A DNA stretch of 64,000 nucleotides, taken from Salipiger mangrovisoli. Its GTDB lineage: Bacteria > Pseudomonadota > Alphaproteobacteria > Rhodobacterales > Rhodobacteraceae. Below the pieces are notes generated by a model. It searched no databases and was not told the origin of the DNA. It saw only the letters and a list, made by a program, of their open reading frames with translations. This document shows positions 1 through 64,000 of this stretch, piece after piece. Both the position numbers and the translations under genes were made by a program. The DNA is taken from positions 248,001 through 312,000 of the forward strand of contig NZ_JADFFK010000002.1 of assembly GCF_015223355.1 (NCBI RefSeq). Direction: 5' to 3'. Positions within the stretch are counted from its first letter, which is position 1; each line of letters opens with the position of its first letter.

Positions 1-123
1 TGCCACATTGCCGGACCCCCTAAGATATTCCCTGTTTGAAAAAGGTCGAAAACGTTCGGAATCGCAAAAAGGTTCCCAGACGTTACAACATGAACGAAAT
101 ATGGCAAATACCGTGGGCCTCCC

Positions 124-152
124 TTGACTTCCCGTGGCTCTAGCGGTGTATC
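124..152 (+). promoter_or_regulatory. Candidate sigma-70 promoter for aspS
   Basis: TTGACT at 124-129, a 17-base spacer and TGTATC at 147-152. The -35 box matches the strongly conserved TTGAC of alphaproteobacterial housekeeping promoters; the -10 box is weak, which is common in this group. It lies about 40 bases before the aspS start. The rest of 1-191 shows nothing else I can name. Confidence 0.4.
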
Positions 153-191
153 GGCGCCTAACTTTCCAGCAGTTTCCGAAGGGCAAGAGCC

Positions 192-1973
192 ATGCATGCC
201 TATCGCAGCCATACCTGCGCAGATCTGACCAAGGCCAACGTCGGCGAGACCGTCCGTCTCTCCGGATGGGTGAACCGCATCCGCGATCACGGCGGCATTC
301 TCTTTATCGACCTGCGCGACCATTACGGCATCACGCAGGTCCTGTGCGACCCTGACAGCGCCGCCTTCGCGGACGTCGAGAAGGTGCGCTCTGAGTGGTG
401 CATCCGCATCGACGGCGAGGTGAAGGCCCGCGACCCCGAGCTGGTGAACGCCAAGCTCCCGACCGGTGAAGTCGAAGTCTTCGTGCGCGACATCGAGGTG
501 CTGGGCGCGTCGAACGAGCTGCCGCTGATGGTCTTCGGCGAGCAGGAGTACCCGGAAGAGACGCGCCTGCGCTACCGCTACCTCGACCTGCGCCGCGAGA
601 GCATGCAGCGCAACATGACCCTGCGCTCGGATGTGGTCGCCTCGATCCGCCGCCGCATGTGGGGCAACGGCTTCCGCGAGTTCCAGACGCCGATCATCAC
701 CGCGTCCTCGCCCGAGGGCGCGCGCGACTTCCTCGTGCCGTCGCGCCTGCACCCGGGCAAGTTCTACGCGCTGCCGCAGGCCCCGCAGCAGTTCAAGCAG
801 CTGATCATGGTGTCGGGCTACGACAAGTACTTCCAGATCGCGCCCTGCTTCCGCGACGAGGACCCGCGCGCCGACCGCTCGCCGACCGACTTCTACCAGC
901 TCGACATGGAGATGAGCTTCGTCGAGCAGCAGGACGTCTTCGACACGATCTCTCCGGTGATCGCGGGCATCTTCGAGGAGTTCGGCGGCGGCCGTAGGGT
1001 CGACGCCCCCGGCGAATGGCCGCAGATCTCCTATCGCGACGCGGCCAAGTGGTACGGCACCGACAAGCCCGACCTGCGCAACCCGATCAAGATGCAGGAC
1101 TGCTCCGAGCACTTCCGCGGCTCCGGCTTCGCGATCTTCGCCAAGTTGCTCGAGCAGGAGGGCACCGAGGTGCGCGCCATCCCCGCGCCCACCGGCGGCT
1201 CGCGCAAGTTCTGCGACCGGATGAACGCCTTCGCCCAGAAAGAGGGTCTGCCCGGCATGGGCTACATCTTCTGGCGCGAGACCGACGGCGCGATGGAAGC
1301 CGCCGGCCCGCTGGCTAAGAACATCGGCCCCGAGCGCACCGAGGCGATCCGCCAGCAGCTCGGCCTGGGTGTCGGCGACGCGGCCTTCTTCCTCGGCGGC
1401 AAGCCCTCGAGCTTCGAACGCGTGGCGGGCAAGGCGCGCGACGTGATCGGCGCCGAGCTCGGCCTGACCGAGACCGACCGTTTCGCATTCGCCTGGATCG
1501 TCGACTTCCCGATCTACGAGAAGGATGCCGAGTCCGGCGACATCGACTTCGAGCACAACCCGTTCTCGATGCCGCAGGGCGGCATGGACGCCCTGCTGGG
1601 CGATCCGATGGACGTGCGCGGCTTCCAGTACGACCTGGCCTGCAACGGCTACGAGCTGGTCTCGGGCGCGATCCGGAACCACAAGCCGGAGATCATGCTC
1701 AAGGCCTTCGAGATCGCCGGTTACGGCGAAGAAGAGGTCAAGAACCGCTTCGGCGCGCTTTACCAGGCGTTCCACTACGGCGCCCCGCCGCACGGCGGCT
1801 GCGCGGCCGGCATCGACCGGATCGTGATGCTGCTGGCGGATGAGCAGAACATCCGCGAGGTCATCATGTTCCCGATGAACCAGCGCGCCGAGGACCTGAT
1901 GATGCAGGCGCCCTCCGTGCCTGCCTCGGACCAGCTGATGGACCTGTCGCTGCGGGTCATCCCGCAGGAATGA
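192..1973 (+). CDS. aspS: Aspartate--tRNA ligase
   Basis: Cytoplasmic class II aminoacyl-tRNA synthetase that charges tRNA-Asp with aspartate using ATP. The 593-residue length is that of the bacterial type, which carries an extra insertion (GAD) domain. It has an N-terminal OB-fold anticodon-binding region (about residues 1-110), class II motif 2 starting [10 protein letters not shown] at residue 220, and motif 3 with the conserved arginine of GIDR at residue 543. The ATG is preceded by a weak AGGGCAAGAG. The stop codon overlaps the start of the following nuclease gene as ATGA, so the two are probably translated from one mRNA. Whether the enzyme also charges tRNA-Asn cannot be decided from what I see. 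Confidence 0.97.
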
Positions 1974-2710
1974 TCCCGATGCTAGAGACGCTCAGATCCC
2001 GCGGCTTCGATGTGGAAGTCCGCAACCATGCCGCGGCGATCCTGAGCGTCGATTTCCCCGAGGAGACGGCCGAGCTGGTCGAGACGCTCTCGGAGTTCAC
2101 CATCGAGCTTTCAGAGTTGATCGCCGGCGGCGGCGGCGAGTCGGGGCAGACCCAGAGACTGCGGCGCGCGCTCAGCGCCCGCGGCTGGGAGAAGCACAAC
2201 TTCCTTGTCCAGACCATCGTCGATGGCGTCGAGCGCGACTCGATTTCGCATGAGATCGACCACGTGCGCCGCGCCGGGGCGGGGCGGCTGGCGCTCGAGA
2301 TCGAGTGGAACAACAAGGACCCGTTCTTCGACCGCGATCTCGAGAATTTTCAGCGCCTGCATGCACAGTCGGCGATCTCTCTGGGGATCGTGGTGACCCG
2401 CGGCTCGACGCTGCAGGACCGGATGCTGCCGCGGATCCGTGGCTGGCTCGAGGCGAACGGGCTGCAATCCGAGGAAGACCTGCAACGGCTCGGCATCGGC
2501 GACCGCACCGCCAAGCAGCGCGCTGCGGTCGAGGCGCAGCTCGCCAAGGGCATGTCTTTCCCCGAGGCCTTCGCCCGCAAGTTCGTCGCCGACAAGTTCG
2601 GCACCGCCACCACGCATTGGTCGAAGCTCGACGAGCGGGTGCGCCGCGGCGTCGGCAACCCGTGCCCGCTGGTGCTGATCGGCCTGCCGGATGCGATCCT
2701 GCAGGGCTGA
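1970..2710 (+). CDS. BglII/BstYI-family type II restriction endonuclease
   Basis: Predicted double-strand DNA endonuclease of the BglII/BstYI family, whose known members cut AGATCT or RGATCY. The 246-residue protein has a plausible PD-(D/E)XK-type core: D97, then E110-I-E112-W-N-N-K116, with D117 and D121 following. In BglII itself the active site is a variant with Gln in place of Lys, so the exact catalytic set here is uncertain. The ATG overlaps the aspS stop codon (ATGA), which implies translational coupling to a housekeeping gene. An MT-A70 adenine methyltransferase gene ends 12 bases downstream in the opposite direction, so the pair forms a convergent restriction-modification locus. Family assignment is by pattern recognition; target specificity is inference. 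Confidence 0.8.
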
Positions 2711-2722
2711 CCGCCGGGCGGT

Positions 2723-3355
2723 TTACTCGGCGGCGACGCTCGAATTGTAGCTGTAGGTCTTCCAGGTAGGCTTGTAATCGGCGTCGGCCTGGTTGCCCCA
2801 GACCGTCCAACCGTCGCGCACCCCGCGCCCGAACATCTCGAGATAGGGCCCCTTCGAGCAGCTTTCGATCAGCGCGTATTGCTCATCCGGCTTGCGCGAG
2901 TGCTCGCGCTTGCGGGTCTGAAGCATGTTCACCTGCCGCCGGCCCGCGTCTTCGGTGCGGGCGTACTTGCCGCGCACCCCGAAGAGCAGAAGTTCGGTCA
3001 CGTTGCGGAAATAGAAGCCAACGCCGCGACCGTCCGAGCCGCCATCCTTGCGGATCTTGTGCCAGACGATGTTCGACTTGTACTCGAAGCCCCAGGACTT
3101 GAGCACTTGCAGCCCCTCGGGCAGCAGCGCGTTCGGCACCCAGAGGTAGCAATGCGCCGTGTCCTGCAGGTGGTCCGCGACGGGCAGCGCGCAGATCTCG
3201 TCCAGCGTCATCGTCGGGTAGCGCGCCAGGCGCTTGTGCTCTGGGGCCACCTTTCCGGTGCGGTTGGTGAACCGCCACGGCGGATCCGCCATCACGGTGG
3301 CGAACCGGTCTTCCCCCAGGAAATCGGACAGATGTTGCGCGGCGCTTTGTGTCAT
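2723..3355 (-). CDS. MT-A70 family DNA adenine (N6) methyltransferase
   Basis: S-adenosylmethionine-dependent methyltransferase of the MT-A70 superfamily, expected to methylate adenine N6 and here probably to protect host DNA from the neighbouring BglII-like enzyme. The DPPW catalytic motif is at residues 24-27 of a 210-residue protein. I take the ATG at 3355 rather than an upstream in-frame ATG at 3418, because the extra residues look like untranslated leader and the DPPW then sits at its usual early position. The gene converges on the endonuclease gene with 12 bases between stop codons. An inverted repeat lies 28-65 bases upstream of the start and could be an operator. Confidence 0.85.
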   Translation of the reverse strand: MTQSAAQHLSDFLGEDRFATVMADPPWRFTNRTGKVAPEHKRLARYPTMTLDEICALPVADHLQDTAHCYLWVPNALLPEGLQVLKSWGFEYKSNIVWHKIRKDGGSDGRGVGFYFRNVTELLLFGVRGKYARTEDAGRRQVNMLQTRKREHSRKPDEQYALIESCSKGPYLEMFGRGVRDGWTVWGNQADADYKPTWKTYSYNSSVAAE

Positions 3356-3727
3356 TGTCGAAATATAGCCCCCGGATCGAGCAAATGTCACGCGGCTTTC
3401 GCGCCCCGCGCGTGGCATTTGTGCTCTATCTCAGATCGCGAACAAAAATGGAACGATTCGACGCTGGGGAAGGCGGAGAATTGCCTCGACGTTGCCTCGA
3501 CGTTGGCTCGCCCGGCGCGCGCCGCGCCGCCCGCCCGCGAGCGCCATGCAGAAGCAGGTGGGCCCTGAACCCTGGATACCAGCCCAAGTGGCGAGAGCCG
3601 CGCGCGACCCCGGCGGGCAACGCATCCGGGTGCGGATGTCCAGAGCGCCAAAAGGGCTGGGTCGCAAGGGGCGGGGCGTGTTTGCCGCGGCGCTGGCTGA
3701 GGGCCAGCGCGCGGCCCGGGTGGCGGA
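3356..3727. other. 372-base gap without a convincing gene
   Basis: This gap holds the leader of the methyltransferase gene and the 3' flank of the hemerythrin gene. Open frames on both strands are Arg/Pro/Ala-rich and look compositional. Visible structure: a 12-base inverted repeat (3383-3394 with 3409-3420), an 11-base tandem repeat TTGCCTCGACG at 3481-3491 and 3492-3502 with a decayed third copy, and a short hairpin (CGCTGGC 3691-3697 with GCCAGCG 3703-3709) just beyond the hemerythrin stop codon, without a T-run. Confidence 0.5.
3383..3420. promoter_or_regulatory. Inverted repeat upstream of the methyltransferase gene
   Basis: AAATGTCACGCG at 3383-3394 and CGCGTGGCATTT at 3409-3420 are reverse complements with one mismatch, separated by 14 bases. 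The dyad is 28-65 bases upstream of the methyltransferase start codon. Many restriction-modification loci autoregulate through operators in this position, so an operator role is plausible but unproven. Confidence 0.4.
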
Positions 3728-4204
3728 TCAATCTTCGAGATGATCTTCCTTTTTCTTCTCGATCAGCCCCAGCTCCTTCTTCTTCCGGTCCAGGAAACGC
3801 TTGCCGTAGGCGTCGTTGTCCTGCTCGCCGACCACCTTGCGGGCGCGGGTGAAGACCTCTTCCTCCTCCTCGTCCATGTGGTGCTCGTAGTCATGCTTGA
3901 GCGTCCGAAAGCGAGTCAGCCAGCCTGGCGAGGACATGTCCATCTCGTTCAGCTCCTCGAGGATCTCGTCCATCTCGGCATGTTCATGCACCGAGTGGCG
4001 GGCGGCATCCTGGCCCCAGGTGTGCTTCATCAGTTCGGCGTAGAACTCCTCTTCCTCGGCGGCCGAGTGGGACTTGATGTCGCGATAGAAGGACTCCCAC
4101 GCCTCGCGGCGTTCCGGGCTGTCGCCGCTGGTTGCGTCGATGCGCTCGAGCAGGGCGCGGTGGGTTTCATGGTCCTTCTTGATGGCGTCGTAGATCGAGG
4201 TCAT
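3728..4204 (-). CDS. Hemerythrin HHE-domain protein
   Basis: Predicted four-helix bundle with a non-heme di-iron centre, of the hemerythrin HHE family (oxygen, NO or iron sensing or storage). The 158-residue protein carries the expected ligands in order: H12 (with H15), H46 followed by E50, H73/H75, and the H108-H109 cluster followed by acidic residues. The tail after about residue 125 is very rich in Lys, Glu and Asp, and no other domain is present. It stands alone between the restriction-modification locus and a receiver-domain gene also on the minus strand. The specific role cannot be deduced. Confidence 0.88.
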   Translation of the reverse strand: MTSIYDAIKKDHETHRALLERIDATSGDSPERREAWESFYRDIKSHSAAEEEEFYAELMKHTWGQDAARHSVHEHAEMDEILEELNEMDMSSPGWLTRFRTLKHDYEHHMDEEEEEVFTRARKVVGEQDNDAYGKRFLDRKKKELGLIEKKKEDHLED

Positions 4205-4278
4205 GGCAGCTCTCCGCGTGCAGATGGCGATTTTCCTGCAAACGCGGCGGGCGCGGCCCCGGTTCCGGTGCCGCTGGC

Positions 4279-5013
4279 TCAGATCGCCAGGCGGGTGGCC
4301 ATGCGGTGCCGCAGCAGCGCGGCCAGGGCGCTGATCGCCGGCGCCGTAGGTCGCTGCTCGGCGCGGGCGAGAGACAGCGCCAGCGCCGCACCTTCGAGCG
4401 CGCCATCCCCCGCGCTGCGCGCAAGTCCGCTGAGAAACTGGGCAAGGTAGTCGGCGAGCGCGGGCTCGTCCGCCTCCTGCAAGAGCGCCACGGCGTGGCT
4501 GAGGTCATCCTGATAGGCCAGTGGATCGGGGTTGATCGGATCGTCCGAGACCAGTCGGATTCCGCCCGGCCGACGGCTTTCGGGCAGGGCGGCAATGATC
4601 GCGTTCTGGAATTCCAGCAGGCTTTGCAGCGGCTTCTCGAGGAAGCCGTCCGCGCCGGCGGCGCGCAGCACGTTCTCGGCGAAAGGATCGCCGCTGATCC
4701 CGAGGATGACCGGCAGCCGCGGGCCGCAGGCCACCAGCTCGGCGACCAGCTCGGCCCCCGAGCCGTCAGGCAGGCCGAGATCGATCACCGCGATGGTCGG
4801 GCGGTAGAGCGTCAGGTGCCGGCGCGCCGCCTGCAGGCAATCGGCGCGGCGGATCCGTGCGCCGCTGCGCAGGGCCATCAGCCGCAGCGCGTCACAGGCG
4901 TAGCGGCTGTCCTCAACCGCCAGGACCGTCATGCCGAGCAGCGGGCGCGTGGCGGTGGGGCGCGGAGGATAGGGCGTGTTGCGGTCGCTGTCGGTCATCT
5001 CGCTGTCGGTCAT
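4279..5013 (-). CDS. Response-regulator receiver-domain protein
   Basis: Two-component receiver protein of 244 residues. The receiver domain (about 28-140) has the acidic pair E34-D35, phosphoacceptor D78, S107 in the conserved Ser/Thr position and K127 in EKP. The remaining 100 or so residues are Leu/Ala-rich and helical with no DNA-binding or enzymatic motif that I recognise. The ATG at 5013 follows AGGAA; an in-frame ATG at 5121 would add a Pro/Arg-rich stretch that is not receiver-like. No histidine kinase gene is nearby, so the partner is unknown. It may act by protein-protein interaction or as a phosphotransfer sink. Confidence 0.8.
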   Translation of the reverse strand: MTDSEMTDSDRNTPYPPRPTATRPLLGMTVLAVEDSRYACDALRLMALRSGARIRRADCLQAARRHLTLYRPTIAVIDLGLPDGSGAELVAELVACGPRLPVILGISGDPFAENVLRAAGADGFLEKPLQSLLEFQNAIIAALPESRRPGGIRLVSDDPINPDPLAYQDDLSHAVALLQEADEPALADYLAQFLSGLARSAGDGALEGAALALSLARAEQRPTAPAISALAALLRHRMATRLAI

Positions 5014-5219
5014 GTGCTGTGTTCCTGTGGCGTTTTCCTGTGGTTTTCCCCTGTGAAACCGGCCGCGCCGTGGCGGCGCCTGCGGGATCTCTGGTGGTGT
5101 CGATGCAGGACCATCCTGCACCCACGTGGCTAATGGGCGGTTAATGGACGCACCCGGCTTGCGGGGCAGGGGCCGGGCGCGCGATAACCGGGCGACGCGA
5201 GGATTCGAGGGAGAGTGTC

Positions 5220-5624
5220 ATGATCGGTCGTCTCAACCATGTCGCCATTGCCGTGCCCGATCTGGAGGCCGCCTCGGCGATGTACCGCGACACGCTGGGC
5301 GCAAAAGTGGGCGCGCCGCAGGACGAGCCGGACCACGGCGTGACGGTGGTGTTCATCGAGCTGCCCAACACCAAGATCGAGCTGCTCTACCCGCTCGGGA
5401 CGGAGTCGCCGATCAAGGGCTTTCTGGACAAGAACCCCTCGGGCGGCATCCATCACGTCTGCTACGAGGTGGACGACATCCTCGCCGCTCGCGATCACCT
5501 GAAGGCGCAGGGTGCACGGGTGCTGGGCAGCGGCGAGCCGAAGATCGGCGCGCATGGCAAGCCGGTGCTTTTCCTGCATCCGAAGGATTTCCAGGGCACG
5601 CTGGTCGAGCTGGAACAGGTCTGA
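5220..5624 (+). CDS. mce: Methylmalonyl-CoA epimerase
   Basis: Interconverts (R)- and (S)-methylmalonyl-CoA in propionyl-CoA assimilation and the ethylmalonyl-CoA pathway. The 134-residue length and two vicinal-oxygen-chelate (glyoxalase-fold) repeats fit the family. Likely metal ligands are H7, H78/H79 and E130, with the metal-adjacent NTKIELLYP segment around residue 54. A GAGGGAGAG ribosome-binding site precedes the ATG. A DUF1467 gene follows after 9 bases, an arrangement I associate with this family of bacteria. Confidence 0.93.
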   Translation: MIGRLNHVAIAVPDLEAASAMYRDTLGAKVGAPQDEPDHGVTVVFIELPNTKIELLYPLGTESPIKGFLDKNPSGGIHHVCYEVDDILAARDHLKAQGARVLGSGEPKIGAHGKPVLFLHPKDFQGTLVELEQV

Positions 5625-5633
5625 GGCACGGTC

Positions 5634-5927
5634 ATGGCAATCACATCCGGCATCGTGCTTTTCGCGGTCATCTGGTTCATGACCTTCCTTTGCGTGATCC
5701 CCGTGCGGCTGAAGACGCAGGGGGATCTGGGCGAGATCGTGCCCGGCACCCATGCGGGCAGCCCCGAGGTGCACAACCTCAAGCGCAAGGCGTGGATCAC
5801 CACGGGGATCACGGTGGTTCTCTGGGCCATCTTCGCGGGGATCATCTTCAGCGGGATGATCTCGGTGCGGGACATCGACGGCTGGATGTTCAACCGGATG
5901 GGCCCGCCGGTGACGGCTGGCGAGTGA
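5634..5927 (+). CDS. DUF1467 family small membrane protein
   Basis: A 97-residue inner-membrane protein with two hydrophobic segments (about 5-24 and 56-76), joined by a loop containing LKTQGDLGEIVPGTHAGSP. The conserved VPGTHAGSP-type loop is typical of DUF1467. It probably forms an operon with mce (9-base gap). Function is unknown. Confidence 0.85.
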   Translation: MAITSGIVLFAVIWFMTFLCVIPVRLKTQGDLGEIVPGTHAGSPEVHNLKRKAWITTGITVVLWAIFAGIIFSGMISVRDIDGWMFNRMGPPVTAGE

Positions 5928-5959
5928 CCCCGCCAGCCCCGGATGCTTAGACCGTTCGC

Positions 5960-6661
5960 CTAGCCTGCGGGGCGTTCGCCCTGCAGCCGGTGGTAGAGGT
6001 GGGTGAAGGTCGCCGCCCCGAGGATCGGGATCAGCAGGTTCACCAGCGGCACCGACAGCGGCAGGGCCATCAGCACCCCCGCGACCCAGATCGTCACCAT
6101 GTGGCGGCGGCGCAGCACGGCAGCCTTTTCCCGCCCGACCCGGCGCATCGCCGCGAGGGTGAAATATTCCCGTCCCAGCAGAAAGCCGTTCAGCCCCCAG
6201 AAGATGAAGGGCGCGAAGGGCGCGAAGAAGATGTAGAGCACCAGCGCCACGAGGTTGGCGGCAATCATCACGCCGAGGAAGCTCAGCGTGTCGCGCAGCG
6301 CCTCGCCCCAGCTCACCTCGGTGGCCGGACCGAGCGCCGGGTAATGCCGATCCTCGACCGCCTGTGCCACGTCGTCGAGGAAGAACGAGGTGATCGCCGA
6401 GGCGACGGGCACCATCAGAACCACCGAGAGGAGCATCATCAGCGGCACCGCGCCCCAGCTGATCGCCGTGTCGACCCAGGTGATCTCGCCGATCCAGGGC
6501 AGGGTGACGGTGTCGCCGACCAGCCAGCCAACCACGGTGACGAAGACGAAATAGATCAGCACGAAGAGCCCGACCGTCAGGCCGAGTCCCTTGAGCAGCA
6601 CCGACCGGAAGCGCGGATCGCCGATTTGGGCGATGGCGGCGAGGAAGGACGCGGGGATCAT
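5960..6661 (-). CDS. EI24/CysZ-like integral membrane protein
   Basis: A 233-residue polytopic protein with about four strong hydrophobic segments (near residues 25-50, 68-95, 128-160 and 188-218) and the FFAPF...WGLNGFLLGREYF region typical of the EI24/CysZ family. CysZ of E. coli is linked to sulfate uptake, but no sulfur genes are near, so I do not transfer that role. Its ATG overlaps the stop codon of the upstream nitroreductase gene by 4 bases (ATGA), implying coupled translation. Confidence 0.8.
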   Translation of the reverse strand: MIPASFLAAIAQIGDPRFRSVLLKGLGLTVGLFVLIYFVFVTVVGWLVGDTVTLPWIGEITWVDTAISWGAVPLMMLLSVVLMVPVASAITSFFLDDVAQAVEDRHYPALGPATEVSWGEALRDTLSFLGVMIAANLVALVLYIFFAPFAPFIFWGLNGFLLGREYFTLAAMRRVGREKAAVLRRRHMVTIWVAGVLMALPLSVPLVNLLIPILGAATFTHLYHRLQGERPAG

Positions 6662-7236
6662 GCGTCCAACCAGGTCGTGATCGACTTAAGGTCCGGGCGC
6701 GGGCGATCCGGTGGAGCCGAGGTCTCGGTGCCGATGTGAAGGAACCCGGCAACGCGCTCGTTCTCGGCCAGCCCCAGGGTCTCGGAGACAAAGGTACGGT
6801 CGTGCGAAGCCCAGCCGGTCAGCCAGTTGGCCCCCCAGCCGGAAGCCAGTGCGGCGTTGAGCAGCGCGAGGCAGGCGGCACCGGCGGAATAGGTCTGTTC
6901 CAGGGCGGGAATCTTGGGGCTTTCCTTCTGCACCTCGATCACCGCGACGCAGAGCGGGCTGTCGGCGAAGGCGGCGCGCGCCTTGGCGGCCTGGTCGTCG
7001 TCGATGTTCAGCGCCGCCGCGCGTGCGGTCACCGCGTCCGCCAGGCGGTCGAGCGCGCCGCGCTCCAGCACGATGAAGCGCCAGGGCTCGAGCTTGCCAT
7101 GATCCGGCGTGCGCGCCGCGGCGGTGAGCAGCGGCAGAAGTGCATCGCGGTCGGGCGCGGGGCCGGTCAGGGTCTTTGCCGGACGCGAGCGCCGGCTGAG
7201 CAGGAACGCCATGGCCTGCGGGTTGGGGGTGGGCAT
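6658..7236 (-). CDS. Nitroreductase family protein
   Basis: FMN-dependent oxidoreductase of the nitroreductase fold, 192 residues, closest in layout to the short YdjA-like branch. Visible features are the N-terminal RRSRPAK (FMN phosphate contact), PDHGKLEPWRFIVL around residues 43-56, and a C-terminal GFLHIGT segment. The physiological substrate is unknown. It is the first gene of a two-gene minus-strand unit with the EI24-type membrane protein (ATGA overlap). Confidence 0.85.
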   Translation of the reverse strand: MPTPNPQAMAFLLSRRSRPAKTLTGPAPDRDALLPLLTAAARTPDHGKLEPWRFIVLERGALDRLADAVTARAAALNIDDDQAAKARAAFADSPLCVAVIEVQKESPKIPALEQTYSAGAACLALLNAALASGWGANWLTGWASHDRTFVSETLGLAENERVAGFLHIGTETSAPPDRPRPDLKSITTWLDA

Positions 7237-7405
7237 CGCCGTCTCCTCAAGTCAGTCGCCCTTATGTCTGCGTTTGGCGGCACGAATTCAACCGCTTGCG
7301 ATCCCTGCGGCTGTTGCCTCCGCCCGCGCGGGCAAGGGCCGAACTCAGGTGCGCCCCGGCGGGCCGGCTGCTATCACTTCCCGCACCCGCGCAAAGGAGC
7401 CTGAC

Positions 7406-7663
7406 ATGGCCAAGCCCGACCTCACCCATCTCGCGACGCCCGGCGCGGTGCTGGAGCTGCGAGTCACGCCAAAGGCCTCGCGCAACGAAATCCGAGAGGA
7501 AGGCGGTCAGCTCCGCGTCTATGTCACCACCGTGCCCGAAAACGGCAAGGCCAACGAGGCGGTGGTCAAGCTGCTGTCGAAGGCGCTCGGGGTGCCGAAA
7601 TCAAGGCTCACGCTGGTCCGCGGCGCGACGTCGCGGGACAAGGCCTTTCGGGTAGAGGAGTGA
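7406..7663 (+). CDS. DUF167 (YggU) family protein
   Basis: An 85-residue protein of the DUF167/YggU family with the conserved RVTPKASRN and PENGKANEAVVKLLSKALGV regions. The ATG at 7406 follows AAAGGAG; in-frame upstream sequence to 7109 is not conserved-looking. Function is unknown. The gene converges on a small minus-strand gene with no bases between the stop codons. Confidence 0.88.
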   Translation: MAKPDLTHLATPGAVLELRVTPKASRNEIREEGGQLRVYVTTVPENGKANEAVVKLLSKALGVPKSRLTLVRGATSRDKAFRVEE

Positions 7664-7897
7664 TCACTCCACCGAACGGGTGTAGACGCCTTCGGGCAGG
7701 CTGATCGCCGCGGCGAGATCACGCATCTGGGTGATCGAAAGCGTGATCTTGTTCACCCTGTCGGTGCGGGGATCATACTGTTCGACCGTGACGCATTCCT
7801 CGAAACTCGAGACAATCACGTCTTCCTGGAGATGCGGCTCGCCCTCGTCGACGAGGGTGACCACGGTGGCGTCGAATTCGTGCTCGATGCTGAACAT
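7664..7897 (-). CDS. Small conserved-looking hypothetical protein
   Basis: A 77-residue acidic protein without signal peptide or transmembrane segment. The sequence (MFSIEHEFDATVVTLVDEG start, central SSFEECVTVEQYD) looks like a real folded protein: the composition is balanced and the alternative frames are poor. I do not recognise a family. It abuts the DUF167 gene tail to tail. Confidence 0.7.
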   Translation of the reverse strand: MFSIEHEFDATVVTLVDEGEPHLQEDVIVSSFEECVTVEQYDPRTDRVNKITLSITQMRDLAAAISLPEGVYTRSVE

Positions 7898-8076
7898 GGC
7901 CCCAGCCTAGACCTGCCGCCCCGCGGCGCACAATCCGCAAAACGTACGGCATGGTCACGGCGCGGCCAGAGACGCGCGGAAAGCACAATGATGCCAGCCC
8001 GCGCGCAGCGCTCTGGCGCCCACCGGCTGTGCCGCCTATCCTGAACGGCATGACCCGAACCGGAGCGACCCGCCCC

Positions 8077-8790
8077 ATGCGCCGACTTCTGCCCCTTCTC
8101 TTCGTCCTTGTCTCGGCCTGTACCGTGGCGCCGATCTCCTCGGTGCCGACCGGCGGCAGCGATCCGTTCTCGGGGACGGGCTCGCGCGCCGCGCAACAGT
8201 TCACCGAGGTTGTCCACAGGGTCGAGCCAGTGGCCGAGGGGCAGTGCAGGAACTACACCCGTGGCGGCACGAACTGCGATTTCCTGATCGTGGTGGATGA
8301 CCGCCCGGACTCGACGCCAAATGCCTTCCAGACACGCGACAGACAGGGCCGTCCGGTTCTGGCGTTCAACCTCGCGCTGATCCGCGAGGCGCAGAACGCC
8401 GACGAACTGGCCTTTGTCATGGGCCACGAGGCTTCTCATCACATCCTCGGGCACCTCGATCGGGTCCAGGAGGATGCGGCGATCGGGGCAATCATCTTCT
8501 CCGGCATCGCCGCGATGACCGGGGCCGACGAGGCTTCGGTGCGCAGCGCCGAGGAATTCGGCGCCTCGGTCGGCGCGCGCACCTTCACCAAGAACTACGA
8601 GCTGGAAGCGGATGAGCTGGGCACGGTGATCACCCTGCGCAGCGGCTTCGATGCGATTCGCGGCGCGCGTTTCTTCGAACGCCTGCCCGATCCGGGCAAC
8701 CGCTTCCTGGGCACCCACCCGCCGAACGGCGAGCGAATCGACACCGTCCGGCGTACCGTGGAGGCCTATCGCGCCGGTGGCGGTGCCTGA
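8077..8790 (+). CDS. M48-family metalloprotease lipoprotein
   Basis: Predicted zinc endopeptidase of the M48 family, exported as a lipoprotein. Lipobox LVSAC with C15 as the modified cysteine; the zinc motif HEASH is at residues 117-121, followed by H122; a downstream ELEAD at 175-179 supplies the third ligand. At 237 residues it lacks the TPR repeats of BepA-like members. I chose the ATG at 8077 because GGAG lies 11 bases upstream and the signal peptide then starts cleanly (MRRLLPLLF); an ATG at 8050 is the alternative. A role in outer-membrane protein quality control is inference from the family. Confidence 0.88.
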   Translation: MRRLLPLLFVLVSACTVAPISSVPTGGSDPFSGTGSRAAQQFTEVVHRVEPVAEGQCRNYTRGGTNCDFLIVVDDRPDSTPNAFQTRDRQGRPVLAFNLALIREAQNADELAFVMGHEASHHILGHLDRVQEDAAIGAIIFSGIAAMTGADEASVRSAEEFGASVGARTFTKNYELEADELGTVITLRSGFDAIRGARFFERLPDPGNRFLGTHPPNGERIDTVRRTVEAYRAGGGA

Positions 8791-8881
8791 CGTTGATGTG
8801 CATCAAGGGCGCCTGCGCCCGGACCTGATACGCTCTGACCCGAGGTAGGCCCAAAGGGGCTGCACAACAGGGAGAAGAGCC

Positions 8882-9139
8882 ATGCCCGGAGCGAAGGATT
8901 TCAAGCGCCACGCCGGTCTCGTCGATCAGATGGCCGGAGCGCTCGGTGTCGATCTTGAAGAGCAAATGCTGCGCGGCCGACTGAGCTTTGCCGGTCTCGA
9001 AGATGCGGTTCTGGCCTGCACCGGCTGCCACCGCCCAGGTGACTGCGAACATTGGCTCTCCACCCGTGACGGCGTTGCCGCCGCGACGCCGAGCTACTGC
9101 CGCAACGCCGACCTTTTCCGGCAGCTCTCCGGAGGCTGA
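8882..9139 (+). CDS. DUF6455 family protein, copy 1
   Basis: An 85-residue soluble protein. It carries the pattern CTGC-x5-C-x2-WL at residues 46-58 and another Cys near 73. The same arrangement recurs in the next two genes, so this is the first of three tandem paralogs. Four conserved cysteines suggest a metal or Fe-S site, but no function is known. Ribosome-binding site GGGAGAAG precedes the ATG. Confidence 0.8.
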   Translation: MPGAKDFKRHAGLVDQMAGALGVDLEEQMLRGRLSFAGLEDAVLACTGCHRPGDCEHWLSTRDGVAAATPSYCRNADLFRQLSGG

Positions 9140-9143
9140 GGCG

Positions 9144-9467
9144 ATGATCTCGGCCAACATGCTGCGCGGCCCGAGGCCCTTTCCGCTTGGTGACGAACGC
9201 ACGCATTACTGGCGTGTGCAGCGCATGGCGCGGGCAACCGGGCTGGATCTGGCCGAGGCACAACGCCTCGGCGTGCTGCCGCAGCACGATTGGGCGGGGA
9301 TGGTGGGGCGCTGCCGCGGCTGCCTGTGGGCCGAGAATTGCGACCGTTGGCTCGACAAAAGACCCGAGATGACGGATGATCTTTGCGGGCCGCGGACCTG
9401 CCCGGAAGATTGTGTGAACCGCCGCGTTTTCGCGACGTTGCAGGGTGAACTCGATCACGAGGTGTGA
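9144..9467 (+). CDS. DUF6455 family protein, copy 2
   Basis: A 107-residue paralog of its neighbours with CRGC-x5-C-x2-WL at residues 57-69, then an extra Cys-rich tail (LCGPRTCPEDCVN) not present in the other two. The ATG at 9144 follows GGAGG four bases after the previous stop codon, so translation is probably coupled. The additional cysteines could change metal binding relative to the siblings. Confidence 0.8.
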   Translation: MISANMLRGPRPFPLGDERTHYWRVQRMARATGLDLAEAQRLGVLPQHDWAGMVGRCRGCLWAENCDRWLDKRPEMTDDLCGPRTCPEDCVNRRVFATLQGELDHEV

Positions 9468-9470
9468 GCC

Positions 9471-9725
9471 ATGCTGGGCGATCACGCACGGCATTTCTGG
9501 ATGGCGCGCAGCGTTGCGCGCGTGATGGGGCTGAATCTTAGCGACCAGATCGACATGGGTCGCCTCCGCCCCGAGGACTATCGGGTGATGGTGGCCGCTT
9601 GCCGCGGCTGTGCTCTGGTTGAGCAATGCGAGAAATGGCTGGCCACGCAAAGCGACCTGGCCAAGGCGCCGCCGCCGGGGTGCCGGATATCCGCCCCGCT
9701 GATGCGACTGTGCCGAACGGTTTGA
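9471..9725 (+). CDS. DUF6455 family protein, copy 3
   Basis: An 84-residue third copy with CRGC-x5-C-x2-WL at residues 44-56 and a final Cys pair near 71 and 81. The N-terminal half (HARHFWMARSVARVMGLNL) matches the helix preceding the Cys motif in copy 2 (THYWRVQRMARATGLDL). It starts three bases after the previous stop and ends before a strong terminator, closing a three-gene unit. Confidence 0.8.
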   Translation: MLGDHARHFWMARSVARVMGLNLSDQIDMGRLRPEDYRVMVAACRGCALVEQCEKWLATQSDLAKAPPPGCRISAPLMRLCRTV

Positions 9726-9763
9726 GACAGGTGCACTTTTTTGAGAGGGGAGTGCATCTCACT

Positions 9764-9799
9764 GCGGCCCGTAGCAATGCTGGCGGGCCGCCTTTTTTT
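9764..9799 (+). terminator. Rho-independent terminator after the DUF6455 genes
   Basis: GCGGCCCG at 9764-9771 pairs perfectly with CGGGCCGC at 9784-9791 around a 12-base loop, followed by seven Ts at 9793-9799. Confidence 0.85.
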
Positions 9800-9904
9800 G
9801 CGGCCACTGCCGCGTTGAAGGATCTGCGGCCGTTTTGATATCTGCCGAAATGCCCAAGATTTGTGCCAATATCGCAGTATCGCTCTAAGGTCAGGCGGTT
9901 CGCT

Positions 9905-9933
9905 TTGACTTGCACCCGGCAACGCCGATAGCT
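9905..9933 (+). promoter_or_regulatory. Candidate promoter for the TRAP transporter genes
   Basis: TTGACT at 9905-9910 followed at 16-17 bases by GATAGC/ATAGCT at 9927-9933, about 33 bases before the dctP start codon. The -35 box is good and the -10 box weak. Confidence 0.35.
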
Positions 9934-9965
9934 AGTGGCGTTCAAAATTCTGGAGTACCCCCCGC

Positions 9966-10970
9966 ATGGTCACGACCCGTCTTGCCGGCGCCGCGCTCGC
10001 GCTTGCGCTTTCCTTCGCATCCGGAGCCGCCTCGGCGCAGGAGTTCGTGGCCAAGATCGGCCATCTCGAAAGCACCGCGCAAAGCCGCCACGTGCACCTT
10101 GAGAAGGTCGCCGAGCTGGTCAAGGAGCGCACCGAGGGCGCGGTCGAGCTGCAGATCTTCCCGCAGGGCCAGCTGGGCAACCAGCGCCAGATGAACGAGG
10201 GTGTCCAGCTCGGCACCATCGAGGGCACCGTCGCCCCCGCCGCCTTCCTCGGCGGTTTCAACCCTGCCGTGTCGATCCTCGACATCCCGTATCTGCTGCC
10301 CGAGGACGCCGGGAAGGCGCAGGCTCTGCGCGACGGTCCCTTCGGCCAGGCGCTGCTCGACACCTTCGCCGACAAGGGCATGGTGGCGCTGATGCTCTGG
10401 CCGAACGGCAAGAAGCAGTTCACCTCGAACAAGCCGCTCGACAACCTCGCCGCCTTCGCCGACCAGAAGTTCCGCGTGATGGACAGCTCGATCCTCATCG
10501 AGCAGTTCAATGCGCTGGGTGCCTCGGCCATCGCGCTGCCCTTCGGCGAGCTCTACACCTCGCTGCAGACCGGCGTCGTGGACGGCGAGGAGAACCCGCT
10601 CGACACCATCAAGAACATGAAGTTCTACGAGGTGCAGGAAAACGTGGTGATCTCGGATCACGGTGCGATGGAAGACGTGGTGCTGTTCAACCCGATGTTC
10701 TGGGAGAGCCTGCCGGCCGAGTACCAGGACGTGATCAAGGGCACCTTTGCCGAGGTCATTCCGGATCTGACCGCGCACAAGGCCGCCGCCGTCGAAGAGG
10801 CGCTGCAGGTGATCAAGGACTCCGGCACCAACGTCCGCGTCGCCTCGCCCGAAGAGCGCGCCGAGCTGCGCGAGCTGACCTGGGGCCCGGCCTCCGAAGC
10901 CTATCTCGCCAAGGCCGGTGATGCCGGCGCGGCGTTGCTGGCGGCCTACGAAGAGGCCACGGCCGAGTAA
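9966..10970 (+). CDS. dctP: TRAP transporter substrate-binding protein (DctP family)
   Basis: Periplasmic solute-binding protein of a tripartite ATP-independent transporter for small carboxylates or related anions. The 334-residue protein has a signal peptide (cleavage after ASA, about residue 24), and the characteristic motif around FGELYTSLQTGVVDGEENP, including the helix that holds the substrate carboxylate-binding arginine region (KFRVMDSS). The ligand cannot be read from sequence. It heads a dctP-dctQ-dctM operon, with a hairpin after its stop codon that would reduce transcription into the permease genes. Confidence 0.92.
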   Translation: MVTTRLAGAALALALSFASGAASAQEFVAKIGHLESTAQSRHVHLEKVAELVKERTEGAVELQIFPQGQLGNQRQMNEGVQLGTIEGTVAPAAFLGGFNPAVSILDIPYLLPEDAGKAQALRDGPFGQALLDTFADKGMVALMLWPNGKKQFTSNKPLDNLAAFADQKFRVMDSSILIEQFNALGASAIALPFGELYTSLQTGVVDGEENPLDTIKNMKFYEVQENVVISDHGAMEDVVLFNPMFWESLPAEYQDVIKGTFAEVIPDLTAHKAAAVEEALQVIKDSGTNVRVASPEERAELRELTWGPASEAYLAKAGDAGAALLAAYEEATAE

Positions 10971-11009
10971 GCCCCGTGCTCCGCACGTAGATCTACCAAG
11001 ACCCTGAAA

Positions 11010-11036
11010 GGCGCCCGGTTCTCCGGGCGCCTCTTT
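11010..11036 (+). terminator. Hairpin between dctP and dctQ (partial terminator)
   Basis: GGCGCCCGG at 11010-11018 and CCGGGCGCC at 11023-11031 form a perfect nine-base stem with a four-base loop, followed by TCTTT. The short T-run and intra-operon position suggest attenuation or mRNA 3' protection, giving more binding protein than permease. Confidence 0.7.
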
Positions 11037-11072
11037 GCAAGCCGCCGCCCGCGACAGACCCGGAGACCGCCC

Positions 11073-11570
11073 ATGACATTTCTCACCCTGCTGCGACGGG
11101 TCGAGCGCACGATCCTCGTGGTGCTCTTCCTGACCATGGTGGCGCTGTTCTTCGGCTCGGTCGTCATGCGCGAGTTCGGCGGCACCATGGCCAGCCGCTT
11201 CGCCTGGATCGAAGAGGCGGTGCGGTTGATGAACCTCTTTCTCGTCTTCCTCGCGCTCGGCCTCGCGCTGGAACGCGGCAAGCACGTTGGCATCACCAAC
11301 CTGCGTGACCGGCTCCCCGAGGGGGCGCGGCGCTGGCTGCTGCGCCTAATCGACACGGTGGGGCTGCTGTTCTCGCTCTACGTGGCCTGGCTCGGCGTGC
11401 AGATGGTGCAATTCGTGCTGAAATCCGGGCAGACCTCGCCGACGCTGGGACTGCCGATGGGGCTGATCTACCTCGCGCCGGTCATCGGCTTCCTGCTGCT
11501 GGCGCTGCGCTACGGGCTCAGTCTTTTCGGCGTCATCGACCGCTTCGCGGCGCAGGCGGAGGCCGAGTGA
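11073..11570 (+). CDS. dctQ: TRAP transporter small permease (DctQ)
   Basis: Inner-membrane 165-residue protein with four hydrophobic segments (about residues 12-32, 50-68, 92-112 and 130-152), the size and topology of the DctQ subunit. The family motif region (FAWIEEAVRLMNLFLVFLALGLALERGKHVGI) is visible. Its stop codon overlaps the dctM start by one base (TGATG), so the two membrane subunits are translationally coupled. Confidence 0.9.
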   Translation: MTFLTLLRRVERTILVVLFLTMVALFFGSVVMREFGGTMASRFAWIEEAVRLMNLFLVFLALGLALERGKHVGITNLRDRLPEGARRWLLRLIDTVGLLFSLYVAWLGVQMVQFVLKSGQTSPTLGLPMGLIYLAPVIGFLLLALRYGLSLFGVIDRFAAQAEAE

Positions 11571-12850
11571 TGCTGGTCCTGATCATCCTCCTCGCCGCCG
11601 GCCTGCTGCTCGCCGGTTTCGAGATGCTGCTGGTGCTGGGTGTGCCGGCGCTGGCCTACAAGGAACTCTTCTATGCCAGGCTGCCCGACCCGGCGATCGT
11701 GCAGAAGATCGTCGGTGGCATCGACCACACGACGCTGCTTGCCATCCCCTTCTTCATCTTCGCGGCGAACCTGATGGGCGCAGGGCAGATCGCGGCGCAG
11801 CTGGTCAATGTGGTGAAGGCGCTTGTCGGCCATGCGCGCGGCGGCATCGGTCACGTGGTCGTGGGCGGCTCCATGGCCTTCGGCGCGGTCTCGGGTTCGG
11901 CCCCGGCGACGGTCGCGGCGATGGGCCGGATGGTCTACCCCGAGATGCGCCGGGCCGGGTACTCGGACAGGTTCAGCCTCGGCCTGCTGGTGGCCAGCGC
12001 CGAAACCTCTCTGCTGATCCCGCCGTCGATCACCCTCATCGTCTACGGCTGGATGACCGGCACCTCCATTTCCCAGCTCTTCGCCGGCGGCCTGGCGGTG
12101 GGCATCGTGCTTGGCCTCGCCTTCGCGCTCTTCGTCTGGCTCGAGGCCGGCAAGGGCGGGGTGACCCGCGAGCCGCGCATGCCCTGGTCCGAGCGGCTCT
12201 GCGCCATCTGGCAGGCGAAATGGGCGCTGGGGATGCCGGTGATCATCCTCGGCGGCATCTACTCGGGGATCATCACCCCCACCGAGGCGGCGGCGGTCAG
12301 CGTGGTCTATGCCATCGTCGTCGAGGCCTTCATCCTGCGCAGCCTGACGTGGCAGGATCTTTTCGCGATCACCGAGCGCAGCGCCATCAACACGGCGATC
12401 ATCTTCGTGCTTCTGGCGATGGGCGGGCTGATCTCGTTCTTCGTGACGCTGGCGCAGGTCCCGGCCGGGATCATCGGCATGCTGGACTCGGTCGATGCGG
12501 GCTGGATCACCTTCCTGATGGTCGCCAACCTCTGCTTCTTCATTGCGGGCATGTTCATCGACCCGAACTCGGCGATGCTGATCCTCGTACCGCCGCTCTT
12601 CCCGGTGGCGCAGTCGCTGGGGATCGATCCGGTGCATTTCGGCATGATCGTCACGCTCAATATCTCGCTGGGGATGATCACGCCGCCCTTCGGGCTCGAC
12701 ATCTTCGTGGCCTCGTCGACGCTGGGCAAGCCGGTGGCGCAGATCATCGCCGGGGTCTGGCCCTTCGTGGTGGTCAACATCCTCGTGCTGCTGCTGATCA
12801 CCTACGTGCCGCAGATCTCGCTCCTTGTCCCGAAACTGATCTTCGGCTGA
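11570..12850 (+). CDS. dctM: TRAP transporter large permease (DctM)
   Basis: Sodium-coupled membrane component of the TRAP transporter, 426 residues with about twelve hydrophobic segments. The family motifs GSMAFGAVSGSAPATVAAMG and ETSLLIPPSIT, and the C-terminal counterpart (LNISLGMITPPFGLDIFV), are present and intact. I start at the ATG at 11570; a GTG one codon earlier is possible. A GC-rich hairpin without T-run (12857-12885) follows the stop. Confidence 0.92.
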   Translation: MLVLIILLAAGLLLAGFEMLLVLGVPALAYKELFYARLPDPAIVQKIVGGIDHTTLLAIPFFIFAANLMGAGQIAAQLVNVVKALVGHARGGIGHVVVGGSMAFGAVSGSAPATVAAMGRMVYPEMRRAGYSDRFSLGLLVASAETSLLIPPSITLIVYGWMTGTSISQLFAGGLAVGIVLGLAFALFVWLEAGKGGVTREPRMPWSERLCAIWQAKWALGMPVIILGGIYSGIITPTEAAAVSVVYAIVVEAFILRSLTWQDLFAITERSAINTAIIFVLLAMGGLISFFVTLAQVPAGIIGMLDSVDAGWITFLMVANLCFFIAGMFIDPNSAMLILVPPLFPVAQSLGIDPVHFGMIVTLNISLGMITPPFGLDIFVASSTLGKPVAQIIAGVWPFVVVNILVLLLITYVPQISLLVPKLIFG

Positions 12851-12929
12851 GCCCGGCGCGCGGCGGCTCTCCACATCGCCGCGCGGCCCTGCTACACCTG
12901 CGACAACCTCGCGAGCAGAAGGGCATGCC

Positions 12930-14447
12930 ATGACCACTCCGAAACCCGTTGTCCTGACCATCCTCGACGGCTGGGGGCTGCGCGACGAGACGGCCTACAA
13001 CGCCCCGGCGCTGGCCAGGACGCCGACGATGGACCGGCTCTACGCCACCTGCCCACATGCCACGCTGACCACCTTCGGGCCGGACGTGGGCCTGCCCAGC
13101 GGGCAGATGGGCAACTCGGAAGTCGGTCACACCAACATCGGCGCGGGCCGGGTGGTGGCGATGGATCTGGGCCAGATCGACCTTGCGATCGAGGATGGGT
13201 CGTTCTTCAAGAACGAGGCCATTCTGGACTTCGCCGCCAAGGTGAAGGACGCGGGCGGGCGGGCGCACCTGATGGGCCTCGTCTCGGATGGCGGCGTGCA
13301 CGGCCATATCACCCACATCAAGGCAGCGGTGAAGCTGCTGGTGGAGCAGGGGCTCGAGGTGGTGCTGCACGCGATCACCGACGGCCGCGACGTGGCGCCG
13401 AAGTCGGGCGAGGGCTTCGTGAAGGACCTTTCGGACAGCCTGCCCGCCGGTGCCAGCATTGGCACCGTCATCGGCCGCTACTACGCCATGGACCGCGACA
13501 ACCGCTGGGAGCGGGTCGAGACGGCCTATGACGCGATGGTGAACGGCAAGGGCGAGACCGCCCCTGACGCGGTCACCGCCGTCAGCCAGAGCTACGCCAA
13601 GGACAAGACCGACGAATTCATCGCCGCCACCGTTGTGGGCGGCTACGAGGGGCTCAAGTCGGGCGATGGCTTCTTCTGCCTCAACTTCCGCGCCGACCGC
13701 GCGCGCGAGATTCTCGCCGCCATCGGCGCGCCGGACTTCGACGGCTTCGAGCGCGACAAGCCCGAGCTCTCGGCGCTGCTCGGCATGGTCGAGTATTCCG
13801 ACAAGCACAACGCCTATATGACCACCGCCTATCCCAAGCGGGTGATCGTCAACACGCTGGGCGAATGGGTGGCCAAGCATGGGCTGACGCAGTTCCGGCT
13901 TGCCGAGACCGAGAAGTACCCGCACGTCACCTTCTTCCTCAACGGCGGCAAGGAGACCCCGGAGGAGGGCGAGGACCGCTTCATGCCCAAGTCGCCCAAG
14001 GTGGCGACCTACGACCTGCAGCCCGAGATGTCCGAACCCGAGGTGGCCGAGCGTTTCGTCGATGCGATCGAGAAGGGCTATGACCTGATCGTCACCAATT
14101 TCGCCAACCCCGACATGGTGGGACACACGGGCGATCTCGATGCGGCGATCAAGGCCTGCGAGGCGGTGGACGATGGGCTTGGCAAGGTGGTCGCGGCGCT
14201 CGAGAAGGTCGGCGGTGCCATGATCGTCATCGCCGACCACGGCAATTGCGAGACCATGTGGGACGACGCGACCAACGGCCCGCACACCGCCCACACCACC
14301 AACCCGGTTCCGGTGATCCTTTTCGGCGGGCCCGAGGGCGCAACCGTGCATGACGGCATTCTCGCCGATGTCGCCCCGACGCTGTTGCAGCTGATGAACC
14401 TGCCGCAGCCCGAGGAGATGACCGGGACGAGCCTGATCGACGGATGA
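12930..14447 (+). CDS. gpmI: 2,3-bisphosphoglycerate-independent phosphoglycerate mutase
   Basis: Glycolytic and gluconeogenic enzyme interconverting 3- and 2-phosphoglycerate, a manganese-dependent member of the alkaline phosphatase superfamily. At 505 residues it is full length. Metal ligand D13 (LDGWG), the phosphorylated serine S63 in GNSEVGH, DGRDVAPKSG, and the C-terminal ADHGN metal motif are all present. Its stop overlaps the next start (ATGA), linking central metabolism to an envelope gene in one transcript. Confidence 0.96.
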   Translation: MTTPKPVVLTILDGWGLRDETAYNAPALARTPTMDRLYATCPHATLTTFGPDVGLPSGQMGNSEVGHTNIGAGRVVAMDLGQIDLAIEDGSFFKNEAILDFAAKVKDAGGRAHLMGLVSDGGVHGHITHIKAAVKLLVEQGLEVVLHAITDGRDVAPKSGEGFVKDLSDSLPAGASIGTVIGRYYAMDRDNRWERVETAYDAMVNGKGETAPDAVTAVSQSYAKDKTDEFIAATVVGGYEGLKSGDGFFCLNFRADRAREILAAIGAPDFDGFERDKPELSALLGMVEYSDKHNAYMTTAYPKRVIVNTLGEWVAKHGLTQFRLAETEKYPHVTFFLNGGKETPEEGEDRFMPKSPKVATYDLQPEMSEPEVAERFVDAIEKGYDLIVTNFANPDMVGHTGDLDAAIKACEAVDDGLGKVVAALEKVGGAMIVIADHGNCETMWDDATNGPHTAHTTNPVPVILFGGPEGATVHDGILADVAPTLLQLMNLPQPEEMTGTSLIDG

Positions 14448-15556
14448 AGGCGGCAGCGCTCCTTTTCTGCCTGATGGCAACTCCTGCGCTGGCGCAGGCG
14501 CCGGGCGAGGCGGCCCGTGCTGCCGCGCGGGCACTCGAAGAGGCGTCGGTGCAGCTGGGGCAGGCCGAGACCGCGCGCGACCGCGTCAAGGCGCTGACCC
14601 GCACCGTCGAAGCCTACGAGGACGGGCTCGCAGCTCTGCGCGACGGGCTGCGTGAGGCCGCGGTGCGCGAGACCGAACTGAGCCGCCGCCTTGCGGCACA
14701 GGAGGGCGAGGTGGCGCAGCTTCTTGGGGTGCTGTCGAGCCTGGGCAGCACCGCCGCCCCCGAGGCGCTGTTGCATCCGGCGGGGCCGGTCGGCTCGGCA
14801 CGGGCGGGGATGCTGTTGGCGGCGGTGACGCCGGCATTGGCGCAGGAGGCGCGCGATCTGCGCTCGGACCTCGACGAGGTGGCGCAGCTGCGCACGCTCC
14901 AGGAAAGTGCGGCGCAGACTCTTCGCGAGGGTCTCTCGGGCGTCCAGCAGGCGCGCACCGAGCTGAGTCAGGCGGTGGCCGATCGCACCGACCTGCCCAT
15001 GCGCTTCACCGAGGATCCGGTGCGCACCGCGATCCTGATCGCGGCCACCGAGACGCTCGAGGGCTTCGCCTCGGGCCTGTCGCATATCGTATCGGACGAG
15101 GCCCCCAATACCTTGCCGCCGGTCGATGCAAGGCGCGGCGCGCTGCCGTTGCCGGTGCGTGGACAGGTGCTGCGCGCGGCGGGCGAGAGCGATGCCGCCG
15201 GGGTTTCCCGGCCGGGAATCGTCATCGCCACGCTTCCGCAGGCCATCGTCACCACACCCACTGCCGCCACCGTGCGTTATTCCGGCCCCTTGCTCGACTA
15301 TGGTCTCGTGACCATCCTCGAGCCCCAGCCGGACCTGCTCTTCGTGCTTGCCGGGCTCGACGAGAGCTATGCCGCGACGGGCGAGATCCTGTCCGAAGGC
15401 GCGCCGGTGGGTTTGATGGGGGATGCAGCAAGTGACACGGCGTCACCGTCACGTGAAGGTTCCGGCGCTGGACGCACGGAAACCCTGTATATAGAGGTAA
15501 GAGAGGGCGACGCCCCCGTGGACCCGCTAGAATGGTTCGCCAGCGACAAGGGATGA
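14444..15556 (+). CDS. EnvC-like murein hydrolase activator (degenerate LytM domain)
   Basis: Exported 370-residue protein: signal peptide ending near ALA-Q (residues 1-14), a long coiled-coil region (about 20-190) and a C-terminal LytM/M23-type domain (about 230-370). The catalytic zinc ligands of active M23 peptidases (HxxxD and HxH) are absent; the corresponding regions read GIVIATLPQ and TLYIEVRE. This matches EnvC, which activates amidases AmiA/AmiB at the division septum without being a hydrolase. It overlaps gpmI by four bases and is followed eight bases later by ctpA, a conserved neighbourhood. Confidence 0.85.
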   Translation: MKAAALLFCLMATPALAQAPGEAARAAARALEEASVQLGQAETARDRVKALTRTVEAYEDGLAALRDGLREAAVRETELSRRLAAQEGEVAQLLGVLSSLGSTAAPEALLHPAGPVGSARAGMLLAAVTPALAQEARDLRSDLDEVAQLRTLQESAAQTLREGLSGVQQARTELSQAVADRTDLPMRFTEDPVRTAILIAATETLEGFASGLSHIVSDEAPNTLPPVDARRGALPLPVRGQVLRAAGESDAAGVSRPGIVIATLPQAIVTTPTAATVRYSGPLLDYGLVTILEPQPDLLFVLAGLDESYAATGEILSEGAPVGLMGDAASDTASPSREGSGAGRTETLYIEVREGDAPVDPLEWFASDKG

Positions 15557-15563
15557 TCTGAGG

Positions 15564-16928
15564 ATGAACAAGTTTCTGATGGCCGCTCTGGGCGGCACGG
15601 TGGCAGGGGTTGTGGCGACGACGCAATTCGTCGGCCCTCTGCTCGCACAGGAAGCCGAGAAGAACACCAGCGTCTACGAGCAGCTTGACCTCTTTGGTGA
15701 CATTTTCGAGCGCATCCGCGCGCAATATGTCACCGAGGTCGATGACAAGAAGCTGATCGAGGCTGCGATCAACGGCATGCTCACCTCGCTTGACCCGCAT
15801 TCCAGCTACCTGCCGCCCGATGATGCCGCCGACATGCGCGTGCAGACCCGCGGCGAGTTCGGGGGACTCGGCATCGAGGTCACCCAGGAAGACGGTTTCG
15901 TGAAGGTCGTCTCGCCGATGGATGGCACCCCGGCCGACGAGGCAGGGGTCGAGGCCGGCGACTTCATCACCCATGTGGATGGCGAGTCGGTGCTCGGACT
16001 CTCGCTCGACGAGGCGGTGGACAAGATGCGTGGGCCGGTCGGCTCCGAGATCGTGATCACCGTGGTGCGCGAGGGCAAGGACGAGCCCTTCGACATCTCG
16101 ATCATCCGCGACACCATCACCCTCACCGCCGTGCGGACCCGTCTCGAGGGCGACAGCGTGGTGCTGCGCGTGACCACCTTCAACGACCAGACCTTCCCCA
16201 ATCTCGAAGAGGGGCTGGCCAAGGAGGTCGAGGCCGCGGGCGGCATGGACAAGGTCAACGGCATCGTGCTCGACCTGCGCAACAACCCCGGCGGGTTGCT
16301 GACCCAGGCGATCAAGGTGGCCGATGGCTTCCTCGACAAGGGCGAGATCGTCTCGACCCGTGGCCGCAACGCCTCGGACGGCGAGCGCTACAACGCCACG
16401 GCGGGCGACCTGTCCAATGGCAAGCCGATCGTCGTGCTGATCAATGGCGGCTCCGCCTCGGCCTCCGAGATCGTCGCCGGCGCGCTGAAGGATCACCGCC
16501 GCGCCGTGGTTGTCGGCACCAAGAGCTTCGGCAAGGGCTCGGTCCAGACGGTCATGCCGCTGCGGGGCGATGGTGCGATGCGCCTGACCACCGCGCGCTA
16601 CTACACGCCCTCGGGCCGCTCGATCCAGGCGCTCGGCGTCTCGCCCGACATCGTTGTTGAGCAGCGTCCGCCCGAGCCGGAGAACGAAGAGAACGCCGTG
16701 CCCGGCTTCGGCCGCTCCGAGGCCGACCTGCGCGGCGCTCTGGACAACGACAGCCTGACCGAGGACGAGATCCGCCAGATCGAGGAAGACCGGGCCAAGG
16801 CCGAGGATGCCGCCAAGCTGCGCCAGGACGACTACCAGCTGGCCTATGCGATCGACATCCTCAAGGGCCTCAGCGTGCTCGGCGACGAGCAGGCGCTGAT
16901 GCAGCAGGCGCAGGCCGCCGACAAGTAA
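15564..16928 (+). CDS. ctpA: S41 family C-terminal processing peptidase
   Basis: Periplasmic serine protease of 454 residues. Signal peptide (about 1-28), PDZ domain (about 95-185) that recognises C-terminal tails, then the S41 catalytic core with nucleophile S299 in GGSASASEI and general base K324 in FGKGS. The C-terminal tail is acidic. Such proteases trim peptidoglycan hydrolases and lipoproteins, which fits the EnvC neighbour. A strong hairpin follows the stop. Confidence 0.94.
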
Positions 16929-16953
16929 GACCGCCGGTCGGGATAACTGAAGA

Positions 16954-16982
16954 AAGGCGCGTCCCACGGGGCGCGCCTTTTT
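16954..16982 (+). terminator. Rho-independent terminator after ctpA
   Basis: AAGGCGCG and CGCGCCTT form the stem, extendable inward through a T-G pair to GGG/CCC, followed by a T-run to 16982. It closes the gpmI-envC-ctpA unit. Confidence 0.85.
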
Positions 16983-17065
16983 CCATGGAAGGCCCGCGCG
17001 CCTGGCTGCCCTTCCAAAACGCCCGCACCGGCGCTAGCGTGCGGCCACAATCCAGGAGCCTGCTG

Positions 17066-17557
17066 ATGAAGACCATGACCCCCGAAGAGATCGCCGCGCT
17101 GCCCTATCGCCGCAACGTCGGTGTGATGCTCGTCAACGCCGCCGGACATGTCTTCGTCGGCCAGAGGCTCGACAGCGAGGTGCCCGCCTGGCAGATGCCG
17201 CAGGGCGGGATCGACAAGGGCGAGGCGCCGCAGGAGGCCGCCCTGCGCGAGCTCGAGGAAGAGATCGGCGTCAGCCCCGCGCTGGTCACCGTCGAGGCCG
17301 AGACCGACGGCTGGCTGTCCTACGACCTGCCGCATGACATCGTGCCGCGCATCTGGAAGGGCCGCTACAAGGGGCAGGAGCAGAAATGGTACCTGCTGCG
17401 CTTCCACGGCGAGGACGCGCAGGTGAACATCCAGACCGAGCACCCGGAGTTCTCGGAATGGTGCTGGCTGCCCGCCGACGAGGTGCTGGGCCAGATCGTG
17501 CCCTTCAAGCGCCCGGTCTACGAGCAGGTCATTGCCGCCTTCCGGGAGAAGCTGTGA
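17066..17557 (+). CDS. rppH: RNA pyrophosphohydrolase
   Basis: Nudix hydrolase that removes pyrophosphate from the 5' end of mRNAs and starts their decay. The 163-residue length fits RppH. The Nudix box GGIDKGE...RELEEEIG spans residues 47-69, and the N-terminal YRRNVGVML is the family signature. The ATG at 17066 follows AGGAG. The last bases overlap the start of a secreted hypothetical protein (GTGA). Confidence 0.93.
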
Positions 17558-17994
17558 TCCGTACCGCGTTTCTGTTTCTTGTTCTGTTGCTTGGTGTTGC
17601 CCGTCCGGCCTTCGCGCTGAAATGCCTGCCGCCGGATGTCGCCCGCGACGTGCGCGCCGCCGAGGCCGAGCAGACCGAGTGGGTCGCGGTGAACGGCATG
17701 CTCGAGACCGGCCAGGTGCCGCGCAGTTCGGGCGAGGTGCCTGCGCGCTTCTGGGGCTGGACGCTGGGGAAGGGGGGATTCAAGCGGCCCTTCGATCGGC
17801 GCATCACCCTGCGCGTCTCCTGCTACGGGCCATGGTGCGGCGCGGCCGAGACCGGCCCGATGGCGGCGCTGCTGAAGCGCGAGGGCGATCGTCTGGTGCT
17901 GATCGCCGACCCCTGCAATGCCAACCGCTGGCCGAGCCCCAGCGCCCGTCAGGTGAAGGCGCTGGAAAAAAGCTGCGGCGCGGGCTGCCGCTGA
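17554..17994 (+). CDS. Secreted cysteine-containing hypothetical protein
   Basis: A 146-residue protein with an N-terminal signal peptide (cleavage near AFA-LKC) and six cysteines in the mature part (LKC, VSC, PWC, DPC, KSC, AGC), compatible with three disulfides in the periplasm. I do not recognise a family. The GTG start at 17554 overlaps the rppH stop codon, and no better in-frame start precedes the signal peptide. It ends just before a convergent transglycosylase gene. Confidence 0.7.
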
Positions 17995-17995
17995 G

Positions 17996-19285
17996 TTACC
18001 GCAGGCGGTGAAGCACCTCGAGCGAGGCGTAGCCGTCCGGCACGACGCCCACCGCGCGCTGGTAGTCGCGCAGCGCCTTGATCGTGTTCGGCCCGATGCG
18101 CCCGTCGGCGCCGGACGGATCGAAGCCCGCCTGCTTGAGCCGCACCTGAAGCTCCTTGCGCTCGTCGCTCGTCAACGCGCGCTCGTCGTCGGGCCAGTTC
18201 GAGCGGATCGGCGCGCCGCCCATGATCCGGTCAGCCAGATGCCCGACCCCGATCACATAGGCATCGGCGGCGTTGTAGCGCGAGATCACCTTGAAGTTCT
18301 TGAAGGTCAGGAAGGCCGCGCCCTTGTAGCCCGCCGGCAGCAGCAGCCTGGCCGAGCCGAAGTCCTGCACCGGGCGGCCATCCATGGCGACCACGCCCAG
18401 CTTCGCCCAGTCCGAGGGCATGCGATTGGAGCTGCCCGCCAGTTCGTAGTCGAAGCCGCGTGGCAGCTGCACCTCGACTCCCCAGGGCTGGCCGTGGATC
18501 CAGCCGTTCTCGGCCAGGTAATGCGCCGTCGAGGCCAGCGCATCCGCGGGGTTGTCCGACCAGATGTCGCGCTTGCCGTCGCCGGTCCAGTCCACCGCCA
18601 GCGCGCGGTAGGACGAGGGGATGAACTGCGTGTGGCCCATCGCCCCGGCCCAGCTGCCGGTCATCTTTTCTGCGGTGGTGTCGCCGTCCTGCACGATGCG
18701 CAGCGCGTCGATCAGCTGCCCCTCGAAGAACTTGCCGCGCCGCGAGCCATAGGCCAGCGTCGCCAGCGCCGGGATCACCGGATGCGTGCCGCGGTGGGTG
18801 CCATAGGCGCTTTCCATGCCCCAGATCGCCAGGACAACCTGCCGCTCGACGCCGTAGCGCGCCTCGATCTGGCGCAGGAGCTGGTCATTGGCGGCCAGCG
18901 CCGCGCGGCCGTTCTCGATGCGCGTGTCCGAGACCGCCGAGCCGAGGTAGGCCCAGAGCGTCTTGGTGAACTCGGCCTGGTTGTTGATCTTGTGCAGCGC
19001 ATCGGCGTCCAGTGTCACGTTGCGCAGCGCAGCATCCAGCGTGCGCTCGCTGATCCCCTCGGCACCGGCGCGGGCGCGGAACCCGACGAGCCAGCGGGCG
19101 AACTCCCGCTGCACCTCGCTCGACGGCACGACCTTGACCACCTGCGCCGGTTGCGCGGCGGCAAAAGCCATCGGCCGCACCGCCGGGCGTGCCGAGATCA
19201 CCGGGGCGGTAAAGTCGTCTATGCGCTCGGCCTGCACCTGCGTGGCCATCAGGCACAGCGCGAGGCCGGAAAGGCTCCGTTTCAT
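17996..19285 (-). CDS. Lytic murein transglycosylase (MltB/SltB type) with peptidoglycan-binding domain
   Basis: Periplasmic enzyme cleaving the MurNAc-GlcNAc bond in peptidoglycan with formation of a 1,6-anhydro product. The 429-residue protein has a signal peptide (about 1-19), the MltB-type catalytic domain (about 55-345) with putative catalytic E158 in WGMESAYGTHRG, and a C-terminal PG_binding_1 domain (about 370-429). The ATG at 19285 starts a clean signal peptide (MKRSLSGLALCLMA) after AAGGGGACCCC. It is monocistronic. Confidence 0.92.
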   Translation of the reverse strand: MKRSLSGLALCLMATQVQAERIDDFTAPVISARPAVRPMAFAAAQPAQVVKVVPSSEVQREFARWLVGFRARAGAEGISERTLDAALRNVTLDADALHKINNQAEFTKTLWAYLGSAVSDTRIENGRAALAANDQLLRQIEARYGVERQVVLAIWGMESAYGTHRGTHPVIPALATLAYGSRRGKFFEGQLIDALRIVQDGDTTAEKMTGSWAGAMGHTQFIPSSYRALAVDWTGDGKRDIWSDNPADALASTAHYLAENGWIHGQPWGVEVQLPRGFDYELAGSSNRMPSDWAKLGVVAMDGRPVQDFGSARLLLPAGYKGAAFLTFKNFKVISRYNAADAYVIGVGHLADRIMGGAPIRSNWPDDERALTSDERKELQVRLKQAGFDPSGADGRIGPNTIKALRDYQRAVGVVPDGYASLEVLHRLR

Positions 19286-19410
19286 CTGGGGTCCCCTTAC
19301 TGCTCGTGTTCTTATTGTCCGAAAGGCTACCTTGCGCAGGACGATTTGCGAAGGAGGGGCGGCGATCACTTTTTGCCCCGTCGGCAAGAGACCGCGGACG
19401 GGAATGCGCC

Positions 19411-20118
19411 TCAGAGCCGGATCGCGCAGTTGCCCCGCTCGGCCTGCATGCGGTCCATGAAGCCGCGCAGCAGCGGCACGCGCTCGGGCCGGAACGACAG
19501 CTCGAGCACCTCCATCCCGGCCATCCGGTCGAGCCGGAAGGTGCGGTAGTCGTCGCGCAGCAGGCACCATGCGATCAGGCAATGCGAATTGTCGAGCAAC
19601 AGCAGCGACAAAGGCTTCACCTCGCGCTGCGTCGCTGCCCCCTGCGCGTCGCGGTAGTCAAACCGGATGTGCCGTTCCTCGCGGCAGGCGCAGCGCAGCA
19701 GCGCCGCGTCGATGGTCGGCGGGGCAGGGGGCGAGAAGCGGTGCGCGGTCAGCACCGCGTGGCGCAGCTGGTGGGCCTGCCGCTCGGGCAGGCGGGCGCG
19801 GAGCTTGGCCAGCGCGTTGCGCGCCGCATGCGCCAGCGCGGGATCGGCCAGCGCCTCGACCTCGCGCAGCCCCAGCACCAGCGCCTCGAGCTCGTCCTCG
19901 TCGAAGGACAGCGGCGGCAGGTGCGGATCCTCGATCAGGGTGAAGCCGTAGCCCGCCTCGCCGTCGATCACCGCGCCGAGCCCGCGCAGCGAGCCGATGT
20001 CGCGGTAGAGCGTGCGTTCGGACACCCCCGTCTCCTGCGCCAGCGTGGCGGCCGTGACGGGCGAGGGCAGGCGGCGCATCGCCTGCATGAGCTGGAAGAG
20101 GCGTTCGGTACGGGACAT
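19411..20118 (-). CDS. HTH-WYL domain transcriptional regulator (YafY family)
   Basis: A 235-residue DNA-binding protein with an N-terminal helix-turn-helix (about 4-58; TLAQETGVSERTLYRDI) and a C-terminal WYL ligand-binding region (about 130-215). WYL regulators sense nucleic acids or small molecules. The start at 20118 is the first ATG matching the family N-terminus (MSRTERLFQLMQ). It is divergent from a glutathione S-transferase gene with 103 bases between, so control of that gene is likely, by inference from layout. Confidence 0.88.
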   Translation of the reverse strand: MSRTERLFQLMQAMRRLPSPVTAATLAQETGVSERTLYRDIGSLRGLGAVIDGEAGYGFTLIEDPHLPPLSFDEDELEALVLGLREVEALADPALAHAARNALAKLRARLPERQAHQLRHAVLTAHRFSPPAPPTIDAALLRCACREERHIRFDYRDAQGAATQREVKPLSLLLLDNSHCLIAWCLLRDDYRTFRLDRMAGMEVLELSFRPERVPLLRGFMDRMQAERGNCAIRL

Positions 20119-20221
20119 GGCACGATCATCCTGCACCCTGCTGACAGTTTCCGGCAAGAGCCGCGGCTAGGGTCCGAGGGGCCGGCGCTTCCTTTTCCCC
20201 AGTCCCCAAAGGACCCTTCCC

Positions 20222-20932
20222 ATGTTGACCCTGATTTCCTTTCCGCCCGCCCTCGGCGAGCCCTCGAACAGCCCATTCTGCGTCAAGGCAATGATCCTGC
20301 TGGAAATGTCCGGCCTCGACTGGCAGCCGCGCTTCGTGCCCATGCCCGAGGGCCCCTATGGCAAGTTGCCGGTGCTCGAGACGTCCCAGGGCGTGGTGCC
20401 CGACAGCGCGCTCATCCAGCAGTGGCTCGAGGCGCAGGGGGCCGACTTCTTCCCCGGTTTCGATGCCGCCGCGCGCGGCATGGCCCATTCGGTGATGCGC
20501 ATGGTGGAAGAGAGCCTGCGCTGGCAGGTGGCGCATGACCGCTGGCTCGACGCCCGCGTCTGGCCGCAGTTCTTCCCGCATGTGTTCAAGGGCATGCCCG
20601 ACGGGCTCGAGGCCAAGGTGCAGGAGGGGCAGCGCCAGGGCATGACCTGGCACGGAGTCGCGCGCTACTCGGAAGAAGACCGCTGCGCGCTGGCCGAGAT
20701 GGACATGGACGCGCTGATCGCGGTGCTGGGCGAGGGGCCGTGGCTGTTCGGCGCGCAGCCTTCGGCGGCGGATGCCTCGGCGCTGCCGGTCCTCAGCATG
20801 ATCGACCGGCTACCCGGCGACACCGCGCTGCGCCGGGCGCTGCGCGCGCGGCAGCCGCTGATGGATTACGTCGCGCGCGGACGCGCGACGCTTTACGCGC
20901 CGCTCAACGCTCTGTCTTACGTGTCCGGCTGA
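20222..20932 (+). CDS. Glutathione S-transferase family protein
   Basis: A 236-residue GST-like protein: N-terminal thioredoxin-fold domain (about 1-78) including the KLPVLETSQGVVPDSALIQQWL region with the cis-Pro-type VPV/LPV turn and glutathione gamma-glutamyl contact (DS), then a helical C-terminal domain. The substrate is unknown. AAGGA precedes the ATG. The end overlaps the end of rnr on the other strand by 29 bases. Probably controlled by the divergent WYL regulator. Confidence 0.85.
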   Translation: MLTLISFPPALGEPSNSPFCVKAMILLEMSGLDWQPRFVPMPEGPYGKLPVLETSQGVVPDSALIQQWLEAQGADFFPGFDAAARGMAHSVMRMVEESLRWQVAHDRWLDARVWPQFFPHVFKGMPDGLEAKVQEGQRQGMTWHGVARYSEEDRCALAEMDMDALIAVLGEGPWLFGAQPSAADASALPVLSMIDRLPGDTALRRALRARQPLMDYVARGRATLYAPLNALSYVSG

Positions 20933-23231
20933 CCTTGCGGGCGGTCTTGGCGTCCTTGGCCCGGGCCTGCACGTCCTTGCGGCGTGCGGGCCCTTTGCCC
21001 TTGGGTCCCTTGCCCTTCGGGCCGCCGGGCGTCTTCTTGAAACGCCCATAGCCCGCGGGCTTGCGGTGGCGCGGTGCCTCGACCGCCTCGCCGGCAAGCT
21101 CCAGCAGCTCCAGCCCGATGCCGCCGGTCACCGGCGTGACGTCCACCAGCTTCACCCGCACGCGCTGGCCGAGCGTGATCAGCGTGCCGGTGTCGGCGCC
21201 CATCAGCGTGCCCGCGTCGCGGTCGAAGTGGAAAAACTCGTTGCCGAGGTTGCGGATCGGCACCAGCCCGTCGGCGCCACTCTCGTCGAGCTTCACGAAG
21301 ACCCCGAACTTGGCGATGCCGCTGATCCGCCCGCCGAATTCCGCGCCGACGCGCTCCGACAGGTAGGCCGCGAGATAGCGGTCGGTGGTGTCGCGCTCGG
21401 CCATCATCGAGCGCCGCTCGGTGTCCGAGATGTGCTCGGCGGTCTGCTGCAGCCGCTCGATGTCCTCCTGGCTCAGCCCGTCGTCGCCCCAGCCGTGCGC
21501 CTTGATCAGCCCGCGGTGCACGATGAGGTCCGAGTAGCGCCGGATCGGCGAGGTGAAATGCGCGTAGTTGCGCAGCGCCAGGCCGAAGTGCCCGAAGTTC
21601 TCGGGGTTGTAGTAGGCCTGCGTCATCGAACGCAGCGTGGCGAGGTTGATGAGCTCGGCATCCTCGCGCCCCGCCGCATCATGCAGCAGCTTGTTGAGAT
21701 GCGAGGTCTTCAGCACCTGCCCCTTGGCAAGGCTCAGTCCCGAGGCCAGCGCCGTCTCGCGCAGCGCGTCGAGCTTCTCGGGGGGCGGCTCCTCGTGCAC
21801 CCGGAAGAGCAGCGGGGTGCGCTTGGCGATCAGCGTCTCGGCGGCGGCGACGTTGGCGAGGATCATGAATTCCTCGATCAGCTTGTGCGCATCCAGCCGC
21901 TCGACGAAGTTCACCGAGCTGACGGTGCCGTCCTCGGCCAGCACGATCCTGCGCTCGGGCAGTTCCAGGTCCAGCGGCTGGCGCCGCTCGCGCGCGGCGC
22001 GCAGGGCGTAGTAGGCATCGTAGAGCGGGCGGATCACGTCATCCAGAAGCGGCCCGGTCTTGTCGTTGGGTTGGCCATCCATCGCCTGCTGCACCTCGGC
22101 GTAGTTCAGCGAGGCGGGCGAGCGCATCAGCCCGCGGACGAAATGGTGCGTGCGCTTGTTGCCCTCGGAATCGATCACCATGCGCACCACGATACAGGCG
22201 CGCGGCACGCCCTCGTGCAGCGAACACAGATCGCCCGACAGCCGGTCCGGCAGCATCGGCACGACGCGGTCGGGGAAATAGCTCGAGTTGCCGCGCTTCT
22301 TGGCCTCGCGGTCAAGCTGCGAGCCCGGCAGCACGTAATGCGCCACGTCGGCGATGGCGACCCAGATCACGTGGCCGCCGGGGTTCTTCGGATCGGTATC
22401 GGGCTCGGCGAAGCAGGCGTCGTCATGGTCGCGCGCGTCCGAGGGGTCGATGGTCACCAGCGGCAGCTCGCGCAGGTCCTCGCGGCCCTTGAGCCCCGCG
22501 GGCTTCATCCGGTCGGCTTCTTCCAGCACCTTGGGCGGGAAGTCGTCGGGGATGCCGTGCTGGTGGATGGCGATCAGCGAGACCGCCTTCGGCTCCGAGG
22601 GATCGCCGAGCCGCATCACGATGCGCGCCTTCGGCAGCCCCATGCGCGAGGCGCGCGGCCCGGCCTGCTCGGCCTCGACCAGCTCGCCGTCCTTGGCGCC
22701 ACCGATGGCGTCGGGGGCCACCAGCCATTCCTTGTCGGCGCCCTTGTCGATCGGCACGATGCGCCCGCCCTCGGGGCCCTTGCGGAAGATGCCGACGATC
22801 TTGCGCGGGCTGACACCGATCTTGCGGATCAGCCGCGCCTCGTAATTGTGGTCCGCCTCGTGCACCACCTGCAGCTTGGCAAGGATGCGGTCACCCTCGC
22901 CGAGCGCCGGGTCCGAGGCGCGCAGCACCAGCAGCACGATCGGCTCGACACCCTCGCCATGCCATTCGAGCGGCTGCGCGAAAAGATCGCCGTTCTCATC
23001 CGGCGCCTTGACCTGCAGCACCGACACCGGCGGCAGCCGGTCCGGGTCGCGGTAGGTCTTGTGACGCTTCTCCAGATGCCCCTCGGCCTCGAGCTCCTTG
23101 AGGATGCGCTTGAGGTCGATCCGCGCAGCGCCCTTGATGCCAAAGGCCTTGGCGATGTCACGTTTCGCGGTCTGGGTCGGGTGCGCCATGATCCAGTCGA
23201 GGATCTCGGCTTTCGAAGGCAATTTGCTCAT
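20904..23231 (-). CDS. rnr: Ribonuclease R
   Basis: Processive 3'-5' exoribonuclease that degrades structured RNA and takes part in tmRNA and rRNA quality control. The 775-residue protein has an N-terminal winged helix (about 1-60), OB/cold-shock domains, the RNB catalytic core with acidic residues D262, D268, D270 and D271 in TIDPSDARDHDD, an S1 domain (about 640-720), and a basic Lys/Arg-rich tail typical of RNase R. It is convergent with and overlaps the GST gene. Confidence 0.95.
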   Translation of the reverse strand: MSKLPSKAEILDWIMAHPTQTAKRDIAKAFGIKGAARIDLKRILKELEAEGHLEKRHKTYRDPDRLPPVSVLQVKAPDENGDLFAQPLEWHGEGVEPIVLLVLRASDPALGEGDRILAKLQVVHEADHNYEARLIRKIGVSPRKIVGIFRKGPEGGRIVPIDKGADKEWLVAPDAIGGAKDGELVEAEQAGPRASRMGLPKARIVMRLGDPSEPKAVSLIAIHQHGIPDDFPPKVLEEADRMKPAGLKGREDLRELPLVTIDPSDARDHDDACFAEPDTDPKNPGGHVIWVAIADVAHYVLPGSQLDREAKKRGNSSYFPDRVVPMLPDRLSGDLCSLHEGVPRACIVVRMVIDSEGNKRTHHFVRGLMRSPASLNYAEVQQAMDGQPNDKTGPLLDDVIRPLYDAYYALRAARERRQPLDLELPERRIVLAEDGTVSSVNFVERLDAHKLIEEFMILANVAAAETLIAKRTPLLFRVHEEPPPEKLDALRETALASGLSLAKGQVLKTSHLNKLLHDAAGREDAELINLATLRSMTQAYYNPENFGHFGLALRNYAHFTSPIRRYSDLIVHRGLIKAHGWGDDGLSQEDIERLQQTAEHISDTERRSMMAERDTTDRYLAAYLSERVGAEFGGRISGIAKFGVFVKLDESGADGLVPIRNLGNEFFHFDRDAGTLMGADTGTLITLGQRVRVKLVDVTPVTGGIGLELLELAGEAVEAPRHRKPAGYGRFKKTPGGPKGKGPKGKGPARRKDVQARAKDAKTARKVSRTRKTER

Positions 23232-23302
23232 GCCGCAGCCGTAACACGCGCCGCCGCCAGCGTCATTGCGATTCTCGCCGCGCTCGTGCGCCGTGCCCGC
23301 GG

Positions 23303-23369
23303 TTTCTTCCAGGAGGAAATATCCCGGAAAGCCGCCGCGGGCTGCGGGCGCAGAGCCCTCTCCGGGCGG
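23303..23369 (+). repeat. Dispersed intergenic repeat, copy 1
   Basis: Reads TTTCTTCCAGGAGG, then AAATATCCCGG, a GCCGCCGC segment and a GGGCGCAGAGCCC stem. It sits between the rnr start and the end of the Hint-protein gene. The same order of blocks occurs near 30.8, 36.9, 48.2 and 53.2 kb. Confidence 0.6.
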
Positions 23370-23373
23370 TCGC

Positions 23374-24447
23374 TCAGGCCGCGCGCGCCTCGACCAGCGT
23401 CACCGCCTCGAAGGGCCGCAGCAGCGGATGCCCGGCGCGGTGATGCTCGGGCAGGGCACGACGGTCCGTGCCGGCCAGCACCGAGGCCCCGAGCCGCGCC
23501 GGATCGCGGCGGAGCCGCCCGATGTAGAGGCTCTCGGCCGCGAGGCCGGCGGCGCAGAGCGCGTCATGCGCGGGCAGCAGCAGCTGGTGGTAGCGGATCA
23601 GCGGACCGCAGGGTTCGAAGTGGGCGGCGAAGCCGTGAGTCAGGCTCTGCGCCGGAACCAGCACCGCCTCGCGCCCGAAGAGATATTCGACCTCGGACCC
23701 CGAGATCAGCAGGCGCTGGTGAGGGGCGACGAGGATGTCGCGTGTGAGCCCGAGGTAGGGCGCGCGCAGGCGCACCGGGCGGAAGCTGCCGAAGGCGGGC
23801 AGGGTGCGGGCGACGGTCTGAAGCACCGGCAAGGTCTTGCCTCCTCGGATCCGCACCTCGGCCCCGCTGCCGAGCCGGTCAAGGCGGCGCGGTCCCTGCG
23901 CCGTGTCGATGGGGATGGTGCCCGAGAGGGTGGGCAGCGGTCCGACCGGCTCGATCTCGTCCGAGACCGCGAAGAACAGAAGGTCGGGCGCGGTGTGGCG
24001 CAGTTGCGGATGCAGGATGACCGCCTTGACGTCCTCGTAGAAAGGCGGCGGCAGTGCCTGCACCTCGCGCAGCTGGCTGCCGTCGGTGTCGGGGCGCTCG
24101 ACCGCGAGCCGCGCCCAGGTTCGGTCCGCATCCCAGCTCAGGCTCAGGCGCAGTGTCTCGGGGCGTCCGTCCTCGGGGTGGGCGATCACCGTGTGGAAAA
24201 TCTCGCCGCCGCGGCTGGCGGCGAGGATGATGTTCCCGTCGGGAAGCACCTGAAGCGTCAGGCTCGCGGACAGCGGAAAGCCGCGTTCGTAGGCGAGGAG
24301 CGTTTTCGGCTCGGCGCGGGGGTCGATCCGGGTCTCGATCAGCAAGGTGCCGCGGGTCAGCAGCCGTCCGGGCAACTCCAGCGCCTCGGCAAAAGCCTGA
24401 GTGTCGATCCAGCGCGTCTCCTCGGAGGCGATCGCGATCCAGCTCAT
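23374..24447 (-). CDS. Hint-domain protein, apparently inactive for splicing
   Basis: A 357-residue protein with an N-terminal beta-rich region (about 1-165) and a C-terminal Hint (Hedgehog/intein) fold (about 172-330). The latter is recognised from [14 protein letters not shown], the [12 protein letters not shown] strand and [12 protein letters not shown]. In active Hint domains a nucleophilic Cys or Ser lies four residues before the GT; here that position is P172. The fold is therefore probably kept for binding or structure. Similar stand-alone Hint proteins are frequent in this bacterial family and of unknown role. The start is divergent from dapE. Confidence 0.7.
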
Positions 24448-24606
24448 GTCGGGGGGTCCTGCTCGTTTTTCGCAAGGGTAGCACCGCGCCTGCCGGCGCG
24501 TCAGCCGCCGGTGGCCGCGTGCCCGCGCCTTGCGCCCTTTTCATCACATTTGCACGTGCGCGCCCGGCGCTGTAGCCAAGGGCAAACCATTGCCGGAGAC
24601 GCGCCC

Positions 24607-25758
24607 ATGACCATTCAGCCCACCGATCCCGTCCAGCTGACAGCCGATCTGATCCGCTGTCCCTCGGTGACACCCGAGGAGGGGGGTGCGCTGGTGTTGC
24701 TCCAGGGCCTTTTGGATGGGGCGGGCTTTGCCTGCACGCGCGTCGACCGGGGCGGGGTGGCGAACCTCTTCGCCCGTTGGGGCGGGAAGGGTCACGCCAA
24801 GAGTTTCGGGTTCAATGGCCATACCGACGTGGTGCCGGTCGGTGATCTTGCGGCCTGGACGGTCGATCCGTTTGGCGCGGAGGTGAAGGATGGCTTCATG
24901 TACGGGCGAGGGTCGACGGACATGAAATCCGGCGTTGCCGCCTTTGCCGCCGCGGCGGTGGATTTCGTGCGCGAGACGCCCCCCGAGGGGGCCATCGTGC
25001 TGACCATCACCGGCGACGAGGAGGGCGACGCGGTGGACGGCACCACGGCGCTGCTCGAGTACATGGAGGCGGAGGGCGAGCGCATGTCGATCTGCATCGT
25101 CGGCGAGCCGACCTGCCCGGACGAGATGGGCGACATGATGAAGATCGGCCGCCGCGGCTCTATGAACGCCTTTTTCACCATGACCGGCAAGCAGGGCCAC
25201 TCGGCCTATCTGCACCGTGCCCTCAACCCGATGCCCGCCATGGCGCGGCTGATGGACCGGCTGTCGAGCCATGTACTCGACGAGGGCACCGAGCACTTCG
25301 ATCCCTCGACGCTGGCCGTGGTGACCATCGACACCGGCAACCCGGCGACCAACGTGGTGCCCGCCCAGACCCGTGCCACGCTCAACATCCGGTTCAACGA
25401 CACGCACACCGGGGCCTCGCTCTCGGACTGGTTGCGCGCCGAGACCGCAAAGGTGGACGCCGAATTTGGCACCCGCACCGAGCTGGTGTTCAAGATTTCG
25501 GGCGAGGCCTTCCTGACCCCGCCGGGTCTGCTGTCCGACCTTGTCGCGACCGCGGTCAAAGCCGAGACCGGGCGCACGCCTGAACTGTCGACCACCGGCG
25601 GCACGTCGGATGCGCGCTTCGTGCGGCACCATTGCCCGGTGGTCGAGTTCGGCCTGGTCGGCAAGACGCTGCATCAGGTCGATGAGAACGTCGAGGTGGC
25701 GCAGATCGGCCAGTTGAAGGCGATCTATACCCGGATGCTGCGCGACTATTTCGCCTGA
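24607..25758 (+). CDS. dapE: Succinyl-diaminopimelate desuccinylase
   Basis: M20-family dizinc hydrolase that releases LL-diaminopimelate from its N-succinyl form in lysine and peptidoglycan precursor synthesis. At 383 residues it is full length. Metal and catalytic residues are visible: H72 and D74 (GHTD), bridging D105, general base E138/E139 (GDEEGD) and E167. The ATG follows GGAG. The aminotransferase of the same pathway is the next gene. A GC hairpin (25809-25827) followed by TCT lies downstream. Confidence 0.94.
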
Positions 25759-25807
25759 GCTGTTGCGGGCCGGTCGCCGGCTCGGGCAGCGCGCGTCTTC
25801 GGACGGG

Positions 25808-25830
25808 GAGGGGCGTGATTCGCCCCTTCT
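25808..25830 (+). terminator. Hairpin after dapE
   Basis: AGGGGCG at 25809-25815 pairs with CGCCCCT at 25821-25827 around TGATT, then TCT. The T-run is short. The remaining 25831-26048 leader carries TTGACA at 25918-25923 but no convincing -10 box. Confidence 0.5.
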
Positions 25831-26048
25831 GGCGCGGACGTTCCGCGGCGAAAGGGCCTCTCTAAGTCGCCGGGGTGACATTAGAATTCCCGGCGACCCC
25901 GCCTAATGGCGAAAATTTTGACAGGTTGCGACATTCCTGCCACGACCCCCGCAGAGCGTGGAGTTGCGGTAGACGAAGCCCGTTGCCTTGCGTATCTTCT
26001 TGGCAAAACGGGGCGCTTACGATCCCGACTTACAGAGGCAGTATTGGC

Positions 26049-27230
26049 ATGTTCCCCGAACGGTTCTCGAACCTTCCGGCTTACGCGTTCCCGCGCCTGC
26101 GGGCGTTGCTCGATTCCTTCGAGCCCGGCGGCGAGGTCATCCACATGACCATCGGCGAGCCCAAGCACGCCTTCCCGGCCTTTGTCGGCGAGGTGCTGGC
26201 CGAGTCTGTCCAGGAGTTCGGCAAATACCCGCCCAACGAGGGCACGCCGGAACTGCGCGCCAATATCGCTGCCTGGATCGCCCGCCGCTACGGCGTGACC
26301 GTGGATCCCGAAACGCAGGTGACCACGGTGAACGGCACCCGCGAAGGACTTTACAACGCCGGCATGGCGCTCTGCCCCGAGACCAAGAACGGCCAGCAGC
26401 CCGCGGTGCTGATGCCCAACCCATTCTACCAGGTCTACGCGGTCTCGGCACTGTCGGTCGGGGCCGAGCCGGTCTACGTGAATGCGACGGACGCGACGGG
26501 CCATCTGCCCGACATCGCGGGCCTGCCCGAGGACCTGCTGGCGCGCACCGCGCTGGTCTACCTCTGTTCGCCCGCCAACCCGCAGGGTGCCGTCGCCGAC
26601 CGTGCCTATTGGGAGACGCTGATCGCGCTTGGCGAAAAGCACGATTTCCAGATCCTCGCGGATGAATGCTACTCCGAGATTTACCGCGGCGAGGCTCCGG
26701 TGGGCGCGCTTCAGGTGGCGACCGAGATGGGCGCAGATCCCGAGCGGGTGGTGATCTTCCACTCGCTGTCCAAGCGTTCGAACCTGCCGGGCCTGCGCTC
26801 GGGCTTCGTGGCGGGCGGGCCGGAAAGCCTGCGCCGGATCAAGCAGCACCGCTCCTTTGCCGGCGCGCCGCTGCCGCTGCCGGTGCAGCGCGTGTCCGAG
26901 CGGGTCTGGGCCGACGAGGCGCATGTGGTGGAGAACCGCGCGCACTATCTCGAGAAGTTCGAGCTGGCGGATCGCATCTTCGGCAACGTGCCGGGCTACA
27001 TGCCGCCGCGGGCAGGCTTCTTCCTGTGGCTGCCCGTGCAGGACGGCGAGGAAGCGGCGCTGAAACTCTGGAAGGAAACCGGCGTGCGGGTGCTGCCGGG
27101 CGCGTATCTGTCGCGTGACACCGAGGCGGGAAATCCGGGGAAGGGCTACCTGCGCGTGGCTCTGGTGGCCTCCCGCGAGGAAACCGAGCGCGGGCTGACC
27201 CGGATCCGGGACTGCCTGTACGGGCAATAA
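26049..27230 (+). CDS. dapC: Succinyldiaminopimelate transaminase-like class I/II aminotransferase
   Basis: PLP-dependent fold-type I aminotransferase of 393 residues, likely converting N-succinyl-2-amino-6-ketopimelate to N-succinyl-LL-diaminopimelate, the step before DapE. The Schiff-base lysine is K242 in SLSKRSNLPGLRSGF, the PLP-pyridine aspartate D205, and the NPQG turn is at about 177-180. The ATG at 26049 begins a family-like N-terminus; the in-frame extension upstream does not. Placement next to dapE supports the specific role, but a broader substrate range cannot be excluded. Confidence 0.85.
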   Translation: MFPERFSNLPAYAFPRLRALLDSFEPGGEVIHMTIGEPKHAFPAFVGEVLAESVQEFGKYPPNEGTPELRANIAAWIARRYGVTVDPETQVTTVNGTREGLYNAGMALCPETKNGQQPAVLMPNPFYQVYAVSALSVGAEPVYVNATDATGHLPDIAGLPEDLLARTALVYLCSPANPQGAVADRAYWETLIALGEKHDFQILADECYSEIYRGEAPVGALQVATEMGADPERVVIFHSLSKRSNLPGLRSGFVAGGPESLRRIKQHRSFAGAPLPLPVQRVSERVWADEAHVVENRAHYLEKFELADRIFGNVPGYMPPRAGFFLWLPVQDGEEAALKLWKETGVRVLPGAYLSRDTEAGNPGKGYLRVALVASREETERGLTRIRDCLYGQ

Positions 27231-27251
27231 GAAAAAACGACGAGGCGAGCG

Positions 27252-30200
27252 ATGGCATATCAGGTGAAGGGGCGTGACCCGCTCTTCGACAGCAACATGC
27301 AGGCCGCGATCGAGAAGCGGGGCAGGGAGCTGGGCGGCATCGCCCTGATTTTCCTCGGCCTCATGGCGGCGGCGATGATCGGCTCCTACACGCCGGACGA
27401 TCCGTCCTGGCTCTCGGCCACCGATGCGCCGGTGCAGAACTGGCTCGGCCGGCTCGGGGCCTCGATCGCCGCACCCCTGTTCATGATCGTCGGCCTCGGC
27501 AGCTGGGGTCTCGCGCTGGTGCTGCTGGTCTGGGGCGTGCGCTTTGCCCTGCACCGCGGCGACGAGCGGGCGCTCTCGCGCGTCGTCTTCGCCCCGATCT
27601 GGATCGCCTTGGCCTCGGTCTATGCGGCGGGGCTCACCACCGGGCCGGAATGGACCCACAGCTTCGGCCTTGGCGGGCTGTTCGGCGACATGATGATGGG
27701 CACGGCCCTCGGCATCCTGCCACTGAGCGCGGGCTTCGGCCTGAAGCTGCTGACCGTGTTGCTGGGCGGCGGGCTTCTGGCGCTTGGCGCCTTCGTGCTT
27801 GGCTTCACCAAGCCCGAACTTCAGAACATCGCGCGCTTCCTGCTGGTCGGGTTGATCATGTCCTACGCCTCGCTGCTGAACGTCCTGGGGCGCGGTGCCG
27901 GCGGCGCCATGGCGGCGGCTCACAAGGCGCAGGCCGCGCATTCCGACCGCCGTGCGCGCCGGGCCGAGGAGGCCGCCGAGGCCGAGGCCTGGGCGGCCAC
28001 CCGCTACGGCGACACCGAGGCGGTCAACGATTACGACCCCGACGACTATGACCCCGAGCCTCCCGTCCAGGCGCAGCGCCAGGTCTCTCGCGTGCGCCGC
28101 GCCGCGCCGCCGCCGCTGGAACTGGAACCCGAAGAGCCTGAGCTGCTCGATGAGGATGACGCCTACGCCTACGCGCAGATGCAGGCCTGGCAGCAGCCCG
28201 CCGCACCCGCCGTACAGGCTCCCGCCCCGCGCCCCGCGCCCGAACCGGCGAAGAAGCCGGGCCTGCTGGCCCGGATCACCCGCCGCGCTGAACCCGAACC
28301 CGAACCCTATGACGACGAGGTCGAGCTCTTGCCGATCGAACCCGACAACGGCGAGGACCGCATCCGCGCCAAGATCCTCCACGCGGTGAAGAGCCGCAAA
28401 CGCCCCGCGATGCCGTCCTTCGGCGGTGCCAGCCGCACCGAGGACCCCAGCAAGCCGCTGACCAAGGGCCGTGGCCGTGGTCCGGCACCGCTGATCTACA
28501 AACCGACGCAGCTGCTGCGCGCCGAGCCGCCGCTTACCGCGGCCCAGGCGGCGCAGGCGCTGCCGGCCGAGCCGCCGCTGACCGCCTCGCGCGGCGCGGT
28601 GCCCGGCACGCGGTCCGTGCCGCCGGCGCCGGAACATGTCGCTGCGCAGCCGGGTTATGCGCGGACCTCTGGCCCCGCGCCCTTCACCCATGCCGAGGAT
28701 CCCTATGAGGCCGATCCGCGCGCCGACATGCAGGGTTACGACGACTACCGCGACTTCGACGACTACGGCGACGAGGCCCCAGAGAGCTTCCATGCCCAGC
28801 CTGCACCGGCGCGCCGGGACCTGGCGCGGGACGATCACGCGGTGCAAGCCTACGCGGCGGCCGACCATGTCGACGCGGAGTACGCCGAAGCGTCCTACGC
28901 CGAGGATGAAGTCGACGATGACACCTATGAAGACGGCTTCGACGAAGGCTACGGCGCGGCGGACGTCGGCTATGAAGCGGACGACGAGGATGATGGCTAC
29001 GATGTCCAGAGCTGGTCGGAAGAGACGGCACAGCGTCCGGCGATCCCCGTCGCCCAGCCCCGCAAGGTGGTGCAGAAATCCGAGCCGAAGGTGATGCAAC
29101 CCTCGCGCCGCGCCCAGGCCGAGGCGCAGCCGGCGCTGCATTTCGCCGAGAACGCCATCGACTACGAGCTGCCGCCGCTGCACCTGCTGGCCAGCGCCGA
29201 GAACATCGAGCGCCACGTGCTTTCGGACGAGGCGCTGGAAGAGAACGCGCGGATGCTGGAATCGGTGCTCGACGACTACGGCGTGAAGGGCGAGATCGTC
29301 TCGGTCCGCCCCGGCCCGGTGGTCACCATGTACGAACTCGAACCCGCGCCGGGCCTCAAGGCCAGCCGCGTCATCGGCCTCGCCGACGATATCGCCCGCT
29401 CGATGTCCGCGCTCTCCGCCCGTGTCTCGACCGTGCCGGGCCGCTCGGTGATCGGCATCGAACTGCCCAACGACAAGCGCGAGATGGTGTCCTTCCGCGA
29501 GATCCTCTCGAGCCGCGACTACGACAACGGCACCCAGCGCCTGCCGCTGGCGCTCGGCAAGGACATCGGCGGCGATCCGGTCGTGGCCAACCTCGCCAAG
29601 ATGCCGCACCTGCTGATCGCCGGCACCACCGGCTCGGGCAAGTCGGTGGCAATCAACACGATGATCCTGTCGCTGCTCTACAAGCTCACCCCCGAGGACC
29701 TGCGGCTGGTGATGATCGACCCGAAGATGCTGGAACTCAGCGTCTACGACGGCATCCCGCACCTGCTGAGCCCCGTGGTGACCGACCCCAAGAAGGCCGT
29801 CGTGGCCCTCAAGTGGGTCGTGGGCGAGATGGAGGACCGCTACCGCAAGATGTCGAAGATGGGTGTGCGCAACATCGACGGCTACAACGGCCGCGTCGCC
29901 GAGGCGCTGAAGAAGGGCGAGATGTTCAAGCGCACCGTCCAGACCGGCTTCGACGACGAGACCGGCGAGCCGGTGTTCGAGACCGAGGAGTTCGAGCCGC
30001 GCAAGATGCCCTATATCGTCGTCATCGTCGACGAGATGGCCGACCTGATGATGGTCGCGGGCAAGGAGATCGAGGCCTGCATCCAGCGCCTCGCACAGAT
30101 GGCCCGTGCCTCCGGCATCCACCTGATCATGGCCACGCAGCGCCCCTCGGTGGACGTGATCACCGGCACCATCAAGGCCAACTTCCCCACCCGGATCTCC

Positions 30201-30674
30201 TTCCAGGTGACCTCGAAGATCGACAGCCGCACCATCCTCGGCGAGATGGGCGCGGAGCAGCTTCTCGGCATGGGCGACATGCTCTACATGGCCGGCGGTG
30301 CCAAGATCACCCGCTGCCACGGTCCCTTCGTGAGCGATGAAGAGGTCGAGGAGGTGGTGAACCACCTCAAGGCCTTCGGCCCGCCGGAATACGTCAACGG
30401 CGTGGTGCAGGGGCCGGACGAGGAAAAGGCCGAGACCATCGACGCGGTGCTCGGCTTGAACACCGGTGGCAACACCGACGGCGAGGATGCGCTCTACGAC
30501 CAGGCGGTTGCCATCGTGATCAAGGACCGCAAGTGCTCGACCTCCTACATCCAGCGCAAGCTCGGCATCGGCTACAACAAGGCCGCGCGCCTGGTGGAGC
30601 AGATGGAGGACGAGGGTGTCGTCTCTGCCGCCAACCACGTCGGCAAGCGCGAGATCCTCGTGCCCGAGCAGTGA
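27252..30674 (+). CDS. ftsK: DNA translocase FtsK
   Basis: Septal DNA pump coordinating chromosome dimer resolution with division. The 1140-residue protein has about four transmembrane segments in residues 25-200, a long Ala/Pro/Asp/Glu-rich linker (about 215-630), then the RecA-like motor with Walker A lysine K797 (GTTGSGKS) and Walker B D927-E928 ([10 protein letters not shown]), and a C-terminal winged-helix gamma domain (about 1075-1140) that reads the FtsK orienting sequence. The linker contains the repeated segment AEPPLTA. It follows dapC by 21 bases and ends before a strong terminator. Confidence 0.96.
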
Positions 30675-30733
30675 CGCCCCGGCCCGGCGCTGCGCCCGCG
30701 GCACCGGCAGCCTTGCGTATTTGAAAAGAGAAG

Positions 30734-30766
30734 AAGCCCGGAGGTGCCGCCTCCGGGCTTTCTTTT
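30734..30766 (+). terminator. Rho-independent terminator after ftsK
   Basis: AAGCCCGGAGG at 30734-30744 and CCTCCGGGCTT at 30750-30760 form a perfect 11-base stem with a five-base loop, followed by TCTTTT. Confidence 0.9.
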
Positions 30767-30834
30767 AGGCAGAAATATCCCGGGGGAGGCCGCCGCAGGC
30801 GGGCGGGGGCAGAGCCCCCACTTGGGCGGAGCCA
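30761..30834 (+). repeat. Dispersed intergenic repeat, copy 2
   Basis: Reads TCTTTTAGGCAG, AAATATCCCGGGGGAGG, CCGCCGCAGGCGG and the hairpin GGGGGCAGAGCCCCC. It starts inside the T-run of the ftsK terminator and ends about 135 bases before lolA. It is the longest and best-preserved copy together with that at 48.2 kb. Confidence 0.65.
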
Positions 30835-30968
30835 TGCCGGGGTGACGCCGCGGGGGCTTTGATCGCGCCGCCGCGCGCCCTAGATAGGCATCGACGCTTG
30901 CCTGATATCGCATATCCGACGCGCGGCATGCGACAGATCGGCAGACAAAGAGCAGAAGGACGACGCAT

Positions 30969-31550
30969 ATGATCCGCACATTCATCGCCGCGCTCACGGC
31001 GCTTGTGCTCACCACGCTGCCGGCAGCGGCACAGAAGCTGTCGCTGGGCGAAGTTTCGCAGTACCTGAATTCGATCCAGTCGGCGAAGGGGCAGTTCACC
31101 CAGATCAACGGCGACGGCTCGATCTCGACCGGGACGATCTCGATCAAGCGGCCGGGCAAGGTGCGCTTCGAGTATAACCCGCCGGACCAGGCGCTGGTGC
31201 TGGCCTGGGCGGGGGCGGTCTATGTCTTCGACAAGAAGCTCGGCGGCCAGCCCGAAACCTACCCGCTGAGCCAGACGCCGCTGTCGATCATCCTCGCGCG
31301 CAACGTCAACCTGGGGCGTGCCGGCATGGTGACCGGGCATGGCTACGACGGCACCGCCACCACGGTGACGGCGCAGGATCCGGATCACCCCGATCGCGGC
31401 TCGATCCAGATGAAGTTCACCGGCAACCCGGTGCAGCTGCGGCAATGGGTGATCACCGACGGCAATGGCAGCAAGACCACCGTGGTCCTGGGCGCGCTCG
31501 ACGATGCCGAGCTGCCGAACTCGGTCTTCGACGTGAACCGGGTGAAGTGA
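30969..31550 (+). CDS. lolA: Outer-membrane lipoprotein carrier protein LolA
   Basis: Periplasmic chaperone that carries lipoproteins from the LolCDE complex to the outer membrane. The 193-residue protein has a signal peptide (cleavage after AAA, about residue 22) and the family features AKGQFTQINGDGS, GTISIKRPGKVRFEY and a C-terminal beta-rich domain. AAGGA lies before the ATG. It follows ftsK in the same direction as in many Gram-negative genomes, but here a terminator and a repeat separate them, so it should have its own promoter. Confidence 0.93.
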   Translation: MIRTFIAALTALVLTTLPAAAQKLSLGEVSQYLNSIQSAKGQFTQINGDGSISTGTISIKRPGKVRFEYNPPDQALVLAWAGAVYVFDKKLGGQPETYPLSQTPLSIILARNVNLGRAGMVTGHGYDGTATTVTAQDPDHPDRGSIQMKFTGNPVQLRQWVITDGNGSKTTVVLGALDDAELPNSVFDVNRVK

Positions 31551-31584
31551 CGCCCGGCCGATCGGAGCCGCGTGCACAGAAGGG

Positions 31585-31613
31585 AAAGGCCGGGCGTGAT
31601 GCCCGGCCTTTTT
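31585..31613 (+). terminator. Rho-independent terminator after lolA
   Basis: AAAGGCCGGGC at 31585-31595 and GCCCGGCCTTT at 31601-31611 form a perfect stem with loop GTGAT. It lies between convergent genes and could serve both strands. Confidence 0.85.
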
Positions 31614-31631
31614 GCTGTCACCGGCTCGAGG

Positions 31632-32228
31632 TCACCAGCGGCGCGCCTGCCGGCAGTTGGCCAACTGGACCTCGTAGACGACGGCGCGGTTGCCCACGTC
31701 CTCGGCCACGCGCATCAGCCAAGACTTGCCGTTGTAGGTGCCGCGCGAAAAGCCGCCGCGCCCCTCGTGGTAGGCGAGGTACTGGTTGCGCGCATCGCGC
31801 AGGCTGATTCCCAGCCGATCGCGGCTGCCGGCCATGTACCAGCCCATGAAATCCGTGGCGTCGCGGATGTCGTCGCGGTCGGCACGCCAACGGCCGGTTT
31901 CCTTGAGGTATTCATCCCAGGTGCCGTCCAGCGCCTGGCTGTACCCGAAGGCCGAGCTTTGCCGGCCATAGGGAATCACCCCGAGCGCGTAGCGGAACGG
32001 GGTCCGCGCGTCCGAGATAAACTTGCTTTCCTGGTAGATCGTCGCCATCTGCACGTGCACCGGCACGCCCCACTTGCGCTCCGCGTCGCGGAACGCGCGG
32101 ATATACTGCGGGCGCTCACGGATGATGGCGCATGCGTCTTCCAGGTTGTTCGGGGCGCGGCCTGCACCGCCACCTCCGCAGGACGCGGCCAGCAACACCA
32201 GCGTCGCCGCGCGAAGCCATCTGCTCAT
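31632..32228 (-). CDS. Transglycosylase SLT-domain lipoprotein
   Basis: A 198-residue exported protein with lipobox LAASC (C17), followed by a Gly-rich linker and a lysozyme-like SLT fold. The candidate catalytic glutamate is in ATIYQESKF, with AFGYSQALDGTW downstream, both matching the ES...GxxQ pattern of family 1 lytic transglycosylases. It is short, so it may act as a housekeeping peptidoglycan trimmer or as an accessory domain. Upstream (32229-32450) is AT-rich for this genome and is shared with the divergent hspQ. Confidence 0.82.
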   Translation of the reverse strand: MSRWLRAATLVLLAASCGGGGAGRAPNNLEDACAIIRERPQYIRAFRDAERKWGVPVHVQMATIYQESKFISDARTPFRYALGVIPYGRQSSAFGYSQALDGTWDEYLKETGRWRADRDDIRDATDFMGWYMAGSRDRLGISLRDARNQYLAYHEGRGGFSRGTYNGKSWLMRVAEDVGNRAVVYEVQLANCRQARRW

Positions 32229-32450
32229 CTGCCTCTCGCTTTTTTTCTGCTCTTCTGGACGTTTTTTAGCTTTTGTTGACAGGGATTTTACCGCAAAGCC
32301 AGCCGCGTTGGAATCACAATTCTTTCAATGGGACACGGCGGATATCCGCCAAACTGTAGGCGCGGGGTCCACAGTGTGTTTCCAGCCATGCCCGGCTGGG
32401 TGTTGGACAAGATGCCCTAAAAATGTCAAAAATTGTTCTCAGAGGTGAAC

Positions 32451-32777
32451 ATGCACACAGCGCGCGCAAAATACCATCTGGGCCAGGTCGTCCGCCATCG
32501 CAAGCACCCGTTCCGCGGCGTGGTCTTCGATGTCGACCCGGAGTTCAACAACACCGAGGAATGGTACCAGGCCATCCCCGAGGACTCGCGCCCGCGCCGT
32601 GAGCAGCCCTTCTACCACCTTCTGGCCGAGAACGATCAGAGCTTCTACGTCGCCTATGTCTCCGAGCAGAACCTGGTCGCCGACTATTCCGGCGAACCCG
32701 TGGAGCACCCCGACATTCCCGATCTTTTCGGAGCCTTCGTCGATGGCAGCTACGAGCTGCATTTCCAGCTGAACTGA
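32451..32777 (+). CDS. hspQ: Heat shock protein HspQ
   Basis: A 108-residue hemimethylated-DNA-binding-fold protein of the HspQ family, which in enterobacteria acts as a specificity factor for Lon protease. Conserved AKYHLGQVVRHRKHPFRGVVFDVDP and QPFYHLLAEND...YVSEQNLV segments are present. The ATG at 32451 follows AGAGGTGA. No clear heat-shock promoter is visible. Confidence 0.92.
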   Translation: MHTARAKYHLGQVVRHRKHPFRGVVFDVDPEFNNTEEWYQAIPEDSRPRREQPFYHLLAENDQSFYVAYVSEQNLVADYSGEPVEHPDIPDLFGAFVDGSYELHFQLN

Positions 32778-32792
32778 CCTCCAGAGGCGGGG

Positions 32793-32816
32793 GCAAGAGC
32801 CCTCGGAGGCTCTTGC
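32793..32816. terminator. Hairpin between hspQ and the aldolase gene
   Basis: GCAAGAGCC at 32793-32801 pairs with GGCTCTTGC at 32808-32816. No T-run follows, but it lies between two convergent genes and resembles the GC-rich stem part of the dispersed repeats. Confidence 0.45.
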
Positions 32817-32844
32817 ACGCTACTTGGAAAAGGCTTGGGCCGGG

Positions 32845-33888
32845 TCAGGCCGCGTCGCGCAGCAGGTCGAGGAAGGCGCTGACATCCGCGGGCTGCAGCG
32901 ACCAGTCGCAGACCAGCCGACCGGTGAGCAGCTCGTCATCATCTCCTTCAAGATCGCCCGACGGGTAGTAGACCGCCCCGGCCTCGAGCACCCTGCGGTG
33001 TGCGGCGCGCGGCATCTCGAAGAAGATCATGTTGGCATGGGTGTCGTTGTGCACCGTCAGCCCGAGTCCCTTGAGGCCCTGCAGCAGCTGGTCGCAGCGC
33101 GCGTTGGCCTTTTGCGCCAGCTCCTTCCAGAGGTCGCCTTCGAGGTAGGCATCCATCTGCGCCGCGAGGTAGCGGTGCTTGGAGAAGAGATGCGCGCCGC
33201 GCTTGCGGCGGTACTCGAATTCCAGCGCCAGCTCGGGATCGAAGATCACCACCGCCTCGACGCCCATCAGCCCGTTCTTGGTGCCACCGAAGACGCAGAT
33301 GTCGACACCGGATTTCCAGCTCATCTCGGCCGGGGTGACGCCGAGCTTCACCGCGGCATTGGCAAAGCGCGCCCCGTCGAGGTGCACGGACAGGCCATAC
33401 TCGCGGGCCACGGCGGTCAGCGCGCGCAGCTCTTCGAGCGTGTAGTAGTTGCCCTTCTCGGTGAGCTGGGTGATCGACACCGGCCCGCGCTTGGGCCCGT
33501 GTACGCCGCGGTTGCCCTCGCCCTCGATGGCCGCCCTAAGCGCCTCGGGGGTCATCCGGTCGCCGCCCTTGACCAGCGTCAGCTTGGCGCCGCCGGAGTA
33601 GAACTCCGGCGCGTTGCATTCATCCTCGTGGATGTGGGCGACCGGCGAGCAGAACACCGTCGCATAGGGCGGGCAGAGCGTCGCCAGCGCCAGCGAGTTC
33701 GCCGCGGTGCCGGTGGGCACGAGGTAGACCGCGGCCGCGGGGGCCTCGAAGAGGTCGCGGATGCGATCCGCAACCTGCAGCGACAGCGCGTCCGACCCGT
33801 AGCCCGAGGTGTGGCCCTGGTTGGCGCGGGCCATCGCCTCGAGCACCTGCGGAGGGACGGGGCCGGAATTGTCGGAGGCAAAGAACAT
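32845..33888 (-). CDS. Threonine aldolase family protein
   Basis: PLP-dependent fold-type I enzyme of the beta-eliminating lyase/threonine aldolase family, expected to cleave L-threonine or L-allo-threonine to glycine and acetaldehyde. The 347-residue protein shows the Schiff-base lysine K204 (FGGTKNG), D171 and R174 (HLDGARF) and the HIHEDE segment around residue 85. Its start shares one base with the stop codon of the upstream YcgN-type gene, so the three minus-strand genes ribF, YcgN-type and this one form one unit. Confidence 0.88.
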   Translation of the reverse strand: MFFASDNSGPVPPQVLEAMARANQGHTSGYGSDALSLQVADRIRDLFEAPAAAVYLVPTGTAANSLALATLCPPYATVFCSPVAHIHEDECNAPEFYSGGAKLTLVKGGDRMTPEALRAAIEGEGNRGVHGPKRGPVSITQLTEKGNYYTLEELRALTAVAREYGLSVHLDGARFANAAVKLGVTPAEMSWKSGVDICVFGGTKNGLMGVEAVVIFDPELALEFEYRRKRGAHLFSKHRYLAAQMDAYLEGDLWKELAQKANARCDQLLQGLKGLGLTVHNDTHANMIFFEMPRAAHRRVLEAGAVYYPSGDLEGDDDELLTGRLVCDWSLQPADVSAFLDLLRDAA

Positions 33889-34358
33889 CAGGTGGGCTCC
33901 TCGATGATGTAGTCTTCCCAGTCGTCCTCGCCGACCTCGAACTCGGGCACGGTGCGGCCGCGCATCGACACGCCGGCGGCATGCACGCTCTCGGGATCAC
34001 CCGAGATCAGCGGGTGCCAGTCGTAGAGCGGCTTGCCCTGCCACAAGAGGCGATAGGCACAGGTCTCGGGCATCCAGTAGGCGTGCTGGTCGATGTTGTC
34101 GGGGCGCAGGACGATGCATTCCGGCACGAACTGGTGCCGGATCTCGTAATTGGAGCAGAGGCAGGACTGGTCGTCGAGCAGACGGCAGGACACGCAGGTC
34201 AGCGCGACCTCGCCGGTCTCCTCGTCCTCGAGCTTGTTGAGGCAGCACTTGCCGCAGCCGTCGCAGAGCGCCTCCCACTCCTTGTCGTTCAGCTTGGTGA
34301 GCGGCTTCTTTTCCCAGAAGCGCGGGGTCAGCCCCTTGCGGTCGATATGGTCGGTCAT
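33888..34358 (-). CDS. YcgN/UPF0260 family cysteine-cluster protein
   Basis: A 156-residue protein with the YkgJ/UPF0260-type cysteine cluster: CDGCGKCC near residue 32, then CVSC, CLC and further single cysteines, likely to bind zinc or an Fe-S cluster. The N-terminal RFWEKKPLTKLNDKEWEALCDGCGKCC is diagnostic of UPF0260. Molecular function is unknown. It overlaps ribF by four bases (ATGA) and the aldolase gene by one base. Confidence 0.88.
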   Translation of the reverse strand: MTDHIDRKGLTPRFWEKKPLTKLNDKEWEALCDGCGKCCLNKLEDEETGEVALTCVSCRLLDDQSCLCSNYEIRHQFVPECIVLRPDNIDQHAYWMPETCAYRLLWQGKPLYDWHPLISGDPESVHAAGVSMRGRTVPEFEVGEDDWEDYIIEEPT

Positions 34359-35287
34359 GGCGCGTCCAGGATGCGGCGGGCCTCGGCGCTGTCGCGGTCC
34401 ATCTGGGCGACCAGCGCCTCGAGCCCGTCGAACTTCAGCTCGGGGCGAAGGAACTCGACCAGACCGACCGACAGCACGGCGCCGTAGAGATCGCCGGAAA
34501 AATCGAACAGGAAGGTTTCGAGGTTGGCGCTGTTCTCGCCGAACATCGGGCGCACCCCCAGCGAGGCCACGCCGTGGTAGCTGCCGCGGTGCGGACCGGT
34601 CAGCACGTCCACCAGCACGGCGTAGACGCCGAAGCGCGGCGGGTGCAGACCGTCGATGCTCATGTTGGCGGTGGGGTAGCCGAGCTTGCGGCCCAGCTGG
34701 TGGCCGCCGATCACCTCGCCCTCGATGCGGTGCCAGTGCCCGAGCTGCGCCTGCGCGGCGCGCGGGTCGCCTTCCGACAGCGCCCGGCGGATCGCGGTGG
34801 AGCTGATCTCGCTGCCCGCGGTGCCGAGCAGCTCTGCCACGGTCACGCCAAAGCCCATCTCGTCGCCGAACCGCCGCAGGTCCGCGACCGTGCCCTTGCG
34901 GCCCTTGCCGAAGCAGAAATCGGCGCCGACCACCACGTGGCTCAGGCCGAGCCCGTCAACCAGCACCGCGCGCGCGAATTGCTCAGGCGTAAGCGCCGCC
35001 AGCGCGGCGTCGAAGGGCAGCTCGTAGAGCCGCTCGACCCCCAGTTTCTCCAGCCGCGAGGCGCGGGCCTTGGCCGACATCAGGCGGAAGGGCGGCGCGT
35101 CGGGGGCGAAGAACTCCCGCGGGTGCGGCTCGAAGGTCAACACGCCGAAGGGCGCGCCGTTGCCTTTCTCTCGGGCCAGTTCGATCACCGCTCGATGGCC
35201 GATATGCACGCCATCGAAATTGCCGATGGCGACGCTGGCGCCCCGGTCGCGAGGCTCGGTTGACTGGTAATCCCGGATGGTCCGCAT
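34355..35287 (-). CDS. ribF: Bifunctional riboflavin kinase/FAD synthetase
   Basis: Converts riboflavin to FMN and FMN to FAD. The 310-residue protein has an N-terminal nucleotidyltransferase domain (about 15-180; IGNFDGVHIGHRAVI with the HxGH-type motif) and a C-terminal riboflavin kinase domain (about 185-305; GRKLGYPTANMS). The ATG at 35287 gives the usual N-terminus (MRTIRDYQ). First gene of the ribF, YcgN-type, aldolase unit. Confidence 0.95.
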   Translation of the reverse strand: MRTIRDYQSTEPRDRGASVAIGNFDGVHIGHRAVIELAREKGNGAPFGVLTFEPHPREFFAPDAPPFRLMSAKARASRLEKLGVERLYELPFDAALAALTPEQFARAVLVDGLGLSHVVVGADFCFGKGRKGTVADLRRFGDEMGFGVTVAELLGTAGSEISSTAIRRALSEGDPRAAQAQLGHWHRIEGEVIGGHQLGRKLGYPTANMSIDGLHPPRFGVYAVLVDVLTGPHRGSYHGVASLGVRPMFGENSANLETFLFDFSGDLYGAVLSVGLVEFLRPELKFDGLEALVAQMDRDSAEARRILDAP

Positions 35288-35297
35288 GGGCAAAGCC

Positions 35298-36767
35298 CTA
35301 GCCCCGACTGCGGGGACGTGCAAGCGCCTGTGCAATGCGGGCGATGCCCTCGGGGATGCGCTCCGAGGCGATCGAACTATAACCCAGGCGGTAGAAATTC
35401 CGCGGCGTATCGGGGCGCTGGAAAAACGGGCCACCGGGCTCGATCAGCACGCTGTCCCGCTGCAGCTCGGCCGAAAGCCGGTCGGTATCGATCCCCTCGG
35501 GCGCGCGCATCCAGAAGGACGAGCCGCCATGCGCGGCAACCCCGGCCACGTCCAGCCCGTTGCGGGCGATCTCCTCTTCCATCACCTGCCGCCGCTGCCC
35601 CAGCGCCCGCCCGATTCGACGGACCAGGCTGTCGTAGTGGCCAAGGCTCAGAAAATGGGCAGCGGTGCGCTGGATGTGCCCCGGCGGGTGCCGCAGCACC
35701 GAGGCGCGCAGGGCGCGGGCCTCGCGGATGAAGGGCTCGGCGCCGACAAGGTAGCCGAGCCGCAGGCCGGGAAAGAGCGACTTCGAGAAGCTGCCGACGT
35801 AGACCACCCGCCCGTCGCCATCGAGACTCTTGAGCGCCGGGGTGGGAGGCTGGAGATAGGCCATCTCGAACTCGTAGTCGTCCTCGACGATCACCGCTTC
35901 GAGCGCCCGCGCCCGTTCGAGCAGCGCATGCCGCCGGGTCAGCGGCAGGGTGGCTCCGCTGGGGCACTGGTGGCTCGGGGTGGTGAAGATCACGTCGGTG
36001 CCCTCGGGCACCGCTTCGGGCGGCAGCCCCTGCGCATCGACGGCAATCGGCGAGAGCGCGCAGCCGGTCTGGCCCAGCAGCACCCGCAGCGCCGGGTAGC
36101 AGGGATCCTCGACCGCGGCCCGCCGCCCGCGCGACAGCAGGATCTGGCTGGCCAGCCAGAGCGCGTTCTGCGCGCCGAGGGTGATCAGGATTTCCTCGGG
36201 CCGGGCCTGGATGCCGCGCCGGGGCAGGGTCTGGCGCGCGAGGAACTCCACGAGCTGCGGGTCGTCGCGGTCGTAATAGTCCTGGGTCAGCGCGCCGAAA
36301 TCGCGCGCCCCCAGCGCCTGCACCGCGCAGAGCCGCCAGTTGGCATGGTCGAAGAGCTTGGGATCGGCCTGCCCGTAGATGAAAGGATAGCGGTAGGAAG
36401 CCCAGTCGGCGGGCCGCACGGGCACCGCCCCCGCCGCGAAGCGCCGCCCCATGGCGCGCTGCCAGTCGACCCGCTCGGCGCGCGGCGTCTCGGGGAAATC
36501 CGGCGGCTCCGGCGCGCCCTCGGAGATGTAGGTGCCCGAGCGGTCGCGCGAGGTCAGGTAGTCGGTGGCCTGCAGCTCGGTATAGGCCAGCGCGACGGTG
36601 ATCCGGCTGACTCCGAGATGCGCCGCCAGCCGCCGCGTCGAGGGCATCTTCTCGCCGCGGCGGAAACGGCCCGAGAGCACGCCCTCGGCCACCATCTGCT
36701 GGATCCGCGCCTGCAGCGTGCCCTTATCGCCGGGGCGCAGGAAGAAGGTTTCGACCGGAATTGCCAT
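35298..36767 (-). CDS. MocR-type transcriptional regulator (GntR HTH plus aminotransferase domain)
   Basis: A 489-residue PLP-dependent regulator: GntR winged helix at about residues 15-78 (PSTRRLAAHLGVSRITV), then a fold-type I aminotransferase-like domain (about 110-480) with Schiff-base lysine K329 in GSFSKSLFPGLRLGY. Such proteins respond to PLP or an amino compound rather than catalysing turnover. The N-terminal VETFFLRPGDKGTLQARIQ resembles the TauR/EnuR branch (taurine, ectoine), but no such catabolic genes lie nearby, so the regulon is unknown. Confidence 0.85.
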   Translation of the reverse strand: MAIPVETFFLRPGDKGTLQARIQQMVAEGVLSGRFRRGEKMPSTRRLAAHLGVSRITVALAYTELQATDYLTSRDRSGTYISEGAPEPPDFPETPRAERVDWQRAMGRRFAAGAVPVRPADWASYRYPFIYGQADPKLFDHANWRLCAVQALGARDFGALTQDYYDRDDPQLVEFLARQTLPRRGIQARPEEILITLGAQNALWLASQILLSRGRRAAVEDPCYPALRVLLGQTGCALSPIAVDAQGLPPEAVPEGTDVIFTTPSHQCPSGATLPLTRRHALLERARALEAVIVEDDYEFEMAYLQPPTPALKSLDGDGRVVYVGSFSKSLFPGLRLGYLVGAEPFIREARALRASVLRHPPGHIQRTAAHFLSLGHYDSLVRRIGRALGQRRQVMEEEIARNGLDVAGVAAHGGSSFWMRAPEGIDTDRLSAELQRDSVLIEPGGPFFQRPDTPRNFYRLGYSSIASERIPEGIARIAQALARPRSRG

Positions 36768-36799
36768 CGGCGCACTCTATCCTGCGCGTGGGAGAGGGA

Positions 36800-36818
36800 A
36801 AGGGGGGCGCCGCCCCCC
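36800..36818. terminator. GC hairpin upstream of the MocR gene
   Basis: AGGGGGG and CCCCCCT flank CGCCG around 36801-36819. It looks like the GGGGGC...GCCCCC stem block of the dispersed repeats, here on the outer side of the left inverted copy. No T-run. Confidence 0.35.
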
Positions 36819-36836
36819 TCGGCGCTTCGCGCCTCA

Positions 36837-36925
36837 CCCCCCGGGATACTTCTGCCTAGAAGAAGAGGCGGCGCGCGCGGCTTCTTCTAGGTCCAAATAT
36901 CCCCGCCGGAGGCAGGCCGGACGCC
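36837..36925. repeat. Dispersed intergenic repeat, copy 3: inverted pair
   Basis: Two copies lie head to head. The left one, read on the minus strand, is CTTCTTCTAGGCAG then AAGTATCCCGGGG; the right one, on the plus strand, is CTTCTTCTAGGTCC then AAATATCCCCG. Their facing ends make a perfect ten-base inverted repeat, CTAGAAGAAG and CTTCTTCTAG, around a 15-base GC core. It lies between the end of the PLPBP gene and the start of the MocR gene. Confidence 0.65.
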
Positions 36926-36952
36926 GCCGCGCGCGCGGCGCGGGGCAAGGGC

Positions 36953-37606
36953 TCAGCCGGGGTCGCGCTCGCCGAAGATCGCTGATCCGACGCGCACATG
37001 GGTGGCGCCGAAGGCGATGGCCTGCTCGAAGTCCGAGCTCATGCCCATCGACAGCCCCTCGAGCCCGTTGCGCTCGGCGATCTTCGCCAGCAGGGCGAAA
37101 TGCAGACTGGGGGTCTCGTCCACGGGAGGGATGCACATCAGGCCCTTCAGCGGCAGGTCGAGAGCGCGGACTTCCTTGATAAAGGCGTCGGCTTCAGCGG
37201 GCAGGATGCCGGCCTTCTGCGCTTCTTCGCCGGTGTTCACCTGCACGAAAAGCTCCGGGCAGTGGCCCAGCTCCTGCGCCAGACGTGCCAGCGTGGCGGC
37301 CAGCTTGGGCCGGTCCAGCGAATGGATTGCCGCGAAGAGCTGCATCGCCTGCCGTGCCTTGTTGCTTTGCAGCGGGCCGATGAGATGCACCTTCGCATCC
37401 GGAAAGCGCTCCTGGAAAGCGGGCCATTTGCCCGCAGCTTCCTGCACCTTGTTCTCGCCGAAGAGCCGGTGGCCTGCCTCCAGAACCGCCTCGACGCGGG
37501 CATTCGGCTGCACCTTGCTGACCGCGATCAGCTGTGTCGCACCGGGAATGCGGCCCGCCGTTTTCTCGGCCTTGGCGATGCGTGCCTTGATGTCGTTCAG
37601 TCCCAT
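36953..37606 (-). CDS. YggS/PLPBP family pyridoxal-phosphate homeostasis protein
   Basis: A 217-residue single-domain TIM-barrel PLP carrier related to the N-terminal domain of alanine racemase. PLP lysine in LIAVSKVQP (about residue 31), GENKVQE, HLIGPLQSNK, VNTGEE and the phosphate-binding GMSSDFEQAIAFGATHVRVGSAIFG are all intact. It buffers PLP and affects amino acid metabolism in many bacteria. The ATG at 37606 follows GGGGAGAAG. Its start overlaps the end of the upstream sulfotransferase gene by ten bases. Confidence 0.93.
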   Translation of the reverse strand: MGLNDIKARIAKAEKTAGRIPGATQLIAVSKVQPNARVEAVLEAGHRLFGENKVQEAAGKWPAFQERFPDAKVHLIGPLQSNKARQAMQLFAAIHSLDRPKLAATLARLAQELGHCPELFVQVNTGEEAQKAGILPAEADAFIKEVRALDLPLKGLMCIPPVDETPSLHFALLAKIAERNGLEGLSMGMSSDFEQAIAFGATHVRVGSAIFGERDPG

Positions 37607-39063
37607 GGTTCTTCTCCCCAGGCCTCGATGAAGGGCGCCAGTTCGGTTTCGTATGTCTTCCAGGCCTGGGCCGAGCCGCGGTAGATCGGCTGGCGCGCCT
37701 GGCTCACGCTGAGGGTCTTCACGGCGCCCTTGCTTTCGTGCGATTCGAGGCACGCCGGGTGCCAGTCGAGCCCGGCGGCGGCAACCAGCGCGCGCGATTG
37801 CTCTTCCGGATCGGTCACAAGGTCCTCGTAGCGGATCTCGTGGATGCGGCCCGGCAATGCTGTTTTCCAATGCGCGACATTGGCGCGGAAGCGCTTGATC
37901 GAGGTGGCGATATCCGCAAGGTCGGTGGCGTAGCGATGGCTGCCGAGCGCGAAGTGGTTCTTGTAGATCGACAGGGCGATGTCGCGCGGGTCGCGGTGCA
38001 CGACGATGATCCGCGCAGCGGGCAGCGCGTGATCGAGCAGGCCGAAGATCAGGTGGCAGAGGATCGACTTGTCGGTGATCGCGCCGCGGCCGTGGCCACT
38101 GTCGCGGACGGCGAGCCGCAGGTAGTGGTCGGCGAAGGCCCTCACGCGGGCGGTCGGTTCCTCGGCGATCGGGCGCATCTGCTCGCCGGCGCCGAAATAG
38201 CCGTAAGCCAGCTTCAGCGCGTGCCCGAGCTCGCCCCCGGCACCGACTTCGGGGTGGGCGGCAAGAATGCGTTCGACCAGCGTGGTCCCAGAGCGCGGCA
38301 TGCCGGTGACGAAGATCGGGCGGAGCGGCGGCGCGCCGTCGGGGGCGGGGAGGAGCCCCGCCTGCGCCTTGCGCACGGCGGCGAACTCGCGCGCCTGCGC
38401 GGCGCTGTCCCAAGGCGCGGCCTTGCGCTGGAGGGCGTTTGCGCGGGCGAGGTAGGGGAAGACCTTGGCGGTCTGTCCGGTCTCCTCCATCGCCTTGGCG
38501 AGCGCGAATCCCAGGTGCAGCCGCTGCGCGTCGGGCAGGTCCCGTTTCGCCCAGAGCTTCTCCATCGCGCGCAGCAGCGGATCGCCGGCGGAGAGCTTCT
38601 TGGTGGCGAGGAAGATGCGGTAGAGCTCGGGGGTGGCGGGATGACGCTTGATCAGCGCGCGGAACAACGTCTCCGCCTCGTCGAAACGTCCGAGGAGTTG
38701 CAGGTAGTGTGCCTTGTCCGCGCGCGGCTTGATCGCCTTGGGATCGGCCGCGATCTGCCGATCATAGGCGGCGAGCGCCTGCTCGGGCCGGTCCAGCGCG
38801 CGGTAGCGCTCGATGGCGGTGGCGGTGACCTGAGGCTGGCCCGGCGCCAGAGCCACGGCGCGGTCGAGGTAGCGCAGGCAGGCTTCGCGGTCGCCCTGCT
38901 CGAAGCAGATCTGCGAGAGCTGGAAGGCCAGATCGCCGCGGTCGGGTTCTGACGGCAGCACTTGTTCCAGCGCGGCGCGGGCTTCGCCGAGACGGCCCTG
39001 CGCGAGGGCGGGGCGGACCTTGTCCAGCAGGCTGGCCTTGCGTGCGGCCGAGAGTGGCAGCAT
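37597..39063 (-). CDS. TPR-containing sulfotransferase family protein
   Basis: A 488-residue cytoplasmic protein with N-terminal tetratricopeptide-like repeats (about 10-240) and a C-terminal sulfotransferase domain. The PAPS 5'-phosphosulfate loop PIFVTGMPRSGTTLVERIL is at residues 249-267 and a 3'-phosphate-binding VHRDPRDIALSIYKNHF segment follows. Such TPR-sulfotransferases are common in marine alphaproteobacteria; acceptors are unknown. It overlaps the PLPBP gene, suggesting coupled translation. Confidence 0.88.
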   Translation of the reverse strand: MLPLSAARKASLLDKVRPALAQGRLGEARAALEQVLPSEPDRGDLAFQLSQICFEQGDREACLRYLDRAVALAPGQPQVTATAIERYRALDRPEQALAAYDRQIAADPKAIKPRADKAHYLQLLGRFDEAETLFRALIKRHPATPELYRIFLATKKLSAGDPLLRAMEKLWAKRDLPDAQRLHLGFALAKAMEETGQTAKVFPYLARANALQRKAAPWDSAAQAREFAAVRKAQAGLLPAPDGAPPLRPIFVTGMPRSGTTLVERILAAHPEVGAGGELGHALKLAYGYFGAGEQMRPIAEEPTARVRAFADHYLRLAVRDSGHGRGAITDKSILCHLIFGLLDHALPAARIIVVHRDPRDIALSIYKNHFALGSHRYATDLADIATSIKRFRANVAHWKTALPGRIHEIRYEDLVTDPEEQSRALVAAAGLDWHPACLESHESKGAVKTLSVSQARQPIYRGSAQAWKTYETELAPFIEAWGEEPWD

Positions 39064-39121
39064 GGGGATCCCTTGTCTTTCCGGCCCTAGGTTGACCGGG
39101 ACCGTTCTGCCCGTTGGCGGC

Positions 39122-39154
39122 GCAAAAGAAAAGAGCGGGCCGGAGCCCGCTCTT
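39122..39154 (-). terminator. Rho-independent terminator for the porin gene
   Basis: On the minus strand AAGAGCGGGC, loop TCCG, GCCCGCTCTT, then TTCTTTTGCG. Perfect ten-base stem about 28 bases after the porin stop codon. Confidence 0.88.
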
Positions 39155-39164
39155 CCCTAATCAG

Positions 39165-39186
39165 TCTAATCTCAGGTGAGATTAGA
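39165..39186. repeat. 22-base palindrome over the porin stop codon
   Basis: TCTAATCTCA and TGAGATTAGA are perfect ten-base inverted arms separated by GG. The porin stop codon (TAA on the minus strand, 39182-39184) lies inside the right arm. In the mRNA this makes a second, AU-rich hairpin just before the terminator. Confidence 0.7.
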
Positions 39187-40231
39187 AGGACATTGCCAGG
39201 CCGATCGAGAAGGTGTCGTCGTCTTCCTGATCTTCGTATTCGCTGTTGCCGTAGCCGGCCTGAGCGACGAGACCGCCGCCGAGGTCGTAGTTCACTGCGA
39301 TGCCGTAGCCCGAACGGTCTGCACCTTCGAAGGACCACTCACCGTAGTTCACGCCGAGCGACAGAGCGTTCATGGAGTAGCCGAAGCCCACACCCCAGTG
39401 CTCGCCGTCTGCGTCGGAGTCTTCGAAGTTGATGTCGCTGTAGGTTGCGCCAACTTCAAAGCCGCCTGCGAAGCCCGCGGTCACGCCGAGGCCCCAGACT
39501 TCTGCGAACTCGTCGAGGGTGATGTAGCCAACACCGGCGTTCAGGTCGAGACCCGAGAATTCGCCTTTGTATGCAACACCTGCCGACCAGACGGTCTCGC
39601 CGGTGTCAGCATAGAAGTTGTCGGTGGAGGTGGTGGTGACCACACCGGTGGTGAGGTCTGCCACGCTGGTGGAGGTGGTCGACTTCACGACTTCTTCCGG
39701 CTTGGAGCCGTTCTGAACCTGCATGGCCGACGCGGAGAAGGTGATGCCTTCGAATGCGTAGTCGAAGCGAGCGATCTGGCCGTCTGCGCCGTTCAGCGCG
39801 CCGCCGTCGTAGTCGCCACCGGCGTTGAAGCCAGCGTGGATGGTTTCGTCGTCAGCCAGCGAGCCTGCGCCGCCGAGGTTCATCTCGGGGACCACTTTGT
39901 CGTAGGACGAGTCGGTGTCACCCATGGTCAGGGTCGCGCCGCCGTACGAAACGAACAGTGCCTCACCGCCCTGCTGCCAGGGGTTGGTGAACGGCTTCTG
40001 CGCTTCGTCGAGGTCGATGTTCGCGCCGAACACCAGGCCGTTGTCGGCTTCGCCGGACATGGTGAAGGTCAGGTCGACATCGGTGAAGAACTGAACTTCG
40101 TCGTTCTTGACGTCAGCGTATTTGCCCGGGTTGTAGATACCCATTTCGGCGTAACCGGACAGCGTGACTTCTGCCGAGGCGATGCCTGCGGTTGCAACCA
40201 GCGCGGTGGAAGCAAACAGAATCTTTTTCAT
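39182..40231 (-). CDS. Outer-membrane porin
   Basis: General diffusion porin, a 349-residue precursor with signal peptide (cleavage after ASA, about residue 20), then alternating beta-strand pattern with Gly/Asp/Thr-rich loops. The C-terminal residue is Phe (LAMSF), the signal for BAM-mediated insertion. Mature start EVTLSGYAEMGIYN resembles Rhodobacter-type porins. The ATG at 40231 follows GAGGGAAAC. Codon use differs slightly from the neighbours (more A/T-ending Glu, Ala and Asn codons), as expected for a highly expressed gene. Followed by a palindrome at the stop codon and a strong terminator. Confidence 0.92.
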   Translation of the reverse strand: MKKILFASTALVATAGIASAEVTLSGYAEMGIYNPGKYADVKNDEVQFFTDVDLTFTMSGEADNGLVFGANIDLDEAQKPFTNPWQQGGEALFVSYGGATLTMGDTDSSYDKVVPEMNLGGAGSLADDETIHAGFNAGGDYDGGALNGADGQIARFDYAFEGITFSASAMQVQNGSKPEEVVKSTTSTSVADLTTGVVTTTSTDNFYADTGETVWSAGVAYKGEFSGLDLNAGVGYITLDEFAEVWGLGVTAGFAGGFEVGATYSDINFEDSDADGEHWGVGFGYSMNALSLGVNYGEWSFEGADRSGYGIAVNYDLGGGLVAQAGYGNSEYEDQEDDDTFSIGLAMSF

Positions 40232-40521
40232 TGTTTCCCTCATGTGTTCTAAGGCACGTACCAATCCGGGTAGCCCGGCCTTGATGGCCACTTCTATGCG
40301 CTTTGCCTTCCCGCTCTGGCAACCCGTCGCTGGGGCAGCCGCCCACGAAGCAAACCAGTGATGCCCAATTGCCACAAAAATATCACGGGACTTTTGGGCC
40401 GCAGCCGGCGGGGTCCGGAGGGCATGCGGGCGGCGCGGGGCCGAAGGATTGACGGCTTGTGATACGCGGTGCCCACGGGTATGCAGGGGCAAAGAAGCGG
40501 ACGGGCAGGAGCTTTGGTTTC

Positions 40522-41019
40522 ATGGAATATAAGCGGTTTGCTAAGGGCCTTGCCCTGATCGCGGTGACGCTGGGTCTGGCTGCCTGCGGACAGAGCGAGA
40601 CGCGCCAGGTGGTACAGACCCGGTCTGCCGATGAGATCATGGAAGCCGATGTCTACGACGGGCGCGGCGCCCCCGACTCGACGGTCTGGGACATTTTCAA
40701 GGCGAAGCCGGACGCTGGCCGGGTTGGCGCGGTCAACAAGTACATCTGGAATGCCTCGCTGCAGGTGCTGGACTTCCTGCCGGTCGAAAGCGTTGATCCC
40801 TTCACCGGCGTCATCACCACCGGCTACGGCACGCCGCCGGGCGGCGGCACCGCCTATCGTGCGACGATCCTCATTTCCGATCCGGCGCTGGATGCGCGCT
40901 CGCTCAACGTCGCGCTGACGACTCGGTCTGGCCCGGCAAGCGCCGCCGCGGTGCATGCGGTCGAGGATGCGATCCTCACCCGCGCCCGGCAGCTCCGCGC
41001 GGTTGACAGCAAAATCTGA
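40522..41019 (+). CDS. DUF3576 family lipoprotein
   Basis: A 165-residue lipoprotein with lipobox LAACG (C25), then a region STVWDIFKAK...NKYIWNASLQVLDFLPV...PFTGVITTGYG typical of DUF3576. The ATG at 40522 follows AGGAG. Function is unknown; an outer-membrane or periplasmic role follows from lipidation. It is divergent from the porin across a 290-base spacer in which I find no convincing promoter boxes. Confidence 0.88.
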   Translation: MEYKRFAKGLALIAVTLGLAACGQSETRQVVQTRSADEIMEADVYDGRGAPDSTVWDIFKAKPDAGRVGAVNKYIWNASLQVLDFLPVESVDPFTGVITTGYGTPPGGGTAYRATILISDPALDARSLNVALTTRSGPASAAAVHAVEDAILTRARQLRAVDSKI

Positions 41020-41057
41020 TCCGCACGGCCGGACCGGGGTTCGGCGCAATGGAATTG

Positions 41058-41087
41058 AAAAGGCCCGGTGGATCGACCGGGCCTTTT
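41058..41087. terminator. Bidirectional terminator between convergent genes
   Basis: AAAAGGCCCGGT at 41058-41069 and ACCGGGCCTTTT at 41076-41087 form a perfect 12-base stem with loop GGATCG, with A-run and T-run on either side, so it can serve both the DUF3576 and glycosyltransferase genes. Confidence 0.9.
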
Positions 41088-41102
41088 GCTTGCGCAACGG
41101 TG

Positions 41103-42362
41103 TCAGTCCTGCGGCGGGCGCGGCTCCAGCGCTGCAAGTCGCGTGACCCATTCCACGTGTTTCGGCAGGCAATGGCCGCGCAGGTCGTAGTTTGCGCGGA
41201 CATGGGCGCGGGCCGCCGAACCCAGACGGTCGCGGGTCTGCGGCTCTTCGAGCAGGGTGCAGAGCCTGTTGACCAGCGCCTCTCGGTCGAAGAAATCCAC
41301 CAGCCAGCCGGTCTCGTCCTCGGTCAGCACTTCGCGCACAGGGGCGGTGTCGCTGGCCAGGATGGCGCAGCCGGCGCTCATCGCCTCGAGCAGCGACCAG
41401 CTCAGTACGAAGGGGTAGGTCAGATAGACGTGCACCCGGCTCACCTGCATCATCGACAGGAAGCGCGCGTAGGGCACACGACCGAGGAAGTGGACCCTTG
41501 CCCAATCCGCATCGGGGATCTGTCCGCGCACCTCGTCGATGAAGATCTGTTTCCAGCTCTTCCCCTGAGTTGGCTTTGCGCCATAGCTCACCTCGTCGCC
41601 ACCGATCAAAGTGATCCGGGCGTTGGGGCGGCGGCGCAGAATCTCGGGCAGGGCGCGCATGAACACGTGGTACCCGCGATAGGGTTCGAGGTTGCGGTTG
41701 ATAAAGGTGATCACCTCGTCGTTGCGGGTCAGCACGGTGCCGTCGTCGAGCTCCAGTCGCGCGGCCGGATCGGGCACCACATGCTCGGTGTCGATGCCGT
41801 CATGCGCGACCGAGAGACGATCCTGCCAATTCTCCGGGAAGGTGCCGGCCTGGAAGCGGGTCGGGCTGATCCCTGCGTCCATCACCTCTTCGTGCATGCG
41901 GTTGTTGAGGTTCTTCAGCCTCAGGCGCTGCAGGTCGCTGATCGAGGCCGGTGACGCGAATTCCGGATCGAAGGCGAGGAACTCCGGCGTGGTGCGGTGG
42001 TACAGCTCGCAATAAAGGCCGAGCCGGGCGTGCGGCCAGACATCCTTGAGAAAGAGGCTCTCCCCCCAACCGTGATGGGCCAGGATCACGTCGGGCGCAA
42101 AACCCTGCTTCTTGAGCGCCAAGGCGGCATTGCAGCAGCTGACGCCGCGGAGAATCTTGGTCTCGAAATCGGTCAGATAGGGGTGGATGTCCTTGGTACT
42201 GCTGCCGCGGATCTCGTAGGGCAGCACGCGGACCCCGTTCCAGAGGGTCGGCTCCTTGACCTTGGGAGTCAGGGCGGTGACCTCATGCCCGAGCCGTGCC
42301 AGTTCCGGCGCGAGATGTTTGTACTGGCCGGGGAAATTCTGGTGAATGCAAAGTATTTTCAT
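41103..42362 (-). CDS. Glycosyltransferase family 4 protein
   Basis: A 419-residue retaining GT-B glycosyltransferase. The N-terminal acceptor domain begins MKILCIHQNFPGQYKHLAPELARLGHEV (glycosyltransferase 4-like), and the donor domain contains FINRNLEPYRGYHVFMRALP, LGRVPYARFLSMMQVSRVHVYLTYPFVLSWSLLEAMSAG and the terminal E of the EX7E-like motif. Probably acts on a surface polysaccharide or glycolipid. It is a lone gene, so donor and acceptor are unknown. Confidence 0.9.
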   Translation of the reverse strand: MKILCIHQNFPGQYKHLAPELARLGHEVTALTPKVKEPTLWNGVRVLPYEIRGSSTKDIHPYLTDFETKILRGVSCCNAALALKKQGFAPDVILAHHGWGESLFLKDVWPHARLGLYCELYHRTTPEFLAFDPEFASPASISDLQRLRLKNLNNRMHEEVMDAGISPTRFQAGTFPENWQDRLSVAHDGIDTEHVVPDPAARLELDDGTVLTRNDEVITFINRNLEPYRGYHVFMRALPEILRRRPNARITLIGGDEVSYGAKPTQGKSWKQIFIDEVRGQIPDADWARVHFLGRVPYARFLSMMQVSRVHVYLTYPFVLSWSLLEAMSAGCAILASDTAPVREVLTEDETGWLVDFFDREALVNRLCTLLEEPQTRDRLGSAARAHVRANYDLRGHCLPKHVEWVTRLAALEPRPPQD

Positions 42363-42571
42363 GACGTTCTATACAATCTTGGTCTACGGATCGCAGTTTT
42401 CCATGCGTGCGGGCCGAAGCCACGTAGAAACCACGTCGCATTTGAATTTGCCATGCGGAGGTTGCTGAAATGTCGTTCGCCGGAGCCGCGCGAGGGGTCG
42501 GGGCACTGGACGTCCGGCGGGGCCTGCCCTATCACCCGGCAAGACCCATCCGCTCCGAGGGACAAGAGATT

Positions 42572-45142
42572 ATGTCGCGCTACGACCCCGCCACGATCGA
42601 GCCGAAATGGCAGGCCGCCTGGGAAGACGCCCTGACCTTCAAGGCCACCCGCTCGGCCGACAAGCCGAAATACTACGTGCTCGAGATGTTCCCCTATCCC
42701 TCGGGCCGTATCCACATCGGCCACGTGCGGAACTACACGATGGGCGACGTGATCGCCCGCTACAAGAAGCAGAATGGCTTCAACGTGCTGCACCCGATGG
42801 GCTTCGACGCCTTCGGCATGCCGGCCGAGAACGCCGCCATGGCCTCGGGCGGTCACCCCAAGGACTGGACCTATTCCAACATCGACACGATGGTCGCGCA
42901 GATGAAGCCGCTGGGCTTCGGGCTCGACTGGTCGCGCATGTTCGCCACCTGCGATCCGGAATATTACGGCCAGCAGCAGGCGCTGTTCCTCGACATGCTC
43001 GACAAGGGCCTCGTCTACCGCAAGAACGCCGTGGTGAACTGGGACCCGGTCGACATGACCGTGCTGGCCAACGAGCAGGTCGAGAACGGCCGCGGCTGGC
43101 GCTCGGGCGCGCTGGTCGAGCGCAAGGAACTCACCCAGTGGTTCTTCAAGATCTCCGACTTCTCGGGCGAGCTGCTCGACGCGCTCGACACGCTCGATGA
43201 CTGGCCCGCGAAGGTGAAGCTGATGCAGGCGAACTGGATCGGTCGTTCGCGCGGCCTGCAGTTCTCCTTCGATACGATCGAGGCCCCCGCTGGTTTCGAG
43301 AAGATCGAGTGCTACACCACCCGCCCCGATACGCTGCACGGCGCCTCCTTCGTCGGCATCTCGCCCGATCACCCGCTCGCAAAGGAGCTGGAGCAGGGCA
43401 ACCCCGAGCTCGCCGCTTTCGTTGCCGAGTGCCGCCGCATGGGCACCTCCGAAGAAGAGCTGGAGAAGGCCGAGAAGCGCGGCTTCGACACCGGCCTCAA
43501 GGTGCGTCACCCGTTCGACCCGAACTGGGAGCTGCCGGTCTACATCGCCAACTTCATCCTCATGGATTACGGCACCGGTGCGATCTTCGGCTGCCCCGGC
43601 CACGACCAGCGCGACCATGACTTCTGCAGCAAGTACGGCCTGCCGATCGTCGAGACCTTCGTGCCGCTCGAGGGCGAGATCGACATCCTGGCCGAGCCCT
43701 TCGTGCCGGCCAAGACCGAGAAGGTGCGCTACACCCGCCTCGTCGCCGGGACCGAGGTGCAGACCGGCGAAGAGGGCGTGAACGCCGCCGTCGATTTCTG
43801 CGAGAAGAACGGCATCGGCGAGGGGGTGACCAAGTACCGCCTGCGCGACTGGGGCCTGTCGCGCCAGCGCTACTGGGGCTGCCCGATTCCCGTGGTCCAT
43901 TGCGAGGCCTGCGGCGTGGTGCCCGAGAAGAAGGAAAACCTGCCGATCAGCCTGCCCTACGACGAGGACGGCAAGGCGATCGATTTCTCGGTGCCCGGCA
44001 ACCCGCTCGACCGTCACCCGTCGTGGCGTGACTGTGCGTGCCCGTCCTGCGGCGCCCCGGCGCGGCGCGAGACCGACACGATGGACACGTTCGTCGACTC
44101 CAGCTGGTACTTCGCCCGCTTCACCTCGCCGCGCGCCGAGACGCCGATCGACTTGGCCGAGGCCGAGTACTGGATGAACGTCGACCAGTACATCGGCGGC
44201 ATCGAGCACGCGATCCTGCACCTCCTGTACTCGCGCTTCTTCGCGCGTGCGATGAACATCACCGGCCACCTGCCGGAGAAGTCGAAAGAGCCGTTCAACG
44301 CGCTCTTCACGCAGGGCATGGTGACCCACGCGATCTACCAGACCAAGAACGCCGACGGCCGTCCGGTCTACCACTACCCGGAAACGGTCGAGCTGCGCGA
44401 CGGCAAGGGCTTCCTGAACGACGGCACCGAGGTCGAAATCATCCCCTCGGCCAAGATGTCGAAGTCGAAGAACAACGTCGTCGATCCGGTCGCGATCATC
44501 GGCCAGTACGGCGCCGACACCGCGCGCTGGTTCGTGCTGTCTGACAGCCCGCCCGAACGTGACGTGGAATGGACCGCCTCGGGGGCCGAGGCGGCCTCGA
44601 AGCACCTCGCCCGCGTCTACCGCATCGCCGCCGAGATCGCCGCCTCCGATGCGCCCGCCGGCGCCGAGGATGCCGCGCTGCTGCGCGAGATGCACAAGGC
44701 CATCCACGACGTGACCATGGGCGTCGAGAGCTTCGGCTTCAACGCGGCGATCGCCAAGCTCTACGCCTTCACCGGCGTGCTCGGCAAATCGCAGGCGGGT
44801 GCCGCCGCCAAGAAGGAAGCGGCCAAGGTTCTCGCGCAGCTGATGTCGCCGATGACCCCGCACCTGTCGGAGGAGATCTGGCAGCTGCTCGGCGGCGAGG
44901 GGCTCATCGCCAATGCCGCATGGCCCAAGGCCGACGCGGCGATGCTGGTCGAGGACAGCGTCACCCTGCCGATCCAGGTCAACGGCAAGCGCCGCGGCGA
45001 ACTCACCGTTCCCAAGGACATGACCAAGGAAGAGATTGAAAAACTCGTCCTCGCGCATGAAGCTGTGGTGCGGACCCTCGAAGGGGCCGCGCCGAAGAAG
45101 CTCATCGTTGTGCCTGGCCGGATCGTCAATGTGGTCGCCTGA
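42572..45142 (+). CDS. leuS: Leucine--tRNA ligase
   Basis: Class I synthetase charging tRNA-Leu, 856 residues, with the HIGH motif at 48-51 ([15 protein letters not shown]), the CP1 editing domain (about 225-420) and KMSKS at 628-632, then the anticodon-binding domain. The ATG at 42572 gives the standard MSRYDP start; an in-frame upstream extension to 42470 is not family-like. It heads the leuS-lptE-holA cluster and its last bases overlap lptE. Confidence 0.96.
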
Positions 45143-45626
45143 TCGAAGAACCCTGCTTGCAGCCTGCGGCGCGCTCGCGCTCGCGGGCTGCGGCTTTACC
45201 CCGGCCTATGGGCCGCAGGGGGGCGGGCAGAAGCTGCTCGGGCAGATTGCGCTCGCCGATCCCGGCTCGCCCAATGCCTATCTCTACAACCGCCGGATCG
45301 AGGAGCGCCTCGGCCGCGCCGGAACCGGCGCGCGCTACCTGCTCGACACCGGGCTGAAAACCGAGACCTCCGGCCACGGCTCTCTGGCCGACGGCAATAC
45401 CACGCGTATCCGGGTGATCGGAACGGCGACCTTCACGCTGCGCGACGCGGTGACGAACGAGGCGCTGTCCTCCGGCGACACCTCCTCGTTCACCGGCTAT
45501 TCCACCACCGGCTCCACCGCCGCCACCCAGTCCGCCGAGCGCGACGCCGAGGAGCGGCTGATGGTCATGCTCGCCGACCGCGTGATCGACCGGCTGCTGC
45601 TCGTCGCGGCGGATCTGCCGCAGTGA
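45129..45626 (+). CDS. lptE: LPS assembly lipoprotein LptE
   Basis: Outer-membrane lipoprotein that plugs LptD and helps insert lipopolysaccharide. The 165-residue protein has lipobox LAGC (about residue 19) followed by GFTPAYG, the usual LptE beginning. The ATG at 45129 overlaps the end of leuS by 14 bases, implying coupling. The order leuS-lptE-holA is conserved in many proteobacteria and supports this assignment despite weak sequence conservation of LptE. Confidence 0.88.
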
Positions 45627-45636
45627 CGGGGGCTTC

Positions 45637-46665
45637 GTGAAACTCGGCGGGCGCGACGCACAGGCCTTCTTCCGCAAGCCGGATCCGACCCGCTCCGGCG
45701 TGCTGCTCTTTGGCGAGGACGCCATGCGCGTGGCGCACAGGCGGCAGGAGATCATCGCCGCCCTCGTCGGCCCCGAGGCCGAAGCCGAGATGCGCCTCAC
45801 CCGCATGGGCGGGGCCGAGCTGCGCAAGGACCCGGCCCTGCTGCTCGACGCGGTCAAGGCACAGGGCTTCTTCCCCGGCCCGCGCGTCGTCTTCGTCGAA
45901 GAGGCCTCCGACGGGCTCGCCAAGACCATGGGCGCGGCGCTGACCGACTGGCGCCCCGGCGATGCGCAGATCATCGTCACCGCCGGTTCGCTCACCGCCA
46001 AGTCCGCCCTGCGCAAGCTCTTCGAAGCAGCACCCGAGGCGCTGGCCATCGGCATCTACTCCGACCCGCCGGGCCGCGACGAGATCGAGGCCGCTCTCAC
46101 CAAGGCCGGGCTCACGCGGGTTGACCGCGCTGCCTTCGACGCGCTCGAGCACCTCGCCCGCGCGCTCGAGCCGGGTGACTTCCGGCAGGTGCTGGAAAAG
46201 CTTGGGCTCTACAAGCTCGACGATCCCGCACCGCTCACCCCCGAGGAGGTGGCCGCCTGCGCCCCCGCCTCTATCGAGGCCGAGCTCGACGACATCCTCA
46301 ACGTGGTGGCCGAGGGCCGCTCGCCCGAGATCGGCCCGCTGATGCAGCGGCTCGAAGGGCAGGGGGTCGCGCCGGTCACCCTGCTGATCATGGCGATGCG
46401 CCACTTCCGCCTGCTCTACGCGCTGGCCTCGGCGCAGGGTGGCCCGCAGGCCGGGGTGCAGCGCCTGCGTCCGCCGCTCTTCGGCCCGCGCCGCGACCGC
46501 ATGCTGCGCCAGGCCTCGGGCTGGAACGCCGACCGGCTCGAGGATGCGCTGGGAATGCTGATGGAGACCGACCTCTCGATCCGCTCCGCCGGAGCCCGCG
46601 CGCCCGCCATGGCGCTGGTCGAGCGCAACTTCGTGCGCCTCGCCTGGCTCGCCTCGCGGCGCTAG
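45637..46665 (+). CDS. holA: DNA polymerase III subunit delta
   Basis: Clamp-loader subunit that opens the beta sliding clamp. The 342-residue protein fits HolA in length, with the N-terminal region KLGGRDAQAFFRKPDP...LLFGEDAMRV and C-terminal helical domain containing QLLRLYAL-type sequence (HFRLLYALASA). The start is GTG at 45637 after GGGGG; no ATG matches the family start. It ends convergent with a disrupted YrhK gene. Confidence 0.92.
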   Translation: MKLGGRDAQAFFRKPDPTRSGVLLFGEDAMRVAHRRQEIIAALVGPEAEAEMRLTRMGGAELRKDPALLLDAVKAQGFFPGPRVVFVEEASDGLAKTMGAALTDWRPGDAQIIVTAGSLTAKSALRKLFEAAPEALAIGIYSDPPGRDEIEAALTKAGLTRVDRAAFDALEHLARALEPGDFRQVLEKLGLYKLDDPAPLTPEEVAACAPASIEAELDDILNVVAEGRSPEIGPLMQRLEGQGVAPVTLLIMAMRHFRLLYALASAQGGPQAGVQRLRPPLFGPRRDRMLRQASGWNADRLEDALGMLMETDLSIRSAGARAPAMALVERNFVRLAWLASRR

Positions 46666-46669
46666 CCGC

Positions 46670-46953
46670 TCAGTCGCCGCGCTCGCGCTCAGCCAGCCGG
46701 TCGATCTTTCCCATCCGCCAGAGCTTGATCTCGCGCGCCAGCCGCAGCGAGGGCTTCACCATGAAGAGCACCGAGCCCAGGGTGAAGAGCCAGATGGCTT
46801 CGGTCTCATACTGCTTCCAGAAGAACAGCACCGAGCCGAGGGTGAAACAGAGCGCGGCGCCGAAATCCACCGCCGTATGGGCATCTCGAAAAGCGCATAG
46901 ATGCGCCGCGTGTCCGCGTTGCGCTCGCGGTTGCGGTGATCGAAAAGCTGCAT
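46670..46953 (-). pseudogene. YrhK-domain protein gene disrupted by a one-base frameshift
   Basis: Read from the ATG at 46953 the frame gives MQLFDHRNRERNADTRRIYALFE and then loses the family pattern. One frame over, the sequence continues AHTAVDFGAALCFTLGSVLFFWKQYE and on to the end, with two hydrophobic segments and a basic tail, as in YrhK-domain membrane proteins. Restoring one base near 46888 (between GAGAT and GCCCAT on the minus strand) joins the parts into a protein of about 94 residues. Either the gene is broken or one base was lost in sequencing. It follows pheS. Confidence 0.75.
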
Positions 46954-46980
46954 GAACGCCAAGATGGCGCGCGATCCGGA

Positions 46981-47012
46981 AAGGAAAAGGCCCGGCGCTG
47001 ATGCACCGGGCC
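46981..47012 (-). terminator. Rho-independent terminator after pheS
   Basis: On the minus strand GGCCCGG, a ten-base loop and CCGGGCC, followed by TTTTCCTTTCC. The 47013-47064 interval before it contains a short tandem repeat of GCGCGCCTGA. Confidence 0.75.
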
Positions 47013-47064
47013 CCGAAATCTTCGCGCAGCGCGCCTGAGCGCGCCTGAGCGCGACAGGACGCAC

Positions 47065-48135
47065 TCAGCGCGACAGGCCGCCGTGCAGCGTCGGCATGTC
47101 CAGCGACGCAAAGCCGTAGTGCCGCAGCCAGCGCAGGTCCGAATCGAAGAAGGCGCGCAGGTCCGGGATGCCGTATTTCAGCATGGCGATCCGGTCGATG
47201 CCCATGCCGAAGGCAAAGCCCTGCCATTCGTTGGGGTCGATGCCGCCGGCCTGCAGCACCTTGGGGTGCACCATGCCCGAGCCCAGAACCTCCAGCCAGT
47301 CGTCGCCTTCGCCCACGGTGACCGAGCCGTCCTTCCACTGGCACTGGATGTCCACCTCGGCCGAAGGCTCGGTGAAGGGGAAATGCGAGGCGCGGAAGCG
47401 GGTCTTTACCGAACGGCCGAAATAAGCCGAGAAGAACTCTTCCAGAACCCACTTGAGGTTCGCCATCGAGATATCCTTGTCGATGGCAAGCCCCTCGACC
47501 TGGTGGAACATCGGCGTGTGGGTCTGGTCGTAATCGGCGCGGTAGACGCGGCCCGGGCAGATGATCCGGGTTGGCGCGCCACCGGCTTCCATCGAGCGGA
47601 TCTGCACCGGCGAGGTATGGGTGCGCAGCACGTGCGGCGGGCGCTCGTCGCCTTCCGCGCGGTGCATGTAGAAGGTGTCCATCTCGGCGCGGGCCGGGTG
47701 GTGGCCGGGGATGTTCAGCGCGTCGAAGTTATACCAGTCGGTCTCGACCTGCGGCCCCTCGGCGACGGCAAAGCCCATGTCGGCGAAGATCGCGGTGCAC
47801 TCTTCCCAGACCTGGCTCACCGGGTGGATGCTGCCGACACGCCTTGTGCGGCCGGGCAGGGTGACGTCCAGCCATTCCGCCTGCAGCCGCTCGTTCAGCG
47901 CCGCATCGGCCAGCGCCGCCTTCTTGGCGCCGAGCGCGGCGTTGATCTCGTCCTTCAGCGCGTTCAGCTTCGGCCCCATGAGCTGCCGCTCCTCGGGGCT
48001 CATCTTGCCCAGCTCGCGCATCTGCAGGCTGATCTCGCCCTTCTTGCCCACGGCCTGCACCCGCAAATCCTCAAGCGCGGATTCGTCCGCGGCCTTGCCA
48101 ATCAGGTCGATATACTTGTCGCGCAGGTCGTCCAT
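47065..48135 (-). CDS. pheS: Phenylalanine--tRNA ligase alpha subunit
   Basis: Catalytic subunit of the alpha2-beta2 class II enzyme charging tRNA-Phe. At 356 residues it is full length, with N-terminal coiled coil (about 1-85), motif 1 [12 protein letters not shown], motif 2 [25 protein letters not shown] and motif 3 [14 protein letters not shown]. The ATG at 48135 is the family start. The partner gene pheT is not next to it in this window, which is unusual. Confidence 0.96.
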
Positions 48136-48218
48136 TCCGGGCCTCTTCCGAGCATTTCTTCGGGTCCGTCCACTACCGGCTGCGGGACGCGCGCGCAAGC
48201 CTGCGCGCCGCCCGCCGC

Positions 48219-48288
48219 GTTCTTCTAGGTGCAAATATCCCGGGGGAGCTGCCGCAGGCAGCGGGGGCAGAGCCCCCGGAGAGGCGGG
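48219..48288 (+). repeat. Dispersed intergenic repeat, copy 4
   Basis: Reads TTCTTCTAGGTGC, AAATATCCCGGGGGAG, CTGCCGCAGGCAG and the hairpin GGGGGCAGAGCCCCC. It lies between the pheS start and the rplT terminator and closely matches the copy at 30.8 kb. Confidence 0.65.
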
Positions 48289-48289
48289 A

Positions 48290-48325
48290 AAAACGAAAAA
48301 CGCCGCCCCCGAAGGAGCGGCGTTT
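48290..48325 (-). terminator. Rho-independent terminator after rplT
   Basis: On the minus strand AAACGCCGC, loop TCCTTCGGGG, GCGGCGTTT, then TTCGTTTTT. It separates rpmI-rplT from pheS. Confidence 0.88.
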
Positions 48326-48349
48326 CCGAAAGTCAGCCTCTGGCGCCGA

Positions 48350-48715
48350 TCAGGCGGCCAGCGCGCCCTTCGCCTGGTCGACGATGGCGTTGAAGGCTTC
48401 CGGCTCGTGCACGGCGAGGTCCGCCAGCACTTTACGGTCGACTTCGATGCCAGCCAGGTTCAGGCCGTTGATGAACTTCGAGTAGGTCAGAGCCTCGTCA
48501 TGCGCGCGCACGGCCGCGTTGATCCGCTGGATCCACAGCGCGCGGAAATTGCGCTTGCGGTTCTTGCGGTCGCGGGTCGCGTACTGGTTGGCCTTGTCGA
48601 CGGCCTGGGCTGCAACCTTGAAGGTGTTCTTGCGGCGGCCGTAGTAACCTTTGGCTGCCTTGATGACCTTCTTGTGACGGGCGTGGGTGACGACACCACC
48701 TTTGACTCGTGCCAT
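48350..48715 (-). CDS. rplT: 50S ribosomal protein L20
   Basis: A 121-residue ribosomal protein, essential early in 50S assembly and in other bacteria a repressor of its own operon. Typical [27 protein letters not shown] start and [14 protein letters not shown] near the C-terminus. Follows rpmI by 17 bases. Confidence 0.98.
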
Positions 48716-48732
48716 TGTTCAGCTCTCCTATA

Positions 48733-48933
48733 TCAGCGGTCGTAGGGCATGTAGCCCTTGACGATTTTCGCGTCGGGAGCCGACAGCGTGGTCGTGCCGC
48801 GCGCGTCGCGGATGAATTTCGTGGTGCGCTTGATCATGCCGTGGCGCTTGCCTGCCTGACCAGCGACGATCTTGCCGGTCGCGGTGACCTTGAAGCGCTT
48901 CTTGGCGCTCGACTTCGTCTTCATCTTGGGCAT
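48733..48933 (-). CDS. rpmI: 50S ribosomal protein L35
   Basis: A 66-residue ribosomal protein with the canonical [21 protein letters not shown] start. The ATG at 48933 follows AAGGAGA. infC is not upstream, so rpmI-rplT is transcribed from its own promoter in the 48934-49070 spacer. Confidence 0.97.
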
Positions 48934-48978
48934 TTTCGTCTCCTTAACGAAGTGCGTACAGGCGCGACTCGGCATGCC

Positions 48979-49036
48979 GCAATGGGCCGGCCGCGCGGTT
49001 AGAGGCGCCCCTATAGGCGGCGAAGGCGGCCATTGC
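48979..49036 (-). promoter_or_regulatory. Possible structured leader of rpmI-rplT
   Basis: GCAATGG at 48979-48985 and CCATTGC at 49030-49036 are complementary, with further CCG/CGG pairing inside. The stem would lie about 45-105 bases upstream of the L35 start codon if transcription begins at or before 49036. L20-dependent leaders exist in other phyla; a match here is conjecture. Confidence 0.3.
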
Positions 49037-49070
49037 AAGCGTGAAACGCGCCGCGGAGGGGCGTTGCGCT

Positions 49071-50393
49071 TCAGGCGGCTGCCTGTCCGCCGGCGCCGCT
49101 GCGCCGGGGCGCAGGCTGCGGCGGAAGCGGTCCCGCGCTGCTGGATCGCCCCGCCACGGTCTCGGTCTGAAACTCGGATATCTTGCTGTTGATCGCCGCA
49201 ACGCGGGCCTGAAGCGCGCGCATGTGGTCGGCCGCGCGGCTCACCGCCGCGGCATTCTCCTGCGTGATCGTATCGAGCTGCTGTTGCACCGAGCCCACCT
49301 GCGACACGGAATCGCTCTGCTCGCCCGTGGCCTGCTCGATCCTTGCGAAGCCGGCGACCAGCGCCGCCATCGTCGCGACCAGCTCGGCGAGGCTGGTGTC
49401 CATTCTGTCGGAGCGTTGCGAGATGATCTGCACCCTGCTCACGATCTCCTTGATCGTGGCGGCCACTTCGCCGGCGGCCGTGGTGGTCTGTTCGGCAAGC
49501 GCGCGGACTTCGGTGGCCACCACGCCGAAGCCACGACCATAGTCTTCGGCCCGCGCCGCTTCGACCGAGGCGTTGAGTGCCAGCAGCTTGGTCTGCAGCG
49601 CAATCTTGTCGATCACATTGACGAAGTTCCGGATTTGACCGGTGCTTTCATCCACCTCGGCGATGGCGTCACGGGTGCGGCGGACCTCGTCCTGGGCGCC
49701 GCGGACGCGTTGATCGGCCAGTTCCGCGGACCGCGCCGAGTCGCGGGCGTTGCGCGCCGTGTCGGCGACGGCTTCGGTCAGCTCGGTCAGCGAGGCGGTG
49801 TTCTCCTCGAGCGAGGCGGCCTGGGTCATCGTTCGCTCGGAGAGGCTGTCGAAGGTCTGGCGCAGCTCGGCGGCCATCGTTTCGAGCGCCCCGGTGTCGC
49901 TGCCGATGCCGGTGAACAGCCGATCGAGCAGGGCGTCGCGGTCCTGTGCGGCGCGCGCGGCCTGCGCGGCGAAAAAATGGTCGATCGTGACGGCGGCATC
50001 GCACATGGTGGCAAGCTGCACCAGCGCCGTCGCGGTCGGCAGATCGATGGGTAGCGGCGTGGTACAGCCCATCACGAGCCCGAGGATCCCGGCCTGATAG
50101 TGCGCATAGCCGATCATATAGGCCGGATAGTCGAGCCCCGCCTCGATGAGGTTGCGGGCGATGCCGGCCTGCACCGCGGCATACTCACGCGAGAACTCGC
50201 CACGAAGAATGAAGCCGAACTTCTGCCGCTCGACCGCCACTGTTTCTGCGGGCACATCTTCCGGCGCGATGTTGAGTGCCGCGGCATAAACCCGGCGAAT
50301 CATCGGATCGAACCCCGGAGCGATGACGCCGTGCAGCGCCGCACCCTGGCGCTTTTTCTCGTCGGACCAGCTGCCGGGAATCGCGGGATGCAT
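49071..50393 (-). CDS. Soluble globin-like sensor chemoreceptor
   Basis: A 440-residue methyl-accepting chemotaxis-type protein without transmembrane segments. The N-terminal domain (about 15-160) looks like a protoglobin sensor; the C-terminal signalling domain (about 190-420) contains the hairpin tip [37 protein letters not shown]. The segment where globin-coupled sensors carry the proximal heme histidine reads [17 protein letters not shown] (80-96) without a histidine, so heme binding is doubtful. The ATG at 50393 follows GGAGG; 50417 is an alternative. Confidence 0.75.
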
Positions 50394-50443
50394 GGGGCCT
50401 CCAGATCGTTCGGGCATAGCCTAATCGGCACCCCCTAATCCGG

Positions 50444-50480
50444 AGTAAAGCCGCGCCCGTCCCAAGAGGGCGGGCGCGGC
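50444..50480 (-). terminator. Terminator-like hairpin after pyk
   Basis: On the minus strand GCCGCGCCCG and CGGGCGCGGC pair around CCCTCTTGGGA-type sequence, followed by TTTACT. Long stem, modest T content. Confidence 0.65.
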
Positions 50481-50487
50481 AGGGCGA

Positions 50488-51933
50488 TCATTCGGGATCG
50501 GTCGAGTAGATCAGCCGCTCGTCGCAGGGGGCCACGCGCAGGATGTTGGTCGTGCCCGACATGTTGAAGGGCACGCCCGCGGTCACCACGATCTGATCCT
50601 CGGTGCCGGCATAGCCCTGTGCCCGCGCGGCGCGCGCGGCATTTACCACAGCCTGCTTGAAGCGCTCGAGCTCGCCGGTCATCACGCAGTTGGTGCCCCA
50701 TGTCAGCGAAAGCCGCCGCGCCGTGCCACGCAGCGAGGTCATGGCGATGATCGGCACCCGCGGGCGTTCGCGCGCGACCAGCGCGGCGGTCGTGCCCGAG
50801 GAGGTGAAGCAGCAGATCGCCTTGACGTTGGCGGTCTCGGCGATCTCGCGGGCGGCGGCAACGATGCCATCGGCGACGGTGGTGCGCGCGATGTTGCGCG
50901 ACGCCTCGATCACCTCGGTGTAGGTCGGGTCGTTCTCGACGCTGATGGCCACGTTGTTCATCGTCGTCACCGCCTCGACCGGGTACTGCCCGGCGGCGGA
51001 TTCGGCCGAAAGCATCACCGCATCGGCGCCTTCGTAGATCGCGGTGGCCACGTCCGAGACCTCGGCGCGGGTCGGCATCGGGCTCTCGATCATCGATTCG
51101 AGCATCTGCGTCGCCACGATCACCGGCTTGCCGGCGGCGCGGCACTTTCGGATCAGCCGCTTCTGGATCGGCGGGACCGCCTGTACCGGCAGTTCGACGC
51201 CAAGATCGCCGCGCGCCACCATCACCCCGTCCGACACCGCGAGAATCTCGTCAAAGGCCTTCACCGCCGAGGGCTTCTCGATCTTCGACAGGATCGCGGC
51301 GCGGCCGTCGCAAAGCTTGCGCGCCTCTTCCACGTCCTCGGGGCGCTGCACGAAACTCAGCGCCAGCCAGTCAACGCCGAGCGCCGCGGCGAACTCGAGG
51401 TCGTGCCTGTCCTTCTCGGAGAGCGCCGCCAGAGGCAGCACCACATCGGGCACGTTCACCCCCTTGCGGTTGGAGATGGTGCCGCCCGCCTCGATGATGC
51501 AGTTCGCGAAGTCCTCGCCGCATTCCTCGACCCGCAGGCGGATCTTGCCGTCGTTCACCAGCAGGTGCGCGCCGACGCCGAGCGCCTGGAAAATCTCAGG
51601 GTGGGGCAGGCAGACACGCTTGTCCGTGCCCGGCGCGTCATCGAGGTCGAGGCGGAAGGTCTCGCCCCATTCGAGCTCTTCCGAGCCATTGGCGAACTCG
51701 CCCACGCGCAGCTTCGGACCCTGCAGGTCGGCGAGGATGGCGATCGGGCTGTCGAGGTCCTTCTCCACCTGCCGGATGGCGCGGTGCAGCTTGGTGATGT
51801 CCTCATGGCTGCCGTGGCTCATGTTCAGCCGGAACACGTCCGCCCCGGCCTCATGCAGCGTGCGGATCATTTCATAGGTATTGCTTGCCGGGCCAAGCGT
51901 GGCCACGATCTTCACTTTGCGCAAACGTCTCAT
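50488..51933 (-). CDS. pyk: Pyruvate kinase
   Basis: Glycolytic enzyme transferring phosphate from phosphoenolpyruvate to ADP. The 481-residue protein begins MRRLRKVKIVATLGPAS with the FRLNMSHGSHED loop, the active-site lysine region AAILSKIEKPSAV, GDLGVE, and VATQMLESMIESPMPTRAEVSDVA; the C-terminal allosteric domain is present. Terminated by a hairpin. Its upstream region is shared with the divergent amidohydrolase gene. Confidence 0.96.
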   Translation of the reverse strand: MRRLRKVKIVATLGPASNTYEMIRTLHEAGADVFRLNMSHGSHEDITKLHRAIRQVEKDLDSPIAILADLQGPKLRVGEFANGSEELEWGETFRLDLDDAPGTDKRVCLPHPEIFQALGVGAHLLVNDGKIRLRVEECGEDFANCIIEAGGTISNRKGVNVPDVVLPLAALSEKDRHDLEFAAALGVDWLALSFVQRPEDVEEARKLCDGRAAILSKIEKPSAVKAFDEILAVSDGVMVARGDLGVELPVQAVPPIQKRLIRKCRAAGKPVIVATQMLESMIESPMPTRAEVSDVATAIYEGADAVMLSAESAAGQYPVEAVTTMNNVAISVENDPTYTEVIEASRNIARTTVADGIVAAAREIAETANVKAICCFTSSGTTAALVARERPRVPIIAMTSLRGTARRLSLTWGTNCVMTGELERFKQAVVNAARAARAQGYAGTEDQIVVTAGVPFNMSGTTNILRVAPCDERLIYSTDPE

Positions 51934-52015
51934 CTGGAACTCCTGGACCTCCTGCCCGCGGCCGGGTCCGGCCGTCGTTCTCGGGTTTTTCCCGGTTCAA
52001 CCTAATGGCTCAACC

Positions 52016-52072
52016 TTGACCCTTCCACCATTGATATTCTGTTAAGGTTATCGCTAACAGTTGCCAACCTTA
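52016..52072 (+). promoter_or_regulatory. Promoter region with nested dyads upstream of the amidohydrolase
   Basis: TTGACC at 52016-52021 is a candidate -35 box with CTGTTA (52039-52044) at 17 bases. That -10 candidate is also the left arm of an inverted repeat, CTGTTA-N10-TAACAG (52039-52060), and interlocks with a second dyad, AAGGTT (52044-52049) with AACCTT (52066-52071). A repressor binding here would cover the -10 region. Confidence 0.4.
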
Positions 52073-52132
52073 TTGCGGAATTCCCTTCCCGACGCAACTG
52101 ATCTAGACATGTCGGCAAACTGCGAAGCACAG

Positions 52133-52870
52133 ATGACCCACATGCCATTTCACATCGAGGGGGCGGCGCGCAAAGGCCGGTTTCTCGTCACCTGCGACCA
52201 TGCGACCAATAGCGTGCCGGCGGAACTGGGGGGAAGCCTCGGACTGCCGCCAGAGGACATGGCGCGCCATATTGCCTATGACATAGGCGCGCTGGGAACC
52301 GCGCGGGCGCTGGCCGAGGCGATGGACAGCCCGCTTGTCTGGTCCGACTTCTCGCGGCTGGTGATCGACCCGAACCGCGGCGAGGACGATCCGACGCTGC
52401 TCATGCGGCTCTACGACGGCTCGATCATCCCCGGCAACCGCCACGCGGATGAGACCGAACGCCAGCGCCGGATCGCGGCCTACTGGCGCCCCTATCACGA
52501 GGCCGTGGCTGGCCTGCTCGCCGCGCGGCCCGAACTGGCGCTGGTCTCGGTGCATTCCTTCACCCCGCAGCTGCGCGGAAGGCTGCCCCGGCCGTGGCAT
52601 GTCGGTATCCTGCACGCCTGGGATGCGCGGCTCTCGGATGCGCTGATTGATCTTCTGTCGGCGCAGCCCGATCTCGTGGTTGGGCGCAACGCGCCCTATC
52701 CCGGCCATCTGCCGGGCGACGCGGTGCACCGCCACGCGCTGAAGCACGGCCGCCACAACACGCTGATCGAAGTGCGCAACGATCTGATCGCGGAGCCCGA
52801 AGCGCAGCAGCACTGGGGCCGCCGCCTCGCGCCGCTGCTGAAGGCCGCGCTCGCCCACGCCCCCGACTGA
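52133..52870 (+). CDS. N-formylglutamate amidohydrolase family protein
   Basis: Zinc-dependent amidohydrolase releasing formate and glutamate from N-formylglutamate (HutG-like), or a related deformylase. Conserved VTCDHATNSVP, DIGALGTARALAEAM, WSDFSRLVIDPNR, VSVHSFTP and IEVRNDLI segments are present in 245 residues. The start is uncertain: I take 52133 because MTHMPFHIEG resembles family N-termini, but ATG 52109 and TTG 52061 are in frame. A histidine-utilisation context is not present, so the true substrate is open. DUF1244 follows 12 bases later. Confidence 0.85.
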   Translation: MTHMPFHIEGAARKGRFLVTCDHATNSVPAELGGSLGLPPEDMARHIAYDIGALGTARALAEAMDSPLVWSDFSRLVIDPNRGEDDPTLLMRLYDGSIIPGNRHADETERQRRIAAYWRPYHEAVAGLLAARPELALVSVHSFTPQLRGRLPRPWHVGILHAWDARLSDALIDLLSAQPDLVVGRNAPYPGHLPGDAVHRHALKHGRHNTLIEVRNDLIAEPEAQQHWGRRLAPLLKAALAHAPD

Positions 52871-52882
52871 GAGGAGAGACCC

Positions 52883-53197
52883 ATGGACGACACCACCCGC
52901 ACCGAGCTCGAGGCCGCCGCCTTCCGCCGCCTGCGCCAGCACCTTATGCAAGACCGTCCCGATGTTCAGAACATCGACCTGATGAACCTCGCCGGCTTCT
53001 GCCGCAATTGCCTGTCGCGCTGGTACGAGGAAGCCGCCACCGAGCGTGGCATCCCGATGAGCAAGGCCGAGGCGCGCGAGGTCTTCTACGGCATGCCCTA
53101 TGACGACTGGCGCGCGCAGAACCAGACCGAGGCCGGCCCGGAAAAACAGGCCGCCTTCGAGAAGGCCTTCGAGGAAAACGTCACCTCGAAGACTTGA
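52883..53197 (+). CDS. DUF1244 family protein
   Basis: A 104-residue soluble protein with the DUF1244 signature HLMQDRPDVQNIDLMNLAGFCRNCLSRWY and the FYGMPYDDWRA segment. The single CRNC pair might bind a metal. GAGAGGAGA precedes the ATG and it probably shares an mRNA with the amidohydrolase gene. Function is unknown. Confidence 0.9.
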   Translation: MDDTTRTELEAAAFRRLRQHLMQDRPDVQNIDLMNLAGFCRNCLSRWYEEAATERGIPMSKAEAREVFYGMPYDDWRAQNQTEAGPEKQAAFEKAFEENVTSKT

Positions 53198-53212
53198 GCC
53201 GCTGCGCCGGCC

Positions 53213-53275
53213 CCTTCTTCTGGGTCGAAATATCCCACGGGGGTCCGGGGGTGTGAAACCCCCGGTCCTGCCGTT
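53213..53275 (+). repeat. Dispersed intergenic repeat, copy 5
   Basis: Reads CTTCTTCTGGGTCG, AAATATCCCACGGGGG, then a hairpin CCGGGGGT-GTGAA-ACCCCCGG. It lies between the convergent DUF1244 and Rieske genes. The middle block differs from the other copies, while the flanking core and the GC stem are kept. Confidence 0.6.
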
Positions 53276-53281
53276 TCCGGC

Positions 53282-54412
53282 TCAGAGTGTCGCCGGGATC
53301 TTCGCGGCGATCCAGCGGGCGAACTCGTAGTTCGGCCGCTCAAGATGCGACAGCGCGCCCGGTGTGGCGAAGCGCGATTGCAGGCCTTTCCACACCCGTT
53401 CGGTGCAGCCCCGGTCCTCGTCGTTGACCGCGTCGAGAAGCGCCTTCAGCGCGGCGAAATGCGCGGTCGCTTCGGGGTCTGCCACGAAATCCGGATGCAG
53501 CCCGCCGCCGAAGAGGATCTTCACGTGGCCCGGCCCGTCGGGCGTCAGGCTCAGGTACCAGAAATACCCCGGCGTCAGGGTGATCAGCAGCGAGGGGTAG
53601 ATCGCCAGCAGCCAGGTGCGATACCGCTCCTCGCCCTGCAGCGTGGTGTTGCCGGGGTGGGCGATCGACAGGGCGATCGAGTCGTCCTTCAGGATGTGGT
53701 GGTAGTTGAACCCCTCGAACCCCTCTGGGCAGGTCATCTTCTTCAGATCCACCGCGCCGCCGATGGTGCCGCCGTGACACATCGGCAGGTGGTAGCTCTC
53801 CATGAAGTTCTCGGCGAGGATCTTCCAGTTGGTGTCCCAGCGGTGCTCCTCGCGGAAGGTCTCGACGTAGTCTTCCATCCGCAGGTAGCCGACCAGGTCA
53901 TCGACCTCGCGCAGCGCGTCGCCGGGCTCGGGCAGGGCGGGGTCGAGAGTCACCATGATCCAGCCCTTCCAGTCCACGCAGCGCACGGCGGGCAGCCGGG
54001 TCTGCTCCTTGCAGAAGCTCGTGTTCAGGTCCATCGCGGGGGCGCCCCGCAGCGAGCCGTCGAGGTTGTAGCTCCAGGCGTGGTAGGGGCAGGTGATCGT
54101 GCGGGTGTTGCCGCGCCCCTCCAGCAGCACCGACATGCGGTGGCGACAGACGTTGGACAGCGCGCGCAGCGCGCCGTCCCGGTCGCGCAGGACGATGATC
54201 GGCTCTCCCGAAATCTCCATGGTCAGGAAATCGCCCGGCGCTTTCAGGGTGTCCGCCCGCCCCGCACAGAGCCAGCTCTTGGCAAACACGTGCTCCTGCT
54301 CCAGCGCCAGGAAGGCATCGGAAGTGTAGACCGAGACCGGCATGGCCTGCGCCCTCTCGAAGGGCACGGCGACATTGGCGCGCAGCTCTGCAGCGGGATC
54401 GTGGAGGGTCAT
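53282..54412 (-). CDS. Rieske-type ring-hydroxylating oxygenase alpha subunit
   Basis: A 376-residue oxygenase component with an N-terminal Rieske [2Fe-2S] domain (C89, H91, C108, H111) and a C-terminal catalytic domain with mononuclear iron ligands H208 and H213 in ENFMESYHLPMCH. No reductase or ferredoxin gene is adjacent. The family includes aromatic dioxygenases and N-demethylating or choline/betaine-type monooxygenases; the substrate cannot be assigned. It is divergent from a GST gene across 210 bases. Confidence 0.88.
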   Translation of the reverse strand: MTLHDPAAELRANVAVPFERAQAMPVSVYTSDAFLALEQEHVFAKSWLCAGRADTLKAPGDFLTMEISGEPIIVLRDRDGALRALSNVCRHRMSVLLEGRGNTRTITCPYHAWSYNLDGSLRGAPAMDLNTSFCKEQTRLPAVRCVDWKGWIMVTLDPALPEPGDALREVDDLVGYLRMEDYVETFREEHRWDTNWKILAENFMESYHLPMCHGGTIGGAVDLKKMTCPEGFEGFNYHHILKDDSIALSIAHPGNTTLQGEERYRTWLLAIYPSLLITLTPGYFWYLSLTPDGPGHVKILFGGGLHPDFVADPEATAHFAALKALLDAVNDEDRGCTERVWKGLQSRFATPGALSHLERPNYEFARWIAAKIPATL

Positions 54413-54622
54413 TCTGTGCTCCGATGCGACTCCGGGGAGCCGTCTAGAAACCGTTGATAGACGGCGCGCACCGAGCCCGCAAAACGCGCGCCCGTCAAGT
54501 CAAACCGGCGTGCCCCTCCAGCGCGCCATCACGCGCCGTGATCGGGGAGCGCACGAAACACCGTTTGACCGCCCCCGCGGGGACGGCATTTCTTGTGGGC
54601 GAACAAGCACGGGACAGCACGC

Positions 54623-55240
54623 ATGACGACGATCACCCTCTATGGACATCCCGACAGTGGCCACGCCTGCAAGGTGGCGCTGGCCCTCGCCCTTGCGGGG
54701 ATCGATCACGAAACCGTCTTCGTGGACATCTGGGCCGCGCCCGAGACGCGCCCCGCCGCCTTTCTTGCTGCCAGCCCGCTGGCGCAGGTTCCCGCGCTGG
54801 TGATCGGTGACGAGACGATGACGCAGTCGGGGGCGATCCTGCTCGAGATCGCCCGCCGCTGGCAGGTGCTGGGCGGCGAGAGCGCCGCCGGGATGCGGCG
54901 CGGCGCCGAGCTGCTGATGTGGGAGGCGAACCGCATCGGCATGTGCGTCCCGCAGCTCGTCGAGTCGCGTCGTCCGGGAGGCGAGGTCTTCCCAGAGGGC
55001 GCGATCGCCTGGCTCACCGGGCGGTTCGAGACCGACCGGCAGAACTTCGACCGGCTGCTGGGGGCGGGGCCTTTCTTCCATGGCGGTGCACCGGGGATCG
55101 GCGACTGCGCCATCTGGGGATACGTGCAGTGGCTGGAGAAGGCCGGGCTCGCGCCCTCTGACGCGATGGCGGGCTGGATCGCGCGGATGGTGGGCCTGCC
55201 GCAGATGCGCGCCGGCGGCGAGGACTGGTTCCCCGCCTGA
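54623..55240 (+). CDS. Glutathione S-transferase family protein
   Basis: A 205-residue GST: N-terminal thioredoxin fold (about 1-77; YGHPDSGHACKVALALALAG, then the cis-proline in AQVPALVIGDETMTQSGAIL) and helical C-terminal domain with GPFFHGGAPGIGDCAIWGYV, the N-capping-box region. The Ser/Cys near residues 10-13 may be catalytic. The ATG at 54623 gives the standard start. Its substrate and link to the Rieske oxygenase are unknown. Confidence 0.87.
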   Translation: MTTITLYGHPDSGHACKVALALALAGIDHETVFVDIWAAPETRPAAFLAASPLAQVPALVIGDETMTQSGAILLEIARRWQVLGGESAAGMRRGAELLMWEANRIGMCVPQLVESRRPGGEVFPEGAIAWLTGRFETDRQNFDRLLGAGPFFHGGAPGIGDCAIWGYVQWLEKAGLAPSDAMAGWIARMVGLPQMRAGGEDWFPA

Positions 55241-55250
55241 GGCGCAGCAC

Positions 55251-56042
55251 TCACTCCGCCAGAAGCGGCAGGATCAGCGAGAACAGCTCTCCCTGCGAGG
55301 AGATTCCGCATTTGCGGTAGAGCTGCTTGCGGAAGACCTTGATCGTCTGCGGGCTCAGGTCGAGCCGGAGAGCGATCGAAACCGTGGAATGCCCCCGCAG
55401 GATCAGCAGCGCGACCTCGGCCTGCCGCGGGCTGAGACCGATGCGGTGCTGCTCCTGCAGCGCGTCTATCAACCTTTGAGTGAGGGCGGCGTCCGTGTAG
55501 TCGCCCGAAGACGACAGGCCGCCCCATTGCTTTTCGCACAATCCGCAGGCAATCGGTGCTATTTTTTGGGCAAGCTCCATGTCGCGCGGCGAAAAACTGC
55601 GGCCGGACGAGGCGTCGCGGCCAAGGCAGACATGCACGGATACCCCCTCGGCGGGATTGGCCACATAGGCGATCTCATCGATCAGCGTGGTGCGCCGGTA
55701 ATAAGCCGCGAAGTACTCGTTCCGGAGGAAGGCGTCGGGCGCGATGTCGCGCAGCCGGTAGAGCCCTGACGGCACCTTGCGCACATGCAGGTCGTGAAAG
55801 GGGTCTAGGAGGTAAGCACCTGAAAGATAATCTACTTCCAGCCTCTCATGCACCTTGGGTTCGCGCGATTGGGTGAACAGGACCTGCGGCTTTCTCGCCT
55901 GGAAATAGGCCAGCATCGTGGTGTTGTCGATGTCGTAGCTGAGGGTGAGCCAGCGGTAGAGCGCTGCGGCGAACTCGTCGGTTCCCAGCGCGCAGATCGC
56001 GCCCCCCAGTTGCGCCTCGGGGCTGCCTGCAAGCTGCTCCAT
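55251..56042 (-). CDS. LuxR-type HTH transcriptional regulator of the polyamine locus
   Basis: A 263-residue regulator with a C-terminal LuxR-type helix-turn-helix (about 198-258; GLSPRQAEVALLILRGHSTVSIALRLDLSPQTIKVFRKQLYRKCG) and an N-terminal sensor region (about 1-180) in which I do not recognise an acyl-homoserine-lactone pocket. The ATG at 56042 follows AAAGAGG. It is divergent from the polyamine transporter operon with 87 bases between and an operator-like palindrome in that gap, so it is probably the local regulator. The ligand may be a polyamine, by inference. Confidence 0.85.
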   Translation of the reverse strand: MEQLAGSPEAQLGGAICALGTDEFAAALYRWLTLSYDIDNTTMLAYFQARKPQVLFTQSREPKVHERLEVDYLSGAYLLDPFHDLHVRKVPSGLYRLRDIAPDAFLRNEYFAAYYRRTTLIDEIAYVANPAEGVSVHVCLGRDASSGRSFSPRDMELAQKIAPIACGLCEKQWGGLSSSGDYTDAALTQRLIDALQEQHRIGLSPRQAEVALLILRGHSTVSIALRLDLSPQTIKVFRKQLYRKCGISSQGELFSLILPLLAE

Positions 56043-56054
56043 TATACCTCTTTG

Positions 56055-56068
56055 GGGGTATATACCCC
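56055..56068. promoter_or_regulatory. Operator candidate between the LuxR-type gene and potA
   Basis: GGGGTATATACCCC is a perfect 14-base palindrome 13 bases upstream of the regulator start codon. A half-site GGGGTATA recurs at 56107-56114, 16 bases before the potA-like start codon. Spacing to both genes fits shared control. Confidence 0.6.
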
Positions 56069-56129
56069 TCGTTTCGCCAGTTCTTAGCCTGACATTCGAG
56101 AAACCGGGGGTATAGGGCAAGGGGATTCG

Positions 56130-57214
<1,085 letters not shown>

Positions 57215-57215
<1 letters not shown>

Positions 57216-58132
57216 TGGCCGGAGGCGCGCCGGGCGGCGCTTCCAAGTCGGAGATCTACAAGGGCAACGGGCCGCGGCTGCTGCTGCCGGCATGGATCTT
57301 CATCGGGGTGTTCCTCGTCGCCCCGGTGGCGATCATGGCGATCTACTCCTTCCTGACCAAGGAATTTCGCGGCGGGGTCATCTGGGAGTTCACCCTTGCC
57401 GCCTATGACCAGTTCTTCCTCGACCGGGGGCTCTTCGGCGACGAGCCGCCGAGCATCGAGTGGACCTACATCGGCATCTTCTGGCGCTCGATCTGGCAGG
57501 CGGGCCTTGCCACGGTGCTCTGCCTGCTGATCGGCTTCCCGACGGCCTGGTTCATCGCCACGCGCGACGTCAAGGAGCGCTCGGTCTGGCTGTTCCTGAT
57601 CACCGTGCCCTACTGGGTGAACCTGCTGATCCGCACCGTGTCGATGAAGTTCCTGATCCGCGACACCGGGCCGCTGAACGAGCTGCTGCTGGCGCTCGGG
57701 GTGATCGACACGCCGCTGGCGCTGGTGAACACCAATTTCGCCGTGCAGCTGGGTCTGTTCTACAGCTACCTGCCGTTCATGGTGCTGCCGATCTACGCCG
57801 CGGTCGAGCGTTACGACTTCTCGATGTCCGAGGCGGCGGCGGACCTCTACGCCAGCAGCTGGGCGACGCTGCGGCTGGTGATCCTGCCGGTGGTGAAGCC
57901 GGGGATCGTGGCGGGCTGCATCCTCGTCTTCGTGCCCTCGCTGGGGGCGTTCCTTGCGCCAGACCTGCTGGGTGGGGCCAAGACCTTCATGATCGGCTCG
58001 CTGATCGAGGAGCAGTTCAAGGGCGCGGCGGGCAACTGGCCGTTCGGCGCGGCCGCCTCGATGATCCTGCTGACCATCGTCATGGGCGTGCTGCTGGTGC
58101 ACGCGCGGGCACAGACGAAGGGAGAGCGGTGA
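57215..58132 (+). CDS. potB: Polyamine ABC transporter permease (PotB type)
   Basis: Inner-membrane channel subunit of 305 residues with about six transmembrane segments and the EAA loop ([26 protein letters not shown]) that contacts the ATPase. One-base overlap with potA-like and with the next permease keeps the three subunits coupled. Confidence 0.9.
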
Positions 58133-58941
58133 TGGCCAAACCCGTCGACCTGCGCCGCTTCACCGGCTTCCGCGCGATCACCTGGCTCTGCCTCTTCGTG
58201 CTCTACGCGCCGCTGGTGATCGTGGCGATCTACAGCTTCAACGACAGCACCTCGATCACCCGCTGGGGCGGCTTCTCGCTGAAGTGGTACGTCGATGTCT
58301 TCACCGGCCCCGAGGCGCCGAAGTTCCGCGACGCGGCGATCAACAGCTTCACCATCGCCATCGGCGCCGCGGTCTGCGCGACGCTGATTGCCACCGCCGC
58401 CGCCGTCGCGATGAACCGGGCCGGGCGCTTCCGGGGCAAGACCGCCAGCCTCGCGCTGATCAACCTGCCGCTGATGGTGCCCGAGATCGTCACCGCCGTG
58501 GCCTCGCTGGTGTTCTTCATCACCATCGGCTTCAAGACCGGGCTTCTGACCATCTTCATCGCGCATATCGTGTTCTGCATCCCCTTTGCCTACCTGCCGA
58601 TCTCGGCGCGGATGCAGAGCGTGCCGGACACCTACGAGCAGGCGGCGATGGACCTCTACGCGACGCCATGGGAGGCGTTCCGGCTGGTGCTGCTGCCGCT
58701 GATGGTGCCGGGGATCCTCTCGGGGTTCCTGCTGGCCTTCATCATCTCGCTCGACGATTTCCTGATCACGAACTTCGTCAAGGGCGCCGGGGTCGAGACC
58801 CTGCCCACGGCGATCTTCGGATCGGTCAAACAGGGCATCAAGCCCAACATCATGGCCATATCGACCCTGCTTCTGGGGGTCTCGGTGGTTTTCGTCACGC
58901 TCTCCTGGATCATCGGGCGGGCGGGGCAGTCCAAACGATAA
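58132..58941 (+). CDS. potC: Polyamine ABC transporter permease (PotC type)
   Basis: Second channel subunit, 269 residues, about six transmembrane segments and EAA loop ([26 protein letters not shown]). The [19 protein letters not shown] segment near residue 32 is the PotC/YdcV-type N-terminal loop. Starts at the ATG 58132, overlapping the previous stop. Confidence 0.9.
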
Positions 58942-58985
58942 AAACCAAAGAAAACATCCAACAGACCAACAGCGGAGACTTTGAC

Positions 58986-60011
58986 ATGAAGACCTTCCTC
59001 ACCACGTCCGTGCTGGCGCTGTCGCTGGCAACCGGTGCCAGCGCCGAGGGCAAGCTCTCGCTCTACCACTGGTTCGAGTACATCCCGCAGGAGCTGCTCG
59101 ACAAGTTCGCCGCCGAATACGACGTCGAGGTGACCATGGACACCTTTGACAGCAACGAGGCGCTTCTGGCCGCGCTGAAGGCGGGCAAGATGGGCAGCTA
59201 CGATCTGGCCGTGCCGGGCGACTACATGGTCAAGATCATGGGTGACGAGGGCATGCTCGACACCTTCGAGCCGAGTGAACTGAGCAATTTCGGCAATATC
59301 GAAGACAGGTGGCTGGACGTCGATTTCGATCCGGGCCGCAAGTCGTCGATCCCCTACCAGTGGGGCTCGACCTCCTTCTCGGTGAACAAGGAGGTCTACG
59401 ACGGCCCGCTCGACAGCCTGTCGCTGATCTTCGAGCCGCCCGCCGAGCTGAAGGGCAAGATCAACGTGCTCGACACCTCGGGCGAAACGCTGACGCTGGC
59501 CTCGCTCTACCTCGGCATCCCGCAGTGCAGCTCGGACCGAGAGCAGCTCAAGCAGCTCAACGCGCTTGTGCAGGGCGCGAAAGCCGACTGGGCGAGCTTC
59601 GGCTCTGACGTGGCCAAGGACGTGCTGGTCTCGGGCGATGCGGCGGCGGGCATGATCTGGTCGGGCTTCTCGGCCAAGGCCCGCGCCGAGGGCGCGCCCA
59701 TCGAATACGTCTTCCCCAAGGAAGGCATGATCGTGTGGATGGACAACGTGGTGCTGCTGAAGGACGCGCCGAACCGTGACAACGCGCTGAAGTTCATGGA
59801 CTTCCTGCTCGAGCCCGAGAATGCCGCGGCGGTCACCAACTACGCGCAATACACCGCCGGCGTGAAGGGCGTGGAGGAGTTCCTCGACCCCGAGGTTGCC
59901 AATTCCCCGGAATCGAACCCGCCCGCGGATGCCAAGGGCGTCTTCGTCGAAGCCTGCGCGCAGGACGTGCAGGAAATGTACGACGCGATCTGGACCAACC
60001 TGAAGAAGTGA
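58986..60011 (+). CDS. potD: Polyamine ABC transporter substrate-binding protein (PotD/F type)
   Basis: Periplasmic binding protein of 341 residues with signal peptide (cleavage after ASA, about residue 20) and the LYHWFEYIPQELLDKFAAEYDVEV start and DLAVPGDYMV segment of PotD/PotF proteins. Acidic and aromatic residues expected to hold diamines are present, but which polyamine is preferred cannot be read. Gene order (ATPase, two permeases, binding protein) is the common one. Confidence 0.9.
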   Translation: MKTFLTTSVLALSLATGASAEGKLSLYHWFEYIPQELLDKFAAEYDVEVTMDTFDSNEALLAALKAGKMGSYDLAVPGDYMVKIMGDEGMLDTFEPSELSNFGNIEDRWLDVDFDPGRKSSIPYQWGSTSFSVNKEVYDGPLDSLSLIFEPPAELKGKINVLDTSGETLTLASLYLGIPQCSSDREQLKQLNALVQGAKADWASFGSDVAKDVLVSGDAAAGMIWSGFSAKARAEGAPIEYVFPKEGMIVWMDNVVLLKDAPNRDNALKFMDFLLEPENAAAVTNYAQYTAGVKGVEEFLDPEVANSPESNPPADAKGVFVEACAQDVQEMYDAIWTNLKK

Positions 60012-60025
60012 TCGGCTGATCCGTG

Positions 60026-60790
60026 ATGATGAAGCTTGCCCTCTACCAGGGTCCGCCGATCGGCGGTGATCTCGAGGCGGGGTTCTCCCGCCTCGAGGCG
60101 CAACTCGCGGCCGCCGCAGCCGCCGGGGCGCGGTTGCTGATCGCGCCCGAGCTCTTCCTGCCCGGCTACAACCGGCCCGACCTGCACGGCACCCTGTCGC
60201 AGCCGCGCGGCGGGGCGTGGTGCCAGCGTCTTTCGGCCATGGCGCGGGCCGCCGGATGCGGACTCTGCCTCGGCTGGGCCGAGCGCTACGGCGACACGGT
60301 CTACAATTCGGCCACCTGCTGGGATGCCGCCGGCACCGAGGTCGGCCATTACCGCAAGATCCAGCTCTTCGGCCCGATGGAGAAGGCCAGCTTTGCTCCG
60401 GGCGATGCCTATTGCCTGTTCGAGCTTGAGGGTCTTAAGACCTCGATGCTGATCTGCTACGACGTGGAATTCGCGCCGCACGTGAGGGCGCTCGCCGAAC
60501 GCGGGGCCGAGCTGATCCTCGTGCCCACCGCCAACCCGGCGGGCTTCGAGCATGTCTCCAACATCTTCGTGCCTGCCCGCGCGGCGGAGTCGGGCGTCAC
60601 CATTGCCTACGCGAACTTCTGCGGCACCGATGATGGGCTGGAGTTCGGCGGAAATTCCGTCATCGCCACCCCCGACGCCCGGCTCATCGCGAAGGCCGGG
60701 ACCGGCGAGACGCTGTTGATCGCCGAGGTCGGCGCGCCCATCGCGCCCGAGCTCCGCTCCACCCAAATCCAGGACTACAGGGAGGTCTAA
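60026..60790 (+). CDS. Carbon-nitrogen hydrolase (nitrilase superfamily)
   Basis: A 254-residue amidase with the catalytic triad E42 (APELFLPGYN), K111 (HYRKIQLFG) and C144 (LICYDVEFAPHVR). Within a polyamine import and transamination operon a role in opening amide or carbamoyl derivatives of polyamines, similar to N-carbamoylputrescine amidase, or an omega-amidase acting on transaminated products is plausible. Start codons GTG 60023, ATG 60026 and ATG 60029 are consecutive; I take 60026. Confidence 0.85.
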   Translation: MMKLALYQGPPIGGDLEAGFSRLEAQLAAAAAAGARLLIAPELFLPGYNRPDLHGTLSQPRGGAWCQRLSAMARAAGCGLCLGWAERYGDTVYNSATCWDAAGTEVGHYRKIQLFGPMEKASFAPGDAYCLFELEGLKTSMLICYDVEFAPHVRALAERGAELILVPTANPAGFEHVSNIFVPARAAESGVTIAYANFCGTDDGLEFGGNSVIATPDARLIAKAGTGETLLIAEVGAPIAPELRSTQIQDYREV

Positions 60791-60793
60791 CCC

Positions 60794-62158
60794 ATGTCGC
60801 TCGATCTCGACATTTCCACCGACGGCGTGCTCACCGCCGACACCAACCTCGTGCAGAGCTGGGCCGATCTCAACGCGCTCAAGCAGTCGGGCGCGCGCAC
60901 GGTCATCGTCAGCGCCGAGGGCGCCATGGTGCGCGACAGCGAGGGCAACGAGCTGATCGACGGCATCGGCGGGCTGTGGTGCGTCAACGCCGGGCACCGC
61001 CGCACCGAGATCATCGACGCGATCAAGGAGCAGCTCGACACGCTCGACTTCTACTCGACCTTCTACAACTTCACCCACCCCGCGGCGGCTGCGCTGGCGG
61101 TGAAGCTGGCCGAGCTGGCGCCGGGGAACCTCAACAAGGTGCACTTCGGCAACTCCGGCTCGGTCGCCAACGAGACCGCGATCCGCATCCTGCACCACTA
61201 CTACAACCGCCTTGGACAGCCGCAGAAGAAGCGCATCCTGTCGCGCCACGGTGCATACCACGGTTCGACCAACCTCGCGGTGGCGATGACCACCCCGGGC
61301 TATTCCGAGGGTTGGGACAAGTCCGGTGAGCTGGTGCATCACCTGCGCTGCCCGCACCACTGGCGCGAGGGCGGCGAGATGACCGAGGCGGAGTTCCTCG
61401 GCGCGCTGAAGCAGGACCTGCTCGACACCATCCAGCATTACGGTGCCGAGACCATCGCCTGCATGATCGCCGAGCCGATCATGGGCGCCGGCGGCGTCAT
61501 CGTGCCGCCCGAGGGCTACCACACCGAGATGGCCGCGATCTGCCGCGCCCATGACATCAAATACGTGACCGACGAGGTGGTGACCGCCTTTGGCCGGCTC
61601 GGGCATTTCTTCGCCTCGAAGGATGTCTTCGGCGTGCAGCCCGACATCATCAACACCGCCAAGGGGCTCACCTCGGGCTACCAGCCGCTCTCGGCCACAA
61701 TCATGTCGGACGAGATCCACGAGGTGATCTCGGGCCCGGGCGGCATGTTCTTCCACGGCATGACCTACTCGGGTCACCCGGCCGCCGCCGCCGCCGGGCT
61801 GGCCAATATCGCGCTGATGGAGCGCGAGCGGATCCCCGAGCGGGTGCGCACCTCGGGCAAGACCTTCGAGGGGCTGCTGCGCCAGCTCGAGGCGTTCGAC
61901 ATCGTCGGCGAGGTGCGCGGCAGCCACTTCATGATCGGCATCGAGTTCGTGAAGGACAAGGCAACCAAGACCCCCTTCGCCCCCGAGGAGCTCATCGGCC
62001 TGCGCGTTGCGCGCGAGGCGCAGAAGCGCGGGCTGATCGCGCGGCCGCTGGGAAATATCCTGATCCTGTCGCCGACGCTGATCATGGATGACGCGATGAT
62101 CGGCCGGGTTGCGGACATCCTGCGCGACAGCATTGCCGCATTGCAGAGCAGCCTGTGA
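60794..62158 (+). CDS. Class III aminotransferase, putrescine-pyruvate type
   Basis: A 454-residue PLP-dependent omega-aminotransferase. Schiff-base lysine K290 in INTAKGLTSGYQPLSA, the DEVVTAFGR aspartate motif, and GNSGSVANETAIRILHHYY in the PLP-phosphate cup. Overall pattern resembles SpuC-like putrescine:pyruvate transaminases, which form 4-aminobutyraldehyde; beta-alanine:pyruvate type is an alternative. GGGAGG precedes the ATG three bases after the amidase stop. It completes the LuxR-controlled polyamine unit. Confidence 0.88.
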   Translation: MSLDLDISTDGVLTADTNLVQSWADLNALKQSGARTVIVSAEGAMVRDSEGNELIDGIGGLWCVNAGHRRTEIIDAIKEQLDTLDFYSTFYNFTHPAAAALAVKLAELAPGNLNKVHFGNSGSVANETAIRILHHYYNRLGQPQKKRILSRHGAYHGSTNLAVAMTTPGYSEGWDKSGELVHHLRCPHHWREGGEMTEAEFLGALKQDLLDTIQHYGAETIACMIAEPIMGAGGVIVPPEGYHTEMAAICRAHDIKYVTDEVVTAFGRLGHFFASKDVFGVQPDIINTAKGLTSGYQPLSATIMSDEIHEVISGPGGMFFHGMTYSGHPAAAAAGLANIALMERERIPERVRTSGKTFEGLLRQLEAFDIVGEVRGSHFMIGIEFVKDKATKTPFAPEELIGLRVAREAQKRGLIARPLGNILILSPTLIMDDAMIGRVADILRDSIAALQSSL

Positions 62159-62171
62159 CAAATTGACCTCG

Positions 62172-62194
62172 AGCGGGGCGTGCAGCGTCCCGCT
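62172..62194 (+). terminator. Weak hairpin after the aminotransferase gene
   Basis: AGCGGGGCG and CGTCCCGCT pair around TGCAG with one wobble pair; no T-run follows. Possibly the end of the polyamine operon. Confidence 0.35.
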
Positions 62195-62251
62195 TGCGGC
62201 TCACCTGTGGTAAGGGTGGGCAGAACTATCCTGCTTGGAAGGAGCCCAGAC

Positions 62252-62980
62252 ATGGATAAGCCGACCCCCCGCAAGACCACCAAGCGTAGCCAGTCGACCT
62301 CGTCGCGGGGCAGCATGAGCCGCCGCCGGACGCCGGTGAAACCTGCCGAGGTTGCCCCGGCCAAGGCCGCAACTTCCGTGACAAAAGAGACATCTGAGGC
62401 GGTCGTTCCCGCGCCCGCAGCCATGGCCCAGACGCCGAAAACCGAGCCCGCCGCGCCGGTGGAGCCCGTGACCGCCGAGGTGGTCGCACCCGCGGAGGAG
62501 CCCCGCGTCGCCTCGCCCGTGCAGGAAGCGGAACCCGCCGAATCGCGCCAGCCGGTGGCCAAGGCTGCGACGCCGAAACGGCCCGCGCCGAAGCCCGCTG
62601 CAAAGCCGGCATCCCTGGCAGCCGCCAAGCCGTCCCGGCAGGCTTCAGGGGAAGCCCCACAGAAGCCCTCCGTCACACCCGCGATGGCGACCACAGAGGC
62701 TCCGGCGGAGCGCATGGTGCGGGTCAGTTGGAACCTTGAGCCTTATGCCGCCACCGCCCTGGTCGACACGATGCTCGACATCGGTGCGGAGTTGCAGAGC
62801 TTCACCGCGGACCGCGTGCGCGCGGATGTGGCAACGCAGCACAAGATGCTGCACTGCAAGTCGCCGGCGGAGCTGATCCACATCCAGAGCGCCTTTTTCC
62901 AGAAGGCGAGCGAGGACTATCGCGCGCATTGGGGCAGGTTGGCCGAACTTGGCGGCAAGCTGACCGTCTTCCCCAGCTGA
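62252..62980 (+). CDS. Phasin-like protein with Ala/Pro/Lys-rich N-terminus
   Basis: A 242-residue protein. Residues 1-165 are low-complexity, rich in Ala, Pro, Lys, Thr and Glu (PAPKPAAKPASLAAAKPS), while about 170-242 (VDTMLDIGAELQSFTADRVRADVATQHKMLHCKSPAELIHIQSAFFQKASEDYRAHWGRLAEL) has the helical phasin pattern. Phasins coat polyhydroxyalkanoate granules; the basic N-terminal tail resembles DNA-binding histone-like tails seen in some phasins. GGAAGGAG precedes the ATG. No polyhydroxyalkanoate synthase gene is nearby. Confidence 0.78.
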   Translation: MDKPTPRKTTKRSQSTSSRGSMSRRRTPVKPAEVAPAKAATSVTKETSEAVVPAPAAMAQTPKTEPAAPVEPVTAEVVAPAEEPRVASPVQEAEPAESRQPVAKAATPKRPAPKPAAKPASLAAAKPSRQASGEAPQKPSVTPAMATTEAPAERMVRVSWNLEPYAATALVDTMLDIGAELQSFTADRVRADVATQHKMLHCKSPAELIHIQSAFFQKASEDYRAHWGRLAELGGKLTVFPS

Positions 62981-62991
62981 GGGGAACCCAT

Positions 62992-63020
62992 GCGCCCCGC
63001 CCTGACGTCGGGTGGGGCGC
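62992..63020. terminator. GC hairpin between convergent genes
   Basis: GCGCCCCGCCC and GGGTGGGGCGC pair through 11 positions (one wobble) around TGACGTC. No T-run on either side, so termination would be weak or factor-dependent. Confidence 0.45.
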
Positions 63021-63034
63021 GACCTGACCCGCCC

Positions 63035-63898
63035 CTAGCGGTTCTGCTCCAGCAATCCTTCGAGGATCGGGCCCAACCTCCCGGCGATCTCCTCATGGGC
63101 AAGCGTGCTGAGCGACTCGGAAGCCGCCCCGGCCTCGAACTCGGCAAAGACCAGGCCCGCGGTGCCCGCAGCGAGGCTGGCGGGCGAAAGCGGCGCGTCG
63201 AGAAGCGCCGCTGCGCGCGGGCGCAGGGCCTCGATCATGCCGCGCTCGATGAAAAGCGGGGCGGGGGACAGCGCGTTGACATGGGTGTCCGGCGGCGGAT
63301 GACCGGCTGTCCAGAGCACCACCGCCCGCCCTCCGAGCAGGGTTAGCAGGTGCTTCATCCGCGCGACCCAGGCGATGCGCAGCTCGGCGGTGACCTCGGC
63401 AAACCGCTCCTCCGAGATCTCGCGCAGCCGGCCGAGCATATGCAGGGTGAAATGGAACTCGGTGAAATCCACCTCGGGGAAAAGCTGCTGAAGCCGGTCC
63501 GAGGCGCGCAGGAACCGGTCGTTGCGCCGCGGATGCACCCCGTAGAAGCGGTTCGACATGTTCTGCGCCCCCATCACCTGGATGACGCAGAGCTCGGCCC
63601 GCGCGGCCAGGTTCAGCACCGCCGGATCACCGAGGTATAGGTCTATGCCTGCGTTGACCACGCCGAGATTGACGCAGGGAATCCCCGGCCCCTCGACGCT
63701 GCCGCCGGTCGCGAGTGCCTGCTCGACCAATGCGGGGAACGGCGCCTCGACGAAGCGCCCAAAGGTCTCGGTGCCGCCAAGGAAGGCGAGGTAGCGGCCG
63801 TCCAACCCACGTTTCGGACCCCGGAACAGCAGCCGGGACTTGCCGTAGCGACACGGAAAATACTCCAGAGCACCCTGAAAGGACCCGGCAACGGACAT
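63035..63898 (-). CDS. DUF6473 family protein
   Basis: A 287-residue protein with the region LEYFPCRYGKSRLLFRGPKRGLDGRYLAFLGGTETFGRFVEAPFPALVE, which I associate with DUF6473 proteins of this family. A Rossmann-like or SGNH-like alternation of strands and helices follows, but no catalytic motif is certain. Start is ambiguous among ATG 63898, 63910 and 63922; I take 63898 because it gives MSVAGSFQGALEYF. Nothing that I can name lies in 63923-64000. Confidence 0.72.
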   Translation of the reverse strand: MSVAGSFQGALEYFPCRYGKSRLLFRGPKRGLDGRYLAFLGGTETFGRFVEAPFPALVEQALATGGSVEGPGIPCVNLGVVNAGIDLYLGDPAVLNLAARAELCVIQVMGAQNMSNRFYGVHPRRNDRFLRASDRLQQLFPEVDFTEFHFTLHMLGRLREISEERFAEVTAELRIAWVARMKHLLTLLGGRAVVLWTAGHPPPDTHVNALSPAPLFIERGMIEALRPRAAALLDAPLSPASLAAGTAGLVFAEFEAGAASESLSTLAHEEIAGRLGPILEGLLEQNR

Positions 63899-64000
63899 GA
63901 CGCCCCCCATTCTGATTCCCATTCACCCGGCATCAGGATCGGCCGCGCGCCCCAACAATTCGCTAATGCGAAAATCCGCGAAAAAATCGCCTGGCTTGTG

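Follow-up and report, generated by a model that had tools for sequence, protein, structure and literature searches.

The three adjacent DUF6455 genes described here (copies A, B, and C) lie in the window, which is the whole stretch of 64,000 nucleotides that was analysed, and are best explained, with moderate confidence, as an FnrL-activated low-oxygen operon encoding three small, four-cysteine, probably [4Fe-4S]-binding partners whose interactions depend on redox state. This explanation is built on computed features, namely the gene unit, the orthology of the copies, the conservation and relocation of their cysteines, a conserved upstream box with its spacing, the co-occurrence with FnrL, and a WhiB-like core. 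The fourth cysteine, the relocation, the three orthologous lines, the FNR box, and the WhiB-like core appear, from sequence comparison, to be new for DUF6455, and the DUF6455 family as a whole is probably part of how marine alphaproteobacteria respond to low oxygen. An earlier interpretation of this DNA, made from its letters and open reading frames (hereafter the sequence-only reading), had missed the FNR box and the fourth cysteine. All three copies are full members of PF20056, exceeding its curated cut-off of 23.7 bits; Pfam states no function for DUF6455, and a text search on DUF6455/PF20056 found no paper on its function in the literature covered.

The gene unit, its upstream box, and FnrL

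A search of the 6.35 Mb genome found these three DUF6455 genes and no more. The named relatives closest to it, Alloyangia mangrovi and A. pacifica, place the window in their part of the roseobacter group. The sequence-only reading had described three adjacent small DUF6455 genes that share a C-x2-C-x5-C-x2-W-L motif and form a closed unit with its own terminator. This description holds: the open reading frames are separated by 4 bases (A to B) and 3 bases (B to C), each product matches PF20056 above cut-off, the motif was found in 3 of 3 copies, and copy C is followed by a hairpin with a run of seven T (Table 1). The hairpin has a fold energy of -22.1 kcal/mol (z -1.91, with 8 of 200 shuffles equally good) and was not among the calls of a simple consensus terminator scan of the window. 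Judging from the Alloyangia relatives, the start of copy B may be 9159 and not 9144.

Table 1. Features of the DUF6455 gene unit and its upstream neighbour (positions within the window)
Feature	Position	Strand	Remarks
Peptidase family M48 gene	7951..8790	+	Directly upstream neighbour; PF01435 61.7 bits
FNR box TTGATGTGCATCAA	8793..8806	+	Perfect TTGAT-N4-ATCAA; directly past the M48 stop, 75 bp 5' of the copy A ATG
-10-like TAnnnT (TACGCT)	8829..8834	+	Column bias in 68 aligned upstream regions
DUF6455 copy A, 85 aa	8882..9139	+	PF20056 108.3 bits; position-1 orthologous group
DUF6455 copy B, 107 aa	9144..9467	+	PF20056 76.0 bits; position-2 orthologous group; two lineage-specific extra cysteines
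DUF6455 copy C, 84 aa	9471..9725	+	PF20056 66.0 bits; position-3 group; type nearest phage WhiB
Intrinsic terminator, hairpin then TTTTTTT	about 9764..9799	+	Fold energy versus shuffles

The comparative collection comprises 193 DUF6455 domains from 95 loci, by which the tandem array is beyond chance. The bacterial family of this organism is represented by 79 loci and 177 domains, the domain count including three rows of the duplicate locus L137 (identical to L064). The remaining 16 domains come from outside the family; they include L130, which is without the third cysteine and is possibly a spurious frame, and at L131 no domain was found with the profile used. The 79 family loci consist of 60 loci from 59 of 174 positive genomes, 18 of 19 loci from the search that also gave the named relatives, and the window, and were chosen among the best-scoring, mostly A-like, matches.

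A strict FNR box was defined as TTGAYNNNNRTCAA (TTGAY-N4-RTCAA). A scan of the 64 kb found a single FNR box in the window (shuffle means 0.00 and 0.08), and 73 strict boxes were found in the 940,165 bases of the 79 loci. Of these boxes, 68 fall in the 150 bp ahead of the first DUF6455 domain of a locus, against an expectation of 0.06. When up to one mismatch is allowed, all 79 loci have a box upstream of the first copy, compared with 20 of 1580 random windows, and the distance from box to domain is near-constant (median 93 bases); the one-mismatch box of L104, 145 bases ahead of the domain, is possibly due to chance. Outside the family, 7 of 16 domains have a strict box upstream. Of the five strict boxes found elsewhere in the family loci, two directly precede a second, separate DUF6455 copy (L059 and L145), two fall between copies 1 and 2 (L088 and L100), and one is unrelated to the array (L092). 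The box TTGACGCAGGTCAA, present upstream of the array in L096 and L100, is identical to the site given for FnrL at R. sphaeroides RSP_2573 (PMC2908626).

Among the 68 upstream regions with a strict box, a TAnnnT pattern is enriched 36-41 bases past the box (T 0.46, A 0.66, and T 0.71 at positions 36, 37, and 41). We infer from this pattern that transcription starts near 8841, which would place the box centre at about -41.5, the class II activator position; such a site is described as almost optimal for Fnr-dependent promoters (PMC5398030). Genome-wide, 30 FNR boxes were found in 6.35 Mb, compared with 1 for a control pattern. FNR-class regulation of the operon is well supported by these comparisons, and FnrL is the likeliest binding protein; it is not the sole candidate, since the regulators DNR and FixK recognise similar boxes (PMC2908626).

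The genome encodes a protein of the Crp family (G000:C10:91060-91803) whose N-terminal cysteine motif has x7 where E. coli FNR has x5; its gene adjoins radical-SAM (hemN-like), Usp, cbb3 oxidase, and FixG genes, a region that holds three boxes. Judging by this neighbourhood, we take the protein to be FnrL. The distribution of FnrL was surveyed in 295 sampled genomes of the bacterial family, with presence called at E <= 1e-60. DUF6455 was detected in 172 of 258 FnrL-positive and 2 of 37 FnrL-negative genomes (p 3e-13, uncorrected for phylogeny; absences are possibly over-counted, as at most the best 17 DUF6455 and 9 FnrL candidates were scored per genome), and both FnrL-negative carriers are incomplete assemblies (84% and 71%). 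The 37 FnrL-negative genomes are those absent from the list of FnrL matches, 20 of them listed as such and 17 obtained by subtraction. Because 86 of the 258 FnrL-positive genomes gave no DUF6455 match, these proteins are not essential to the FnrL response. In addition, DUF6455 was found in 62 of 76 NosZ-positive and 112 of 219 NosZ-negative genomes (p 3e-6), and the link persists within FnrL-positive genomes (odds ratio 2.9, p 9e-4); neither value is corrected for phylogeny, and the co-occurrence is thus not used to argue for a role in denitrification. In a sample of the phylum, 29 of 398 genomes carry DUF6455, and 27 of these belong to the same class.

Compared with the FnrL regulon of Rhodobacterales, the array is similar in having a conserved TTGAY-N4-RTCAA box, at what would be an activator-type position, and different in that no published regulon entry could be matched to DUF6455. 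Reported FnrL targets include uncharacterised or hypothetical genes such as RSP_2573, RCC00435, and RCC00901 (PMC4263372, PMC4634722, PMC2908626). The presence of feoABC and an Fe-S assembly gene among the FnrL regulon members described (PMC4263372) is consistent with another role, in which DUF6455 proteins would store or deliver iron or Fe-S clusters under FnrL and would be neither regulators nor adaptors. Their small size and several copies, together with weak FeoC matches in 3 of 41 members (best E 0.0087), also suit iron handling; no isc, suf, or feo gene was recognised among the neighbour clusters inspected, however, and the three diverged orthologous lines suggest specific partners, so that we consider this alternative unlikely.

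Orthologous lines and the cysteine set

The 28 triplet arrays were given a tree of their own (support values are paired). In it, position 1 forms one clade in 28 of 28 (support 98/92), position 2 forms a clade in 26 of 28 (87/88), and position 3 forms a clade in 26 of 28 together with the position-2 row L063_2 (87/83), the exceptions being loci L063 and L105. A larger quick tree of 173 of the 193 rows, from which the 16 outside-family rows, the three L137 rows, and the truncated L074_4 had been dropped, supports the A, B, and C groups at 97, 84, and 94, respectively, and assigns 25 of the 28 position-2 copies to the B group. The alignment is 75 columns long, and many inner forks are unresolved. 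The groupings show that the three copies are anciently diverged and keep the same order, A-B-C, across triplet arrays. The sequence-only reading had asked whether the copies belong to separate orthologous groups and had named recent duplication without specialisation as the outcome that would count against it. Separate groups in the same order were found, which contradicts that outcome. Although a tandem arrangement is what recent duplication would leave, the family-wide orthologous groups and the conserved promoter site make unspecialised recent duplicates, or a chance run of small open reading frames, highly improbable.

The 79 family loci hold one copy in 22 cases, two in 24, three in 28, and four in 5. 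Of the 22 single-copy loci, 20 carry a member of the A group in the 173-row tree, and copy A looks like the core member of the arrays, which is partly ascertainment because the loci were taken from the best, mostly A-like, matches. Among the 24 doublets, 12 have a second copy from the C group, 6 have one from the B group, and 2 have one from the A group (L059 and L145, in which the order is reversed); in the other 4, the second copy belongs to no supported group. These numbers bear on the suggestion that the copies are subunits of one hetero-oligomer, which was made by the sequence-only reading and which we regard as improbable. The A-B-C order and tight packing are conserved features of the 28 triplet loci and the mean net charge of the domains differs by position (-4.3, +0.4, and 0.0 for positions 1, 2, and 3), as subunits of a single complex might show. 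However, an obligate complex of three subunits is unsupported because one- and two-copy loci are common (the others may be encoded elsewhere in those genomes), and no fixed stoichiometry is required, given that the type of the second copy in doublets varies.

All three lines share one set of cysteines. In alignment columns, C39 is present in 177 of the 177 family domains, C42 in 163, C48 in 177, and C66 in 176, the sole exception at column 66 being the truncated row L074_4; the corresponding counts for the 16 domains from outside the family, L130 included, are 16, 16, 15, and 16. Across the 193 domains, C-x2-C-x5-C is usually followed by W-L, and the fourth cysteine, 18 alignment columns past the third, usually lies within C-x-N. 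Thus, the motif of the sequence-only reading was correct but omitted an equally conserved fourth cysteine, and its expectation that the cysteines are kept in orthologs is borne out by four near-invariant columns. The 14 family domains without C42 all carry C44 instead, two residues later, and all fall in the C group of the 173-row tree; five domains have both residues and none has neither. A cysteine that moves while the total is kept is what metal ligation predicts.

Copy B does have extra cysteines, as the sequence-only reading noted, in a stretch that precedes the fourth cysteine and is not an added tail. One of them is common to three Alloyangia relatives and the second occurs in the window only, among the 38 relatives listed; since they are lineage-specific, they are not taken as a functional addition. 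The metal or Fe-S role proposed by the same reading has become likelier in view of the cysteine relocation and the conserved FNR box, and the cofactor of the DUF6455 copies is probably, with moderate support, an Fe-S cluster.

Likeness to FNR and WhiB

The C-x2-C-x5-C spacing of DUF6455 is common to E. coli FNR, endonuclease III (Nth), and phage WhiB, and endonuclease III binds a [4Fe-4S] cluster. E. coli FNR holds its iron-sulfur cluster on C20, C23, C29, and C122 (PMC5398030), and WhiB is described as binding [4Fe-4S] (PMC5741622, PMC6282962). Like the FNR sensor motif (C20-x2-C23-x5-C29 plus the distal C122), DUF6455 combines three closely spaced cysteines with a distal fourth; unlike FNR, the copies have no match to a CRP-type sensor or HTH domain.

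Profile comparison points to WhiB in particular. Against six phage WhiB proteins, all from related phages, hhalign gave probabilities of 69-94% (with E-values for single comparisons) and scores of 26-35, compared with an average of about 12.5 for column shuffles anchored on the cysteines; FNR, Nth, and four other proteins scored 9-15, which is background. The real WhiB score was reached by 0 of 200 shuffles for phage Archie and by 0 of 100 for each of the other five. These five were added because Archie had been picked by its resemblance, and they were taken as relatives of Archie down the ranking, not by likeness to DUF6455. The Archie WhiB gave 57% in a comparison with fewer sequences. By type, the match to the WhiB profile rises from A (58.9%) to B (88.0%) and C (93.4%). 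Among phage protein families, the best outside match was the WhiB-like phrog_1821, which was hit by 6 of 41 members (best E 0.0017, with the next family at 0.069); copy C matched it at E 0.0041, and copies A and B were unmatched. The stretch common to DUF6455 and WhiB covers about 30-45 residues around C-x2-C-x5-C-x2-W. The tryptophan after the third cysteine is present in 158 of 177 family domains, and the corresponding residue of WhiB1, Trp49, three residues past Cys46, is described as lining a channel to the cluster (PMC5741622).

Other searches were less sensitive or negative. Pfam WhiB (PF02467) was listed for none of 41 members at E up to 10, in a search whose HMMER filters drop most weak matches, and had no match in this genome. 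Phage tblastn with copy C returned only non-significant matches (E 7), the phage Archie WhiB among them. AlphaFold2 models have five helices for both copy A (pLDDT 88.6) and copy C (pLDDT 92.0, pTM 0.82). For the copy C model, Foldseek found no PDB match at E <= 0.001 and VIA gave a best Z of 3.1 among 72 chains; no Wbl chain is among the rows listed by either, an absence that does not exclude a Wbl fold. Profile searches of solved structures gave nothing convincing (best E 0.086, malate dehydrogenase), and a 30-aa core fragment reached E 0.0093 with a designed helix bundle, no stretch passing alone.

DUF6455 and Wbl proteins are thus alike in being small and helical, in having four cysteines with a C-x2-C-x5-C-x2-W core and several paralogues per genome, and in a profile similarity that reaches beyond the cysteines. 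They are unlike in the fourth cysteine, which is C-terminal (column 66) in DUF6455 and N-terminal in the six phage WhiB proteins, the full sets being C39, C42, C48, and C66 on one side and C14, C39, C42, and C48 on the other; in WhiB1 it is given as the N-terminal C9 (PMC6282962). The G[V/I]WGG turn was found in 0 of 193 DUF6455 proteins, an absence that weighs less because the fetched phage WhiB proteins also lack the exact string. We therefore do not count DUF6455 among the Wbl proteins, mainly in view of the opposite placement of its fourth cysteine and the lack of a listed Pfam WhiB match.

Four conserved cysteines would suit Zn(Cys)4 equally well, and the move from C42 to C44 is compatible with any metal; the copies might then be FnrL-induced small zinc-knuckle proteins without redox chemistry. 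We consider this possible but rather doubtful, since the cysteine spacing matches that of the Fe-S proteins FNR (PMC5398030), WhiB (PMC5741622), and Nth, expression is tied to an oxygen-switch site, and the similarity to WhiB extends past the cysteines.

Under the favoured explanation, that of an FnrL-activated operon of redox-dependent partners, a fall in oxygen would lead FnrL to bind the box at about -41.5 and recruit RNA polymerase, and copies A, B, and C would be co-produced as small, all-helical DUF6455 proteins. Each would carry one metal site, formed by C-x2-C-x5-C and the distal cysteine and most probably occupied by a [4Fe-4S] cluster labile to O2 or NO. With the cluster intact, each protein would bind its own target in a manner dependent on redox state, in the way that WhiB acts with sigma factors, and destruction of the cluster by O2 or NO would abolish this binding activity. 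The adaptor role and the separate partners of A, B, and C are what we infer beyond the computed features. For DUF6455, found in 174 of the 295 sampled genomes, this would supply a likely regulator and cofactor, as well as a role in a low-oxygen switch that can be tested.

A bolder and unlikely version holds that DUF6455 is the alphaproteobacterial counterpart of WhiB, i.e., a set of O2/NO-sensing [4Fe-4S] adaptors, three per operon and one layer below FnrL, each docking a different sigma factor or regulator. If this were true, the cell would read oxygen or NO a second time, and the two protein families would have a WhiB half-site in common, with the cluster completed by a cysteine from the opposite side of the chain. 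Wbl proteins are described as exclusive to Actinobacteria (PMC6282962); if DUF6455 is WhiB-like, marine Alphaproteobacteria would possess a relative, or a convergent equivalent, of this type of redox control. In an Azospirillum transcriptome, a DUF6455 gene is listed among ethylene-affected genes (log2 1.67), and a DMSO reductase anchor subunit appears in the same table (PMC11819568).

Neighbouring genes and distant relatives

Counting the window, 70 of 79 loci have the M48 gene upstream of the array in the same orientation; it is treated as neighbourhood only because in the window the FNR box separates it from the array. A 77-aa protein encoded at 7664-7897 (-) of the window has no Pfam or NCBIfam match, and 72 of 79 loci, again including the window, encode a homologue upstream of the array on the opposite strand, making it a conserved unknown. 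In 36 of 79 loci (e.g., L058:5238-6005), a UPF0029 (YigZ/IMPACT-type) gene lies close to the array in the same orientation, no more than 600 bp upstream in 27 and elsewhere, mostly just downstream, in 9; the one such gene tested matched PF01205. A functional tie to the downstream TRAP transporter was rejected, as only 4 loci among the 79, those of the window and of three Alloyangia, contain its DctP gene.

Outside the family, the proteins of L118, L121, and L129 have, by eye, an N-terminal hydrophobic, membrane-anchor-like stretch, and those of L120 and L125-L128 have a longer N-terminal part. A DUF1127 fusion is not claimed, the one match (L126, E 0.09) being weak. The protein at L179 (G000:C4), presumably Rrf2/IscR-like, has C-x2-C-x5-C in its cysteine region. 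Distant DUF6455 relatives with 33-36% identity to copy A are also carried by six plasmids, namely CP069018.1, CP155823.1, and four other Thioclava plasmids.
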